A stretch of DNA of 36,176 bases from assembly GCA_017555595.1 (NCBI GenBank), contig JAFZGC010000138.1, forward strand, positions 1 through 36,176, written 5' to 3'. The stretch is from Paludibacteraceae bacterium (GTDB taxonomy: Bacteria > Bacteroidota > Bacteroidia > Bacteroidales > Paludibacteraceae). The position numbers and the translations under genes are program-made. Positions 1-36,176 of the stretch are shown one piece after another. The notes beneath the pieces are model-generated. The model was not told where the DNA came from. It did not search any database and saw nothing but the letters and a program-made list of their open reading frames with translations. How positions within the stretch are numbered: position 1 is the stretch's first letter; every line of letters begins with the position of its first letter.

Positions 1-345
1 ATGAAAATTGCCGAAGAGGCATTCGCTGGCGAGAAGAAAGAGTTTCCAGCATTCGCTGCAGGTGATCAAGTGACTGTAGCTTATCGTATTAAAGAGGGTA
101 ACAAGGAGCGTATCCAAGAGTTCCGCGGTGATGTTATTTGCATCCACGGTAGCGGTGACAAGAAGCGCTTTACTGTTCGCAAGATGTCTGGTAACGTAGG
201 TGTAGAGCGTATCTTTCCTATGGATAGCCCATTCATCGAGAAAATTACTGTTAACAAATACGGTAAAGTTCGTCGCTCTAAATTGTACTACTTGCGTGCT
301 CTTACTGGTAAGAAAGCTCGTATTCCAGAGCGCCGCGTGAAGTAA
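1..345 (+). CDS. rplS: 50S ribosomal protein L19 (5' end may lie outside the window)
   Basis: L19 is a structural protein of the large ribosomal subunit, at the interface with the small subunit. The 114 residues match the family along their whole length: the central [20 protein letters not shown] stretch and the C-terminal [20 protein letters not shown] block are highly characteristic. The reading frame opens at base 1 with ATG. Relatives in Bacteroidales, as I remember them, begin a few residues earlier (MDLIKIAEEAF), so the Met here may be internal and the true start a few codons upstream of the window. No stop or alternative product is visible. It is followed by a repeat-rich spacer and tRNA-Gln on the same strand, which may be cotranscribed. 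Identification is secure; only the start is uncertain. Confidence 0.96.
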
Positions 346-350
346 GTAGT

Positions 351-415
351 GTCGGATATCGGATAACGGACGCCGCGTTGCGGCTATCGGACGCGGCAAG
401 CCGCTATCGGATATC
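351..415. repeat. GC-rich short repeat with two hairpins in the rplS to tRNA-Gln spacer
   Basis: The spacer carries two adjacent 20-21 base units at 368-388 and 389-408, each starting GGACGC and ending GC(T)ATC, flanked by further ATCGGAT copies at 354-364 and 407-415. Each unit folds on itself: GCCGC/GCGGC at 372-384 with a 3-base loop, and GCGG/CCGC at 393-404 with a 4-base loop. The composition is far richer in G and C than the surroundings. It may be a dispersed intergenic repeat or an RNA processing or attenuation structure between rplS and the tRNA. I cannot tell which from one copy. Confidence 0.6.
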
Positions 416-421
416 AGATAT

Positions 422-492
422 TGCCAAATGGTGTAATGGTAGCACTACAGATTCTGGTTCTGTCTGTCTGGGTTCGAGTCCTAGTTTGGCAA
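422..492 (+). tRNA. tRNA-Gln (anticodon CTG)
   Basis: A full cloverleaf can be folded. Acceptor 422-428 (TGCCAAA) pairs with 485-491 (TTTGGCA), the D stem is 431-434 with 442-445, and the anticodon stem is 447-451 with 459-463. The loop TTCTGGT carries anticodon CTG at 454-456. The T stem 468-472 pairs with 480-484 around loop TTCGAGT. The discriminator is A492, followed by CAA, so the CCA end is not encoded. The U1-A72 end pair is typical of tRNA-Gln. It reads glutamine codon CAG. No separate promoter is clear, so readthrough from rplS is likely. Confidence 0.93.
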
Positions 493-493
493 C

Positions 494-528
494 AAAAAAA
501 TGGATTCCCAATGTGAGTCCATTTTTTT
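494..528 (+). terminator. Rho-independent terminator after tRNA-Gln
   Basis: Seven base pairs, TGGATTC at 501-507 with GAGTCCA at 515-521 (one G-T pair), are extended by an A run upstream pairing with the T run at 522-528. The uridine tract follows directly. It probably ends the rplS/tRNA-Gln transcript before ddh. Confidence 0.8.
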
Positions 529-546
529 ATTTCTAAGAAAAAGTAA

Positions 547-554
547 CACCTTTG
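547..554 (+). promoter_or_regulatory. Probable ddh promoter, -7 element only
   Basis: CACCTTTG followed by CA matches the Bacteroidota -7 consensus TAnnTTTG except at the first base. It lies 16 bases before the ddh ATG. The expected TTG 20 bases upstream is not present (positions 524-526 are TTT), so this would be a weaker promoter than the others in the window. Confidence 0.45.
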
Positions 555-570
555 CAAATAAAGAGTAATC

Positions 571-1428
571 ATGATTCGTGTAGCAATTTTAGGTTATGGC
601 AATATCGGTCGTGCAGCCGAAGAAGCCATCAATGCGGCTCCTGATATGGAGTTGGCTGGTATCTATCACCACTATGATTCGTTGGATGATATGCAAGCCG
701 ATGTGGCGTTGGTTTGTACGCCTACGCGCGAAGTAGAAGTGTTTGCTAAACGATTGATAGAAAAAGGTATCTGTACAGTAGATTCGTTTGATATTCATAC
801 ACAGATATATGATTTGCGACAAACATTGGCGCCTATAGATCGTGCCAATAATGCCGTGAGTGTTATTTCTGCAGGTTGGGATCCTGGTTCGGATTCGGTG
901 GTACGAGCGTTGCTATTGGCTATGGCTCCTAAGGGTATCACTTATACCAACTATGGTCCTGGTCGCTCTATGGGACATACGGTAGCAGCTAAAGCCATCG
1001 AGGGCGTGAAAAATGCTTTGTCCATGACCATTCCACTCGGTACAGGTGTACATCGCCGTATGGTATATGTGGAACTGGAAGAAGGAGCGAATGCCAAAGA
1101 AGTAGAGCAACGACTACTGAATGATGACTACTTTGTTCACGATGAGACGCATATGATTGTGGTGGAGTCGGTGGATGCACTCAACAATGTGGCACATGGT
1201 GTAAACTTGGTACGCGAAGGTGTGTCGGGTAAGACACATAATCAGCGTTTTGCTTATAATATGACCATCAATAACCCAGCTTTGACAGGTCAAATTATGG
1301 TATCTAGTGCTCGTGCTGCTATTCGCATGCAACGTGAAGGACACTATGGCGCCTATACGATGATAGAAATTCCTCTTATCTATTTGTTGTCAGGGGACGA
1401 AGAGACACTTATACGTTCGTTGGTGTAA
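571..1428 (+). CDS. ddh: meso-diaminopimelate D-dehydrogenase
   Basis: The enzyme interconverts meso-2,6-diaminopimelate and tetrahydrodipicolinate (L-2-amino-6-oxopimelate) with NADPH and ammonia, a one-step route to the lysine and peptidoglycan precursor in the cytoplasm. The 285 residues start with a Rossmann nucleotide motif, GYGNIGR at 8-14. The family signatures are present: GWDPGSDSVVR near residue 110, YGPGRSMGHT near 130, and a C-terminal block resembling the family's GRAAHRM and GAFT segments (SARAAIRM, GAYTMIEI). Length is slightly below the usual 290-330. It stands alone, with a terminator and a weak promoter upstream, and converges on the efflux operon with an 11-base gap and no clear terminator. 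The start ATG is the first in the frame and follows the -7 box at short range. Confidence in the family is high; activity is inferred. Confidence 0.92.
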   Translation: MIRVAILGYGNIGRAAEEAINAAPDMELAGIYHHYDSLDDMQADVALVCTPTREVEVFAKRLIEKGICTVDSFDIHTQIYDLRQTLAPIDRANNAVSVISAGWDPGSDSVVRALLLAMAPKGITYTNYGPGRSMGHTVAAKAIEGVKNALSMTIPLGTGVHRRMVYVELEEGANAKEVEQRLLNDDYFVHDETHMIVVESVDALNNVAHGVNLVREGVSGKTHNQRFAYNMTINNPALTGQIMVSSARAAIRMQREGHYGAYTMIEIPLIYLLSGDEETLIRSLV

Positions 1429-1439
1429 TACCACAACCC

Positions 1440-2825
1440 TTAAGGAAGTGAATAAAGTGTATTGAAGCGTCGCTCATTCACGCGATAGGCAATATACGCA
1501 TCTGTGAGATTGTTTTGCGCCTGCAGCAGTTGTGTGTGTGCTTCTAGGAGTTCGGCTATAGTGGCTTGGCCTGCTTGGTAACTAGCTTGCGTGAGTCGAT
1601 AGTGATTAGCAGTAATATCCACCGCATGTTGATGCTCTTGAATCATCATATCTGCTTCTAGCTTCTTATAATATGCTTGTTTGGTACGCATATGCAACAT
1701 TTCGCCCATTTGCTCTTGCTGTAGTTGGGCGTGCTGAATGGCCATCTTCTGTTCTCGCATCTTATGACTGGTTTCCCACCAACCAGTCAGCGGAACAGAC
1801 ACGGATACAAAGACAGATCCATTACCCGTGTCGCTGCCTAAGTCGTTTTGTAGTATATTCGTCTGCAACTTACCATAGCCATAATGTGCACCGATGGCTA
1901 CTTGTGGTAGCGCTTCTGCTAGTGCCATGCGGTGTTGCAGTTGTGCTGCTTGGACTTGCAATGCCAGCAACTGGTGTTCAGAAGTGATAGGCGATAGTTG
2001 GTCTGAACTGGGCATATCTTCGATTGGCAGTATTTGTGAGTGAGTGGAAGGAATGATTTGCACTGTGTCAGAGTAGGGGATACCAATGCCCAAGCATAGT
2101 GCTTGTTGAGCGAGTTGGAGTCCGTTGGTCAGTTGGATTTGCATGCGGCGTATTTCGGATTGCTTGAGTTCTACTTGCAATAGGTCTTTAGGCAATACTA
2201 ATCCTGCCTTTACTGCTGCCGAAACAGTCTGGTATATGGTATCTAGCAAAGCCATAGTGGCGGTGAGGGTGGTTTGTTTCTCGCGAAGTCCTACTAAGAG
2301 CCAATAACTTTCTTCTACTTCCAGCAGGACGTCGCGTTGTGTGATTTGTGATTGCAGTTCGGCAGCTTCCACACCGATATTGGCTAACTGGTTTCCTGCA
2401 ATAATCTTACCTCCCATATATATAGGTTGCACTGCCGTAACGCCCACTTGGTAGCCATACTGGAATAGCGATAAGTGGTTGTCTAGTCCTAAGGCAGCAC
2501 CATAGTTACCGTAAAACGCAATCAGAAGGTCGCGTACAGAAGCATTACCAATATCATCAATACCAATCTCCACCATCGGATGCAGACTGTGGTAGCCCAT
2601 AGCAGAAGCATTGATTTGTGGGAAGTACTTGGTCATTGCTTGTTTCTTTACCTCTTCTGCTTTGTTAACATTGAGGGTCGCTTGCTGAATCTTCTTGTTG
2701 TGCTGTTGCGCAAGGGAAAGGCATGAGTCCAATGTTAGTACTCTATCTGCCATGCCATACACACTAATCAGGAGACTGATAGACAACATTAAGAAACGAT
2801 ATGTGGTAGTATGATTAGCGCGCAT
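1440..2825 (-). CDS. TolC-family outer membrane efflux channel
   Basis: This is the outer membrane exit duct of the tripartite pump encoded just upstream. From the chosen start (461 residues) there is a signal peptide of about 25 residues (hydrophobic FLMLSISLLISVYG), then two repeats of the long-helix OEP domain. The first begins LTLDSCLSLAQQHNKKIQQA. The second ends in the conserved helical region with ASYQAGQATIAELLEAHTQLLQAQNNL near the C-terminus. An upstream in-frame extension reaches 2900 but would overlap the pump gene by 86 bases and put charged residues before the signal peptide. The ATG at 2825 overlaps the pump stop by only 11 bases and gives a proper signal, so I prefer it. It is the last gene of the operon. 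Substrate is unknown. Confidence 0.9.
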   Translation of the reverse strand: MRANHTTTYRFLMLSISLLISVYGMADRVLTLDSCLSLAQQHNKKIQQATLNVNKAEEVKKQAMTKYFPQINASAMGYHSLHPMVEIGIDDIGNASVRDLLIAFYGNYGAALGLDNHLSLFQYGYQVGVTAVQPIYMGGKIIAGNQLANIGVEAAELQSQITQRDVLLEVEESYWLLVGLREKQTTLTATMALLDTIYQTVSAAVKAGLVLPKDLLQVELKQSEIRRMQIQLTNGLQLAQQALCLGIGIPYSDTVQIIPSTHSQILPIEDMPSSDQLSPITSEHQLLALQVQAAQLQHRMALAEALPQVAIGAHYGYGKLQTNILQNDLGSDTGNGSVFVSVSVPLTGWWETSHKMREQKMAIQHAQLQQEQMGEMLHMRTKQAYYKKLEADMMIQEHQHAVDITANHYRLTQASYQAGQATIAELLEAHTQLLQAQNNLTDAYIAYRVNERRFNTLYSLP

Positions 2826-5800
2826 AGATTTTCCAATATACAACAGGTAAAACTGTGATTGTGAGCGGCAGTGTGAAAATAGTGCCAAAGCAGATGACAA
2901 CTCCCATTGGCATCCACAGGCTAGTTTGAGCCAAAATCATGGGCAACACACCTAATGCCGTGGTAGCAGAAGTTAAGAATACGGGTCGCATACGGCGCAA
3001 ACCAGCTTGGAAAGCGGCCTCTCGTGCAGATAGGTGTTTTGTGCGCTGTAGTTCTTCTGCATATTCGTACATAATAATGGCATTGCGCACAATGATGCCA
3101 ATCAGACTCACAATACCAAGCACAACGGTGATAGAAATATCCATATTGAAAATAGATAAACCTACGAATGCGCCAAACACACACAGAATAGAACTCGATA
3201 GTGCCAATAGTGCCAGTGACACTTTACCAAAGTGATAGAGCAGTAGTACAAACATGACCAATAGCGCCGCTACAACACTCCAAAGTATCTGCGGGATCAG
3301 TTGTTTATTGATAGCGCTGAGTCCTCCGTACTCAATGCTAACACCTTCGGGCAAGGAGGATAGATGCTCGTTGATCCATTGTTTCACTTTTCGTTCTGCA
3401 TCCACTTGACTAGTCTTGCCGCGCAAGTCACAACCGACAGTGATGGTACGTATGGAGTTGTGTCGCTCAATAGAGGCATGATGCCATTCGGGGGAGAGTG
3501 TAGCTATCTGGCGTAGTGGCACCCATACGGAAGGGTAGGCAGTAGGTACCATGATATCCTCTAGCGTATGGTGATTCAGTTGGTGGATATCTTCGGTGTA
3601 TAGCATTACGGGTACTTGATAGTCGCCTTCCCAAATAGTGGTGAGTGTAGCTCCTTCTGTTACGGAACGTAGATAGAGTGTAAGCATGGTTTCTGTAATG
3701 CCCAATCGAGAAGCCTCTGGTTCGCGCAATGTAATGCGTGTTTGGGCGGTAAAAGCATCGTAGTTCGAATGTACCCATGCTAGTTCGTGTTGAGCGGCCA
3801 TAAACTGCTTAATAGAATCAGCAATAGGTAGCATGGCTTCCCAATCATCGCCTTGAATCTGAACTTCCAAAGGATTGCGCGCAGCTTGGTAATCCAACTG
3901 TTTTAATCGTACATATGCGTTGGGGAAGTAATGCTCGTAGTGGGGTGCCATTTCCTGTAGCAGACTAGCGGTAGCTTTGGTGGATGTGGTATTTACAATG
4001 AATTGTGCATAGTTAGGGTGTGCCATTTGGGGTGTATAGGTGGCATGAAAACGGGGTGATGCTTGTCCTACAAATGCTGTTATAGATGTGATACGCGCAT
4101 CTGTGCGCATCATTCTTGCCAACGAATCAGCCACCATAGCCGTTTGCTCAATAGAGGCATTCTGATCTAAATGAATCTCCACCGCAAAACATTCTCGCTC
4201 AGCTTTGGGTAGTAGTTGTAGGTTGTGCTGTGTGAGCAAGAAAAGACCAATGGCGATGCATACTGCAAGCATGGTAAAAGGTACCCATACGCGTTGGAAA
4301 CATAGACTCAGCACACGGTGATACACGCGTTGTAGCTTTGAAAAGAAGAGTTGCTGTACCCGTTCAAAGCTGCGCAGATCCTTGGTTTGCTGACGGTGAA
4401 TGAAGCGCGTAGCCATATACGGGGTTGCCCATACAGCATAGAAGATGCTTGCAGTAAGCGCAAAAAGGACAGCGTAGGGGAACAACTGGATGAAATCTCC
4501 CAATGGTCCGTTGATAATCTTTGTCATCGGGAAGAACATGCCCGATATGGTGCATGTAGCTAGCGTCATAGGCACAAACAATTGCTTGGTGCTAACGGCG
4601 GCAGAATACCAGCGGCTATGCCCTTTTTCCAACATGTCGGTGTAGCCATCAATCACAATCACCGAATCGTCCACAATCATACCCAAAACGAATATCAGTG
4701 CTGCTAATGTCACGGTATTGAGTTCGATGCCCGTGATGTACATCAATCCGATACAGACTGCGATACATACAGGCACGCCTGTGCTTGCCACCAATGCAGT
4801 GCGCAGAGGAAAGAGCAACAGCATGACTGCTATTACCACGATAATGGAGATGAGGATATCTTTCAGGAAGGATAGCACCGAGTCGTTCACTACCTTAGGT
4901 TGATCAGTGATTCGGTGAAAACGAATATCGGGTGGGAACGTAGCGCGTGTTTGTTGTAGCTGCTGCTCTACGTCGTTTCCGAAAGCTACGATATTATTGC
5001 CTGGCATCATCTCCATATTCACAATCACGCAGGAGCGTTCGGGTTCGAGCACGGCATCTTTGTCTCCTGTGTAGAAGGAAACAAACTGTTTGGGTTCTTC
5101 GTATTGTCGTTTGATAGTCGCAATATCCTGCAGACGTATGGCTGTGCCAGACACGGGATCTATCCATACGATTTGCTCGGCAATCTCTTGTTCGGATGTG
5201 TATGGGGTGGCTACTTGTAGGGGTTGGCTGCTGTGGATATTGCCTCCTACAGTGCGTAGTCCACGTAGCATGAGGGACATCTGTAGGGCGGTCTGGTCAA
5301 TACCGTAGGCAGACAGACGTGCGGGGTCGATATATACAGCCACCTCTTCGTGCTGTGTGCCCAATACCTTGATACGTCCCATTTCGGGTATTGTGCGTAA
5401 CTGAGTACATAGTTGCTTAGCAAACGCTTCTAGTTCACGTGGACTTCGTTCATCGCTCTCTATGGCCAGTAGCATGGATGAGGTGTTGCCAAAATCATCT
5501 ATGAGAATAGTCTGTAGGACACCAGGGGGTAAACTTGTCTTCTGAAACAATTCTAATCCCGCTCTGATCTTTGTCCATGCGGTATGGCTGGAAGCCACCG
5601 AATTGCGAAGCATTACGTACGCATACACCACTCCGTCTTCCGATATGGAATAGGTGTTTTGTTTGTCAATATCTTCGAATCCATTGAGATAATTCTCCAA
5701 CGGAATAGTCACTTGTTCTTCCACCTCTTGAGCCGTTGCGCCAGGATAGATGGCTGCCACTACACCTTGTCGTATGGTGAATTGCGGAAACTCATCTTTA

Positions 5801-5907
5801 TTCATCTTGGGCAATGAATAGATGCCAAACGCAGTGAGCATCAATACGATGAAGAATACGATGCTCGGATTGCGCATAGCGCTTTGTATGTGATCGCGTT
5901 TGCTCAC
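2815..5907 (-). CDS. RND-family efflux transporter, inner membrane pump
   Basis: At 1030 residues this is the proton-driven pump of a tripartite RND system spanning the inner membrane with large periplasmic porter loops. TM1 is residues 15-31. TM2-TM6 follow a periplasmic domain and begin near residue 345. The paired aspartates of the proton relay are D413 and D414 in GMIVDDSVIVIDGY. In TM10, where AcrB has lysine 940, this protein has arginine (GIIVRNAIIMYEYAEEL), so the relay basic residue is kept but not identical. The overall pattern is closer to the AcrB/CusA-like pumps of Bacteroidota than to hydrophobe exporters for lipids. It overlaps the TolC-like gene by 11 bases and begins 12 bases after the membrane fusion gene. 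Substrate (drug, bile salt, metal or other) cannot be told. Confidence 0.92.
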   Translation of the reverse strand: MSKRDHIQSAMRNPSIVFFIVLMLTAFGIYSLPKMNKDEFPQFTIRQGVVAAIYPGATAQEVEEQVTIPLENYLNGFEDIDKQNTYSISEDGVVYAYVMLRNSVASSHTAWTKIRAGLELFQKTSLPPGVLQTILIDDFGNTSSMLLAIESDERSPRELEAFAKQLCTQLRTIPEMGRIKVLGTQHEEVAVYIDPARLSAYGIDQTALQMSLMLRGLRTVGGNIHSSQPLQVATPYTSEQEIAEQIVWIDPVSGTAIRLQDIATIKRQYEEPKQFVSFYTGDKDAVLEPERSCVIVNMEMMPGNNIVAFGNDVEQQLQQTRATFPPDIRFHRITDQPKVVNDSVLSFLKDILISIIVVIAVMLLLFPLRTALVASTGVPVCIAVCIGLMYITGIELNTVTLAALIFVLGMIVDDSVIVIDGYTDMLEKGHSRWYSAAVSTKQLFVPMTLATCTISGMFFPMTKIINGPLGDFIQLFPYAVLFALTASIFYAVWATPYMATRFIHRQQTKDLRSFERVQQLFFSKLQRVYHRVLSLCFQRVWVPFTMLAVCIAIGLFLLTQHNLQLLPKAERECFAVEIHLDQNASIEQTAMVADSLARMMRTDARITSITAFVGQASPRFHATYTPQMAHPNYAQFIVNTTSTKATASLLQEMAPHYEHYFPNAYVRLKQLDYQAARNPLEVQIQGDDWEAMLPIADSIKQFMAAQHELAWVHSNYDAFTAQTRITLREPEASRLGITETMLTLYLRSVTEGATLTTIWEGDYQVPVMLYTEDIHQLNHHTLEDIMVPTAYPSVWVPLRQIATLSPEWHHASIERHNSIRTITVGCDLRGKTSQVDAERKVKQWINEHLSSLPEGVSIEYGGLSAINKQLIPQILWSVVAALLVMFVLLLYHFGKVSLALLALSSSILCVFGAFVGLSIFNMDISITVVLGIVSLIGIIVRNAIIMYEYAEELQRTKHLSAREAAFQAGLRRMRPVFLTSATTALGVLPMILAQTSLWMPMGVVICFGTIFTLPLTITVLPVVYWKIYAR

Positions 5908-5919
5908 AAAAGTCGGGTT

Positions 5920-6954
5920 TTAAAAGGTCACAGGTGCTCCGTTGTACATTTTTTGATAACCACTAGTAATGATTACATCGCCGACAGATAGTCCACTGGT
6001 TACTAATACACCATCGGTGGTGTAGGATCCCACCTCTATCTGACGGCGTATGGCTTTGCCATTGTCCACTACCCATACCACGGTGCTATGTGTCTGTGTG
6101 TGAATACAAGTGGCAGGAATGATGATGCCCTTGACTTCCTGTGTTTGCAGTTGTATTTTTCCCACCATACCAGGCAGCAGCTGACGCTTCACTGATGCTG
6201 CAGCATGGGTCAGTGTGGCTGTGACGGTGTAGGTATGTGAGAGACGATTAGCAATGAGATTTTTTTCGGTAACGCGTATCGGTATATTGGATACGTGTAG
6301 CGCTTCGATGGACATGGTGCCTTGGTCTCCGAGGGAGATGGTGCTGATATCTTTCTCTGGCACATCGAATGCCACTTTGTAGTCCTGGATATCAAGCAGG
6401 GTGATGATAGGCACCGCAGGCGCAATGTTTTGTCCTACTTGCAGGTTACATTCAGCCACGATGCCATCTCGTGGCGCGGTGATGGTGCAGTCGTCTAAAC
6501 GTTTGCGGGCTATGGCTAACATGGATTGTGCTTGTTGCAATTGGCTGCGCAGTTCCACCATTTTTTGTTCGGTTACACCGCCTTGCTCAAACACTTGCTG
6601 TGCACGCTGATAACCGTCGGTGGCTTGTTGTAATGTGGCCAATGCTATTTGCAACGAGTTGTATGCCTGAATGCTGTCGATGACCAGTAGCACGTGTCCT
6701 TCTTTCACCTGTTCGCCGTTGGAGACATAGAGATTAGTAATCATTCCGCCGATAGGAGAACTGATTGGAATAGAAGCACTTTCTACCATTTTTCCTATAT
6801 AAGAATGAGCATTGATTTGCTTTTGCTCTGCAATGAACAGTGTCTCCACATAAATGGGCTTTACCTCTTGTTGGTCATTGGATTTGATTCCACAACTATT
6901 CAGGTATAGCAAAAGGGTAAATAATATGAAGCAATGGATACGGCGCATAATCAT
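5920..6954 (-). CDS. RND efflux membrane fusion (periplasmic adaptor) lipoprotein
   Basis: A periplasmic adaptor linking the RND pump to the TolC-like channel, 344 residues. The N-terminus is a lipoprotein signal with LNSC and the lipidated cysteine at residue 21. A barrel-sandwich (lipoyl-like) half follows around residues 45-85 (SPIGGMITNLYVSNGEQVKEG). Next come a helical hairpin at about 88-150 rich in Gln and Ala, the second lipoyl half (APRDGIVAECNLQVGQNI), then beta-barrel and membrane-proximal domains. The ATG at 6954 overlaps the stop of the preceding gene in a TGATG junction, indicating translational coupling; a second ATG two codons on is an alternative start. It is the second gene of the four-gene operon. 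Confidence 0.92.
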   Translation of the reverse strand: MIMRRIHCFILFTLLLYLNSCGIKSNDQQEVKPIYVETLFIAEQKQINAHSYIGKMVESASIPISSPIGGMITNLYVSNGEQVKEGHVLLVIDSIQAYNSLQIALATLQQATDGYQRAQQVFEQGGVTEQKMVELRSQLQQAQSMLAIARKRLDDCTITAPRDGIVAECNLQVGQNIAPAVPIITLLDIQDYKVAFDVPEKDISTISLGDQGTMSIEALHVSNIPIRVTEKNLIANRLSHTYTVTATLTHAAASVKRQLLPGMVGKIQLQTQEVKGIIIPATCIHTQTHSTVVWVVDNGKAIRRQIEVGSYTTDGVLVTSGLSVGDVIITSGYQKMYNGAPVTF

Positions 6955-7460
6955 CAGTTCTTTTTAGCAAGCATGGTGATATTGTTGCCTTTGATTAGTT
7001 TGTTTCCTCCCAGTTCCTTGCCTGAAAACTGCATCTTGAATTCTATGGTTTCACCATATACATTGCCATATCCATATACATCCGTTTGGTATTCTTCTGT
7101 TTCGGTGAATTCAATAATTTCTCCCCAGATGTCGGAGTTTTGCGATTGATAAGTAATGATAACCGTGCGGGAGAATGGATCCAACTCCAATTGATTGTCG
7201 CTCAATCTTGCTTTGGTGGTATAGGCTTCACCGTTGATGGTATTGAAAGTGAGCAAAAACGTGCTATCTTGCAGAAAAATCACTTCCATTGCTCCTATCT
7301 CATTCGGCAGCGAATATACTTGTGTGCCGTCTTTGGTTACTTGCCCACTTAACTTGAAGCTGTATTCTCCCACTATAGTTTGTGATGGGGATTCGCAAGA
7401 CGGAAGACCCAATATGATACAAAACAGGAAACAATACGTAAAAAGTTTTGCTGGTTTCAT
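6954..7460 (-). CDS. Small lipoprotein of unknown function heading the efflux operon
   Basis: From the chosen ATG the product is 168 residues with a lipoprotein signal ending LPSC, the lipidated cysteine at residue 22. The rest (GEYSFKLSGQVTKDG, then alternating hydrophobic and polar strands) looks all-beta and could be a lipocalin-like or calycin-type barrel, but I do not recognise a named family. The frame is open upstream to 7505; the extra 15 residues are not hydrophobic, so they are not used. It overlaps the adaptor gene by one base pair set (TGATG), which argues strongly for shared expression. It could be an accessory or sensor lipoprotein of the pump. No promoter of the TAnnTTTG type was found in the 115 bases upstream. 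Confidence 0.75.
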   Translation of the reverse strand: MKPAKLFTYCFLFCIILGLPSCESPSQTIVGEYSFKLSGQVTKDGTQVYSLPNEIGAMEVIFLQDSTFLLTFNTINGEAYTTKARLSDNQLELDPFSRTVIITYQSQNSDIWGEIIEFTETEEYQTDVYGYGNVYGETIEFKMQFSGKELGGNKLIKGNNITMLAKKN

Positions 7461-7576
7461 TGTCGCATGAATTGTAATTTGTTTGATTATGTTATCCTCA
7501 AACAAGTTGTTTTTAGTATTTCGCCTAAAATAATAAGGACTTGTTCTCGGTGGTATAACAGTAGTGTAGTGTGGAG

Positions 7577-8884
7577 TTAGCGGCGGCGAATACCTTGCAT
7601 TTGCTGCATCTTCTTCATCATCTTGCTGGTTTGCTCAAACTGCTTGAGGAAACGGTTGACTTCCACAATTGTTGTGCCTGAGCCCTTAGCAATACGATTC
7701 TTACGGCTACCGTTGAGCAACGCTGGGTTAGCGCGCTCCGCAGGAGTCATGGATGAGATGATTGCCTCAATTGGTTTGAATGCATCGTCGCTGACCTCCA
7801 CATCCTTCAGCGCCTTGCTCATACCTGGAATCATACCCATCAGATCCTTCATCGAACCCATCTTTTTGATTTGCTCAAGCTGTGACTTAAAGTCATTGAA
7901 GTCAAACTGATTCTTAGCAATTTTCTTGCTGATACGGCGTGCCTCAGCCTCGTCGTATTGCTCTTGTGCGCGCTCCACGAGTGATACCACGTCACCCATA
8001 CCCAAGATTCGGTCTGCCATACGAGATGGGTGAAACACATCTAGCGCATCCATCTTCTCGCCCGTACCGATGAACTTGATTGGCTTTTGTACCACAGAGC
8101 GGATGCTGAGGGCAGCACCACCACGCGCATCACCGTCTAGTTTGGTAAGGATAACACCGTCAAAATCAAGACGATCGTTAAACTCTTTCGCCGTGTTTAC
8201 AGCATCTTGACCCGTCATGGCATCTACCACGAAGAGGGTCTCTTGTGGGTTGATAGCTTGCTTGATAGCAGCTATCTCTTGCATCATCTGCTCATCCACA
8301 GCCAGACGACCAGCAGTATCGACGATAACTACGTCATAACCATATACTTTAGCCTCTTGGATGGCTTTTTGTGCTTTGATAACAGGGTTTGCCTCGCCTT
8401 CACCGGTATAAACTTTCGCGTTGATTTGCTCACCTAATACACGAAGTTGCTCGATAGCAGCAGGACGATACACATCGCAGGCAACCATCATCACCTTCTT
8501 GTTCTTCTTCGTTTGGAGATAGTTCGCCAACTTAGCAGAGAAAGTGGTCTTACCCGAACCTTGCAGACCGCTCATCAGGATGACTGAAGGGCTACCCTTG
8601 AGGTTGATCTCAGCAGTCTCGCCACCCATGAGGTTGGCTAACTCGTCGTGAGTAATCTTTACCATGAGTTGTCCTGGGCGTACGGCGGTCATTACATTCT
8701 GACCCAGTGCTTTAGCTTTTACCTCATCGGTGAATTGCTTAGCGGTCTTATAGTTAACATCGGCTTCAAGCAAAGCCTTGCGAATGTCCTTTACGGTTTC
8801 TGCAATATTGATTTCGGTGATACGACCTTCACCTTTGAGAATCTTAAATGATCGTTCTAATCTTTCTGATAAATTGTCAAACAT
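7577..8884 (-). CDS. ffh: Signal recognition particle GTPase Ffh
   Basis: Ffh binds signal sequences and the 4.5S RNA and delivers ribosomes to FtsY at the membrane. The 435 residues from the chosen ATG show the N domain (MFDNLSERLERSFKILKGEG), then the G domain with P-loop GLQGSGKTT at 106-114, DTAGR at 189-193 and TKLDGDARGG near 250. The methionine-rich M domain, ending MMKKMQQMQGIRRR, follows from about residue 300. The frame is open 9 codons further upstream, but those would overlap the promoter -7 box, so the ATG at 8884 is right. It has its own strong promoter and is not obviously part of an operon. The 4.5S RNA gene is not in this window. Confidence 0.97.
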   Translation of the reverse strand: MFDNLSERLERSFKILKGEGRITEINIAETVKDIRKALLEADVNYKTAKQFTDEVKAKALGQNVMTAVRPGQLMVKITHDELANLMGGETAEINLKGSPSVILMSGLQGSGKTTFSAKLANYLQTKKNKKVMMVACDVYRPAAIEQLRVLGEQINAKVYTGEGEANPVIKAQKAIQEAKVYGYDVVIVDTAGRLAVDEQMMQEIAAIKQAINPQETLFVVDAMTGQDAVNTAKEFNDRLDFDGVILTKLDGDARGGAALSIRSVVQKPIKFIGTGEKMDALDVFHPSRMADRILGMGDVVSLVERAQEQYDEAEARRISKKIAKNQFDFNDFKSQLEQIKKMGSMKDLMGMIPGMSKALKDVEVSDDAFKPIEAIISSMTPAERANPALLNGSRKNRIAKGSGTTIVEVNRFLKQFEQTSKMMKKMQQMQGIRRR

Positions 8885-8908
8885 AGTACTCCATTTTAAT
8901 TTAGCGCA

Positions 8909-8939
8909 CAAAGGTACAATAAAAAATGCACATATACAA
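8909..8939 (-). promoter_or_regulatory. ffh promoter (TTG, 20 bases, TACCTTTG)
   Basis: On the minus strand the -33 TTG is at 8939-8937, followed by a 20-base spacer and a perfect -7 element TACCTTTG at 8916-8909. This matches the Bacteroides primary sigma factor consensus. The predicted transcript starts near 8903, about 20 bases before the ATG. Confidence 0.85.
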
Positions 8940-8977
8940 GAAAATTGGGCGAAAGTTTACTTTTGAGCCCAATTTTC
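8940..8977. terminator. Hairpin between the GIN-domain gene and the ffh promoter
   Basis: A perfect 11-base-pair stem, GAAAATTGGGC at 8940-8950 with GCCCAATTTTC at 8967-8977, has a further 5-pair inner stem (AAAGT/ACTTT) in the loop. It lies 30 bases after the stop of the upstream minus-strand gene and touches the -33 box of ffh. The uridine tract is short (ATTTTCTTG), so it may be a modest terminator insulating ffh. Confidence 0.6.
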
Positions 8978-9007
8978 CTGTGTATGTATTGTATGAAACT
9001 AGTTCTA

Positions 9008-10414
9008 TTATCTATCTTTTCGAATGATACTTCCTCCTACAGCCATGTTTTGTTTGATAGTTGGACTGCCTTTGTAGGTTATTTTGCTTGCGCCAGCTGC
9101 TTGTGCCCAGAGTTCGCGTACCACATTCAGTTCTGCCTTGCTGGCACCAGCACAGTTAATGTGCATAAATTGAGCTACCAAATCCTCTGCCTCAACTTCT
9201 CCTGCACCAGCAATTGTGATGTTGGCTTGCTCTGCTGTACCCTCCAAATCCAATTTGCTTGCCCCCTTTGCTTCCACCAGAAGATGTTGTACATTCAAAC
9301 GCAAATCAACCTCAGCTGCACCATTGATGTCGAGTGCGAAATTGGGTTGTGCCAGCACCTGATTTTCTGCGGTTTCTATTTTACTTGCACCATAGACCGT
9401 TAGTTTGCACAAATTGGGCGAAGTAATAGCAAAATCAATCATTACATCATCTACAGGTATTTGATTAGATGTTTCAATATAGAGTACACTATCATGTACT
9501 TCCGCTTTGATGACATCTTCATATACTAACGCGTATGTTTGGTTGGTAGTCAGTATAGTGGATGGTTGTGTACCATTGTTTAAATACAATTTAGCTGCGC
9601 CCCGCAATTCAATGCTGTGGTATGGCTCCAATTGAAGTTCAGAAGTTATAGTATCCCCTCTTTCATCTACATCCAACTCATCCCATACCATGGTTTTTAG
9701 AATTTCAGGAGCCATGTCGTATGATTGATATAAACGCACGAGTGATACTCCCCAGAAAATGATAGAAGCAATCCAAAGCAGGATAGTGATCCACCAGAAT
9801 CGTGCTTTAGGTCCGCGTCGCGTGCGCATGTATGTTACTATGGTATGTACTATCATCACGATTGGCAGTACAATAATCAATATAAGTGCTACTACCAAAA
9901 ACGGAATGATTATTGCTCCTCCATCCACTAAGAGGCCAGCAAAAACAGGGAAAATCGGCATAACTGTTGCTAAACTAGTTGTACCTGCAATTGCCACGCC
10001 AAACAGAGATAGTACAATGGCAAAGAGAATAGCCAGTCCTACGAAAACCATGGGTAATGCCAATATCGCCAAGCTTACATTGAGTACAATACTCATCACG
10101 CGTCCGCAACCTGCATGTTGTGATTTATCTACTTTCACTTTTGGACGGCGGTTCTCGCCAAACTCTGCTGGTGCGCCAATCTGTGATTGGATACTGCGTA
10201 CCATATCAAGGGTGATGACTTGTGCATTTTTAGCGAACAATACTTTTTGAAAGAGCTCTGCGATACGAGCTTCGATATCTGTCATCACTTCTTGACGGTC
10301 GTTAGCAGGTAAACGCATTTCTATGTCTTGTAGGTATTCTTTTAGCGTTTGATAGGCATCATTGTCAATATGATATACCAACCCATTTAGGTTGATTGTA
10401 CGAGTTTCGTTCAT
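9008..10414 (-). CDS. Membrane protein with PspC-cluster N-terminus and GIN-type (DUF2807) beta-helix
   Basis: The 468-residue product has three parts. Residues 1-90 resemble the soluble segment found in Bacteroidales PspC-linked proteins (NLNGLVYHIDNDAYQTLKEYL). Residues about 105-225 hold several membrane helices. Residues about 255-468 form a putative beta-helix of the DUF2807 / auto-transporter adhesin head GIN family. In that last part a turn motif GA[SAG][KE] recurs seven times at roughly 20-residue steps (GAAK, GASK, GAAE, GASK, GAGE, GASK, GASK), as in a solenoid ladder. It is 12 bases downstream of a PadR regulator and near PspC, suggesting an envelope-stress role. Exact function is unknown. 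Architecture is seen in the sequence; the role is inferred from neighbours. Confidence 0.85.
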   Translation of the reverse strand: MNETRTINLNGLVYHIDNDAYQTLKEYLQDIEMRLPANDRQEVMTDIEARIAELFQKVLFAKNAQVITLDMVRSIQSQIGAPAEFGENRRPKVKVDKSQHAGCGRVMSIVLNVSLAILALPMVFVGLAILFAIVLSLFGVAIAGTTSLATVMPIFPVFAGLLVDGGAIIIPFLVVALILIIVLPIVMIVHTIVTYMRTRRGPKARFWWITILLWIASIIFWGVSLVRLYQSYDMAPEILKTMVWDELDVDERGDTITSELQLEPYHSIELRGAAKLYLNNGTQPSTILTTNQTYALVYEDVIKAEVHDSVLYIETSNQIPVDDVMIDFAITSPNLCKLTVYGASKIETAENQVLAQPNFALDINGAAEVDLRLNVQHLLVEAKGASKLDLEGTAEQANITIAGAGEVEAEDLVAQFMHINCAGASKAELNVVRELWAQAAGASKITYKGSPTIKQNMAVGGSIIRKDR

Positions 10415-10426
10415 AGTGTGTGGAAA

Positions 10427-10750
10427 TTATTGGTTTGTTATTTGATTGATTGCTTGGCAGATAGACTGCCATTCCTCGTCGAGTTGGGTGAGTAATTGTT
10501 CACCCCCCTCGGTTAGCGTATAGTATTTACGAGGTGGCCCCCCGGTGGATTCTTGCCAGCGATATGCCAGTAGCCCTTCGTTTTTCATGCGGGTAAGTAA
10601 TGGATAGAGTGTACCTTCGACCACCAACAGTTCGGCTTTTTTTAGGGTTTCCAGAATATCAGAAGCGTATGCCTCGCTGTGGCTAATGATGGACAGGATA
10701 CAATACTCCAATAGTCCTTTACGCATTTGACTTTTTAGATTAGATAGCAT
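10427..10750 (-). CDS. PadR-family transcriptional regulator
   Basis: A winged-helix DNA-binding repressor of 107 residues. The diagnostic N-terminal block MRKGLLEYCILSII is followed by the wing segment VVEGTLYPLLTRMKNEGLLAYRW and GGPPRKYYTLTEGG. A TTG codon nine codons upstream (10777) keeps the frame open, but it lies inside the pspC 3' end; the ATG at 10750 gives the usual family start. It sits between pspC and the GIN-domain membrane protein, with 16 and 12 base gaps, and probably controls this operon in response to an unknown signal, as PadR proteins often autoregulate. Confidence 0.9.
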   Translation of the reverse strand: MLSNLKSQMRKGLLEYCILSIISHSEAYASDILETLKKAELLVVEGTLYPLLTRMKNEGLLAYRWQESTGGPPRKYYTLTEGGEQLLTQLDEEWQSICQAINQITNQ

Positions 10751-10766
10751 AGTTCTGTTGTTTCGA

Positions 10767-10964
10767 TTAATCAGCAATTTGATCGTAGTTGGGCATCAGA
10801 ATCATTAAGATAATGTAGAGTAACAATCCTGGGAATCCCACGCTGAAGATGCTTAGTACAGCGTATATTACGCGAATTAACGTGGAATCTACATTAAAAT
10901 ACTCGGCGATTCCGCCACAAACTCCCGCCAAAATGCGGTTAGAAGAACGATACAGTTTTTTCAT
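10767..10964 (-). CDS. PspC-domain membrane protein
   Basis: A 65-residue product that is essentially one PspC domain. It opens with KKLYRSSNRILAGVCGGIAEYF, containing the family's hallmark GVCGGIAEYF, followed by a hydrophobic helix at residues 34-60 (IYAVLSIFSVGFPGLLLYIILMILMP). In Proteobacteria PspC is an inner membrane component of the phage shock response; in Bacteroidota such short forms accompany PadR regulators, as here. It is separated by 23 bases from the PepSY-like lipoprotein gene upstream and by 16 from padR downstream. Confidence 0.92.
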   Translation of the reverse strand: MKKLYRSSNRILAGVCGGIAEYFNVDSTLIRVIYAVLSIFSVGFPGLLLYIILMILMPNYDQIAD

Positions 10965-10987
10965 TGTTGTATTTATTTATATTATGT

Positions 10988-11422
10988 TTAGTCGTCCAAT
11001 CGTAGAAATTTGCCGTCCAAATTAAAGAGCAGTTCCAAGCCGTTACCTAATTCGACTTCGATAGTACGCCTGCCAATAGCATATTTGACTGCAAAGTGGT
11101 TGGGGTGGTGTTGCTTGAGGTAATTGGCGATGATATCAGGAATGATTCCTTCGGGTACTGGGTAAATCTCGCCATCAATAGACTCAAAATTACCACTTTG
11201 GTCAAAATCGATTTTAGTTGCATTTTTCAAATACACTGTAAATTCATAGTGTAGTCCATCCCTTTCTTTTTCAATGTATGCTATGTCAGCAGCATTGAAA
11301 TGTTGTTGCATGAAACTTTGTGCCTGTGCTGGCAGTTCTGAATAGGCGATGGTGTGTTCATGATCTGCGCATGCAGTCAATGAAATGAATAGGGTTGCCA
11401 TAATGGCTAATGCTTTTTTCAT
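10988..11422 (-). CDS. PepSY-like (BLIP-like) secreted or lipoprotein
   Basis: The 144-residue product begins with a signal peptide, MKKALAIMATLFISLTAC, whose LTAC fits a lipobox (Cys18). Two similar halves follow: one around residues 28-80 (ELPAQAQSFMQQHF, IAYIEKERDGLHYEFTVYLKNATKIDFDQSGNF in two parts) and one around 90-144 (IIANYLKQHHPNHFAVKYAIG, then EVELGNGLELLFNLDGKF). This duplicated pattern is typical of the putative beta-lactamase-inhibitor-like PepSY proteins common in Bacteroidales. The frame is open to 11548, but that stretch contains the promoter. The gene begins about 90 bases after a perfect promoter and may head the cluster running to 9008. Confidence 0.82.
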   Translation of the reverse strand: MKKALAIMATLFISLTACADHEHTIAYSELPAQAQSFMQQHFNAADIAYIEKERDGLHYEFTVYLKNATKIDFDQSGNFESIDGEIYPVPEGIIPDIIANYLKQHHPNHFAVKYAIGRRTIEVELGNGLELLFNLDGKFLRLDD

Positions 11423-11512
11423 AGTAGAATAATTAAATGGTGAATAATAAGTTGGTTTTATTAAACGCCAAAAACAAAAAGTGTGCCAAGCCCTTTTCTT
11501 TGTTTTCTGGTG

Positions 11513-11543
11513 CAAAGGTACTATAATTTTTAATACTATGCAA
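11513..11543 (-). promoter_or_regulatory. Promoter of the PepSY-like/pspC/padR cluster
   Basis: Minus strand TTG at 11543-11541, a 20-base spacer and TACCTTTG at 11520-11513, a full match to the Bacteroidota consensus. The leader before the ATG at 11422 is about 85 bases. Confidence 0.85.
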
Positions 11544-11611
11544 TACAAAGTACTAAAAGTATTGTAAAAACAATAGCAAATATAGTTTTTTCTATTTTTT
11601 TTTCAAAAATA

Positions 11612-11643
11612 TTTGGTCATGTCAAAAAAAAGCAGTACCTTTG
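11612..11643 (+). promoter_or_regulatory. Promoter of tRNA-His
   Basis: TTTG at 11612-11615, a 20-base spacer and TACCTTTG at 11636-11643. The start point would be near 11650, giving about 60 bases of leader before the tRNA, with a small GCGC/GCGC hairpin near 11698-11708. Confidence 0.85.
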
Positions 11644-11712
11644 CAGTCGATTTTGAGAGGGATGTGTGTTTTTTAACTTCTGAAACTCTTAAAACTAGCG
11701 CTTTGCGCACAT

Positions 11713-11789
11713 GGTGGCTATAGCTCAGCTGGCAGAGCATCGGATTGTGGTTCCGAGTGTCGTGGGTTCGAGCCCCACTAGTCACCCCA
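11713..11789 (+). tRNA. tRNA-His (anticodon GTG), CCA encoded
   Basis: The acceptor 11714-11720 (GTGGCTA) pairs with 11779-11785 (TAGTCAC). The extra G-1 at 11713 faces C73 at 11786, the tRNA-His hallmark. The D stem is 11723-11726 with 11735-11738. The anticodon stem 11740-11744 pairs with 11752-11756 around loop TTGTGGT, anticodon GTG at 11747-11749. The T stem 11762-11766 pairs with 11774-11778. The bases CCA follow at 11787-11789, unlike the tRNA-Gln of this window. Confidence 0.95.
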
Positions 11790-11822
11790 AAAAAAAAGAG
11801 AGTCTTTCGGACTCTCTTTTTG
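11790..11822. terminator. Bidirectional terminator between tRNA-His and the DUF4919 gene
   Basis: AGAGAGTC at 11797-11804 pairs with GACTCTCT at 11810-11817 over a 5-base loop, with a run of A before and a run of T after. It can end the tRNA transcript on the plus strand and the convergent gene (stop at 11842) on the minus strand. Confidence 0.88.
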
Positions 11823-11841
11823 TGTATCATTATAGGTGGCT

Positions 11842-12942
11842 TTACTCTACACTTTGCTTGTGATATTTGAACTTGAATGGTTTTGTTGTGGCGGAGAACA
11901 TCTCGTGTTCTAATGCCAAGACGAGTTGAACATCGAAGTAAATCTGTTGTTTTCTTCCACTCTTAGTGATGACATCGAACATGTCGCACATAGAAGCAGT
12001 AAGCATTTGTCGTTCAATCTGCACTTGTAGAACATAGTTGATAACGGTATATTCATCTGCTATTTGCACCACATGCATGGCTGTCTCTGGGGAGTCCGCG
12101 TCTCCTGTAGAACAGATGGCGGTCAAAATTTTAGTAAACTTCCATGAACATCTTATGGCAGTTTCTAGGTCAGTCTCTTGATTAGTCAGACTAAAACGAT
12201 ATGCCAAAGCCTTCATGTCCAAAGGCGAGTGGAGTAGGTGATTATCAAGGAATGCAATAGCCGCAGAGTCGCCTTGCTCGTTGTAGATAGTATCCAACTT
12301 ATTGGCATCTAGTCTTTTAGGGATATATCCATAAAAGGCAGAACCAAAATATACCGTTTGTAGGTCTGTAGTAGATAGTGTGCTATCCATCTGAAGAAAA
12401 CGTTGTAACAAAGCCTCGTATTTCTTCTGACCTATGCTTTGAATCTTATCGTAATCAGGGATTAGAAATGTTTCCGCTGGATGTTGGATTTTACGCACGG
12501 GGAGAGCCATACATTTGATAAAACTCATATTAGTATATACCTTATCTGGAGAGAAATATAGTCCCCAACCTTCCAATTCATCGTATGCTTCTGCAGACCA
12601 ATAATGCCCTCTTGTTGTTTCTTTAGACATATTGCCTTGGCAGTCTCCAATGGATTCCATGGGGAGTATAATAGAATCACCATTAGTGCCAATGATGGTA
12701 TATCCATTACCATTCCATTTCCATGTACACTGGTCAACCAACTCTTGAAATTCACGCATACCAGGCATTTCTTTTCCTGAGTACTTCTCAGTAGTCTCTT
12801 CAAAAGTATATACACCTGGTTCGTTTTGGTCAGCCCACAAGATACCACTTGGTAAACCTAGATCTACATAGCGCGTCTCTTGTGCCATCATCATGGTTAC
12901 TACTAGGCATACGATGATTGTGAAAATAGTTTTTTGTTTCAT
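11842..12942 (-). CDS. Secreted two-domain protein: Fibrobacter-type paralogous domain plus DUF4919
   Basis: A 366-residue exported protein. The signal peptide ends near MMMAQ (residue 20). Residues about 22-150 match the family seen as YVDLGLPSGILWA, followed by a MPGMREFQELVDQCTW segment and a GHYWSAE motif, as in the Fibrobacter succinogenes major paralogous domain, a lectin-like fold. Residues about 165-366 resemble DUF4919: YEALLQRFLQMDSTLSTTDL, then TVYFGSAFYGYIP and a helical repeat-like stretch with HSPLDMKALAYRF. The function of neither domain is settled. It starts 21 bases after cvpA and ends at the shared terminator, so it is probably the last gene of the receptor operon. The pairing of the two domains is worth noting. 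Confidence 0.78.
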   Translation of the reverse strand: MKQKTIFTIIVCLVVTMMMAQETRYVDLGLPSGILWADQNEPGVYTFEETTEKYSGKEMPGMREFQELVDQCTWKWNGNGYTIIGTNGDSIILPMESIGDCQGNMSKETTRGHYWSAEAYDELEGWGLYFSPDKVYTNMSFIKCMALPVRKIQHPAETFLIPDYDKIQSIGQKKYEALLQRFLQMDSTLSTTDLQTVYFGSAFYGYIPKRLDANKLDTIYNEQGDSAAIAFLDNHLLHSPLDMKALAYRFSLTNQETDLETAIRCSWKFTKILTAICSTGDADSPETAMHVVQIADEYTVINYVLQVQIERQMLTASMCDMFDVITKSGRKQQIYFDVQLVLALEHEMFSATTKPFKFKYHKQSVE

Positions 12943-12963
12943 GGTGTTGTGTTATTGGTTGTT

Positions 12964-13476
12964 TTACTTTTGCATTTCCGCTTTGTGGCTTTCTACTTGT
13001 GCTTTGATGTCTACCCATGCTTTTTCGGCAATAGGCGTGATGTTAGTGTAAACCACGGATTGCTCTTTCAGTTCCTGAGTAATGAATTGGAACTGTGTAT
13101 CTAAGGTATGGAGGCATAAGACCAATGCCATAATCACGATTCCCCATTTGGCAGTACCAAATAGTCCACCTAGTAAGCGGTTGAGCCACCCCAACTGAAT
13201 TTTTTGAAATAGTTTGGATAATAAACGAGCTACGATGTTCAGGGATAAGGCAATGCCAGAGAAAAGCAGTGCATAGGCAATAACGATACATGCAGCTTCG
13301 TTCCATGCAAATTGTTGCATTAGCCAACTAGCTAAAATAGCACTCCACCAGCGTGCGCCTAAATAACCCAATATAATTGCTACAATAGAGGTAATTTCTA
13401 CAATCAACCCTTTCATCAGACCTCTTACGAGGCCGATGAGAAGGGGTAGAAGGATAAGAATATCAAGCCAACTCAT
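12964..13476 (-). CDS. cvpA: CvpA-family integral membrane protein
   Basis: A 170-residue protein with four hydrophobic helices. The first block (LDILILLPLLIGLVRGLMKG), with its conserved glycines and basic loop, is the CvpA signature; helices follow near 28-45, 62-88 and 105-122. CvpA proteins are needed for colicin V export in Escherichia coli and for envelope homeostasis more widely; the molecular activity is unclear. The C-terminal 45 residues are soluble and helical. It lies between the DUF5689 gene (42 bases upstream) and the DUF4919 gene (21 bases downstream), all on one strand. Confidence 0.88.
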   Translation of the reverse strand: MSWLDILILLPLLIGLVRGLMKGLIVEITSIVAIILGYLGARWWSAILASWLMQQFAWNEAACIVIAYALLFSGIALSLNIVARLLSKLFQKIQLGWLNRLLGGLFGTAKWGIVIMALVLCLHTLDTQFQFITQELKEQSVVYTNITPIAEKAWVDIKAQVESHKAEMQK

Positions 13477-13518
13477 AAATTAGTTGATAGTTTAAAGTTG
13501 AAAGTGTAAAGACTAGGA

Positions 13519-14658
13519 TTAGTTTTTAGAGTACTCGTACCCTGGCTTGTAGTTGCCATTGGCGTCATATAACCAGTGATCATCGCCGTCATACAATTGT
13601 AAATCATCCAAAGAACGAATACTAATTGACCAATCACTAGCTTCTGGTGGGTATTTTGAATAGTTCTTACCATTGTCGTAGTAGAATCCTAGAATACCTA
13701 CCACATTGCCCCAATAATTGTTTGCAGGCAAATAGAAATGCGCATATTTAGCGTATTCAGAAGTTGAAACCAGTGTCCATTTGTCTTGTGCATCCTTGAT
13801 TATTCTGCCTTGAGGGTAGTTCATATTCTCTGTTGTAGGTGCAAATACGTTTGCTTCAGTATCTATTTCTGGATCTCCGTTTGTGCAATTTTTAGGTGTT
13901 CCATTATTATCTAACTGTCCTGTAAAGTGTACATTTTCGATGCAAACCAATTTAGCATCCCAAGAACGTGCCTCAATGAGACTTGTAATGTGGTTGTAAT
14001 CAGTGATTTTCAATGTATCGTAATACAATTTGCTTTTATCGGGTGTGCCAATGCATTGGGTGCGTGCTTTGAAAATCGCGAAGGGAATACGACCTGCTGC
14101 CCAACCCACTTTCTCTTCAGCTTTGTTTGCGTAGATATTGTTGTTGTAGGATGGCAAGCAGAGCTGTGGCTGGTTGGCATATCGACCGATAGCAAGACCG
14201 TCCACGCGAATCAAAATCTCTTGTCCCAATTGGTATAGTCCACCAATAGAACCTGCATCTACAGATAGGCGGAGGGCTTGTTGTTTGCCACCAACCATTT
14301 GTTGGATACACAGGGTCTTATAGAAGTTGCCTGCATAGTCATCTGTGGTTACGCGCCCGCGCATATATATAGGTGTGTCTGATACAGGAATGGTATCGAT
14401 AGAAAATAGGTAATAGTTGCCTGCCTTAGAACGCTCGCGATACAGGTCTGGCATGCAGTAGTTACCTTCTTCGGTCATATAGGCAGCTTTGAACTCCTCT
14501 ATGGTGAGGCATGTGCCTGCTTCAATCATTGCATCTGCCTCTGCTTCAGAGATGTACAGTTTGGTGGGCTCGTCAGGGGTACAAGCCGCGAACAAAGCCA
14601 CAAGGGCAGTTGCAATTATGAATTTTGAATTATGAATGATGAATTTCATTGTTTTCAT
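13519..14658 (-). CDS. DUF5689 lipoprotein partnered with the TonB-dependent receptor
   Basis: A 379-residue outer-membrane or surface lipoprotein with cysteine 26 after LFAA. The mature part has the DUF5689 layout: LTIEEFKAAYM near residue 50, GRVTTDDYAGNFYKTLCIQ near 100, LSVDAGSIGGLYQLGQEILIRVDG near 130, and a C-terminal segment with GNVVGILGFYYDNGKNY. Such proteins usually follow a TonB-dependent receptor gene, here 5 bases upstream, and may bind the cargo in place of a SusD. Oddly, the signal peptide ([12 protein letters not shown]) is encoded by a copy of a dispersed AT-rich repeat at 14614-14637 (see repeats). The ATG at 14649 is an alternative start. Ligand unknown. Confidence 0.88.
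   Translation of the reverse strand: MKTMKFIIHNSKFIIATALVALFAACTPDEPTKLYISEAEADAMIEAGTCLTIEEFKAAYMTEEGNYCMPDLYRERSKAGNYYLFSIDTIPVSDTPIYMRGRVTTDDYAGNFYKTLCIQQMVGGKQQALRLSVDAGSIGGLYQLGQEILIRVDGLAIGRYANQPQLCLPSYNNNIYANKAEEKVGWAAGRIPFAIFKARTQCIGTPDKSKLYYDTLKITDYNHITSLIEARSWDAKLVCIENVHFTGQLDNNGTPKNCTNGDPEIDTEANVFAPTTENMNYPQGRIIKDAQDKWTLVSTSEYAKYAHFYLPANNYWGNVVGILGFYYDNGKNYSKYPPEASDWSISIRSLDDLQLYDGDDHWLYDANGNYKPGYEYSKN
14614..14637 (-). repeat. Dispersed AT-rich repeat, copy inside a signal peptide
   Basis: Twenty-four bases, reading ATTCATAATTC-AAAATTCATAATT on the minus strand, are identical to 29453-29476 on the plus strand. Here they code for part of the DUF5689 signal peptide. The unit is built of AATTCAT blocks. 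Confidence 0.85.
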
Positions 14659-14663
14659 ATTGC

Positions 14664-17600
14664 TTAGAATTTATATTGGATATTGAGATAGAAGTTGGTT
14701 CCCCATGCGTAGTAGTATTTAGATGGGAATTTCCATGCGTTAGGACTGATGACTGAAACAATCTTGTTGTTAGTCAAACCTTGTTTGGTTTGGCGTGGCA
14801 AACGTGCTTGTTGATAACCACCTGTCTTGAAGTGGGTGTTGTTGAGCAAGTTGTTTACAGTCAAGTTGATGGAGATAGACTGGCGGTTAGGCAAGTAAAT
14901 AAGTTTACCTACACTCACATCCACCAAGAAACGATTCAGTACATTGCCGTCCACCAATGATTCTTGTGCAGAATGTAGGTTGTATGGATAGTTCAATACA
15001 GGTACTCCGTATTTGTCATACATAGTATTACCATTCTCGTCTTTTGCAATCGCATTGATTTCTGAATCGATATAACTACCATTCACATGGCTGCCATCTG
15101 CACGTACTCCAGTAAATAGACCTTGCATACGGCGTGCAGGTGCATAATCAAGGAAGTTCCAGTCGAAGTAGTTGACCGTTACATCAGCAAACCACATCTT
15201 AGGGTGGAAGAAACTAAGTTTCAAGCTGGCATTCACTTGTGGACCAGTAGCTACGCGCAGACCCTTGATAAGTACGCTATCGCGCAATTCAAAGATTGGT
15301 CCTTGGGTAAGATCGTTTGCTGCACGGTCGCTTTCGTCTGCCAATGCCATACCGTTTTCTGCAGAAGTGATAGCGAGTGCGTTGCTGGTATAGCGGTAGT
15401 CGCCTACGCTGAGTACACCAGTGAGGGTGAAGTACATACCCAATTTAACAGCAGCAGCTGCCTCTACACCCATGTGGCGGCGGTTGATGCCTGTCAAGGA
15501 TTGGTTAACAAAGGTACGTGCCTCATCGTCGTAGTAGCCGTTGAGCTCGGTACCGTTCCAGAATTGGGTAAAGAATCCTGTTACACGACCACGAACGAGT
15601 GGGTAGTTGAACGAATAAGTCAGGTCACCACCCGCAATCTTTTGGCTAGCACCAAAGTACTCTTCTAATACAGAAGTACCATACATTTGTGCATAAGCCA
15701 CAGGGTTAGCGTGGCGATAGATACTTTCTGTAGCACGATCGTGTACACGTGGCGAGAGGTATGCGTCGCGTCCAAGGGGCGCTTTGGTCTCTGCCATAGC
15801 ATTTACCTTGATTTGGTTACGACCATCAATCTTGTAGGTTGCGCCTACCTTCACAGCAGGATCTACAAAATGATAGGTATATCCTTTCAAACGAGTAGGA
15901 AGAGCATTTATATCGCTATTGAGTACTGCGTCAGCATTATTCGCTAGGTAATAGAATGCGTAATCAGGATTTAGTTTTGCCAAATACCATGCACGACCAT
16001 TAAGCATATCGGTTGTGCGTTGGATAGAAGAATAAGTGAATTGCAAACCATAGTAGAGATCTACATTGTTCCAATTCCACTCGTTTTGTGCCCAAAGTTT
16101 GGCATTGATCATATTGATGCGGTAATCGTAACCAAAACGTCCATGATCTGTTATGCAGGCATTTGGATTGCGCATGTCGTTTTGCTTCACGTTGGCGATA
16201 TCAGCTTGTGTAAGACCAATGTTAGTAGCCAATTCCTTGATATCGCGCTCTGCGAATGGATCCACGTCAATCCATTGGTTGCCGCCGAGCAGGTCGTCCA
16301 CGGTCTTGTAGTGGATACCTTGGCTACCTTTAACTTCTAGTCCTGCGGTAATGGTCAGATTCTCAACGGCTGTGTTGCGATAGTTGAGATTGATCATACC
16401 TTCTTGAATGTCATTGTGACGACGCTCCACGATATAGCGAGCTGAACCATTAGGGTTGTTGACGTTGTTTGCATTGTTGGCTGCGTAGAGTGCATCCCAA
16501 TCTATTTGTGTAGCTTTGTCATCGCGGCTAGTCCAGAGGTCAACGAGAGTATTGTAGGTGTTCATATCAATGGATGGACCAACATAGCCATAGTGTGAAT
16601 CACCACCTTGACCCAATTTGTCTCCATCATAGCTCTCATTGATCCAGTTGCCATTCTTGTCAATCTGTCCATCCCAGAGGAATGAAGGTAGATTGCGGTA
16701 GTAGTCTGGACGAGGGTCTGTAGCGTTGTAGAAGGTCAGCGCAGAGTTACTATACATAGAATAGTGATAACCCACACCTGCCTTGAGGAAGTTTTGCTCA
16801 TTGATTTTCCAATCGAAACTTGCAATCACGGTTGGGTCGTAACTATGTACGATGCGTGAGTTACGCACTTTGCCATTTTGATAACCCCAATATGGGTTGT
16901 AGTTGTTGTATCCCCAGCTGGTCTTGTTGTATTGGTTGGTTAGGTCATAGGTCTCTTGGGTAAGAGCAGAAGACTGACCGCGGCGAGTAGGAGCACCAAA
17001 GGTAATGAGTGACAGACGTTTGTCTTTGCCCCATTGCTTCTCCGCAGTAAAGAAGTAACCCACAGAAGAGTAGGAGATACCTTCGCCGATTTGACCTTTC
17101 ACATCGATGTATGGAGTATAGCGCCAAGCCAATTGTGCAGTGAAAGCCCAACCATTTTCCATCAATCCACTAGAGTAGGTAGCACGTGCTGCACCTTTGT
17201 AGTTGCGGTTGGTACCTGCGAGTCCGACTTTCCAACCCTGTGCGTAGTTGGTGGCTGATTGCATGTAGTTGGTGGACTTACCCCATGAACCGAAGGTAAA
17301 GTTGCTAGCTTCCATGCCCTCCACTACCTCGCGGTAGCGAGTAGCGTCATTCAGACCGCCCATGGCAGAGAAATTGAACTGTCCACGCTCAGCAGAGTTG
17401 AATGAAATACCTTCGATGTAGTTCTGCTCATAGATTTGCTCGTATCCACGACCGCGATAGCGGGCGTTTGACCATGCGTAAGAGATAGTTGCATTAAATA
17501 CATCTTGACTAGCGCTGGATGCTGATGACATAGATTGGCTCTTGCCTTCATCATCGTTGAGATCTATCTCTGCTAGATTGAGGATGACTTCTTCTTTGAG

Positions 17601-17918
17601 TTCGGTAGAGATGTCTGGTTGTAATACAATATCACCCAAATCGGTAAGTTGGTTTTCTACTAATTGTACCAAAAGAATATCAGAGATATAACCGTATGCC
17701 TCTACGATTACCTCTTCATCTATGGCATCCAAATAGGTTAATGAGAACTTACCTTCATCATTGGTAGTCGTTGAAAGACTTTGATTCGCTAATGTGATGG
17801 TAGCTCCTTCAATAGCTTGCTGTTCGACTGATATCAGTCGTCCTATCAATCGTGTCTGTGCTTTAGCACCCAGCACAGCAGCGATGGTCAGGAATACAGC
17901 GATAATTGTTTTGCGCAT
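14664..17918 (-). CDS. TonB-dependent outer membrane receptor with N-terminal CarboxypepD-regulatory-like domain
   Basis: An outer membrane beta-barrel importer of 1084 residues powered by TonB/ExbBD. The signal peptide is MRKTIIAVFLTIAAVLGAKA. Residues 22-100 form a carboxypeptidase-regulatory-like beta sandwich (GRLISVEQQAIEGATITL). An acidic and serine-rich linker follows (about 108-140). Then comes a plug-like region with YEQNYIEGISFN and GQFNFSAMGGLND, and a barrel rich in aromatic residues ending FYLNIQYKF, with the terminal phenylalanine expected for barrel insertion. It is paired with DUF5689, not SusD, so it is a SusC relative of a different class. Iron, peptide or nucleic acid cargo are all possible. 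The gene is 85 bases downstream of asnS with a C-rich repeat between and no visible own promoter. Confidence 0.93.
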   Translation of the reverse strand: MRKTIIAVFLTIAAVLGAKAQTRLIGRLISVEQQAIEGATITLANQSLSTTTNDEGKFSLTYLDAIDEEVIVEAYGYISDILLVQLVENQLTDLGDIVLQPDISTELKEEVILNLAEIDLNDDEGKSQSMSSASSASQDVFNATISYAWSNARYRGRGYEQIYEQNYIEGISFNSAERGQFNFSAMGGLNDATRYREVVEGMEASNFTFGSWGKSTNYMQSATNYAQGWKVGLAGTNRNYKGAARATYSSGLMENGWAFTAQLAWRYTPYIDVKGQIGEGISYSSVGYFFTAEKQWGKDKRLSLITFGAPTRRGQSSALTQETYDLTNQYNKTSWGYNNYNPYWGYQNGKVRNSRIVHSYDPTVIASFDWKINEQNFLKAGVGYHYSMYSNSALTFYNATDPRPDYYRNLPSFLWDGQIDKNGNWINESYDGDKLGQGGDSHYGYVGPSIDMNTYNTLVDLWTSRDDKATQIDWDALYAANNANNVNNPNGSARYIVERRHNDIQEGMINLNYRNTAVENLTITAGLEVKGSQGIHYKTVDDLLGGNQWIDVDPFAERDIKELATNIGLTQADIANVKQNDMRNPNACITDHGRFGYDYRINMINAKLWAQNEWNWNNVDLYYGLQFTYSSIQRTTDMLNGRAWYLAKLNPDYAFYYLANNADAVLNSDINALPTRLKGYTYHFVDPAVKVGATYKIDGRNQIKVNAMAETKAPLGRDAYLSPRVHDRATESIYRHANPVAYAQMYGTSVLEEYFGASQKIAGGDLTYSFNYPLVRGRVTGFFTQFWNGTELNGYYDDEARTFVNQSLTGINRRHMGVEAAAAVKLGMYFTLTGVLSVGDYRYTSNALAITSAENGMALADESDRAANDLTQGPIFELRDSVLIKGLRVATGPQVNASLKLSFFHPKMWFADVTVNYFDWNFLDYAPARRMQGLFTGVRADGSHVNGSYIDSEINAIAKDENGNTMYDKYGVPVLNYPYNLHSAQESLVDGNVLNRFLVDVSVGKLIYLPNRQSISINLTVNNLLNNTHFKTGGYQQARLPRQTKQGLTNNKIVSVISPNAWKFPSKYYYAWGTNFYLNIQYKF

Positions 17919-17960
17919 AAATGTTATTGTTGTTAGTTGTTTTTATTCTTGCCTATAGCC

Positions 17961-18003
17961 TTTCTCTCCCTCCCTTCCCTAAGGGGAGGGGTGGGGGAGG
18001 CTC
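17961..18003. repeat. G/C-tract repeat between asnS and the TonB receptor
   Basis: The plus strand reads pyrimidine runs (CTCTCCCTCCCTTCCC) then TAA and purine runs (GGGGAGGGGTGGGGGAGG), so the two halves are an imperfect inverted repeat. The G-rich half has four G runs and could form a quadruplex. Similar CCCCTCCCC-TTAGGG-type elements recur in intergenic regions of many Bacteroidota genomes, as I recall. It directly follows the asnS stop and may affect readthrough into the receptor gene. Confidence 0.6.
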
Positions 18004-19401
18004 TTAGAACTCTGCTGTCTTAGGTGTACGTGGGAAAGGAATCACGTCGCGGATATTTTGCATACCAGTGACGAAGAGCATCAAGCGCTCAAATCCCAAG
18101 CCGAAGCCTGCGTGAGGTGCTGCACCAAAGCGGCGTGTGTCGAGGTACCACCACATGTCCTTCATTGGAATATCGCGGCGCTCAATCTCTGCATTGAGTT
18201 TATCGAGGCTCTCCTCGCGTACACTACCACCGATGATCTCACCAATTTGTGGGAACAATACGTCGGTACCTTGTACGGTCTTGTCGTCCTCGTTGATCTT
18301 CATATAGAAGGCCTTGATATCTTTTGGATAGTCAGACATGATCACTGGCTTGTTGAAATGCTCCTCTACCAAGTAACGCTCGTGCTCAGAAGCCAAGTCG
18401 TCGCCCCATGTGCATGGGAACTCAAACTTCTTACCGTTCTTAATTGCCTCTTGAAGGATGTTGATACCCTCAGTATAGGTCAGGCGCACGAAGTCGGTTT
18501 TGATAATAGACTCCAAGCGTGCAATCAAGCCTTTATCGACAAATTGGTTGAGGAACTCCAAGTCGTCTTTGCAATGCTCCAATGCCCAACGTACGCAATA
18601 CTTGATAAAGTCCTCTTCGAGGTCCATCAATTCGTCTTTTTGGATAAATGCCACCTCTGGCTCAATCATCCAGAACTCTGCCAAGTGGCGAGGAGTATTG
18701 CTGTTCTCCGCGCGGAAAGTAGGGCCAAAAGTATAAATCTTACCCAATGCCATAGCTGCTAACTCGCCCTCCAACTGACCTGATACGGTCAAACTGGTTT
18801 GCTTGCCGAAGAAATCATCTGAGTAATCAATCTTACCCTCCTCATCTTTCTTGAGGTTGTAGAGGTTCTTGGTAGTCACTTGGAACATCTGTCCTGCACC
18901 CTCGCAGTCACTCGCGGTGATGATTGGAGTATGGAAATAGAAGAATCCGTGCTCGTGGAAGTATTGGTGGATAGCCATTGCCATATTGTGGCGAATGCGG
19001 AACACAGCGCCAAAGGTGTTGGTACGTGGACGCAAGTGCGCGATGGTGCGCAGGTACTCCATGCTGAGTCCCTTCTTTTGCAATGGATATTGCTCTGGGT
19101 CGGCGGTGCCATATACTTCGAGCTCGGTCAGCTGGATCTCTACGGCTTGTCCGCTACCTTGGCTAGCTACGAGATGTCCTGTAGCAGAGATACATGAGCC
19201 TGTTGTTACAGGCTTGAGTTGCTCCTCTGGGAAGTTTGCCAAATCTACTACTATTTGAATATTTTTGATTGTAGAGCCGTCATTCAATGCAATAAAACTT
19301 ACATTCTTGTTGCCACGACGGCTTCGCACCCATCCTCTTACATTGATGAGTTGACCTTCTCCTGCTAATTGCAGGGCGTTGATGATTTCTGTTCTTTTCA
19401 T
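18004..19401 (-). CDS. asnS: Asparaginyl-tRNA synthetase
   Basis: A class II aminoacyl-tRNA synthetase charging tRNA-Asn with asparagine. The 465 residues have the usual length. An N-terminal OB-fold anticodon domain ([23 protein letters not shown] in two parts) leads to the catalytic core. Motif 2 is [20 protein letters not shown] and motif 3 is [16 protein letters not shown] with [32 protein letters not shown] and [19 protein letters not shown] also match AsnRS rather than AspRS. It has a strong promoter facing away from the divergent gene at 19772. The ATG at 19401 is the family start. Confidence 0.97.
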
Positions 19402-19457
19402 TATGATGGTTGTTTTTTATTTCTCAAGTCTTTTGCTTAATTCGAAGAATTAGCGCG

Positions 19458-19488
19458 CAAAGTTACTACTTTTTTTTGATATATGCAA
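19458..19488 (-). promoter_or_regulatory. asnS promoter
   Basis: Minus strand TTG at 19488-19486, a 20-base spacer and TAACTTTG at 19465-19458, full consensus. The leader is about 50 bases. Confidence 0.85.
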
Positions 19489-19515
19489 TATTTAATGTAT
19501 TTTATCAGGTTAACT

Positions 19516-19692
19516 GTATCAAATTTAGTCTGAAAATACAGTTTTCTGCGTTTTGATATACCTTTTCTCCTATCTCTCCCGTTATCATTCTGTTATCATC
19601 TTCGTACCATTCTTTACTTTCCCTACAATTTGACTAACATTATACAGATAGGGAAAAGGTGAAAAAATGCATGTGTTTGATAAATTTGATAC
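19516..19692. repeat. Nested imperfect inverted repeat in the asnS divergent region
   Basis: This fills most of the 370-base gap between asnS and the gene at 19772. Three blocks pair in order around a common centre near 19607. GTATCAAATTTA at 19516-19527 pairs with 19681-19692. TGCGTTTT near 19547-19554 pairs with AAAAATGCA-like sequence near 19662-19671. ACCTTTTCTCCTATCT at 19560-19575 pairs with 19646-19660 (one base gap). A shorter AACTGTAT/ATACAGTT pair (19513-19543) lies in the left arm. No reading frame, tRNA or known RNA is recognised. It could be a decayed miniature element or a structured RNA. Confidence 0.55.
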
Positions 19693-19719
19693 GATTGCCA
19701 TAAATTAAATAGTTTTTTG

Positions 19720-19751
19720 TTTGTATATTTCAAAAAATAACATTACCTTTG
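19720..19751 (+). promoter_or_regulatory. Promoter of the secreted protein gene at 19772
   Basis: TTTG at 19720-19723, a 20-base spacer and TACCTTTG at 19744-19751. The predicted start lies only about 14 bases before the ATG, so the leader is very short. Confidence 0.85.
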
Positions 19752-19771
19752 CGCAATCAAATTACTACACC

Positions 19772-20539
19772 ATGAAACATATGTCATTTTTTCTTTTGTT
19801 GTGTATGCCATTGATGACTATAGCACAACAAACCCTGGTACTTCCGTATAATGCAACCTCCTTGACTGAAGAGCAACGCTATGCTAATCCCGATTTTGTT
19901 GCATATCCAGCTTCGTTGTTGGATGATGACTCTATACCGATGCGATGTGTTGAGCCCGATTGTATGGAGGCGATAGATTTAGGATTATCTGTTAAATGGG
20001 CTAGTTGCAATGTTGGAGCTAAGCAACCAGAGGAATATGGTAGTTATTTTGCATGGGCAGAAACAAAACCTAAAACGAGATATAATTGGGAAAAATACCT
20101 ATATTGTGAAGGTAATGCCACTACGTTGACCAAATATGGTGTGGAGGGAGCAACAGGATGTGTAGATGGAAAATATGAATTGGATGCACAAGATGATGCC
20201 GCCACCGCCAATTGGGGAACTCCATGGCGTATGCCTTCTGAGGATGAAATACTTGAATTGAAGAATAAATGCATATGGACTTATACTACGCAAAACGGTG
20301 TGAAAGGCTATTTAGTGACAAGCAAAACGAACGGCAATTCTATTTTCTTACCTGCTGGGGGATGTATGAGTCCAGATGCACAGCATCAAGATCTTTTTGG
20401 CAATTCTTGGTCCTCCACGCTTTGGCTATTTGATTATTACTCACAAATGGGTGGGCTTTTGCATTTTACATCCAGTTCCTATAATTTAGCAGGTACTAAG
20501 CGTTGTGTTGGTTGTTTAGTTCGCCCAGTTTGCTTATAA
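19772..20539 (+). CDS. Secreted protein with Fibrobacter-type paralogous (lectin-like) domain
   Basis: A 255-residue exported protein. The signal peptide is MKHMSFFLLLCMPLMTIAQ. After a 50-residue linker, the domain runs from about residue 66 to the end: AIDLGLSVKWASCNVGAKQP, EEYGSYFAWAETKPKTRYNW, DDAATANWGTPWRMPSEDEI, GNSIFLPAGG and a closing VRPV. This sequence family is abundant in Prevotella and Bacteroides surface proteins and related to the N-terminal part of the gene at 11842-12942. Five cysteines near the ends could form disulfides. An upstream in-frame extension to 19721 is excluded because it overlaps the promoter. Function is unknown, probably cell-surface or secreted. It converges on dnaB over a strong hairpin. 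Confidence 0.85.
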   Translation: MKHMSFFLLLCMPLMTIAQQTLVLPYNATSLTEEQRYANPDFVAYPASLLDDDSIPMRCVEPDCMEAIDLGLSVKWASCNVGAKQPEEYGSYFAWAETKPKTRYNWEKYLYCEGNATTLTKYGVEGATGCVDGKYELDAQDDAATANWGTPWRMPSEDEILELKNKCIWTYTTQNGVKGYLVTSKTNGNSIFLPAGGCMSPDAQHQDLFGNSWSSTLWLFDYYSQMGGLLHFTSSSYNLAGTKRCVGCLVRPVCL

Positions 20540-20581
20540 TATCGGTTTATCTCTAAATATTTATTCCGAACAAGACGGTAA

Positions 20582-20623
20582 AACTAAGAGGGTGTGTCAA
20601 AATGCAGACACACCCTCTTAGTT
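20582..20623. terminator. Seventeen-base-pair perfect hairpin between convergent genes
   Basis: Bases 20582-20598 pair without mismatch with 20607-20623 over the 8-base loop AAAATGCA. The core is AGAGGGTGTGTC and its complement. It lies between the stop of the secreted protein gene (20539) and dnaB (20642) and can terminate both strands, although no long uridine run follows (TTAATTA). Confidence 0.75.
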
Positions 20624-20641
20624 AATTATGCAGTATTTAGA

Positions 20642-22174
20642 TTAGAACGGTGATATATCATCGTCTAACTTAGCACCGTGGGCATCACTACTAAGATTCA
20701 TCCTGCTCTCCACAGTTTGATGTACAGGCTGAGGCATATCATAGATATTGTCGTCGAATGCTTCGTTTTCATTTTGGAATTTAGCATACTTGCCAATAAA
20801 ACGCATCCACACCTCATCAGTGGCACCGTTACGGTGCTTTGCTACGATGATTTGACCTAGTCCGCGGAGATCTTTACCTGTCTTATCATCATTATATATA
20901 CGATAATACTCTGGACGGTGAATGAAACATACCATATCCGCATCCTGCTCAATCGCACCCGATTCACGCAGGTCAGATAGTTGTGGTTTTTTGCCTTCCA
21001 CATTGCTGTTGCTGGAGTCGCGCTTCTCCACATTACGGTTCAACTGACTCAATGCAATCACAGGTATATCCAACTCTTTGGCAATCCACTTCAGACGGCG
21101 AGAGATGATACTTACCTCTTGCTCACGGCTACCGAAATTGGCACCATTGGCGTTCATAAGTTGCAGGTAGTCAATGATGATGAGTTCTACTTTCTTTTCG
21201 CGCACCAATTTTCGTGCTTTGCTTTGTAACTCAAAGATACTCAAACCAGGTGTATCATCGATATAGATAGGCGCACCCATGAGTTCATTGATTTTGCTCT
21301 CCATTTTGTTCCACTCCTGCTTGGTCAGTCGTCCGTTTTTGATTTTATCGCCCTCAATTTCGCAGACGTTCATAATCAGACGGTTCACCAACTGCACATT
21401 CGACATCTCCAATGAGAACATTGCTACAGGGCGTTTGAAGTTCACCGCTATATTTTTTGCCATCGACAACACAAACGCGGTCTTACCCATTGCAGGACGA
21501 GCTGCGATAATGATGAGGTCTGACTTCTGCCACCCTGAAGTGATCTTGTCGAGCTCGGTAATACCGCTGGGAACACCAGATATATTGCCCTCGTTCTTTG
21601 CCGCTTTGCGCATACGTTCAAACGCCTCCTCTATGACAGGGTCGATTTGGGTAACATCGCGTTTCTGAGCGCGTTGTGAAATCTCAAAGATGCTACCTTC
21701 CGCTTCGTGAAGCAGCACATCTACATCCTGTGTCTCATCGTAGCCTTTTTCTTCGATTTGGCAAGCCACAGATATGAGGTCACGCGCGGTGGCTTTCTGC
21801 GCCACAATTTGAGCATGATAGCGCAAGTGGGCGGCGGAGGCTACACGTCGTGTGAGTTCGCTAAGGCGTACCACACCACCTGTTTTTTCCAAGTTGCCTT
21901 GCGACTTCAGTTGCTCAACCACCGACAGAAGGTCGATGGGAGCGTCCTTAGCTGCTAAACTGCGTATCGCCTCAAAAATACATGCATTGCTGTCTGCATA
22001 AAACGATTCTGGACGCAGCAGGTCGGCTATTGTGGCGTATGCATCCTTCTCTATCATCAAGGCGCCTAACACCGACTCTTCCAACTCGGGAGCTTGTGGA
22101 GGTAGTTTGCCCATTTCGTTAGCCCCAATTTTAGGGGCTATAGTCTTTTTGCGGTTATTGCTTGTTGTCGCCAT
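20642..22174 (-). CDS. dnaB: Replicative DNA helicase DnaB
   Basis: The hexameric helicase that unwinds DNA ahead of the replisome. At 510 residues it has the N-terminal primase-interacting domain (PPQAPELEESVLGALMIEKD from about 25), a linker helix, and the RecA-like domain. Walker A is ARPAMGKTAF. Walker B is VELIIIDYLQLM. The C-terminal signatures are SQLNRNVEKR and QLSDLRESGAIEQDADMV. A 40-residue acidic tail ends LDDDISPF. The ATG at 22174 lies inside the end of meaB (20-base overlap), indicating translational coupling. No intein or split is present. It is the last gene of the operon started by the RelA/SpoT gene. Confidence 0.97.
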   Translation of the reverse strand: MATTSNNRKKTIAPKIGANEMGKLPPQAPELEESVLGALMIEKDAYATIADLLRPESFYADSNACIFEAIRSLAAKDAPIDLLSVVEQLKSQGNLEKTGGVVRLSELTRRVASAAHLRYHAQIVAQKATARDLISVACQIEEKGYDETQDVDVLLHEAEGSIFEISQRAQKRDVTQIDPVIEEAFERMRKAAKNEGNISGVPSGITELDKITSGWQKSDLIIIAARPAMGKTAFVLSMAKNIAVNFKRPVAMFSLEMSNVQLVNRLIMNVCEIEGDKIKNGRLTKQEWNKMESKINELMGAPIYIDDTPGLSIFELQSKARKLVREKKVELIIIDYLQLMNANGANFGSREQEVSIISRRLKWIAKELDIPVIALSQLNRNVEKRDSSNSNVEGKKPQLSDLRESGAIEQDADMVCFIHRPEYYRIYNDDKTGKDLRGLGQIIVAKHRNGATDEVWMRFIGKYAKFQNENEAFDDNIYDMPQPVHQTVESRMNLSSDAHGAKLDDDISPF

Positions 22175-23246
22175 ATCGTTTCAGTAGGTCATATGCAGCG
22201 GTAAAACTGCTGATTTCGTTGTTTAATACACGTCGTTCTGTTTGTGCGATTAACTGCTCCATTCGTTCGGATTTATAGAAACTGTCTAAGAGGTTTTGAT
22301 TGATTGTTTCGTACATCCAATATTTAGCTTGTTGTGTGCGAAGATAATCCAGATATCCATTCTCGCGCGTGTAACTGATATATTCCTCCACCATTTTCCA
22401 TACATTACGAATACCATTTCCTTCTACGGCAGAGCAAGTAACGGCGTATGGCTTCCATCCAGATTCGGTAGGGGGGAAGAGGGAGAGGGCATTCTTGAAA
22501 CTGACGCGAGCTGCCTCTGCGCGCTCCACGTTGTTGCCATCGCATTTGTTGATAGCTATACCGTCTGCCATCTCCATGATACCACGTTTGATACCTTGCA
22601 GTTCATCTCCTGTACCTGTAACCTGCAATAATAAGAAGAAATCTACCATAGAATGTGCGGCGGTTTCCGATTGTCCAACACCCACTGTTTCTACGATAAT
22701 GGTGTCAAACCCTGCTGCCTCGCAGAGCACAATTGTCTCGCGCGTCTTACGAGCTACGCCTCCTAAACTACCAGCCGATGGACTCGGACGGATAAAAGCA
22801 TTATTCTCCACAGAGAGTTTGTTCATGCGTGTCTTATCCCCCAATATACTACCTTTGCTGCGTTCGGAAGAAGGGTCAATGGCCAGTACTGCCAATTTTT
22901 TTCCTTGTTGGCATAGCATGGTGCCAAGTGCTTCTATAAAAGTAGATTTGCCCGCACCTGGTACGCCTGTGATACCTAAGCGAGTAGCATCGCCTGCATG
23001 GGGGAGGCATTGCTCTATGACTTGTTGCGCGATGACTTGGTCGCTCGGGAGATTGCTCTCTATCAACGTTACTGCTTGACTGAGCAAGCGCATGTCACCG
23101 CGTAAGATACCCTCCACATATTCATCGGCAGAGAGTACTTGTTTGCGACGGCGAAAAGTGGCGTAGGGATTTACACTCGGCAAATTCTCCACTCCAGCAT
23201 TGACCGTCAGACCTTTGTATGCAGCACTATTTTCTGGATGTTTCAT
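22155..23246 (-). CDS. meaB: MeaB/ArgK-family G protein chaperone of methylmalonyl-CoA mutase
   Basis: A P-loop GTPase that protects and reloads the adenosylcobalamin enzyme methylmalonyl-CoA mutase. The 363 residues carry Walker A GVPGAGKST near 93, the family motif IDPSSERSKGSILGDKTRM, the switch region VETVGVGQSE, and the base-recognition NKCDG. The first 35 residues are not conserved. The mutase genes are not in this window, which is common for Bacteroidales, where the mutase serves propionate and succinate metabolism. It is placed 55 bases after the DUF1573 gene and overlaps dnaB. Confidence 0.92.
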   Translation of the reverse strand: MKHPENSAAYKGLTVNAGVENLPSVNPYATFRRRKQVLSADEYVEGILRGDMRLLSQAVTLIESNLPSDQVIAQQVIEQCLPHAGDATRLGITGVPGAGKSTFIEALGTMLCQQGKKLAVLAIDPSSERSKGSILGDKTRMNKLSVENNAFIRPSPSAGSLGGVARKTRETIVLCEAAGFDTIIVETVGVGQSETAAHSMVDFFLLLQVTGTGDELQGIKRGIMEMADGIAINKCDGNNVERAEAARVSFKNALSLFPPTESGWKPYAVTCSAVEGNGIRNVWKMVEEYISYTRENGYLDYLRTQQAKYWMYETINQNLLDSFYKSERMEQLIAQTERRVLNNEISSFTAAYDLLKRYGDNKQ

Positions 23247-23301
23247 CTCGTTTTGTTGTTTGGGCGTCCAAATTTCGATTGCCGATATATGGACGTTATA
23301 A

Positions 23302-24393
23302 TCACTTTACTACCCAATTGAGTTGAACGTTGATAACAGGATTGTTCGGGTCATTAGTTATTAATGTCAACACACGTGCATATTGTGCAATTGCAGTATT
23401 AGCATCGGTGGTCAATTCTATTTTTATATCACCTTTGCGACCAGATTTGATAGGAGTTCGAGGTACGATACAATGAATGTTAGGATCGCTAACAACTGCA
23501 CGTCTTACGTACAAAGGATTGATACCTACATTGGTAAGTGTTAATTTTGTCATTAATTTTTTACCTCTAATTACTGTGCCCAATTCTACTTCTTTGCTTA
23601 CCTCTACAATTGGTGATTGCTGACGCTCTTCCACGCTAAGGTGTGAGAAGTCCTCATTGATATGGGCAGAAAGCGCAATTTGGTATGTGTCTGATAAATC
23701 CTTGTTGTTATTGACCATTACATACACCTTTGGAGAGATAGGACCTATGGGGGCTTCATCTGTTTGCAGCGCAAATTGTAGTTGACCTGTTTCGTTTGGT
23801 GCTACAATAGGCAGCGTTACATACGGATGGATATATGAATATTCGTTTTCTAAAAGTACGTCAACGGTAATGGGTTTATCCGTTTGATTAGCGTATTCAA
23901 TATAAAGCATGCGATTATTGCCTTGTGTTAGTTTACCAAAATTGAGGCTCTTACTCTTTAGCGAAAGTTCACCCATCTTAATTGGATATGCGTTTGTTGA
24001 CTTAGCTGGTTGTGCAGGCTTAGGTATCACTTCGCCTTTGATGTATAGCTTCGTTGTGGCTTCTGTGGCATTGCTGGTAATAGTGATGGTCTTTTGGAAT
24101 CGTCCAGGTCTTCCACTCGGATTGTAAGTCACTGTGATTTCGCCTGTTTGTCCTGGCTCAATAGGCTCACGAGTCCATTTGGGAGTAGTGCATCCGCAAC
24201 TAGCACGCACATTGCTCAAAACGAGTGGACTCATACCTTCGTTCTTGAATGTAAAGATAGTGGTAACACGTCCGTCTGCTTCGTTAATCTTACCAAAGTC
24301 ATGAGTCGTTTTGTCAAAAGTAATAACTGGTGTTTGACCAAAAGCAGTGGTCGCAAGCAATAGAGCCACTGCGAGAGTGAATACATGTTTCAT
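23302..24393 (-). CDS. DUF1573-domain exported protein
   Basis: A 363-residue secreted protein with signal peptide MKHVFTLAVALLLATTAFG. The first domain (about 24-130) is a typical DUF1573 immunoglobulin-like fold: THDFGKINEADG, TFKNEGMSPLVLSNVRASCG with CTTPKW, and TVTYNPSGRPGRFQKTITI. A second, similar sandwich follows at about 145-245 (LNFGKLTQGNNRML), and a third at about 255-363 (VELGTVIRGKKL). DUF1573 proteins are very common in Bacteroidota; their role is unknown, possibly binding at the cell surface. It begins 8 bases after the RelA/SpoT gene. Confidence 0.88.
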   Translation of the reverse strand: MKHVFTLAVALLLATTAFGQTPVITFDKTTHDFGKINEADGRVTTIFTFKNEGMSPLVLSNVRASCGCTTPKWTREPIEPGQTGEITVTYNPSGRPGRFQKTITITSNATEATTKLYIKGEVIPKPAQPAKSTNAYPIKMGELSLKSKSLNFGKLTQGNNRMLYIEYANQTDKPITVDVLLENEYSYIHPYVTLPIVAPNETGQLQFALQTDEAPIGPISPKVYVMVNNNKDLSDTYQIALSAHINEDFSHLSVEERQQSPIVEVSKEVELGTVIRGKKLMTKLTLTNVGINPLYVRRAVVSDPNIHCIVPRTPIKSGRKGDIKIELTTDANTAIAQYARVLTLITNDPNNPVINVQLNWVVK

Positions 24394-24401
24394 GTCGTTA
24401 T

Positions 24402-26219
24402 TTATTGTTTGTTATCTACTATATTTTCGCACTCACATACTTCTGCTGTGAGTGCACGGTTGTCTATTTTGGTTACATTGACGGTGTTCACACTGCCGAT
24501 GTTACGCAGTTGCATACACATCTTTCCCAACATAGTCGTGTCAAAGAGCATGAGTTCTATCTCGCATGTGAAATGGTTGCCGTCTGAGGTGACATGCAGG
24601 TCGCTGATATTGGTTTTATACTCCTCGCTCATGACCTTCATAATACGCATTAGGACGCCAAACGTATCTGTACCTTTGATGTATAGTGAGACAGGTTTCG
24701 CCACTGTATTCTTGGCTGTTTGCAGCGTGTGTTCCTGTTTGCGGAAATACTTTTTAAGGCAGTCTTTGGCTTTGGCTGTAACTGCAATCTCCAGCCACTC
24801 AGGCTCGGGCTTCTGCTTACTGGAGGTGAGGATCTCTATTTGGTCGCCACTCTGCAGGATATAGTCAATGGTGCGAGTGGTGCGATTGACGTTAGCGCCG
24901 ATGCAATGTTCGCCTAACTCGGTATGCAGCAGGAAGGCGAAGTCAAGTACAGTAGCACCTTGTGCGAGTGTGCGAATATCTCCACGTGGCGTGAAAACAA
25001 AGACCTCGTGTCGATAGAGATTGAGTTTGAAAGTGTCCAAGAACGCGATAGCATCGGGATCGGGATTAGCCAATACATCTTTGATTTCGCGTAGCCATTT
25101 ATCCAGCTCGTTTTCGCTCTCTCCGCCCGCTTTGTAGCGCCAATGTGCCGCCAGTCCGTGTTCTGCTAACTCGTGCATGCGATTGGTGCGAATTTGTACC
25201 TCTATCCACTGCCCGTGTTGCCCCATCACGGTCACGTGTAGTGCTTCGTAACCATTGGCTTTGGGGGTAGAAATCCAGTCACGAATACGTTCGGGGTGTG
25301 GACGATAAATCTCGGTAATGGCGGAGTAAATCATCCAGCACTGGTCTTTCTCAGAGAACTGCGAGTTCGGTTCGAATACGATACGTGCAGCGAGTAGGTC
25401 ATATACTTGCTCAAAGGGGATACCTTTGGTAATCATCTTCTTGTAGATGGAATATACCGACTTGGTGCGAGCGTAGAGCTTGAACTCATACCCCATCATG
25501 GTGAGGTGTTTGCGTATGGGGGCTGCAAACTCCTCAAAGTTCTCCATTTGAGCGTCTTTGTTTGCCTGCAACTTGGCTTCAATCTCTCGGTACAACTCCG
25601 GGTGCTCGTATTTGAAACTCAGGTTCTCCAACTCAGTCTTAATCGGGAAGAGACCAAGCCGATGAGCCATGGGTGCATAAATGTATTGGGTCTCAATGGC
25701 AATCTTTCGTTGTTTCTCGGGGCGTTGAGCTGATAGTGTACGCATGTTATGAAGCCTATCAGCCAACTTGATCAACATCACACGGATATCATCCGACATG
25801 GTTAACAGCAATTTGCGTACATTTTCCGCTTGCTTTACTGCTTGATCTACAAAAACGCCTCCAGAAATCTTGGTCAAACCTACAACGATACTCGCAATCT
25901 TAGGACCAAATTGATGCTCTATATCCTCCGCAGTGTATTCAGTATCTTCTACAACATCATGTAGTAGGGCTGCGCAAATACTCGTACTACCCAAACCAAT
26001 CTCCTTAACCACGATGCGAGCTACGGACAATGGGTGCATAATGTATGGCTCACCAGACAATCGACGCACTCCTCCATGTGCTTGTTTAGCAAGGTGGTAA
26101 GCGCGAGTGATAATCTCCACCTTTTGGCGGTGACTTGTATGAGCGTAATCCGACAGCAATGCTTGAAACTCACTCTCTATCAAAAGATCTTCTTCCGGTG
26201 TAAAATCACTGACTACCAT
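24402..26219 (-). CDS. RelA/SpoT homologue ((p)ppGpp synthetase/hydrolase), shortened regulatory half
   Basis: The enzyme makes and hydrolyses the alarmones ppGpp and pppGpp. The N-terminal half is complete. HD hydrolase: H48, H62, the HD pair H87-D88 followed by VVEDT, and KLADRLHNMRT. Synthetase: RTKSVYSIYKKM from 251, DLLAARIVF with D274, PKANGYEALH with Y324, EVQIRT with E340. A TGS domain runs from about 403 to 465 (HEVFVFTPRGDI). After WLEIAVTAKAKDCLKKYFRKQE (475-496) the sequence passes almost directly into the ACT domain (510-583). The helical and zinc-finger/RIS domains of long Rel proteins (usually 700-740 residues) are missing, giving 605. No frameshift is apparent. It has its own promoter and heads an operon with DUF1573, meaB and dnaB. 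Confidence 0.93.
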   Translation of the reverse strand: MVVSDFTPEEDLLIESEFQALLSDYAHTSHRQKVEIITRAYHLAKQAHGGVRRLSGEPYIMHPLSVARIVVKEIGLGSTSICAALLHDVVEDTEYTAEDIEHQFGPKIASIVVGLTKISGGVFVDQAVKQAENVRKLLLTMSDDIRVMLIKLADRLHNMRTLSAQRPEKQRKIAIETQYIYAPMAHRLGLFPIKTELENLSFKYEHPELYREIEAKLQANKDAQMENFEEFAAPIRKHLTMMGYEFKLYARTKSVYSIYKKMITKGIPFEQVYDLLAARIVFEPNSQFSEKDQCWMIYSAITEIYRPHPERIRDWISTPKANGYEALHVTVMGQHGQWIEVQIRTNRMHELAEHGLAAHWRYKAGGESENELDKWLREIKDVLANPDPDAIAFLDTFKLNLYRHEVFVFTPRGDIRTLAQGATVLDFAFLLHTELGEHCIGANVNRTTRTIDYILQSGDQIEILTSSKQKPEPEWLEIAVTAKAKDCLKKYFRKQEHTLQTAKNTVAKPVSLYIKGTDTFGVLMRIMKVMSEEYKTNISDLHVTSDGNHFTCEIELMLFDTTMLGKMCMQLRNIGSVNTVNVTKIDNRALTAEVCECENIVDNKQ

Positions 26220-26261
26220 AGTAATTTGTTATTAAGGCGCATAGTAACGCAATTTGACCTG

Positions 26262-26292
26262 CAAAGGTACAACATTTTTTACATATTTGCAA
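26262..26292 (-). promoter_or_regulatory. Promoter of the RelA/SpoT operon
   Basis: Minus strand TTG at 26292-26290, a 20-base spacer and TACCTTTG at 26269-26262. The leader before the ATG at 26219 is about 37 bases. It diverges from the steroid-reductase operon promoter, with 90 AT-rich bases between their -33 boxes in which I see no operator-like repeat. Confidence 0.87.
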
Positions 26293-26382
26293 ATGTTATA
26301 TCCTGATTTTTCTAATTCTGATGTTAAATACAACAAAAATGGAAAATAAAATGCTGAAAATAATAACATATTTTATGATTTG

Positions 26383-26414
26383 TTTGGTAGTTTCAGAAAA
26401 TATTAGTACCTTTG
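26383..26414 (+). promoter_or_regulatory. Promoter of the steroid-reductase operon
   Basis: TTTG at 26383-26386, a 20-base spacer and TACCTTTG at 26407-26414, full consensus. The leader is about 28 bases. No regulator gene is adjacent. Confidence 0.88.
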
Positions 26415-26448
26415 CGGACTGATTGTGTATTATTAGATAGCAAAGCTT

Positions 26449-27249
26449 ATGGAAATATCTACTCTTGATTCATTTTATAACTTCTTATTTATCCTTAGTC
26501 TTGTTGGCTTGGTAATTTTTGTGGCATTGTACTTTGTGGATGCTGGTTATGGCAAGATGCGTACCGAGAAGTGGGGACCAGCTATTAATAATAAGGTGGG
26601 GTGGTGTCTAATGGAGATGCCAGTGTTTTTTGTAATGCTATATTTGTGGGCAAAGTCTGATGTGAAATTTCAGTTGCCTTATTTGGTGTTTTTCTTGATA
26701 TTCCAATTCCACTATTTTCAGCGGTCATTTATCTTCCCATTTCTTCTCAAGGGAAATAGTAAAATGCCTCTTGCGATAATGGGTATGTCAGTGATATGGA
26801 ATCTGTTAAATGGTTATATACAAGGCTATTGGCTTTTCCATCTCGCGCCTCATTGTATAAAAGAAGGTATTATTCCTAATATCTATTCAGTAGATTGGCT
26901 TGCCGATTGGCGTTTCATACTTGGTGTGACTATATTCTTCCTTGGTTGGATCATCAATATGCACTCTGACCATGTGATTCGTCACCTGCGTAAGCCGGGC
27001 GATACCAATCACTATCTGCCTAAAAAAGGTATGTATAAATTTGTCACCAGCGCCAATTATCTAGGTGAGATCACTGAGTGGCTTGGCTTTTCTATTCTGA
27101 CATGGTCATGGGCAGGATTGAGCTTCTTCTGGTTCTCTTGCTGTAACCTCGTTCCTCGTGCGAACTCCATCTATCATCGTTATGAGAAAGAATTTGCCAG
27201 TGAATTCGACAAAAAGAAACTCAAACGCATAATACCGTTTATATATTAA
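26449..27249 (+). CDS. Steroid 5-alpha-reductase family protein (3-oxo-5-alpha-steroid 4-dehydrogenase)
   Basis: An integral membrane NADPH-dependent reductase of 266 residues with about seven hydrophobic segments. It matches animal SRD5A enzymes at the key sites. E56 in LMEMPVF aligns with SRD5A2 E57 (QELPAF) and Y89 in HYFQRSF with Y91, the pair that holds the 3-keto group. NADPH-site residues fit N170 and D174 (NMHSDHVIRHLRKPGD), N203 and E207 (SANYLGEITEW) and Y242 after PRA. Expected reaction: reduction of a delta4 double bond of 3-oxo steroids or bile acids to the 5-alpha (allo) product. It is first in a plus-strand run with a flavin reductase 47 bases downstream, then a short-chain dehydrogenase. 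Leucine codons are mostly TTG and CTT. The native substrate is inferred. Confidence 0.9.
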   Translation: MEISTLDSFYNFLFILSLVGLVIFVALYFVDAGYGKMRTEKWGPAINNKVGWCLMEMPVFFVMLYLWAKSDVKFQLPYLVFFLIFQFHYFQRSFIFPFLLKGNSKMPLAIMGMSVIWNLLNGYIQGYWLFHLAPHCIKEGIIPNIYSVDWLADWRFILGVTIFFLGWIINMHSDHVIRHLRKPGDTNHYLPKKGMYKFVTSANYLGEITEWLGFSILTWSWAGLSFFWFSCCNLVPRANSIYHRYEKEFASEFDKKKLKRIIPFIY

Positions 27250-27256
27250 TGATTTA

Positions 27257-27277
27257 GGAATCCAGATGTTGGACTCC
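27257..27277 (+). other. Small hairpin between the 5-alpha-reductase and flavin reductase genes
   Basis: GGAATCCA at 27257-27264 can pair with TGGACTCC at 27270-27277, with one mismatch and a 5-base loop. No uridine run follows, so it is more likely an mRNA stability or processing element than a terminator. Confidence 0.4.
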
Positions 27278-27296
27278 CAATAACCGAAATACAATA

Positions 27297-28538
27297 ATGA
27301 GTAACCTTCTCTTCACCGAGCATAAACTCGGTCCTATCACTTTGCGTAACCGCGCTATCCGTAGTGCCGCTTTTGAGAACATGGCATACGGCAATAAACC
27401 AAGTCAAGATCTCTATAACTATCATACAGCTGTAGCCCGTGGTGGTGCAGCTATGACTACAGTAGCCTACTGCTCTGTGACACGCTCGGGTGTGTCCTTC
27501 GATGGCCAACTCTATATCCACGATGAGATCAAAGAGGATCTAAAGAAACTTACCGACGGTATTCATGCTGAAGGAGCAAAGGCTAGTATTCAGCTTGGTC
27601 ACTGCGGTAATATGACCCACTTCTATACCTGCGATTGTTTGCCAGTAGGTGCAAGCACAGGTTTCAACCTCTATTCGCCAACCCTCCACCGAGCGCTCAA
27701 GAAAGACGAAATCAAGGAGATCGTTAAGGCTTTCGGTCACGCTGTGGACTTCTGCCGCGAGTGTGGCTTTGACTGCGTAGAGATTCACGCGGGTCACGGC
27801 TATCTCATCTCGCAATTCCTTTCTCCATACACCAACCGCCGTCGCGATGAGTACGGAGGTTCGCTCGAGAACCGTATGCGCTTCATGAACGAGGTGATGG
27901 CTGAGGTTATGGAGCACGCAGGCGACGATATGGCTGTGGTGGTGAAGACTAATATGTACGACGGATTCAAGTCTGGTCTCAAAGTTGAGGAGTGCATCCG
28001 CATCGCCCAAGAGATCGAGAAACACGGTGTTCACGCGCTCGTCCTCACCGCAGGCTTCGTGAGCAAAGCACCTTTCACCGTCATGGGTGGTGCCATGCCA
28101 ATCAAGACCCTCGCGCACTACATGAACCCTTGGTCTTTCTGGTGGCTGCGCCTTGCATTGCGCTTCGTAGGTCATTTGATGATCCCTACTGTGCCATTCA
28201 AAGAGCTCTTCTTCCTCGATACAGCAAAACAATTCCGCAAGGCACTCAAGATGCCGCTTATCTATGTAGGTGGTGTCATGGGACGCGAGAATGCAGAGAC
28301 CGCCCTCGCAGAAGGCTTTGATTTTGTGCAGATTGGACACGCGTTGGTGCGCGATACTGACTTCGTGAATAAGATGCGCGAGGAGCAATATCACTCCGAG
28401 TGCAAACGCTCTAACTACTGCGTAGCGCGTATGTACACCATTGATATGAAGTGCCATGAGTGTGCTACCGACGTGCCTAAGTACCTCAAGAAAGAGGCAA
28501 AGAAATACGAACAAATGTGGTATCCTAATTCTAAATAA
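27297..28538 (+). CDS. Old Yellow Enzyme-type NADH:flavin oxidoreductase (probable steroid/bile-acid enone 5-beta-reductase)
   Basis: A single-domain TIM barrel of 413 residues binding FMN. Signatures: LRNRAIRSAAFENMA at the N-terminus, SIQLGHCG near 98, IHAGHGYLISQFLSPYTNRR at 163-182 with DEYGGSLENR, and the phosphate-binding YVGGVMGRENAETAL near 323. It lacks the C-terminal FAD/NADH domain of BaiCD- and 2,4-dienoyl-CoA reductase-type proteins. An iron-sulfur-like cluster of residues is C369, S372, C375 and C386 (plus C389); relatives as I recall them have cysteine at position 372. In the reported Bacteroidales bile-acid clusters an enzyme of this family is the 5-beta-reductase acting on 3-oxo-delta4 substrates, which fits the gene before it. 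Leucine codons are often CTC, unlike neighbouring genes. Function is inferred from family and context. Confidence 0.85.
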   Translation: MSNLLFTEHKLGPITLRNRAIRSAAFENMAYGNKPSQDLYNYHTAVARGGAAMTTVAYCSVTRSGVSFDGQLYIHDEIKEDLKKLTDGIHAEGAKASIQLGHCGNMTHFYTCDCLPVGASTGFNLYSPTLHRALKKDEIKEIVKAFGHAVDFCRECGFDCVEIHAGHGYLISQFLSPYTNRRRDEYGGSLENRMRFMNEVMAEVMEHAGDDMAVVVKTNMYDGFKSGLKVEECIRIAQEIEKHGVHALVLTAGFVSKAPFTVMGGAMPIKTLAHYMNPWSFWWLRLALRFVGHLMIPTVPFKELFFLDTAKQFRKALKMPLIYVGGVMGRENAETALAEGFDFVQIGHALVRDTDFVNKMREEQYHSECKRSNYCVARMYTIDMKCHECATDVPKYLKKEAKKYEQMWYPNSK

Positions 28539-28546
28539 TTACTTGT

Positions 28547-28592
28547 TCCTTCCTTGTTAATTTCGAGACAAACACGGCAACGACAGGAAGGA
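28547..28592 (+). other. Intercistronic inverted repeat before the dehydrogenase gene
   Basis: TCCTTCCTTGT at 28547-28557 pairs with ACAGGAAGGA at 28583-28592 with one bulged base, in the 87-base gap between the flavin reductase and the dehydrogenase. Pairing continues weakly outward (AATTACTTG against TAAGGAATT). There is no following uridine run. Confidence 0.45.
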
Positions 28593-28625
28593 TTACTAAG
28601 GAATTATAAAGACAACTTCGAAACT

Positions 28626-29453
28626 ATGTTAGCATTAGTAACTGGCGCATCATCGGGTATTGGCCTGCAATATGCCACCCAACTCGCGCGCGATTATCAT
28701 ACTGATCTTCTGTTGGTTAGCAACCAAGAGGAGGAACAAAAGCAGGTAGCTGCTGACTTGGCAGCTAAGTATGGCGTAAAGACTATTCCGCTCTATGCAG
28801 ATCTCTCCAAGCAAGACGCAGCAGAGCAACTGCTTCAATACTGCAAGGACAATAACCTCGTGGTGGATATCCTCATCAACAATGCAGGTGTATTCTTCTT
28901 CAATCCTTATTGCGAGACCAGCATGAAGCGCATTGATCTTATGCTCAACTTGCACATGATTACAGTGGCGAAGCTCACTCGTCTTTTTGGCGAGGAGATG
29001 ATCAACCGCCAACTCACTGAGGAGGAGAAAGCGCAAAAACTTTGTGGCAAACCACGCCAAAAAGGCTATATCCTCAATATGTCGTCCATGTCTGCTTGGA
29101 TGGCAATGCCAGGTATTCAAACCTACAATGCCACTAAGGCATTTATCTATAATTTCTCCAAGTCTCTCTGGTATGAGCTCAAATCTAAGGGCGTGAATAT
29201 CACCGTAATGACTCCAGGAGCAGTAGATACCGAACTCTTTGGCTTAGCGCCTCACTTGCGCCGTTTGGCGGTGAACTTGACCGTGGCTATTCCACCAGAG
29301 AAACTAGTGAAACGTGCTCTCAAAAAGATGTTCCGTGGCAAAAAAGCCGACATGCCAGGTGTGATCAATTATCTTTGTACTCCATTGCTCAAACACACCC
29401 CAGACTGGCTCGTATTCCTCGCCATGCGCTTCATTGGCAAGTATCAGAAATAA
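28626..29453 (+). CDS. Short-chain dehydrogenase/reductase (probable hydroxysteroid dehydrogenase)
   Basis: A 275-residue classical SDR from the ATG at 28626. The cofactor motif TGASSGIG is at 6-13, NNAG at 85-88, and the catalytic residues are S154, Y167 and K171 (YNATK) with [10 protein letters not shown] after them. Aspartate or asparagine choice near residue 33 (SNQEEEQ) does not clearly tell NADH from NADPH. The frame is open upstream to 28554, but that region contains the intercistronic hairpin. By position behind the 5-alpha- and 5-beta-type reductases it is the best candidate for the 3-beta-hydroxysteroid dehydrogenase that reduces the 3-oxo group (for example to isoallolithocholate). 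SDR specificity cannot be read from sequence alone, so a fatty-acyl or other alcohol substrate is possible. Confidence 0.85.
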
Positions 29454-29476
29454 TTCATAATTCAAAATTCATAATT
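29453..29476 (+). repeat. Dispersed AT-rich repeat, copy between the dehydrogenase and gmd
   Basis: An exact 24-base copy of the element at 14614-14637 (opposite strand), starting at the last base of the dehydrogenase stop codon. It fills most of the 32-base gap to gmd. Confidence 0.85.
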
Positions 29477-29485
29477 CAAGATTAT

Positions 29486-30589
29486 ATGAAAACCGCTCTT
29501 ATCACAGGTGTAACGGGTCAAGATGGCTCGTACTTGGCAGAATTTCTCTTAGACAAAGGCTATGATGTGCATGGCATCATCCGTCGTAGTTCAGTGGACT
29601 ATCGCGAGCGTATTGCGCATCTCGAGGGTAAAGAACATTTTCATTTGCACTATGGCGATATGTCTGACTCTATGGGGTTGATTCAGGTGATTGGCAAGGT
29701 TCGTCCAGATGAGATATACAACTTGGCAGCGCAAAGCCATGTACAGGTGTCGTTTGACTCGCCTGAGTTTACTGCCGATATTGATGCTACGGGCGTTTTG
29801 CGCGTATTGGAGGCAGTGCGTGCTTGTGGACTAGCAGATACATGCCGCATTTATCAAGCCTCTACTTCGGAGTTGTATGGCAAGGTGGAGGAGGTTCCTC
29901 AAAATGAGAACACCCCATTCCACCCATATTCACCTTATGCAGTAGCAAAACTCTATGGTTATTGGATTGTAAAGGAGTATCGCGAGGCATATAACATGTT
30001 CTGCTGCTCGGGTATCTTGTTCAATCACGAGTCAGAGCGCCGTGGTGAGACTTTTGTTACTCGTAAAATCACATTGGCAGCTGCTCGCATTGCACAGGGC
30101 AAACAAGATAAACTGTATTTGGGTAACTTGTCATCGCTCCGTGATTGGGGATATGCGAAGGACTATGTAGAGTGTATGTGGTTGATATTGCAACACGAAA
30201 CGCCAGAGGATTTTGTGATTGCTACAGGCGAGCAACACTCAGTGCGTGAGTTCTGTGATTTGGCATTCCGTGAGGTGGGCATTACTTTGGAGTTCCGTGG
30301 CGAGGACGCCGAAGAGAAGGGTGTGTGCGTTGCAGGTCCTGATCATTTGATAGGCAAGACTCTGATTGAGGTGTCGCCAGACTTCTACCGTCCAACGGAT
30401 GTGGTGAACTTGTGGGGTGATCCTACCAAGGCGAAGAAAGCATTGGGATGGAATCCATCGAAGACTACTTTTGAGGAGTTGGTTCGTTTGATGGTACGCC
30501 ATGATATGCAAAAGGTGGCTGCTGACCATGCTGCGGAGCAAGCACGCGTGAACCTCGCTGAATATCTCGAACGAGGAATAGTGAAGTAA
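29486..30589 (+). CDS. gmd: GDP-mannose 4,6-dehydratase
   Basis: It converts GDP-D-mannose to GDP-4-keto-6-deoxy-D-mannose, the first step to GDP-L-fucose. The 367 residues from ATG 29486 begin [20 protein letters not shown], the NADP-binding motif. Catalytic residues are T127, E129 (STSELYG), Y151 and K155 ([10 protein letters not shown]). The conserved [20 protein letters not shown] and [20 protein letters not shown] follow. An in-frame extension upstream would include the repeat and the end of the dehydrogenase and is rejected. It lies 2 bases before fcl. Confidence 0.96.
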
Positions 30590-30591
30590 GT

Positions 30592-31533
30592 ATGGAAAAG
30601 ACTTCAAAAATTTATGTCGCAGGTCACCGTGGCATGGTGGGTAGTGCCATCGTGCGCGAGTTGGAGCGTCAGGGCTATACCAATATTATTACGCGTACGC
30701 ACGCACAATTGGATTTGTGCCGTCAGCAGGCGGTGGAAGACTTCTTTGCTGCGGAGCTGCCAGAGTATGTGTTTTTGGCTGCGGCTAAAGTAGGTGGTAT
30801 TATTGCTAACCAGTCGGCATTGGCAGATTTCATGTACGACAACATGATTATGGAGATGAATGTTATTCATGCAGCTTGGCAGAATAATTGCAAAAAACTC
30901 CTGTTCTTAGGATCGAGTTGTATCTATCCTCGTTTGGCACCTCAACCTATGAAAGAGAGTTGCTTGTTGACCAGCGAACTGGAGAAGACCAACGAGGCGT
31001 ATGCGTTGGCAAAGATTTCGGGCCTGAAGTACTGCGAGTATTTGAATCGCCAATACGGAACGGATTATATCTCAGTAATGCCAACCAATCTTTATGGTCC
31101 TAACGATAACTATCACCTTGAGCATTCACACGTATTGCCAGCATTGATTCGCCGCTTCCACGAAGCGAAGGAGAGTGGGGTAGATACTGTGACTTGTTGG
31201 GGTGATGGATCACCACTTCGTGAGTTCTTGTATGTGGACGATTTGGCTAACTTGTGTGTGTTCTTGATGAACAACTATTCGGGTAACGAGACTGTTAATG
31301 CAGGTTCGGGTAAAGAACTGACGATTAAGGCTTTGACTGAATTGGTGGCGAAAGTAGTAGGCTATAAAGGTCACATTGAGTGGGACACCACCCGCCCAAA
31401 TGGTACACCACGCAAATTACTGGATGTATCAAAGGCGAAGGCATTGGGCTGGACTTATCGCACCGAGTTGGAAGATGGTATTCGCATGGCATACGATGAC
31501 TTTTTGAATAACCCTATGCGAGCGGAGCGATAG
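30592..31533 (+). CDS. fcl: GDP-L-fucose synthase
   Basis: A bifunctional epimerase and reductase that turns GDP-4-keto-6-deoxymannose into GDP-L-fucose with NADPH. The 313 residues have YVAGHRGMVGSAI near the N-terminus, the GSSCIYP loop (S108/S109 and C110), and Y137 with K141 in NEAYALAKISG. The later VMPTNLYGPNDNYH and SPLREFLYVDDLA also fit. It follows gmd by 2 bases and ends the plus-strand run. GDP-fucose is used in Bacteroidales for capsule and glycoprotein fucosylation. A bidirectional terminator follows. Confidence 0.96.
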   Translation: MEKTSKIYVAGHRGMVGSAIVRELERQGYTNIITRTHAQLDLCRQQAVEDFFAAELPEYVFLAAAKVGGIIANQSALADFMYDNMIMEMNVIHAAWQNNCKKLLFLGSSCIYPRLAPQPMKESCLLTSELEKTNEAYALAKISGLKYCEYLNRQYGTDYISVMPTNLYGPNDNYHLEHSHVLPALIRRFHEAKESGVDTVTCWGDGSPLREFLYVDDLANLCVFLMNNYSGNETVNAGSGKELTIKALTELVAKVVGYKGHIEWDTTRPNGTPRKLLDVSKAKALGWTYRTELEDGIRMAYDDFLNNPMRAER

Positions 31534-31559
31534 ATTTAGTTTGTAATGGGCATCGAACA

Positions 31560-31609
31560 AACAAAAAAGCGGGAAGTGGTTGTAATCAATTACTTCCTGC
31601 TTTTTTGTT
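31560..31609. terminator. Bidirectional terminator between fcl and the PurF-like gene
   Basis: Eighteen bases at 31560-31577 pair with 31592-31609 (one G-T pair) around a 14-base loop. The ends are A6 and T6 tracts, so it can act on both strands. It sits between convergent stops at 31533 and 31623. Confidence 0.9.
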
Positions 31610-31622
31610 AAAGTTAATTCAT

Positions 31623-33044
31623 TTATTCCTGTGGGCAGGCGCCGTCGAAGCAGTAGGTGCAGACGCGGTCTTTAGGGAGGCCGATGGCGGCGATGAGGTC
31701 CTCAATCTTGGTGTATTTGAGCGACTTGAGGGCGAAGCGGTCACGCAAGGCACGGATCATGCGTTGGTACTCCAAGGAGTCGGTTGTCGCATATGCCTTG
31801 ATACGCTCAGGGTTGTTGGCTGCCTCTTCGCCCTCCAAATCTGCAATGATGCGGCGGGTGATGAGCTCCATATCCGACTTCGAGGTGGTGAAGTTGGTAA
31901 ATGGACAGCCATACATGATCGGTGGGCAAGCGATACGCATATGTACATCCTTGGCTCCTGCTTCCAATAGGCAACGGGTGTTGTCGCGGAGTTGTGTGCC
32001 ACGCACGATTGAGTCGTCGCAGAAGAGGATACTCTTGCCACGCAGGATAGCGTAGTTATGGATGATCTTCATCTTAGCGACAAGGTCGCGTGTAGCTTGT
32101 TGCGATGGGGTGAAGGAACGTGGCCATGTAGGCGTATATTTGGTGATGGCGCGTTGGTAAGGCACACCCGAAGTGTGGGAGTAACCAATCGCCATAGCAA
32201 TACCTGAATCAGGAATACCGCAGACGATATCGGCTTTTGCATCGTCGCTCTTACCCATAGCATGACCACACGCATAGCGTACTTGCTCCACATTGCGACC
32301 TTCGTAGTCGGAAGTAGGGAAGCCGTAATACACCCAAAGGAAAGAGCAAATCTGCATCTTCTCATTGGGCTTGCGCAGTTGCTCTACACGGTCAGCATAC
32401 ACGCGTACAATCTCGCCAGGACCGAGGAAATACTCGGTTTGGAAGCCGAGATTGAAGAACGAGGATGACTCGCTGGCAATCGCATAAGCATTATCACGTT
32501 TACCTAATACAATAGGTGTGCGTCCCCATGAGTCGCGGGCTGCAATGATGCCGTCTTCGGTGAGGATGAGGATTGAACAAGAGCCCTTGATATGTCGATA
32601 TACATTCTCGATGCCATCTACAAAGTCTTTGCCTTGCACGATGAGCAAACCGACTAATTCTGTGGGGTTTACGCGTCCACTACTAAACTCGGAAAGGTGC
32701 ACTTTTTGTTCGAGCAAGTGGGCAACCAAATCGTCTTGGTTGTTGATCTTGCCAATGGTGCTGATTGCAAAGCGACCGAGGTGCGAATTGATGAGTAGTG
32801 GCTGTGCATCGGTATCGGAGATGATACCAATGCCCGCGTTGCCACTGAACTCGTCCAACTCGTGTTCGAACTTCGTGCGGAAGTGTGAGTTGGAGATATT
32901 GTGGATGCTTCGTTTGAAGCCATTCTCCTTGTCGAAGGTTGCCATACCCGCACGGCGTGTACCGAGATGGGAATGGTAGTCGGTGCCGTAGAAGACATCG
33001 GTCACGCAAGAAGTCGTAGATATTGTACCAAAAAATCCAGCCAT
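31623..33044 (-). CDS. PurF-like amidophosphoribosyltransferase paralogue lacking the glutaminase cysteine
   Basis: The 473-residue product aligns with glutamine phosphoribosylpyrophosphate amidotransferase, the first enzyme of purine synthesis. The start is MAGFFG: the N-terminal nucleophile cysteine that follows Met in true Ntn glutaminases is alanine, and the HNGN-type oxyanion region reads KINNQDD. The C-terminal transferase half is intact, with the PRPP loop LFCDDSIVRGTQ near 340-351 and FTPSQQATRD. The four cysteines expected to hold the 4Fe-4S cluster in the Bacillus-type enzyme fit C233, C373 or C380, C462 and C465. The frame extends 18 codons upstream without an ATG likely to be used. 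Context (purC and purM upstream, same strand) supports a purine role, perhaps ammonia-dependent or regulatory, with a normal PurF elsewhere. Confidence 0.82.
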   Translation of the reverse strand: MAGFFGTISTTSCVTDVFYGTDYHSHLGTRRAGMATFDKENGFKRSIHNISNSHFRTKFEHELDEFSGNAGIGIISDTDAQPLLINSHLGRFAISTIGKINNQDDLVAHLLEQKVHLSEFSSGRVNPTELVGLLIVQGKDFVDGIENVYRHIKGSCSILILTEDGIIAARDSWGRTPIVLGKRDNAYAIASESSSFFNLGFQTEYFLGPGEIVRVYADRVEQLRKPNEKMQICSFLWVYYGFPTSDYEGRNVEQVRYACGHAMGKSDDAKADIVCGIPDSGIAMAIGYSHTSGVPYQRAITKYTPTWPRSFTPSQQATRDLVAKMKIIHNYAILRGKSILFCDDSIVRGTQLRDNTRCLLEAGAKDVHMRIACPPIMYGCPFTNFTTSKSDMELITRRIIADLEGEEAANNPERIKAYATTDSLEYQRMIRALRDRFALKSLKYTKIEDLIAAIGLPKDRVCTYCFDGACPQE

Positions 33045-33080
33045 GTTTTTATTGTCTATAACAACAACGATGATTATTTT

Positions 33081-33207
33081 ATCCAACAACTTAAACAACT
33101 TAATCCAACAACTTGCGCGGCAATCAACTTCCTGCCGCGCTCTGCGGTTATTTTCCTTGCCGCTCGCAATGTTGGCGAGCGGAATGTTGTTGAAAATAAT
33201 GTTGTTG
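33081..33207. repeat. Repeat-rich leader of the PurF-like gene with two GC-rich hairpins
   Basis: The 184-base gap between purC and the PurF-like gene contains ATCCAACAACTT twice (33081-33092 and 33103-33114). A hairpin GCGCGGCA/TGCCGCGC lies at 33115-33140 and another, CCGCTCGC/GCGAGCGG, at 33160-33182. AATGTTGTTG occurs twice (33183-33192 and 33198-33207). CAACAAC at one end and GTTGTTG at the other are inverted. No TAnnTTTG promoter was found here. It may be a mobile repeat or a control element in the mRNA. Confidence 0.65.
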
Positions 33208-33228
33208 TTTATTAATAATCCGAGTAGG

Positions 33229-34176
33229 TTATTTTGTTAAATAGTCGGTCAAATTTTTCTCGATGCGAGCGGTGAGGTCTTCGGCGGTAGCATCAAGGAC
33301 GAGTTTTTCGCCAGTAATACCCTCGTAAAGTTCGATATAGCGAGCAGTGATACCTGCTACTACTTCGTCGGTCATCTCAGGTACTTGTTGTCCCTCTTTG
33401 CCTTGGAAGCCGTTGTCCATCAACCACTCACGCACAAACTCTTTGGAGAGTTGCTTTTGTGGCAAACCTGCCTCAAAGCGCTCCTCATAGCCCTCTGCAT
33501 AGAAGTAGCGGCTGGAGTCCGGAGTATGTACCTCGTCCATTAGAAGAATTTGATCGCCATGCTTACCAAACTCGTACTTGGTGTCCACAAGGATAAGTCC
33601 TTGTTTAGCGGCGATCTCTTGTCCGCGATTGAAGAGAGCAAGGGTGTATTTCTCCAATTGCTCGTACTCTGCTTCTAGGATAAGTCCTTGAGCGATAATC
33701 TCTTCGCGAGAGATATCCTCATCGTGTGCACCGATCTCTGCCTTGGTAGTAGGGGTGATGATTGGGGTAGGGAACTTCTCGTTCTCGCGCATGCCCTCTG
33801 GGAGTTGTACGCCGCAGATCTCACGCACGCCGCTCTTGTAAGCACGCCATGCAGAGCCGCAGAGGTAACCGCGAACGATCATCTCTACTGGGTAGCCCTC
33901 GCAACGAACACCTACGGTTACCATAGGGTCTGGAGTCGCTTGCTTCCAGTTAGGAACAATATCCGCTGTTGCATCGAGGAACTTAGCCGCGATTTGGTTG
34001 AGGATTTGGCCTTTGAATGGAATACCCTTTGGCAGGATGACATCAAAAGCAGAAATACGGTCGCTGGCTACCATAGCGAGGCAGTCCTCACCGATGAAAT
34101 ATACATCACGCACTTTGCCGTGGTACACATTGGTTTGACCAGGAAAGTTAAAATTGGTTGCTGTTAAAGCTTGCAT
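33229..34176 (-). CDS. purC: Phosphoribosylaminoimidazole-succinocarboxamide synthase
   Basis: SAICAR synthase joins CAIR and aspartate with ATP in purine synthesis. The 315 residues are the longer type also found in fungi. Motifs: [10 protein letters not shown] near 20, [70 protein letters not shown] (in parts) and [12 protein letters not shown]. The ATG at 34176 is preceded by an AT-rich stretch. It lies 164 bases after purM across a repeat region and 184 before the PurF-like gene. Confidence 0.96.
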
Positions 34177-34190
34177 AATTTTTGTTGTTT

Positions 34191-34265
34191 ATGGCTCGCT
34201 ACGCTCACGAAAGTGGCAAATGCTTTGCGAAAATGATTCGCTTCGCTCATGAAATTGGCTAAAGC
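34191..34265. repeat. Two degenerate 33-base units, period 42, between purM and purC
   Basis: Units at 34191-34223 and 34233-34265 agree at about 25 of 33 positions and share a core reading TTTC(A/G)TGAGCG(A/T)AGCGA on the minus strand. A small hairpin GTGCC/GGCAC at 34328-34340 abuts the purM stop. Such GAGCGNAGCGA elements resemble dispersed intergenic repeats of Bacteroidota. Confidence 0.6.
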
Positions 34266-34340
34266 GTTTATCACTTCGTGGTTGTAGGAGATTGTTGTAT
34301 TACTTTTTATCTTAGCAACGAACCTTCGTGCCTTTGGCAC

Positions 34341-35366
34341 TCATGCAATCTCGTTTGCTCCTTCGATTACCTCACCGATTACTTGGGCTTTGTCGCCGTG
34401 CTTAGCGAGGATAGCGATGGCTTTCTCTGCGTCTGCCTCTGGCATAGCAATCACCATACCGATACCCATGTTGAAGATGTTGAACATCTCGCGGTGAGGT
34501 ACATTGCCCCATTTCTCCAAGCATTGGAACACAGGCAAGATCTCCCATGAGCCTTCCTTCACGCTGAAACCCTGACCGTCCTTCAAGATACGAGGGATAT
34601 TCTCGTCGAAGCCACCACCTGTGATGTGTGCTACGCCGTGCACATCGCAGTTCTTGATCACCTCAAGCACTTGCTTCACATAGATGCGGGTTGGAGTGAG
34701 CAATACCTCACCGAGTTTCTTGTCTGCGCTGAGCTCTGGATAGATGGTGTGAAGGTCAAGATTAGCGTCGCTAACAACCTTGCGCACAAGGCTATAGCCA
34801 TTGCTGTGTACACCAGAAGAAGAGATACCAACGAGTACATCGCCTACAGCCACTTTGCTGCCGTCGATGAGTTGAGATTTCTCTACTACACCTGTGGTGT
34901 AACCTGCGATATCGTATTCGCCATCGCTGTACATACCTGGCATCTCAGCGGTCTCACCGCCTACGAGTGCGCAACCTGCTTGGCGGCAACCTTCTGCCAC
35001 ACCTGCTACGATAGCCTCTACTTTCTCAGGGATGTTGTGACCGATAGCCACATAGTCGAGGAAGATGAGTGGTTCAGCACCTTGTGCCAACACATCGTTC
35101 ACACACATTGCCACAGCGTCAATACCAATGGTATCATGCTTGTCCATGGCGAAAGCGATTTTCAGTTTGGTACCTACGCCATCGGTGCCACTAACGAGCA
35201 CTGGCTCTTTGATGTTGAGTGCCGAGAGGTCGAACATACCACCAAACGAACCGATATTGCCCATTGAGCCAAAGCGGTTGGTACTTTTTACATGCGATTT
35301 AATACGACTTACTACTTCGTATCCGGCTTCGAGGTTTACGCCGGCTGCCTCATAATGTTGTGCCAT
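34341..35366 (-). CDS. purM: Phosphoribosylformylglycinamidine cyclo-ligase
   Basis: AIR synthetase closes the imidazole ring from FGAM with ATP. The product has 341 residues from the ATG at 35366, the usual length. Motifs: [51 protein letters not shown] with [16 protein letters not shown], and [18 protein letters not shown], then [16 protein letters not shown]. Nine more codons upstream are open, but relatives start at the MAQHYE Met. It has its own promoter and heads the minus-strand purine group. Confidence 0.96.
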
Positions 35367-35418
35367 TATATAAATAAGTTTTAATAGTTTCAAAGTTGCA
35401 AGGTGTCAAATGTGGGTG

Positions 35419-35449
35419 CAAAGTTACTAAAAAAAATGTATATGCGCAA
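35419..35449 (-). promoter_or_regulatory. purM promoter
   Basis: Minus strand TTG at 35449-35447, a 20-base spacer and TAACTTTG at 35426-35419. The leader is about 45 bases. No purine riboswitch fold was seen in it. Confidence 0.85.
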
Positions 35450-35547
35450 GGAAATGATTAGAAAGTTTTGTGTAATCTCTATTTTGCCAAATCGGGTATT
35501 AAATCCCCCATAGGTGATACTACATTATATTGTTTGAATAGGGGAAA

Positions 35548-36176
35548 TTATATAAAACTATCCTTCAAATCGTTCAGTGCTTTGCCAGTATTACTATCCG
35601 CGTGTTGCATAATCTCTTCTGGTGTGCCTTCGGCTACAATACTTCCACCTTCATATCCGCCCTCAGGTCCTAAGTCAATAATATGGTCGGCTGCCAATAT
35701 CACAGACGGGTTATGCTCAATAATCAATACCGAATGCCCTCTGCTAATCAATGCGTTCAGTGCTTTTAGTAGAATAGCGACATCGTGGTGATGCAGACCC
35801 GTGGTAGGTTCGTCGAAGATAAAGAGCGTAGGGCTGGCATTCTCTTGTGCTAAGAACGAAGCCAGTTTCACGCGTTGGCTCTCGCCGCCCGACAATGTGC
35901 TGCCTGCTTGCCCCAATTTCACATAGCCAATACCCACGTCTTGCAGTGGGCGTAATCTGCTGACAACCTTTTTGCAAGCCGAATCCTCGGAAAAGAACTC
36001 AATGGCTTGATTAACAGTCATTTCTAGCACATCGTAAATGCTCTTTCCGCGGTAGAGAACATCCAGTACATCTTGCTTAAAACGCTTGCCATGGCAGTGT
36101 TCGCACTCCAGTGTAACATCCGCCATAAACTGCATCTCAATGGTCACCTTACCCTCGCATTGGCACGCTTCGCAGC
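35548..36176 (-). CDS. uvrA: UvrABC excision nuclease subunit A, C-terminal part (cut by the window)
   Basis: UvrA finds bulky DNA damage and loads UvrB. The frame is open to the last base, so this is the 3' part of a gene whose start lies beyond the window; about 208 residues are seen. It begins inside the C-terminal zinc module (CEACQCEGK, then CEHCHGKRF, four cysteines in CxxC pairs). It continues with VGIGYVKLGQAGSTLSGGE, the ABC signature, and LFIFDEPTTGLHHHD, the Walker B segment, then the H-loop EHNPSVI. The tail DSNTGKALNDLKDSFI is a normal family end. There is no sign of damage. Between its stop and the purM promoter, 35450-35547 holds nothing I recognise. Confidence 0.95.
   Translation of the reverse strand, partial: CEACQCEGKVTIEMQFMADVTLECEHCHGKRFKQDVLDVLYRGKSIYDVLEMTVNQAIEFFSEDSACKKVVSRLRPLQDVGIGYVKLGQAGSTLSGGESQRVKLASFLAQENASPTLFIFDEPTTGLHHHDVAILLKALNALISRGHSVLIIEHNPSVILAADHIIDLGPEGGYEGGSIVAEGTPEEIMQHADSNTGKALNDLKDSFI

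Follow-up and report, generated by a model that had tools for sequence, protein, structure and literature searches.

The genome of an uncultured Paludibacteraceae bacterium harbours a cassette of three genes, whose products are a membrane reductase of the SRD5A type (AR), a flavoenzyme of the Old-Yellow-Enzyme type (OYE) and a short-chain dehydrogenase (SDR1). Judged from their sequences, we lean towards viewing these as enzymes that act in succession to turn host-derived 3-oxo steroids of bent (5-beta) shape, with secondary bile acids as the likeliest substrates, into flat (5-alpha) counterparts, with a 3-oxo-allo or a 3-alpha-hydroxy allo acid and not an isoallo acid as end product. The cluster type itself is known from gut relatives. 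Its third enzyme in the window is of a different SDR type, and the end product is thus likely not isoallolithocholate as first proposed.

Gene layout and distribution of the cassette

The cassette is part of the window, by which we refer to the entire analysed stretch of 36,176 nucleotides, and is organized together with its surroundings as follows:

26383-26414, plus strand: promoter-like site of the Bacteroidota type (TTTG-20 nt-TACCTTTG)
26449-27249, plus strand: AR, 266 residues, ATG start, SRD5A-type membrane 5-alpha-reductase on the basis of PF02544, PDB matches and conserved residues
27297-28538, plus strand: OYE, 413 residues, ATG start, single-domain Old-Yellow-Enzyme-type flavoenzyme, presumed 5-beta-reductase or Delta4-forming enzyme
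28626-29453, plus strand: SDR1, 275 residues from ATG, short-chain dehydrogenase, presumed hydroxysteroid dehydrogenase
29486-30589: gmd, separate open reading frame starting 32 bases past the SDR1 stop
30592-31533: fcl, separate open reading frame

The three neighbouring plus-strand genes described in the initial annotation are all present as open reading frames at 26449-29453, with OYE located immediately downstream of AR on the same strand after a gap of 47 bases and with an alternative TTG start for SDR1 at 28554. The promoter proposed ahead of AR corresponds to a candidate site that is one of six in the window following a consensus which we take to be a Bacteroidota promoter type (0.76 sites expected, six reached in none of 100 shuffles). 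The three genes are presumably co-transcribed. A fusion with downstream GDP-fucose genes, which had also been suggested, is not found, as gmd and fcl are separate reading frames, and of all loci seen it is the window alone in which they lie next to the cassette. Both genes and a relA/spoT homologue are absent from the fetched stretches (3-14 kb) of all other 119 tabulated cassette loci, five of which are repeats, and none of the cassette-adjacent genes of the window recurs beside the other cassettes compared (19 loci of the family and two others). With separate genes that are found in the fetched stretches of none of the other 119 loci, we have rejected a functional link between the cassette and the GDP-fucose genes.

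AR-OYE-SDR is a conserved Bacteroidales module of the 5AR-5BR type and of a kind already known. The initial assignment to a cluster type of gut Bacteroidales is borne out by identities of 53-57% for AR and 56-60% for OYE to the positional counterparts in loci of Parabacteroides, Odoribacter, Sanguibacteroides, Bacteroides and Phocaeicola, where P. massiliensis and other members of its genus stand in for P. merdae. The gene order, thought to be possibly new, is common, since OYE resides downstream of AR in 62 of the 69 named loci that are long enough to judge. On the level of the order, both genes are adjacent in 15/15 loci of the AR class of the window compared to 0/14 of a more distant class, and on the level of the family in 75 of 88 AR loci, with cut contigs among the 13 that lack this adjacency. 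The cassette is patchy, with any AR match found in 98 of 200 family genomes. With respect to a placement of all three proteins outside the bile-acid clades, the trees are mixed, in that OYE and SDR1 fall into clades of mostly Paludibacteraceae and other Bacteroidales which are sister to clades of gut genera.

The 5AR-5BR-3-beta-HSDH cluster of Parabacteroides merdae and the Odoribacteraceae was reportedly described by Sato and colleagues in 2021. It shares with the window a same-direction arrangement of AR followed by a single-domain OYE and an SDR. According to the accessible text of PMC10382948, the 5AR of P. merdae has a BaiCD/BaiH-like flavin oxidoreductase and a predicted 3-beta-HSDH as cluster partners, and disruption of this 5AR abolishes allo-lithocholate derivatives. 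BaiP and BaiJ of Firmicutes, allo-bile-acid 5-alpha-reductases with the same proposed reaction as AR, are reported in the accessible part of PMC9645264 as distinct from the membrane 5AR of Bacteroidetes. A literature search for 5-alpha-reductases in Paludibacteraceae found nothing within its reach, which excluded most subscription papers, and among the matches listed for gene clusters of rumen Bacteroidales there was no 5-alpha-reductase.

The membrane reductase and the flavoenzyme

AR matches the Pfam family PF02544 (Steroid_dh) with 137.9 bits (3.4e-40), passing the cut-off of 22.6, and is the sole match to this family in its genome, while no NCBIfam family matches the protein. Among PDB entries, it aligns with 7c83 at an E-value of 6e-52 and with human SRD5A2 (7bw1) at 4e-41. 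The proposed substrate pair E56/Y89 is kept and aligns with E57/Y91 of SRD5A2, with both columns being invariant in the 18 sequences of alignment A1. In SRD5A2, these residues constitute the catalytic Glu/Tyr pair (PMC7591894, accessible text). The claimed conservation of NADPH residues holds for most but not all positions, because N160, D164, R171, N193, E197, W201 and R227 of SRD5A2 are identical in AR, whereas six others (R105, R114, F118, Y178, R179 and Y235) are changed. Apart from E57, Y91, R114, R171 and R227, the compared positions are presumed cofactor residues. AR thus shares the sequence family, the catalytic pair and most core NADPH residues with human SRD5A2 and bacterial 7c83, but differs from the human enzyme in the distal part of the steroid pocket, where R114 is replaced by M113 and F118 by W117. 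We predict AR to be a steroid 5-alpha-reductase of the SRD5A type.

The identification of the second gene as an Old-Yellow-Enzyme reductase is confirmed by its match to PF00724 (193.6 bits, 7.4e-57) and by a His/His/Tyr motif in the active site (H164-A-G-H167-G-Y169). H164, H167, Y169, C369, C375 and C386 are each found in 101/101 aligned cassette OYEs, whereas C389 is present in 36/36 proteins of the clade of the window and a histidine takes its place in 40 of 65 others. The protein model is nearest to TMADH and 2-naphthoyl-CoA reductase over residues 1-413, and the C-terminal cysteines, candidate [4Fe-4S] ligands, are spaced as C-x5-C-x10-C, which we take to be unlike the [4Fe-4S] ligand spacing of FadH/TMADH. 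The top NCBIfam match is BaiCD, with 200.6 bits against a cut-off of 825 and a best stretch covering positions 3-256 of 642, and the cut-off is reached for 0/10 matching families. OYE shares the barrel and the invariant C-terminal cysteines with BaiCD, a Clostridial 5-beta-reductase, but differs in its cysteine spacing, and it is shorter (413 residues, ending with a stop at 28536-28538, compared to 642 in the BaiCD model) and devoid of the C-terminal FAD/NAD(P)H domain. Another Clostridial 5-beta-reductase, ci2350 of C. innocuum, shares the barrel with OYE, going by its description (PMC12238238, accessible text).

In the OYE tree, the window groups with L161, L162 and L164 apart from 16 loci sharing their AR clade (20 rows, AR support 99/98). 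A replacement of OYE within the genus was considered but not adopted, as an AU test does not reject a single OYE clade (p 0.206) and faster divergence is therefore an equally good account.

The third enzyme and the presumed end product

SDR1 contains the assigned Ser-Tyr-Lys triad (S153/S154, Y167 and K171 in ATG numbering), which is invariant in 26/26 aligned SDR1 proteins. Its model resembles hydroxysteroid dehydrogenases, and no NCBIfam cut-off is reached among the 25 listed of 207 matching families. To our knowledge, there is no sequence rule for C3 position or beta stereochemistry in SDRs. The cassette is occupied by two unrelated SDR types, SDR1 in the window and SDR2 in Parabacteroides, the latter being alignable to SDR1 over at most 94 residues (27%; 31% over 42) and placed on the opposite half of the SDR tree. 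SDR1 is thus no orthologue of SDR2, contrary to the reading of the third gene as a Parabacteroides-type 3-beta-HSDH. In the genome of the window as assembled (89% complete), we found no good match to SDR2, the best showing 26% identity, and an SDR1-only cassette need therefore not make isoallo acids. A paralogue of SDR1 elsewhere in the genome (G000:C48, 45%) could supply another stereochemistry.

In the proposed mechanism, a hydroxysteroid dehydrogenase would oxidise the C3 hydroxyl to open the path, and OYE would use its FMN to shuttle the steroid between the 3-oxo-5-beta and 3-oxo-Delta4 states. AR would then transfer a hydride from NADPH to the alpha face, with E56/Y89 holding the C3 carbonyl, thereby locking the flat form, whose C3 ketone would be reduced by SDR1. 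The genes, their residues, the conservation of the cassette and the lack of SDR2 in the assembly are seen directly, and we infer substrate, direction, stereochemistry and co-transcription from them.

The final product is likely a 3-oxo-allo or a 3-alpha-hydroxy allo acid because the window is devoid of the SDR2 of genera with reported isoallolithocholate production. These genera, or near ones, carry SDR2 at cassette loci, a match by genus and not by the tested strains, for which B. dorei is counted under its current genus, Phocaeicola. Isoallolithocholate as product and SDR1 as its '3-beta-HSDH' are both doubtful here, because the reported makers, P. merdae, O. laneus and B. dorei (PMC10382948, accessible text), belong to SDR2-bearing genera. 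In Table 1 of PMC12692668, A. onderdonkii figures solely as a 5AR carrier that gives 3-oxo-allo, and 3-oxo-allo is likewise the sole product entered for B. theta. The latter entry runs against the SDR2 rule, as the Bacteroides loci in our set carry SDR2.

A full 5AR-5BR-3-beta-HSDH pathway leading to isoallolithocholate, with SDR1 as the 3-beta-HSDH, appears unlikely to us. It would account for the same AR-OYE-SDR gene order and the hydroxysteroid-dehydrogenase-like appearance of the SDR1 model, and it gains from loci of Odoribacter and Sanguibacteroides that contain SDR1 beside SDR2, isoallo production being reported for their family, and from B. theta, which, if SDR2-bearing, would argue against SDR2 as sole isoallo mark. 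It conflicts with the lack of orthology between both SDRs, the absence of SDR2 from the assembled genome and the distribution of the two types. The window contains SDR1 alone and Odoribacter and Barnesiella loci both, whereas Parabacteroides, Phocaeicola and most Bacteroides carry SDR2 alone. SDR2 is found in 8/9 Parabacteroides loci, Odoribacter L065, Phocaeicola L121 and 13/13 Bacteroides-titled loci, and stands without SDR1 in 3/3 named Parabacteroides loci, 1/1 of Phocaeicola and 12/13 Bacteroides-titled ones, both types being present in L093 of the latter and in the Alistipes-titled L087. Conversely, 15 of 19 Alistipes-titled loci, three of which end within 2.7 kb, contain SDR1 without SDR2. 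The OYEs of Parabacteroides and Odoribacter loci (405-410 residues) are close in length to that of the window, which belongs to a separate clade.

A few enzymes decide which bacteria make which bile-acid isomer, and two SDR types can now be told apart in one slot of the same cassette. We would predict isoallo acids for SDR2 loci and none for SDR1-only loci, as in the genus of the window and most Alistipes-titled loci seen, and labelling every such cassette an isoallolithocholate producer could overcount producers. Flat bile acids are described in the accessible text of reviews to alter immune signalling and to inhibit Gram-positive bacteria.

Probable bile exposure, habitat and possible alternative substrates

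The genome of the window encodes a full-length bile-salt-hydrolase homologue (PDB 2bjf, E 1.2e-47), which supports an exposure of the organism to bile. Against bile acids as substrates speaks that most genomes of its own genus are devoid of a full-length version, which is found in 6/35. Cassettes also occur in the foregut upstream of the bile duct, in sheep reticulum (L115) and water buffalo abomasum (L132), where bile acids are not expected. Bile acids can thus not be the only substrate if these sample assignments are right, and other steroids are possible substrates.

It is conceivable, though in our estimate rather improbable, that the cassette chiefly serves other steroids reaching the gut, of the 3-oxo or Delta4/Delta5 kind (hormones, cholesterol products, plant sterols or sapogenins), with bile acids being secondary. 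Besides the two foregut loci, such a preference would fit L088 (RUG243), presumably of rumen origin, and L107 and L139, whose title style we take to indicate a probable digester. Smilagenin, epismilagenin and tigogenin are 5-beta and 5-alpha forms. A review on ruminant saponins describes the conversion of sapogenins to these three compounds by oxidation and reduction, its accessible text naming no enzymes (PMC10385484), and gut OYE-type 5-beta-reductases use steroid hormones (PMC12238238, accessible text). On the other side stand the bile-salt hydrolase of the genome and the published genetics of 5AR, which in the accessible text of PMC10382948 concerns bile acids. A role in own-cell lipids such as polyprenols, fatty acids or quinones, with mere resemblance to steroid enzymes, is highly improbable. 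Membrane reductases of the AR superfamily also act on polyprenols, and the superfamily includes enoyl-CoA reductases, with PDB 22of art-1 being a weak match of AR (3e-6), but AR is far nearer to 7c83 and 7bw1, and the patchy occurrence of the cassette is unlike that of an essential lipid step.

The conversion of bile acids to flat forms, which we prefer, might also be embedded in a broader and decidedly speculative scenario, in which the cassette isomerises the A/B rings of steroids in general in Bacteroidales of herbivore guts. Its older role would concern dietary plant steroids as electron acceptors, and it would provide the enzymes, not named in the saponin review, by which diosgenin-type sapogenins yield smilagenin, epismilagenin and tigogenin in ruminants. 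The lineage of the window, with its canonical H-G-Y site in OYE and its bile-salt hydrolase, would represent an offshoot that has shifted to bile acids, where SDR1 leads to 3-alpha (allo) and not 3-beta (isoallo) products.

A suggestive relationship concerns OYE residue 168, which adjoins the catalytic His/Tyr. Considering kinship, four supported independent pairs, with 1.5 agreeing on average and none opposing, do not reach significance. With kinship ignored, a bile-salt hydrolase accompanies Gly in 13 of 36 and Ala in 2 of 37 cases (Fisher P 0.0013; 15/88 loci unreadable).

Layout, conservation and catalytic residues of the cassette

The cassette in the window (26449-29453) is real, conserved and of a kind already known. 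Its three genes run in the same direction, are separated by intergenic gaps of 47 and 87 bases and are preceded as a whole by a promoter-like site (TTTG-20-TACCTTTG) upstream of the first gene:

26449-27249, plus strand, SRD5A-type membrane 5-alpha-reductase (AR)
27297-28538, plus strand, Old-Yellow-Enzyme-type flavoenzyme (OYE)
28626-29453, plus strand, window-type short-chain dehydrogenase (SDR1)

In a profile search of the genome (1.86 Mb, 89.5% complete, 147 contigs including the window), AR was the sole match found to PF02544. Across the order, 72 of 198 genomes have such a match, and in a comparison of 30 loci, comprising the window, 15 of its AR class and 14 of a distant one, OYE adjoins AR in 15/15 loci of the window's class (49-72% identity) and lies within the 1.5-kb flanks in 0/14 of the distant class (33-41% identity, one locus cut). 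Within the family, 98 of 200 genomes contain AR matches at E<=0.001, ten of them at 28-40% identity only. The same threshold identifies AR in 34 of the 35 genomes of the window's own genus, with OYE beside it in all 34 and an SDR1-type gene within the stretch examined in 31. Named genomes were surveyed in the best 80 of 560 loci, a biased sample ranked by likeness to AR from the genus of Parabacteroides massiliensis, of which 11 were cut within 3.2 kb. With SDR2 denoting an unrelated, Parabacteroides-type dehydrogenase in the same slot, the 69 judged loci contain AR-OYE-SDR1 (25), AR-OYE-SDR1-SDR2 (16), AR-OYE-SDR2 (15), AR-OYE (5), AR alone (4), AR-SDR2 (3) and AR-OYE-SDR1-SDR1 (1). In two Bacteroides-titled loci (L074, L082), SDR2 follows AR without OYE. 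The available extract of a study on chicken-caecum Bacteroidetes reports the AR gene in all isolates but two Odoribacter and one P. distasonis, so its presence varies within genera (PMC6069880).

By alignment, E56 and Y89 of AR correspond to E57 and Y91 of human SRD5A2, described in the accessible part of one report as the pair holding the C3 carbonyl of the ligand (PMC7591894), and N160, D164, R171, N193, E197, W201 and R227 of the human protein are all identical in AR. R114, a contact at the opposite end of the ligand, is replaced by M113, F118 by W117 and Y178/R179 by H188/Y189. The chemistry of AR should be steroid-like, with a far pocket that, on these residues, differs from human SRD5A2. 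The AR frame of L104 (5092-6753) and L106 stays open for a long stretch upstream, giving 554 and 702 aa, and may mark an N-terminal fusion in Alistipes or simply be a long open frame.

Elsewhere in the window, two TTTG/TAnnTTTG promoter-like sites lie back to back on opposite strands (11577-11643), and an amidophosphoribosyltransferase-like protein on the minus strand (31623-33098), scoring 188 of 350 bits and thus well below the purF cut-off, adjoins a purC-like gene.

Two dehydrogenase types and the predicted product

What is new in the window's cassette is SDR1 as the only dehydrogenase type. In a tree, SDR2 and SDR1 form separate halves of 46 and 71 rows. The SDR1 of the window shares 43-47% identity with its counterparts in Odoribacter, Sanguibacteroides, Barnesiella and Coprobacter secundus, 40% with that of Heminiphilus and about 35% with one from Alistipes, whereas alignments with SDR2 are short or reach 19-25% only. 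No good match to SDR2 was found in the window's genome as assembled (89.5% complete; best 26% identity). SDR2 is present in P. massiliensis and in 8 of 9 loci of that genus (L181-L189, L181 being the P. massiliensis locus, also L061), the ninth containing AR alone. Among the best 80 of 560 loci, AR-OYE-SDR2 is found in 3/3 Parabacteroides-titled loci and SDR2 in 13/13 titled Bacteroides (with SDR1 too in L093) and 1/1 titled Phocaeicola. In the same sample, 15 of 19 Alistipes-titled loci carry SDR1 without SDR2 (three cut within 2.7 kb), one carries both and three neither (two cut). A second SDR1-type gene of the window's genome (G000:C48:1401-2138, 45% identity to SDR1 of the window) lies outside the cassette, and two SDR1 genes are also found in L107, L164, L169, L171 and L178.

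The initial annotation had proposed a candidate operon for steroid or bile-acid reduction and likened it to clusters of gut Bacteroidales that form allo and iso bile acids such as isoallolithocholate. Its strongest part is the predicted 5-alpha reduction of a 3-oxo-Delta4 steroid, its weakest the isoallolithocholate product. As far as the available text goes, 3-oxo-Delta4-LCA is converted to isoalloLCA by P. merdae, O. laneus and B. dorei and to 3-oxo-alloLCA by twenty other Bacteroidota strains, and disruption of the 5AR of P. merdae prevents allo products (PMC10382948). A second source, equally in excerpt, lists A. onderdonkii, P. goldsteinii and B. theta as 5AR carriers with 3-oxo-alloLCA as product (PMC12692668). 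In the simplest reading, which matches at the level of genera rather than tested strains, SDR2 would be the 3-beta-hydroxysteroid dehydrogenase, and SDR1 would act as a hydroxysteroid dehydrogenase with a different stereochemistry or target position. This assignment of SDR2 fits B. theta poorly if that species carries SDR2 like the Bacteroides loci found here.

Phylogeny of OYE and AR

A supported branch of the OYE tree splits 36 rows on the window's side (Paludibacteraceae, Lentimicrobiaceae and other Bacteroidales) from 65 rows comprising Parabacteroides, Bacteroides, Odoribacter, Alistipes and kin, plus two Paludibacteraceae loci (L089, L094). In the AR tree, support of 99/98 puts the window among 20 loci; 18 belong to its own genus, another to its family and the last to a different family. 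Together, these placements make the window's lineage sister to the tested enzymes rather than a branch within them.

Beside the catalytic His/Tyr, OYE residues 168 and 178 are Gly and Tyr in 81 and 74 of 101 proteins, respectively. In the majority of genomes from the window's genus (L163-L178, L164 excepted), and at further loci of the family, residue 168 is Ala and residue 178 is altered, frequently to Arg, a natural active-site change.

Possible bile exposure and other steroids

The window's genome also encodes a full-length choloylglycine hydrolase homologue (L201, E 1.9e-65) with a likely signal peptide, judged by eye:

G000:C132:19432-20373, minus strand, choloylglycine hydrolase homologue

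Among solved structures it is closest to 2bjf, the choloylglycine hydrolase of C. perfringens (E 1.2e-47), with a weaker match to 3hbc from Bacteroides (E 4.7e-20), which suggests acquisition from outside Bacteroidales. The family also includes penicillin V acylases, so bile-salt hydrolase activity of the homologue is putative. Homologues at E<1e-50 are found in 6 of the 35 genomes of the genus, namely all four with a window-type OYE (Gly168) and 2 of 30 with Ala168; the family-wide trend between residue 168 and choloylglycine hydrolase has no significance once kinship is taken in.

Among the best 80 of 560 named loci, AR and OYE occur together in sheep reticulum (L115), water buffalo abomasum (L132) and RUG243 (L088), presumably of rumen origin, and AR alone in yak rumen (L126). 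Bile is unexpected in reticulum, abomasum and rumen, and plant or other steroids thus need consideration. In the accessible portion of one article, which does not name the enzyme, sapogenin digestion in ruminants leads to reduced and epimerised products (PMC10385484).
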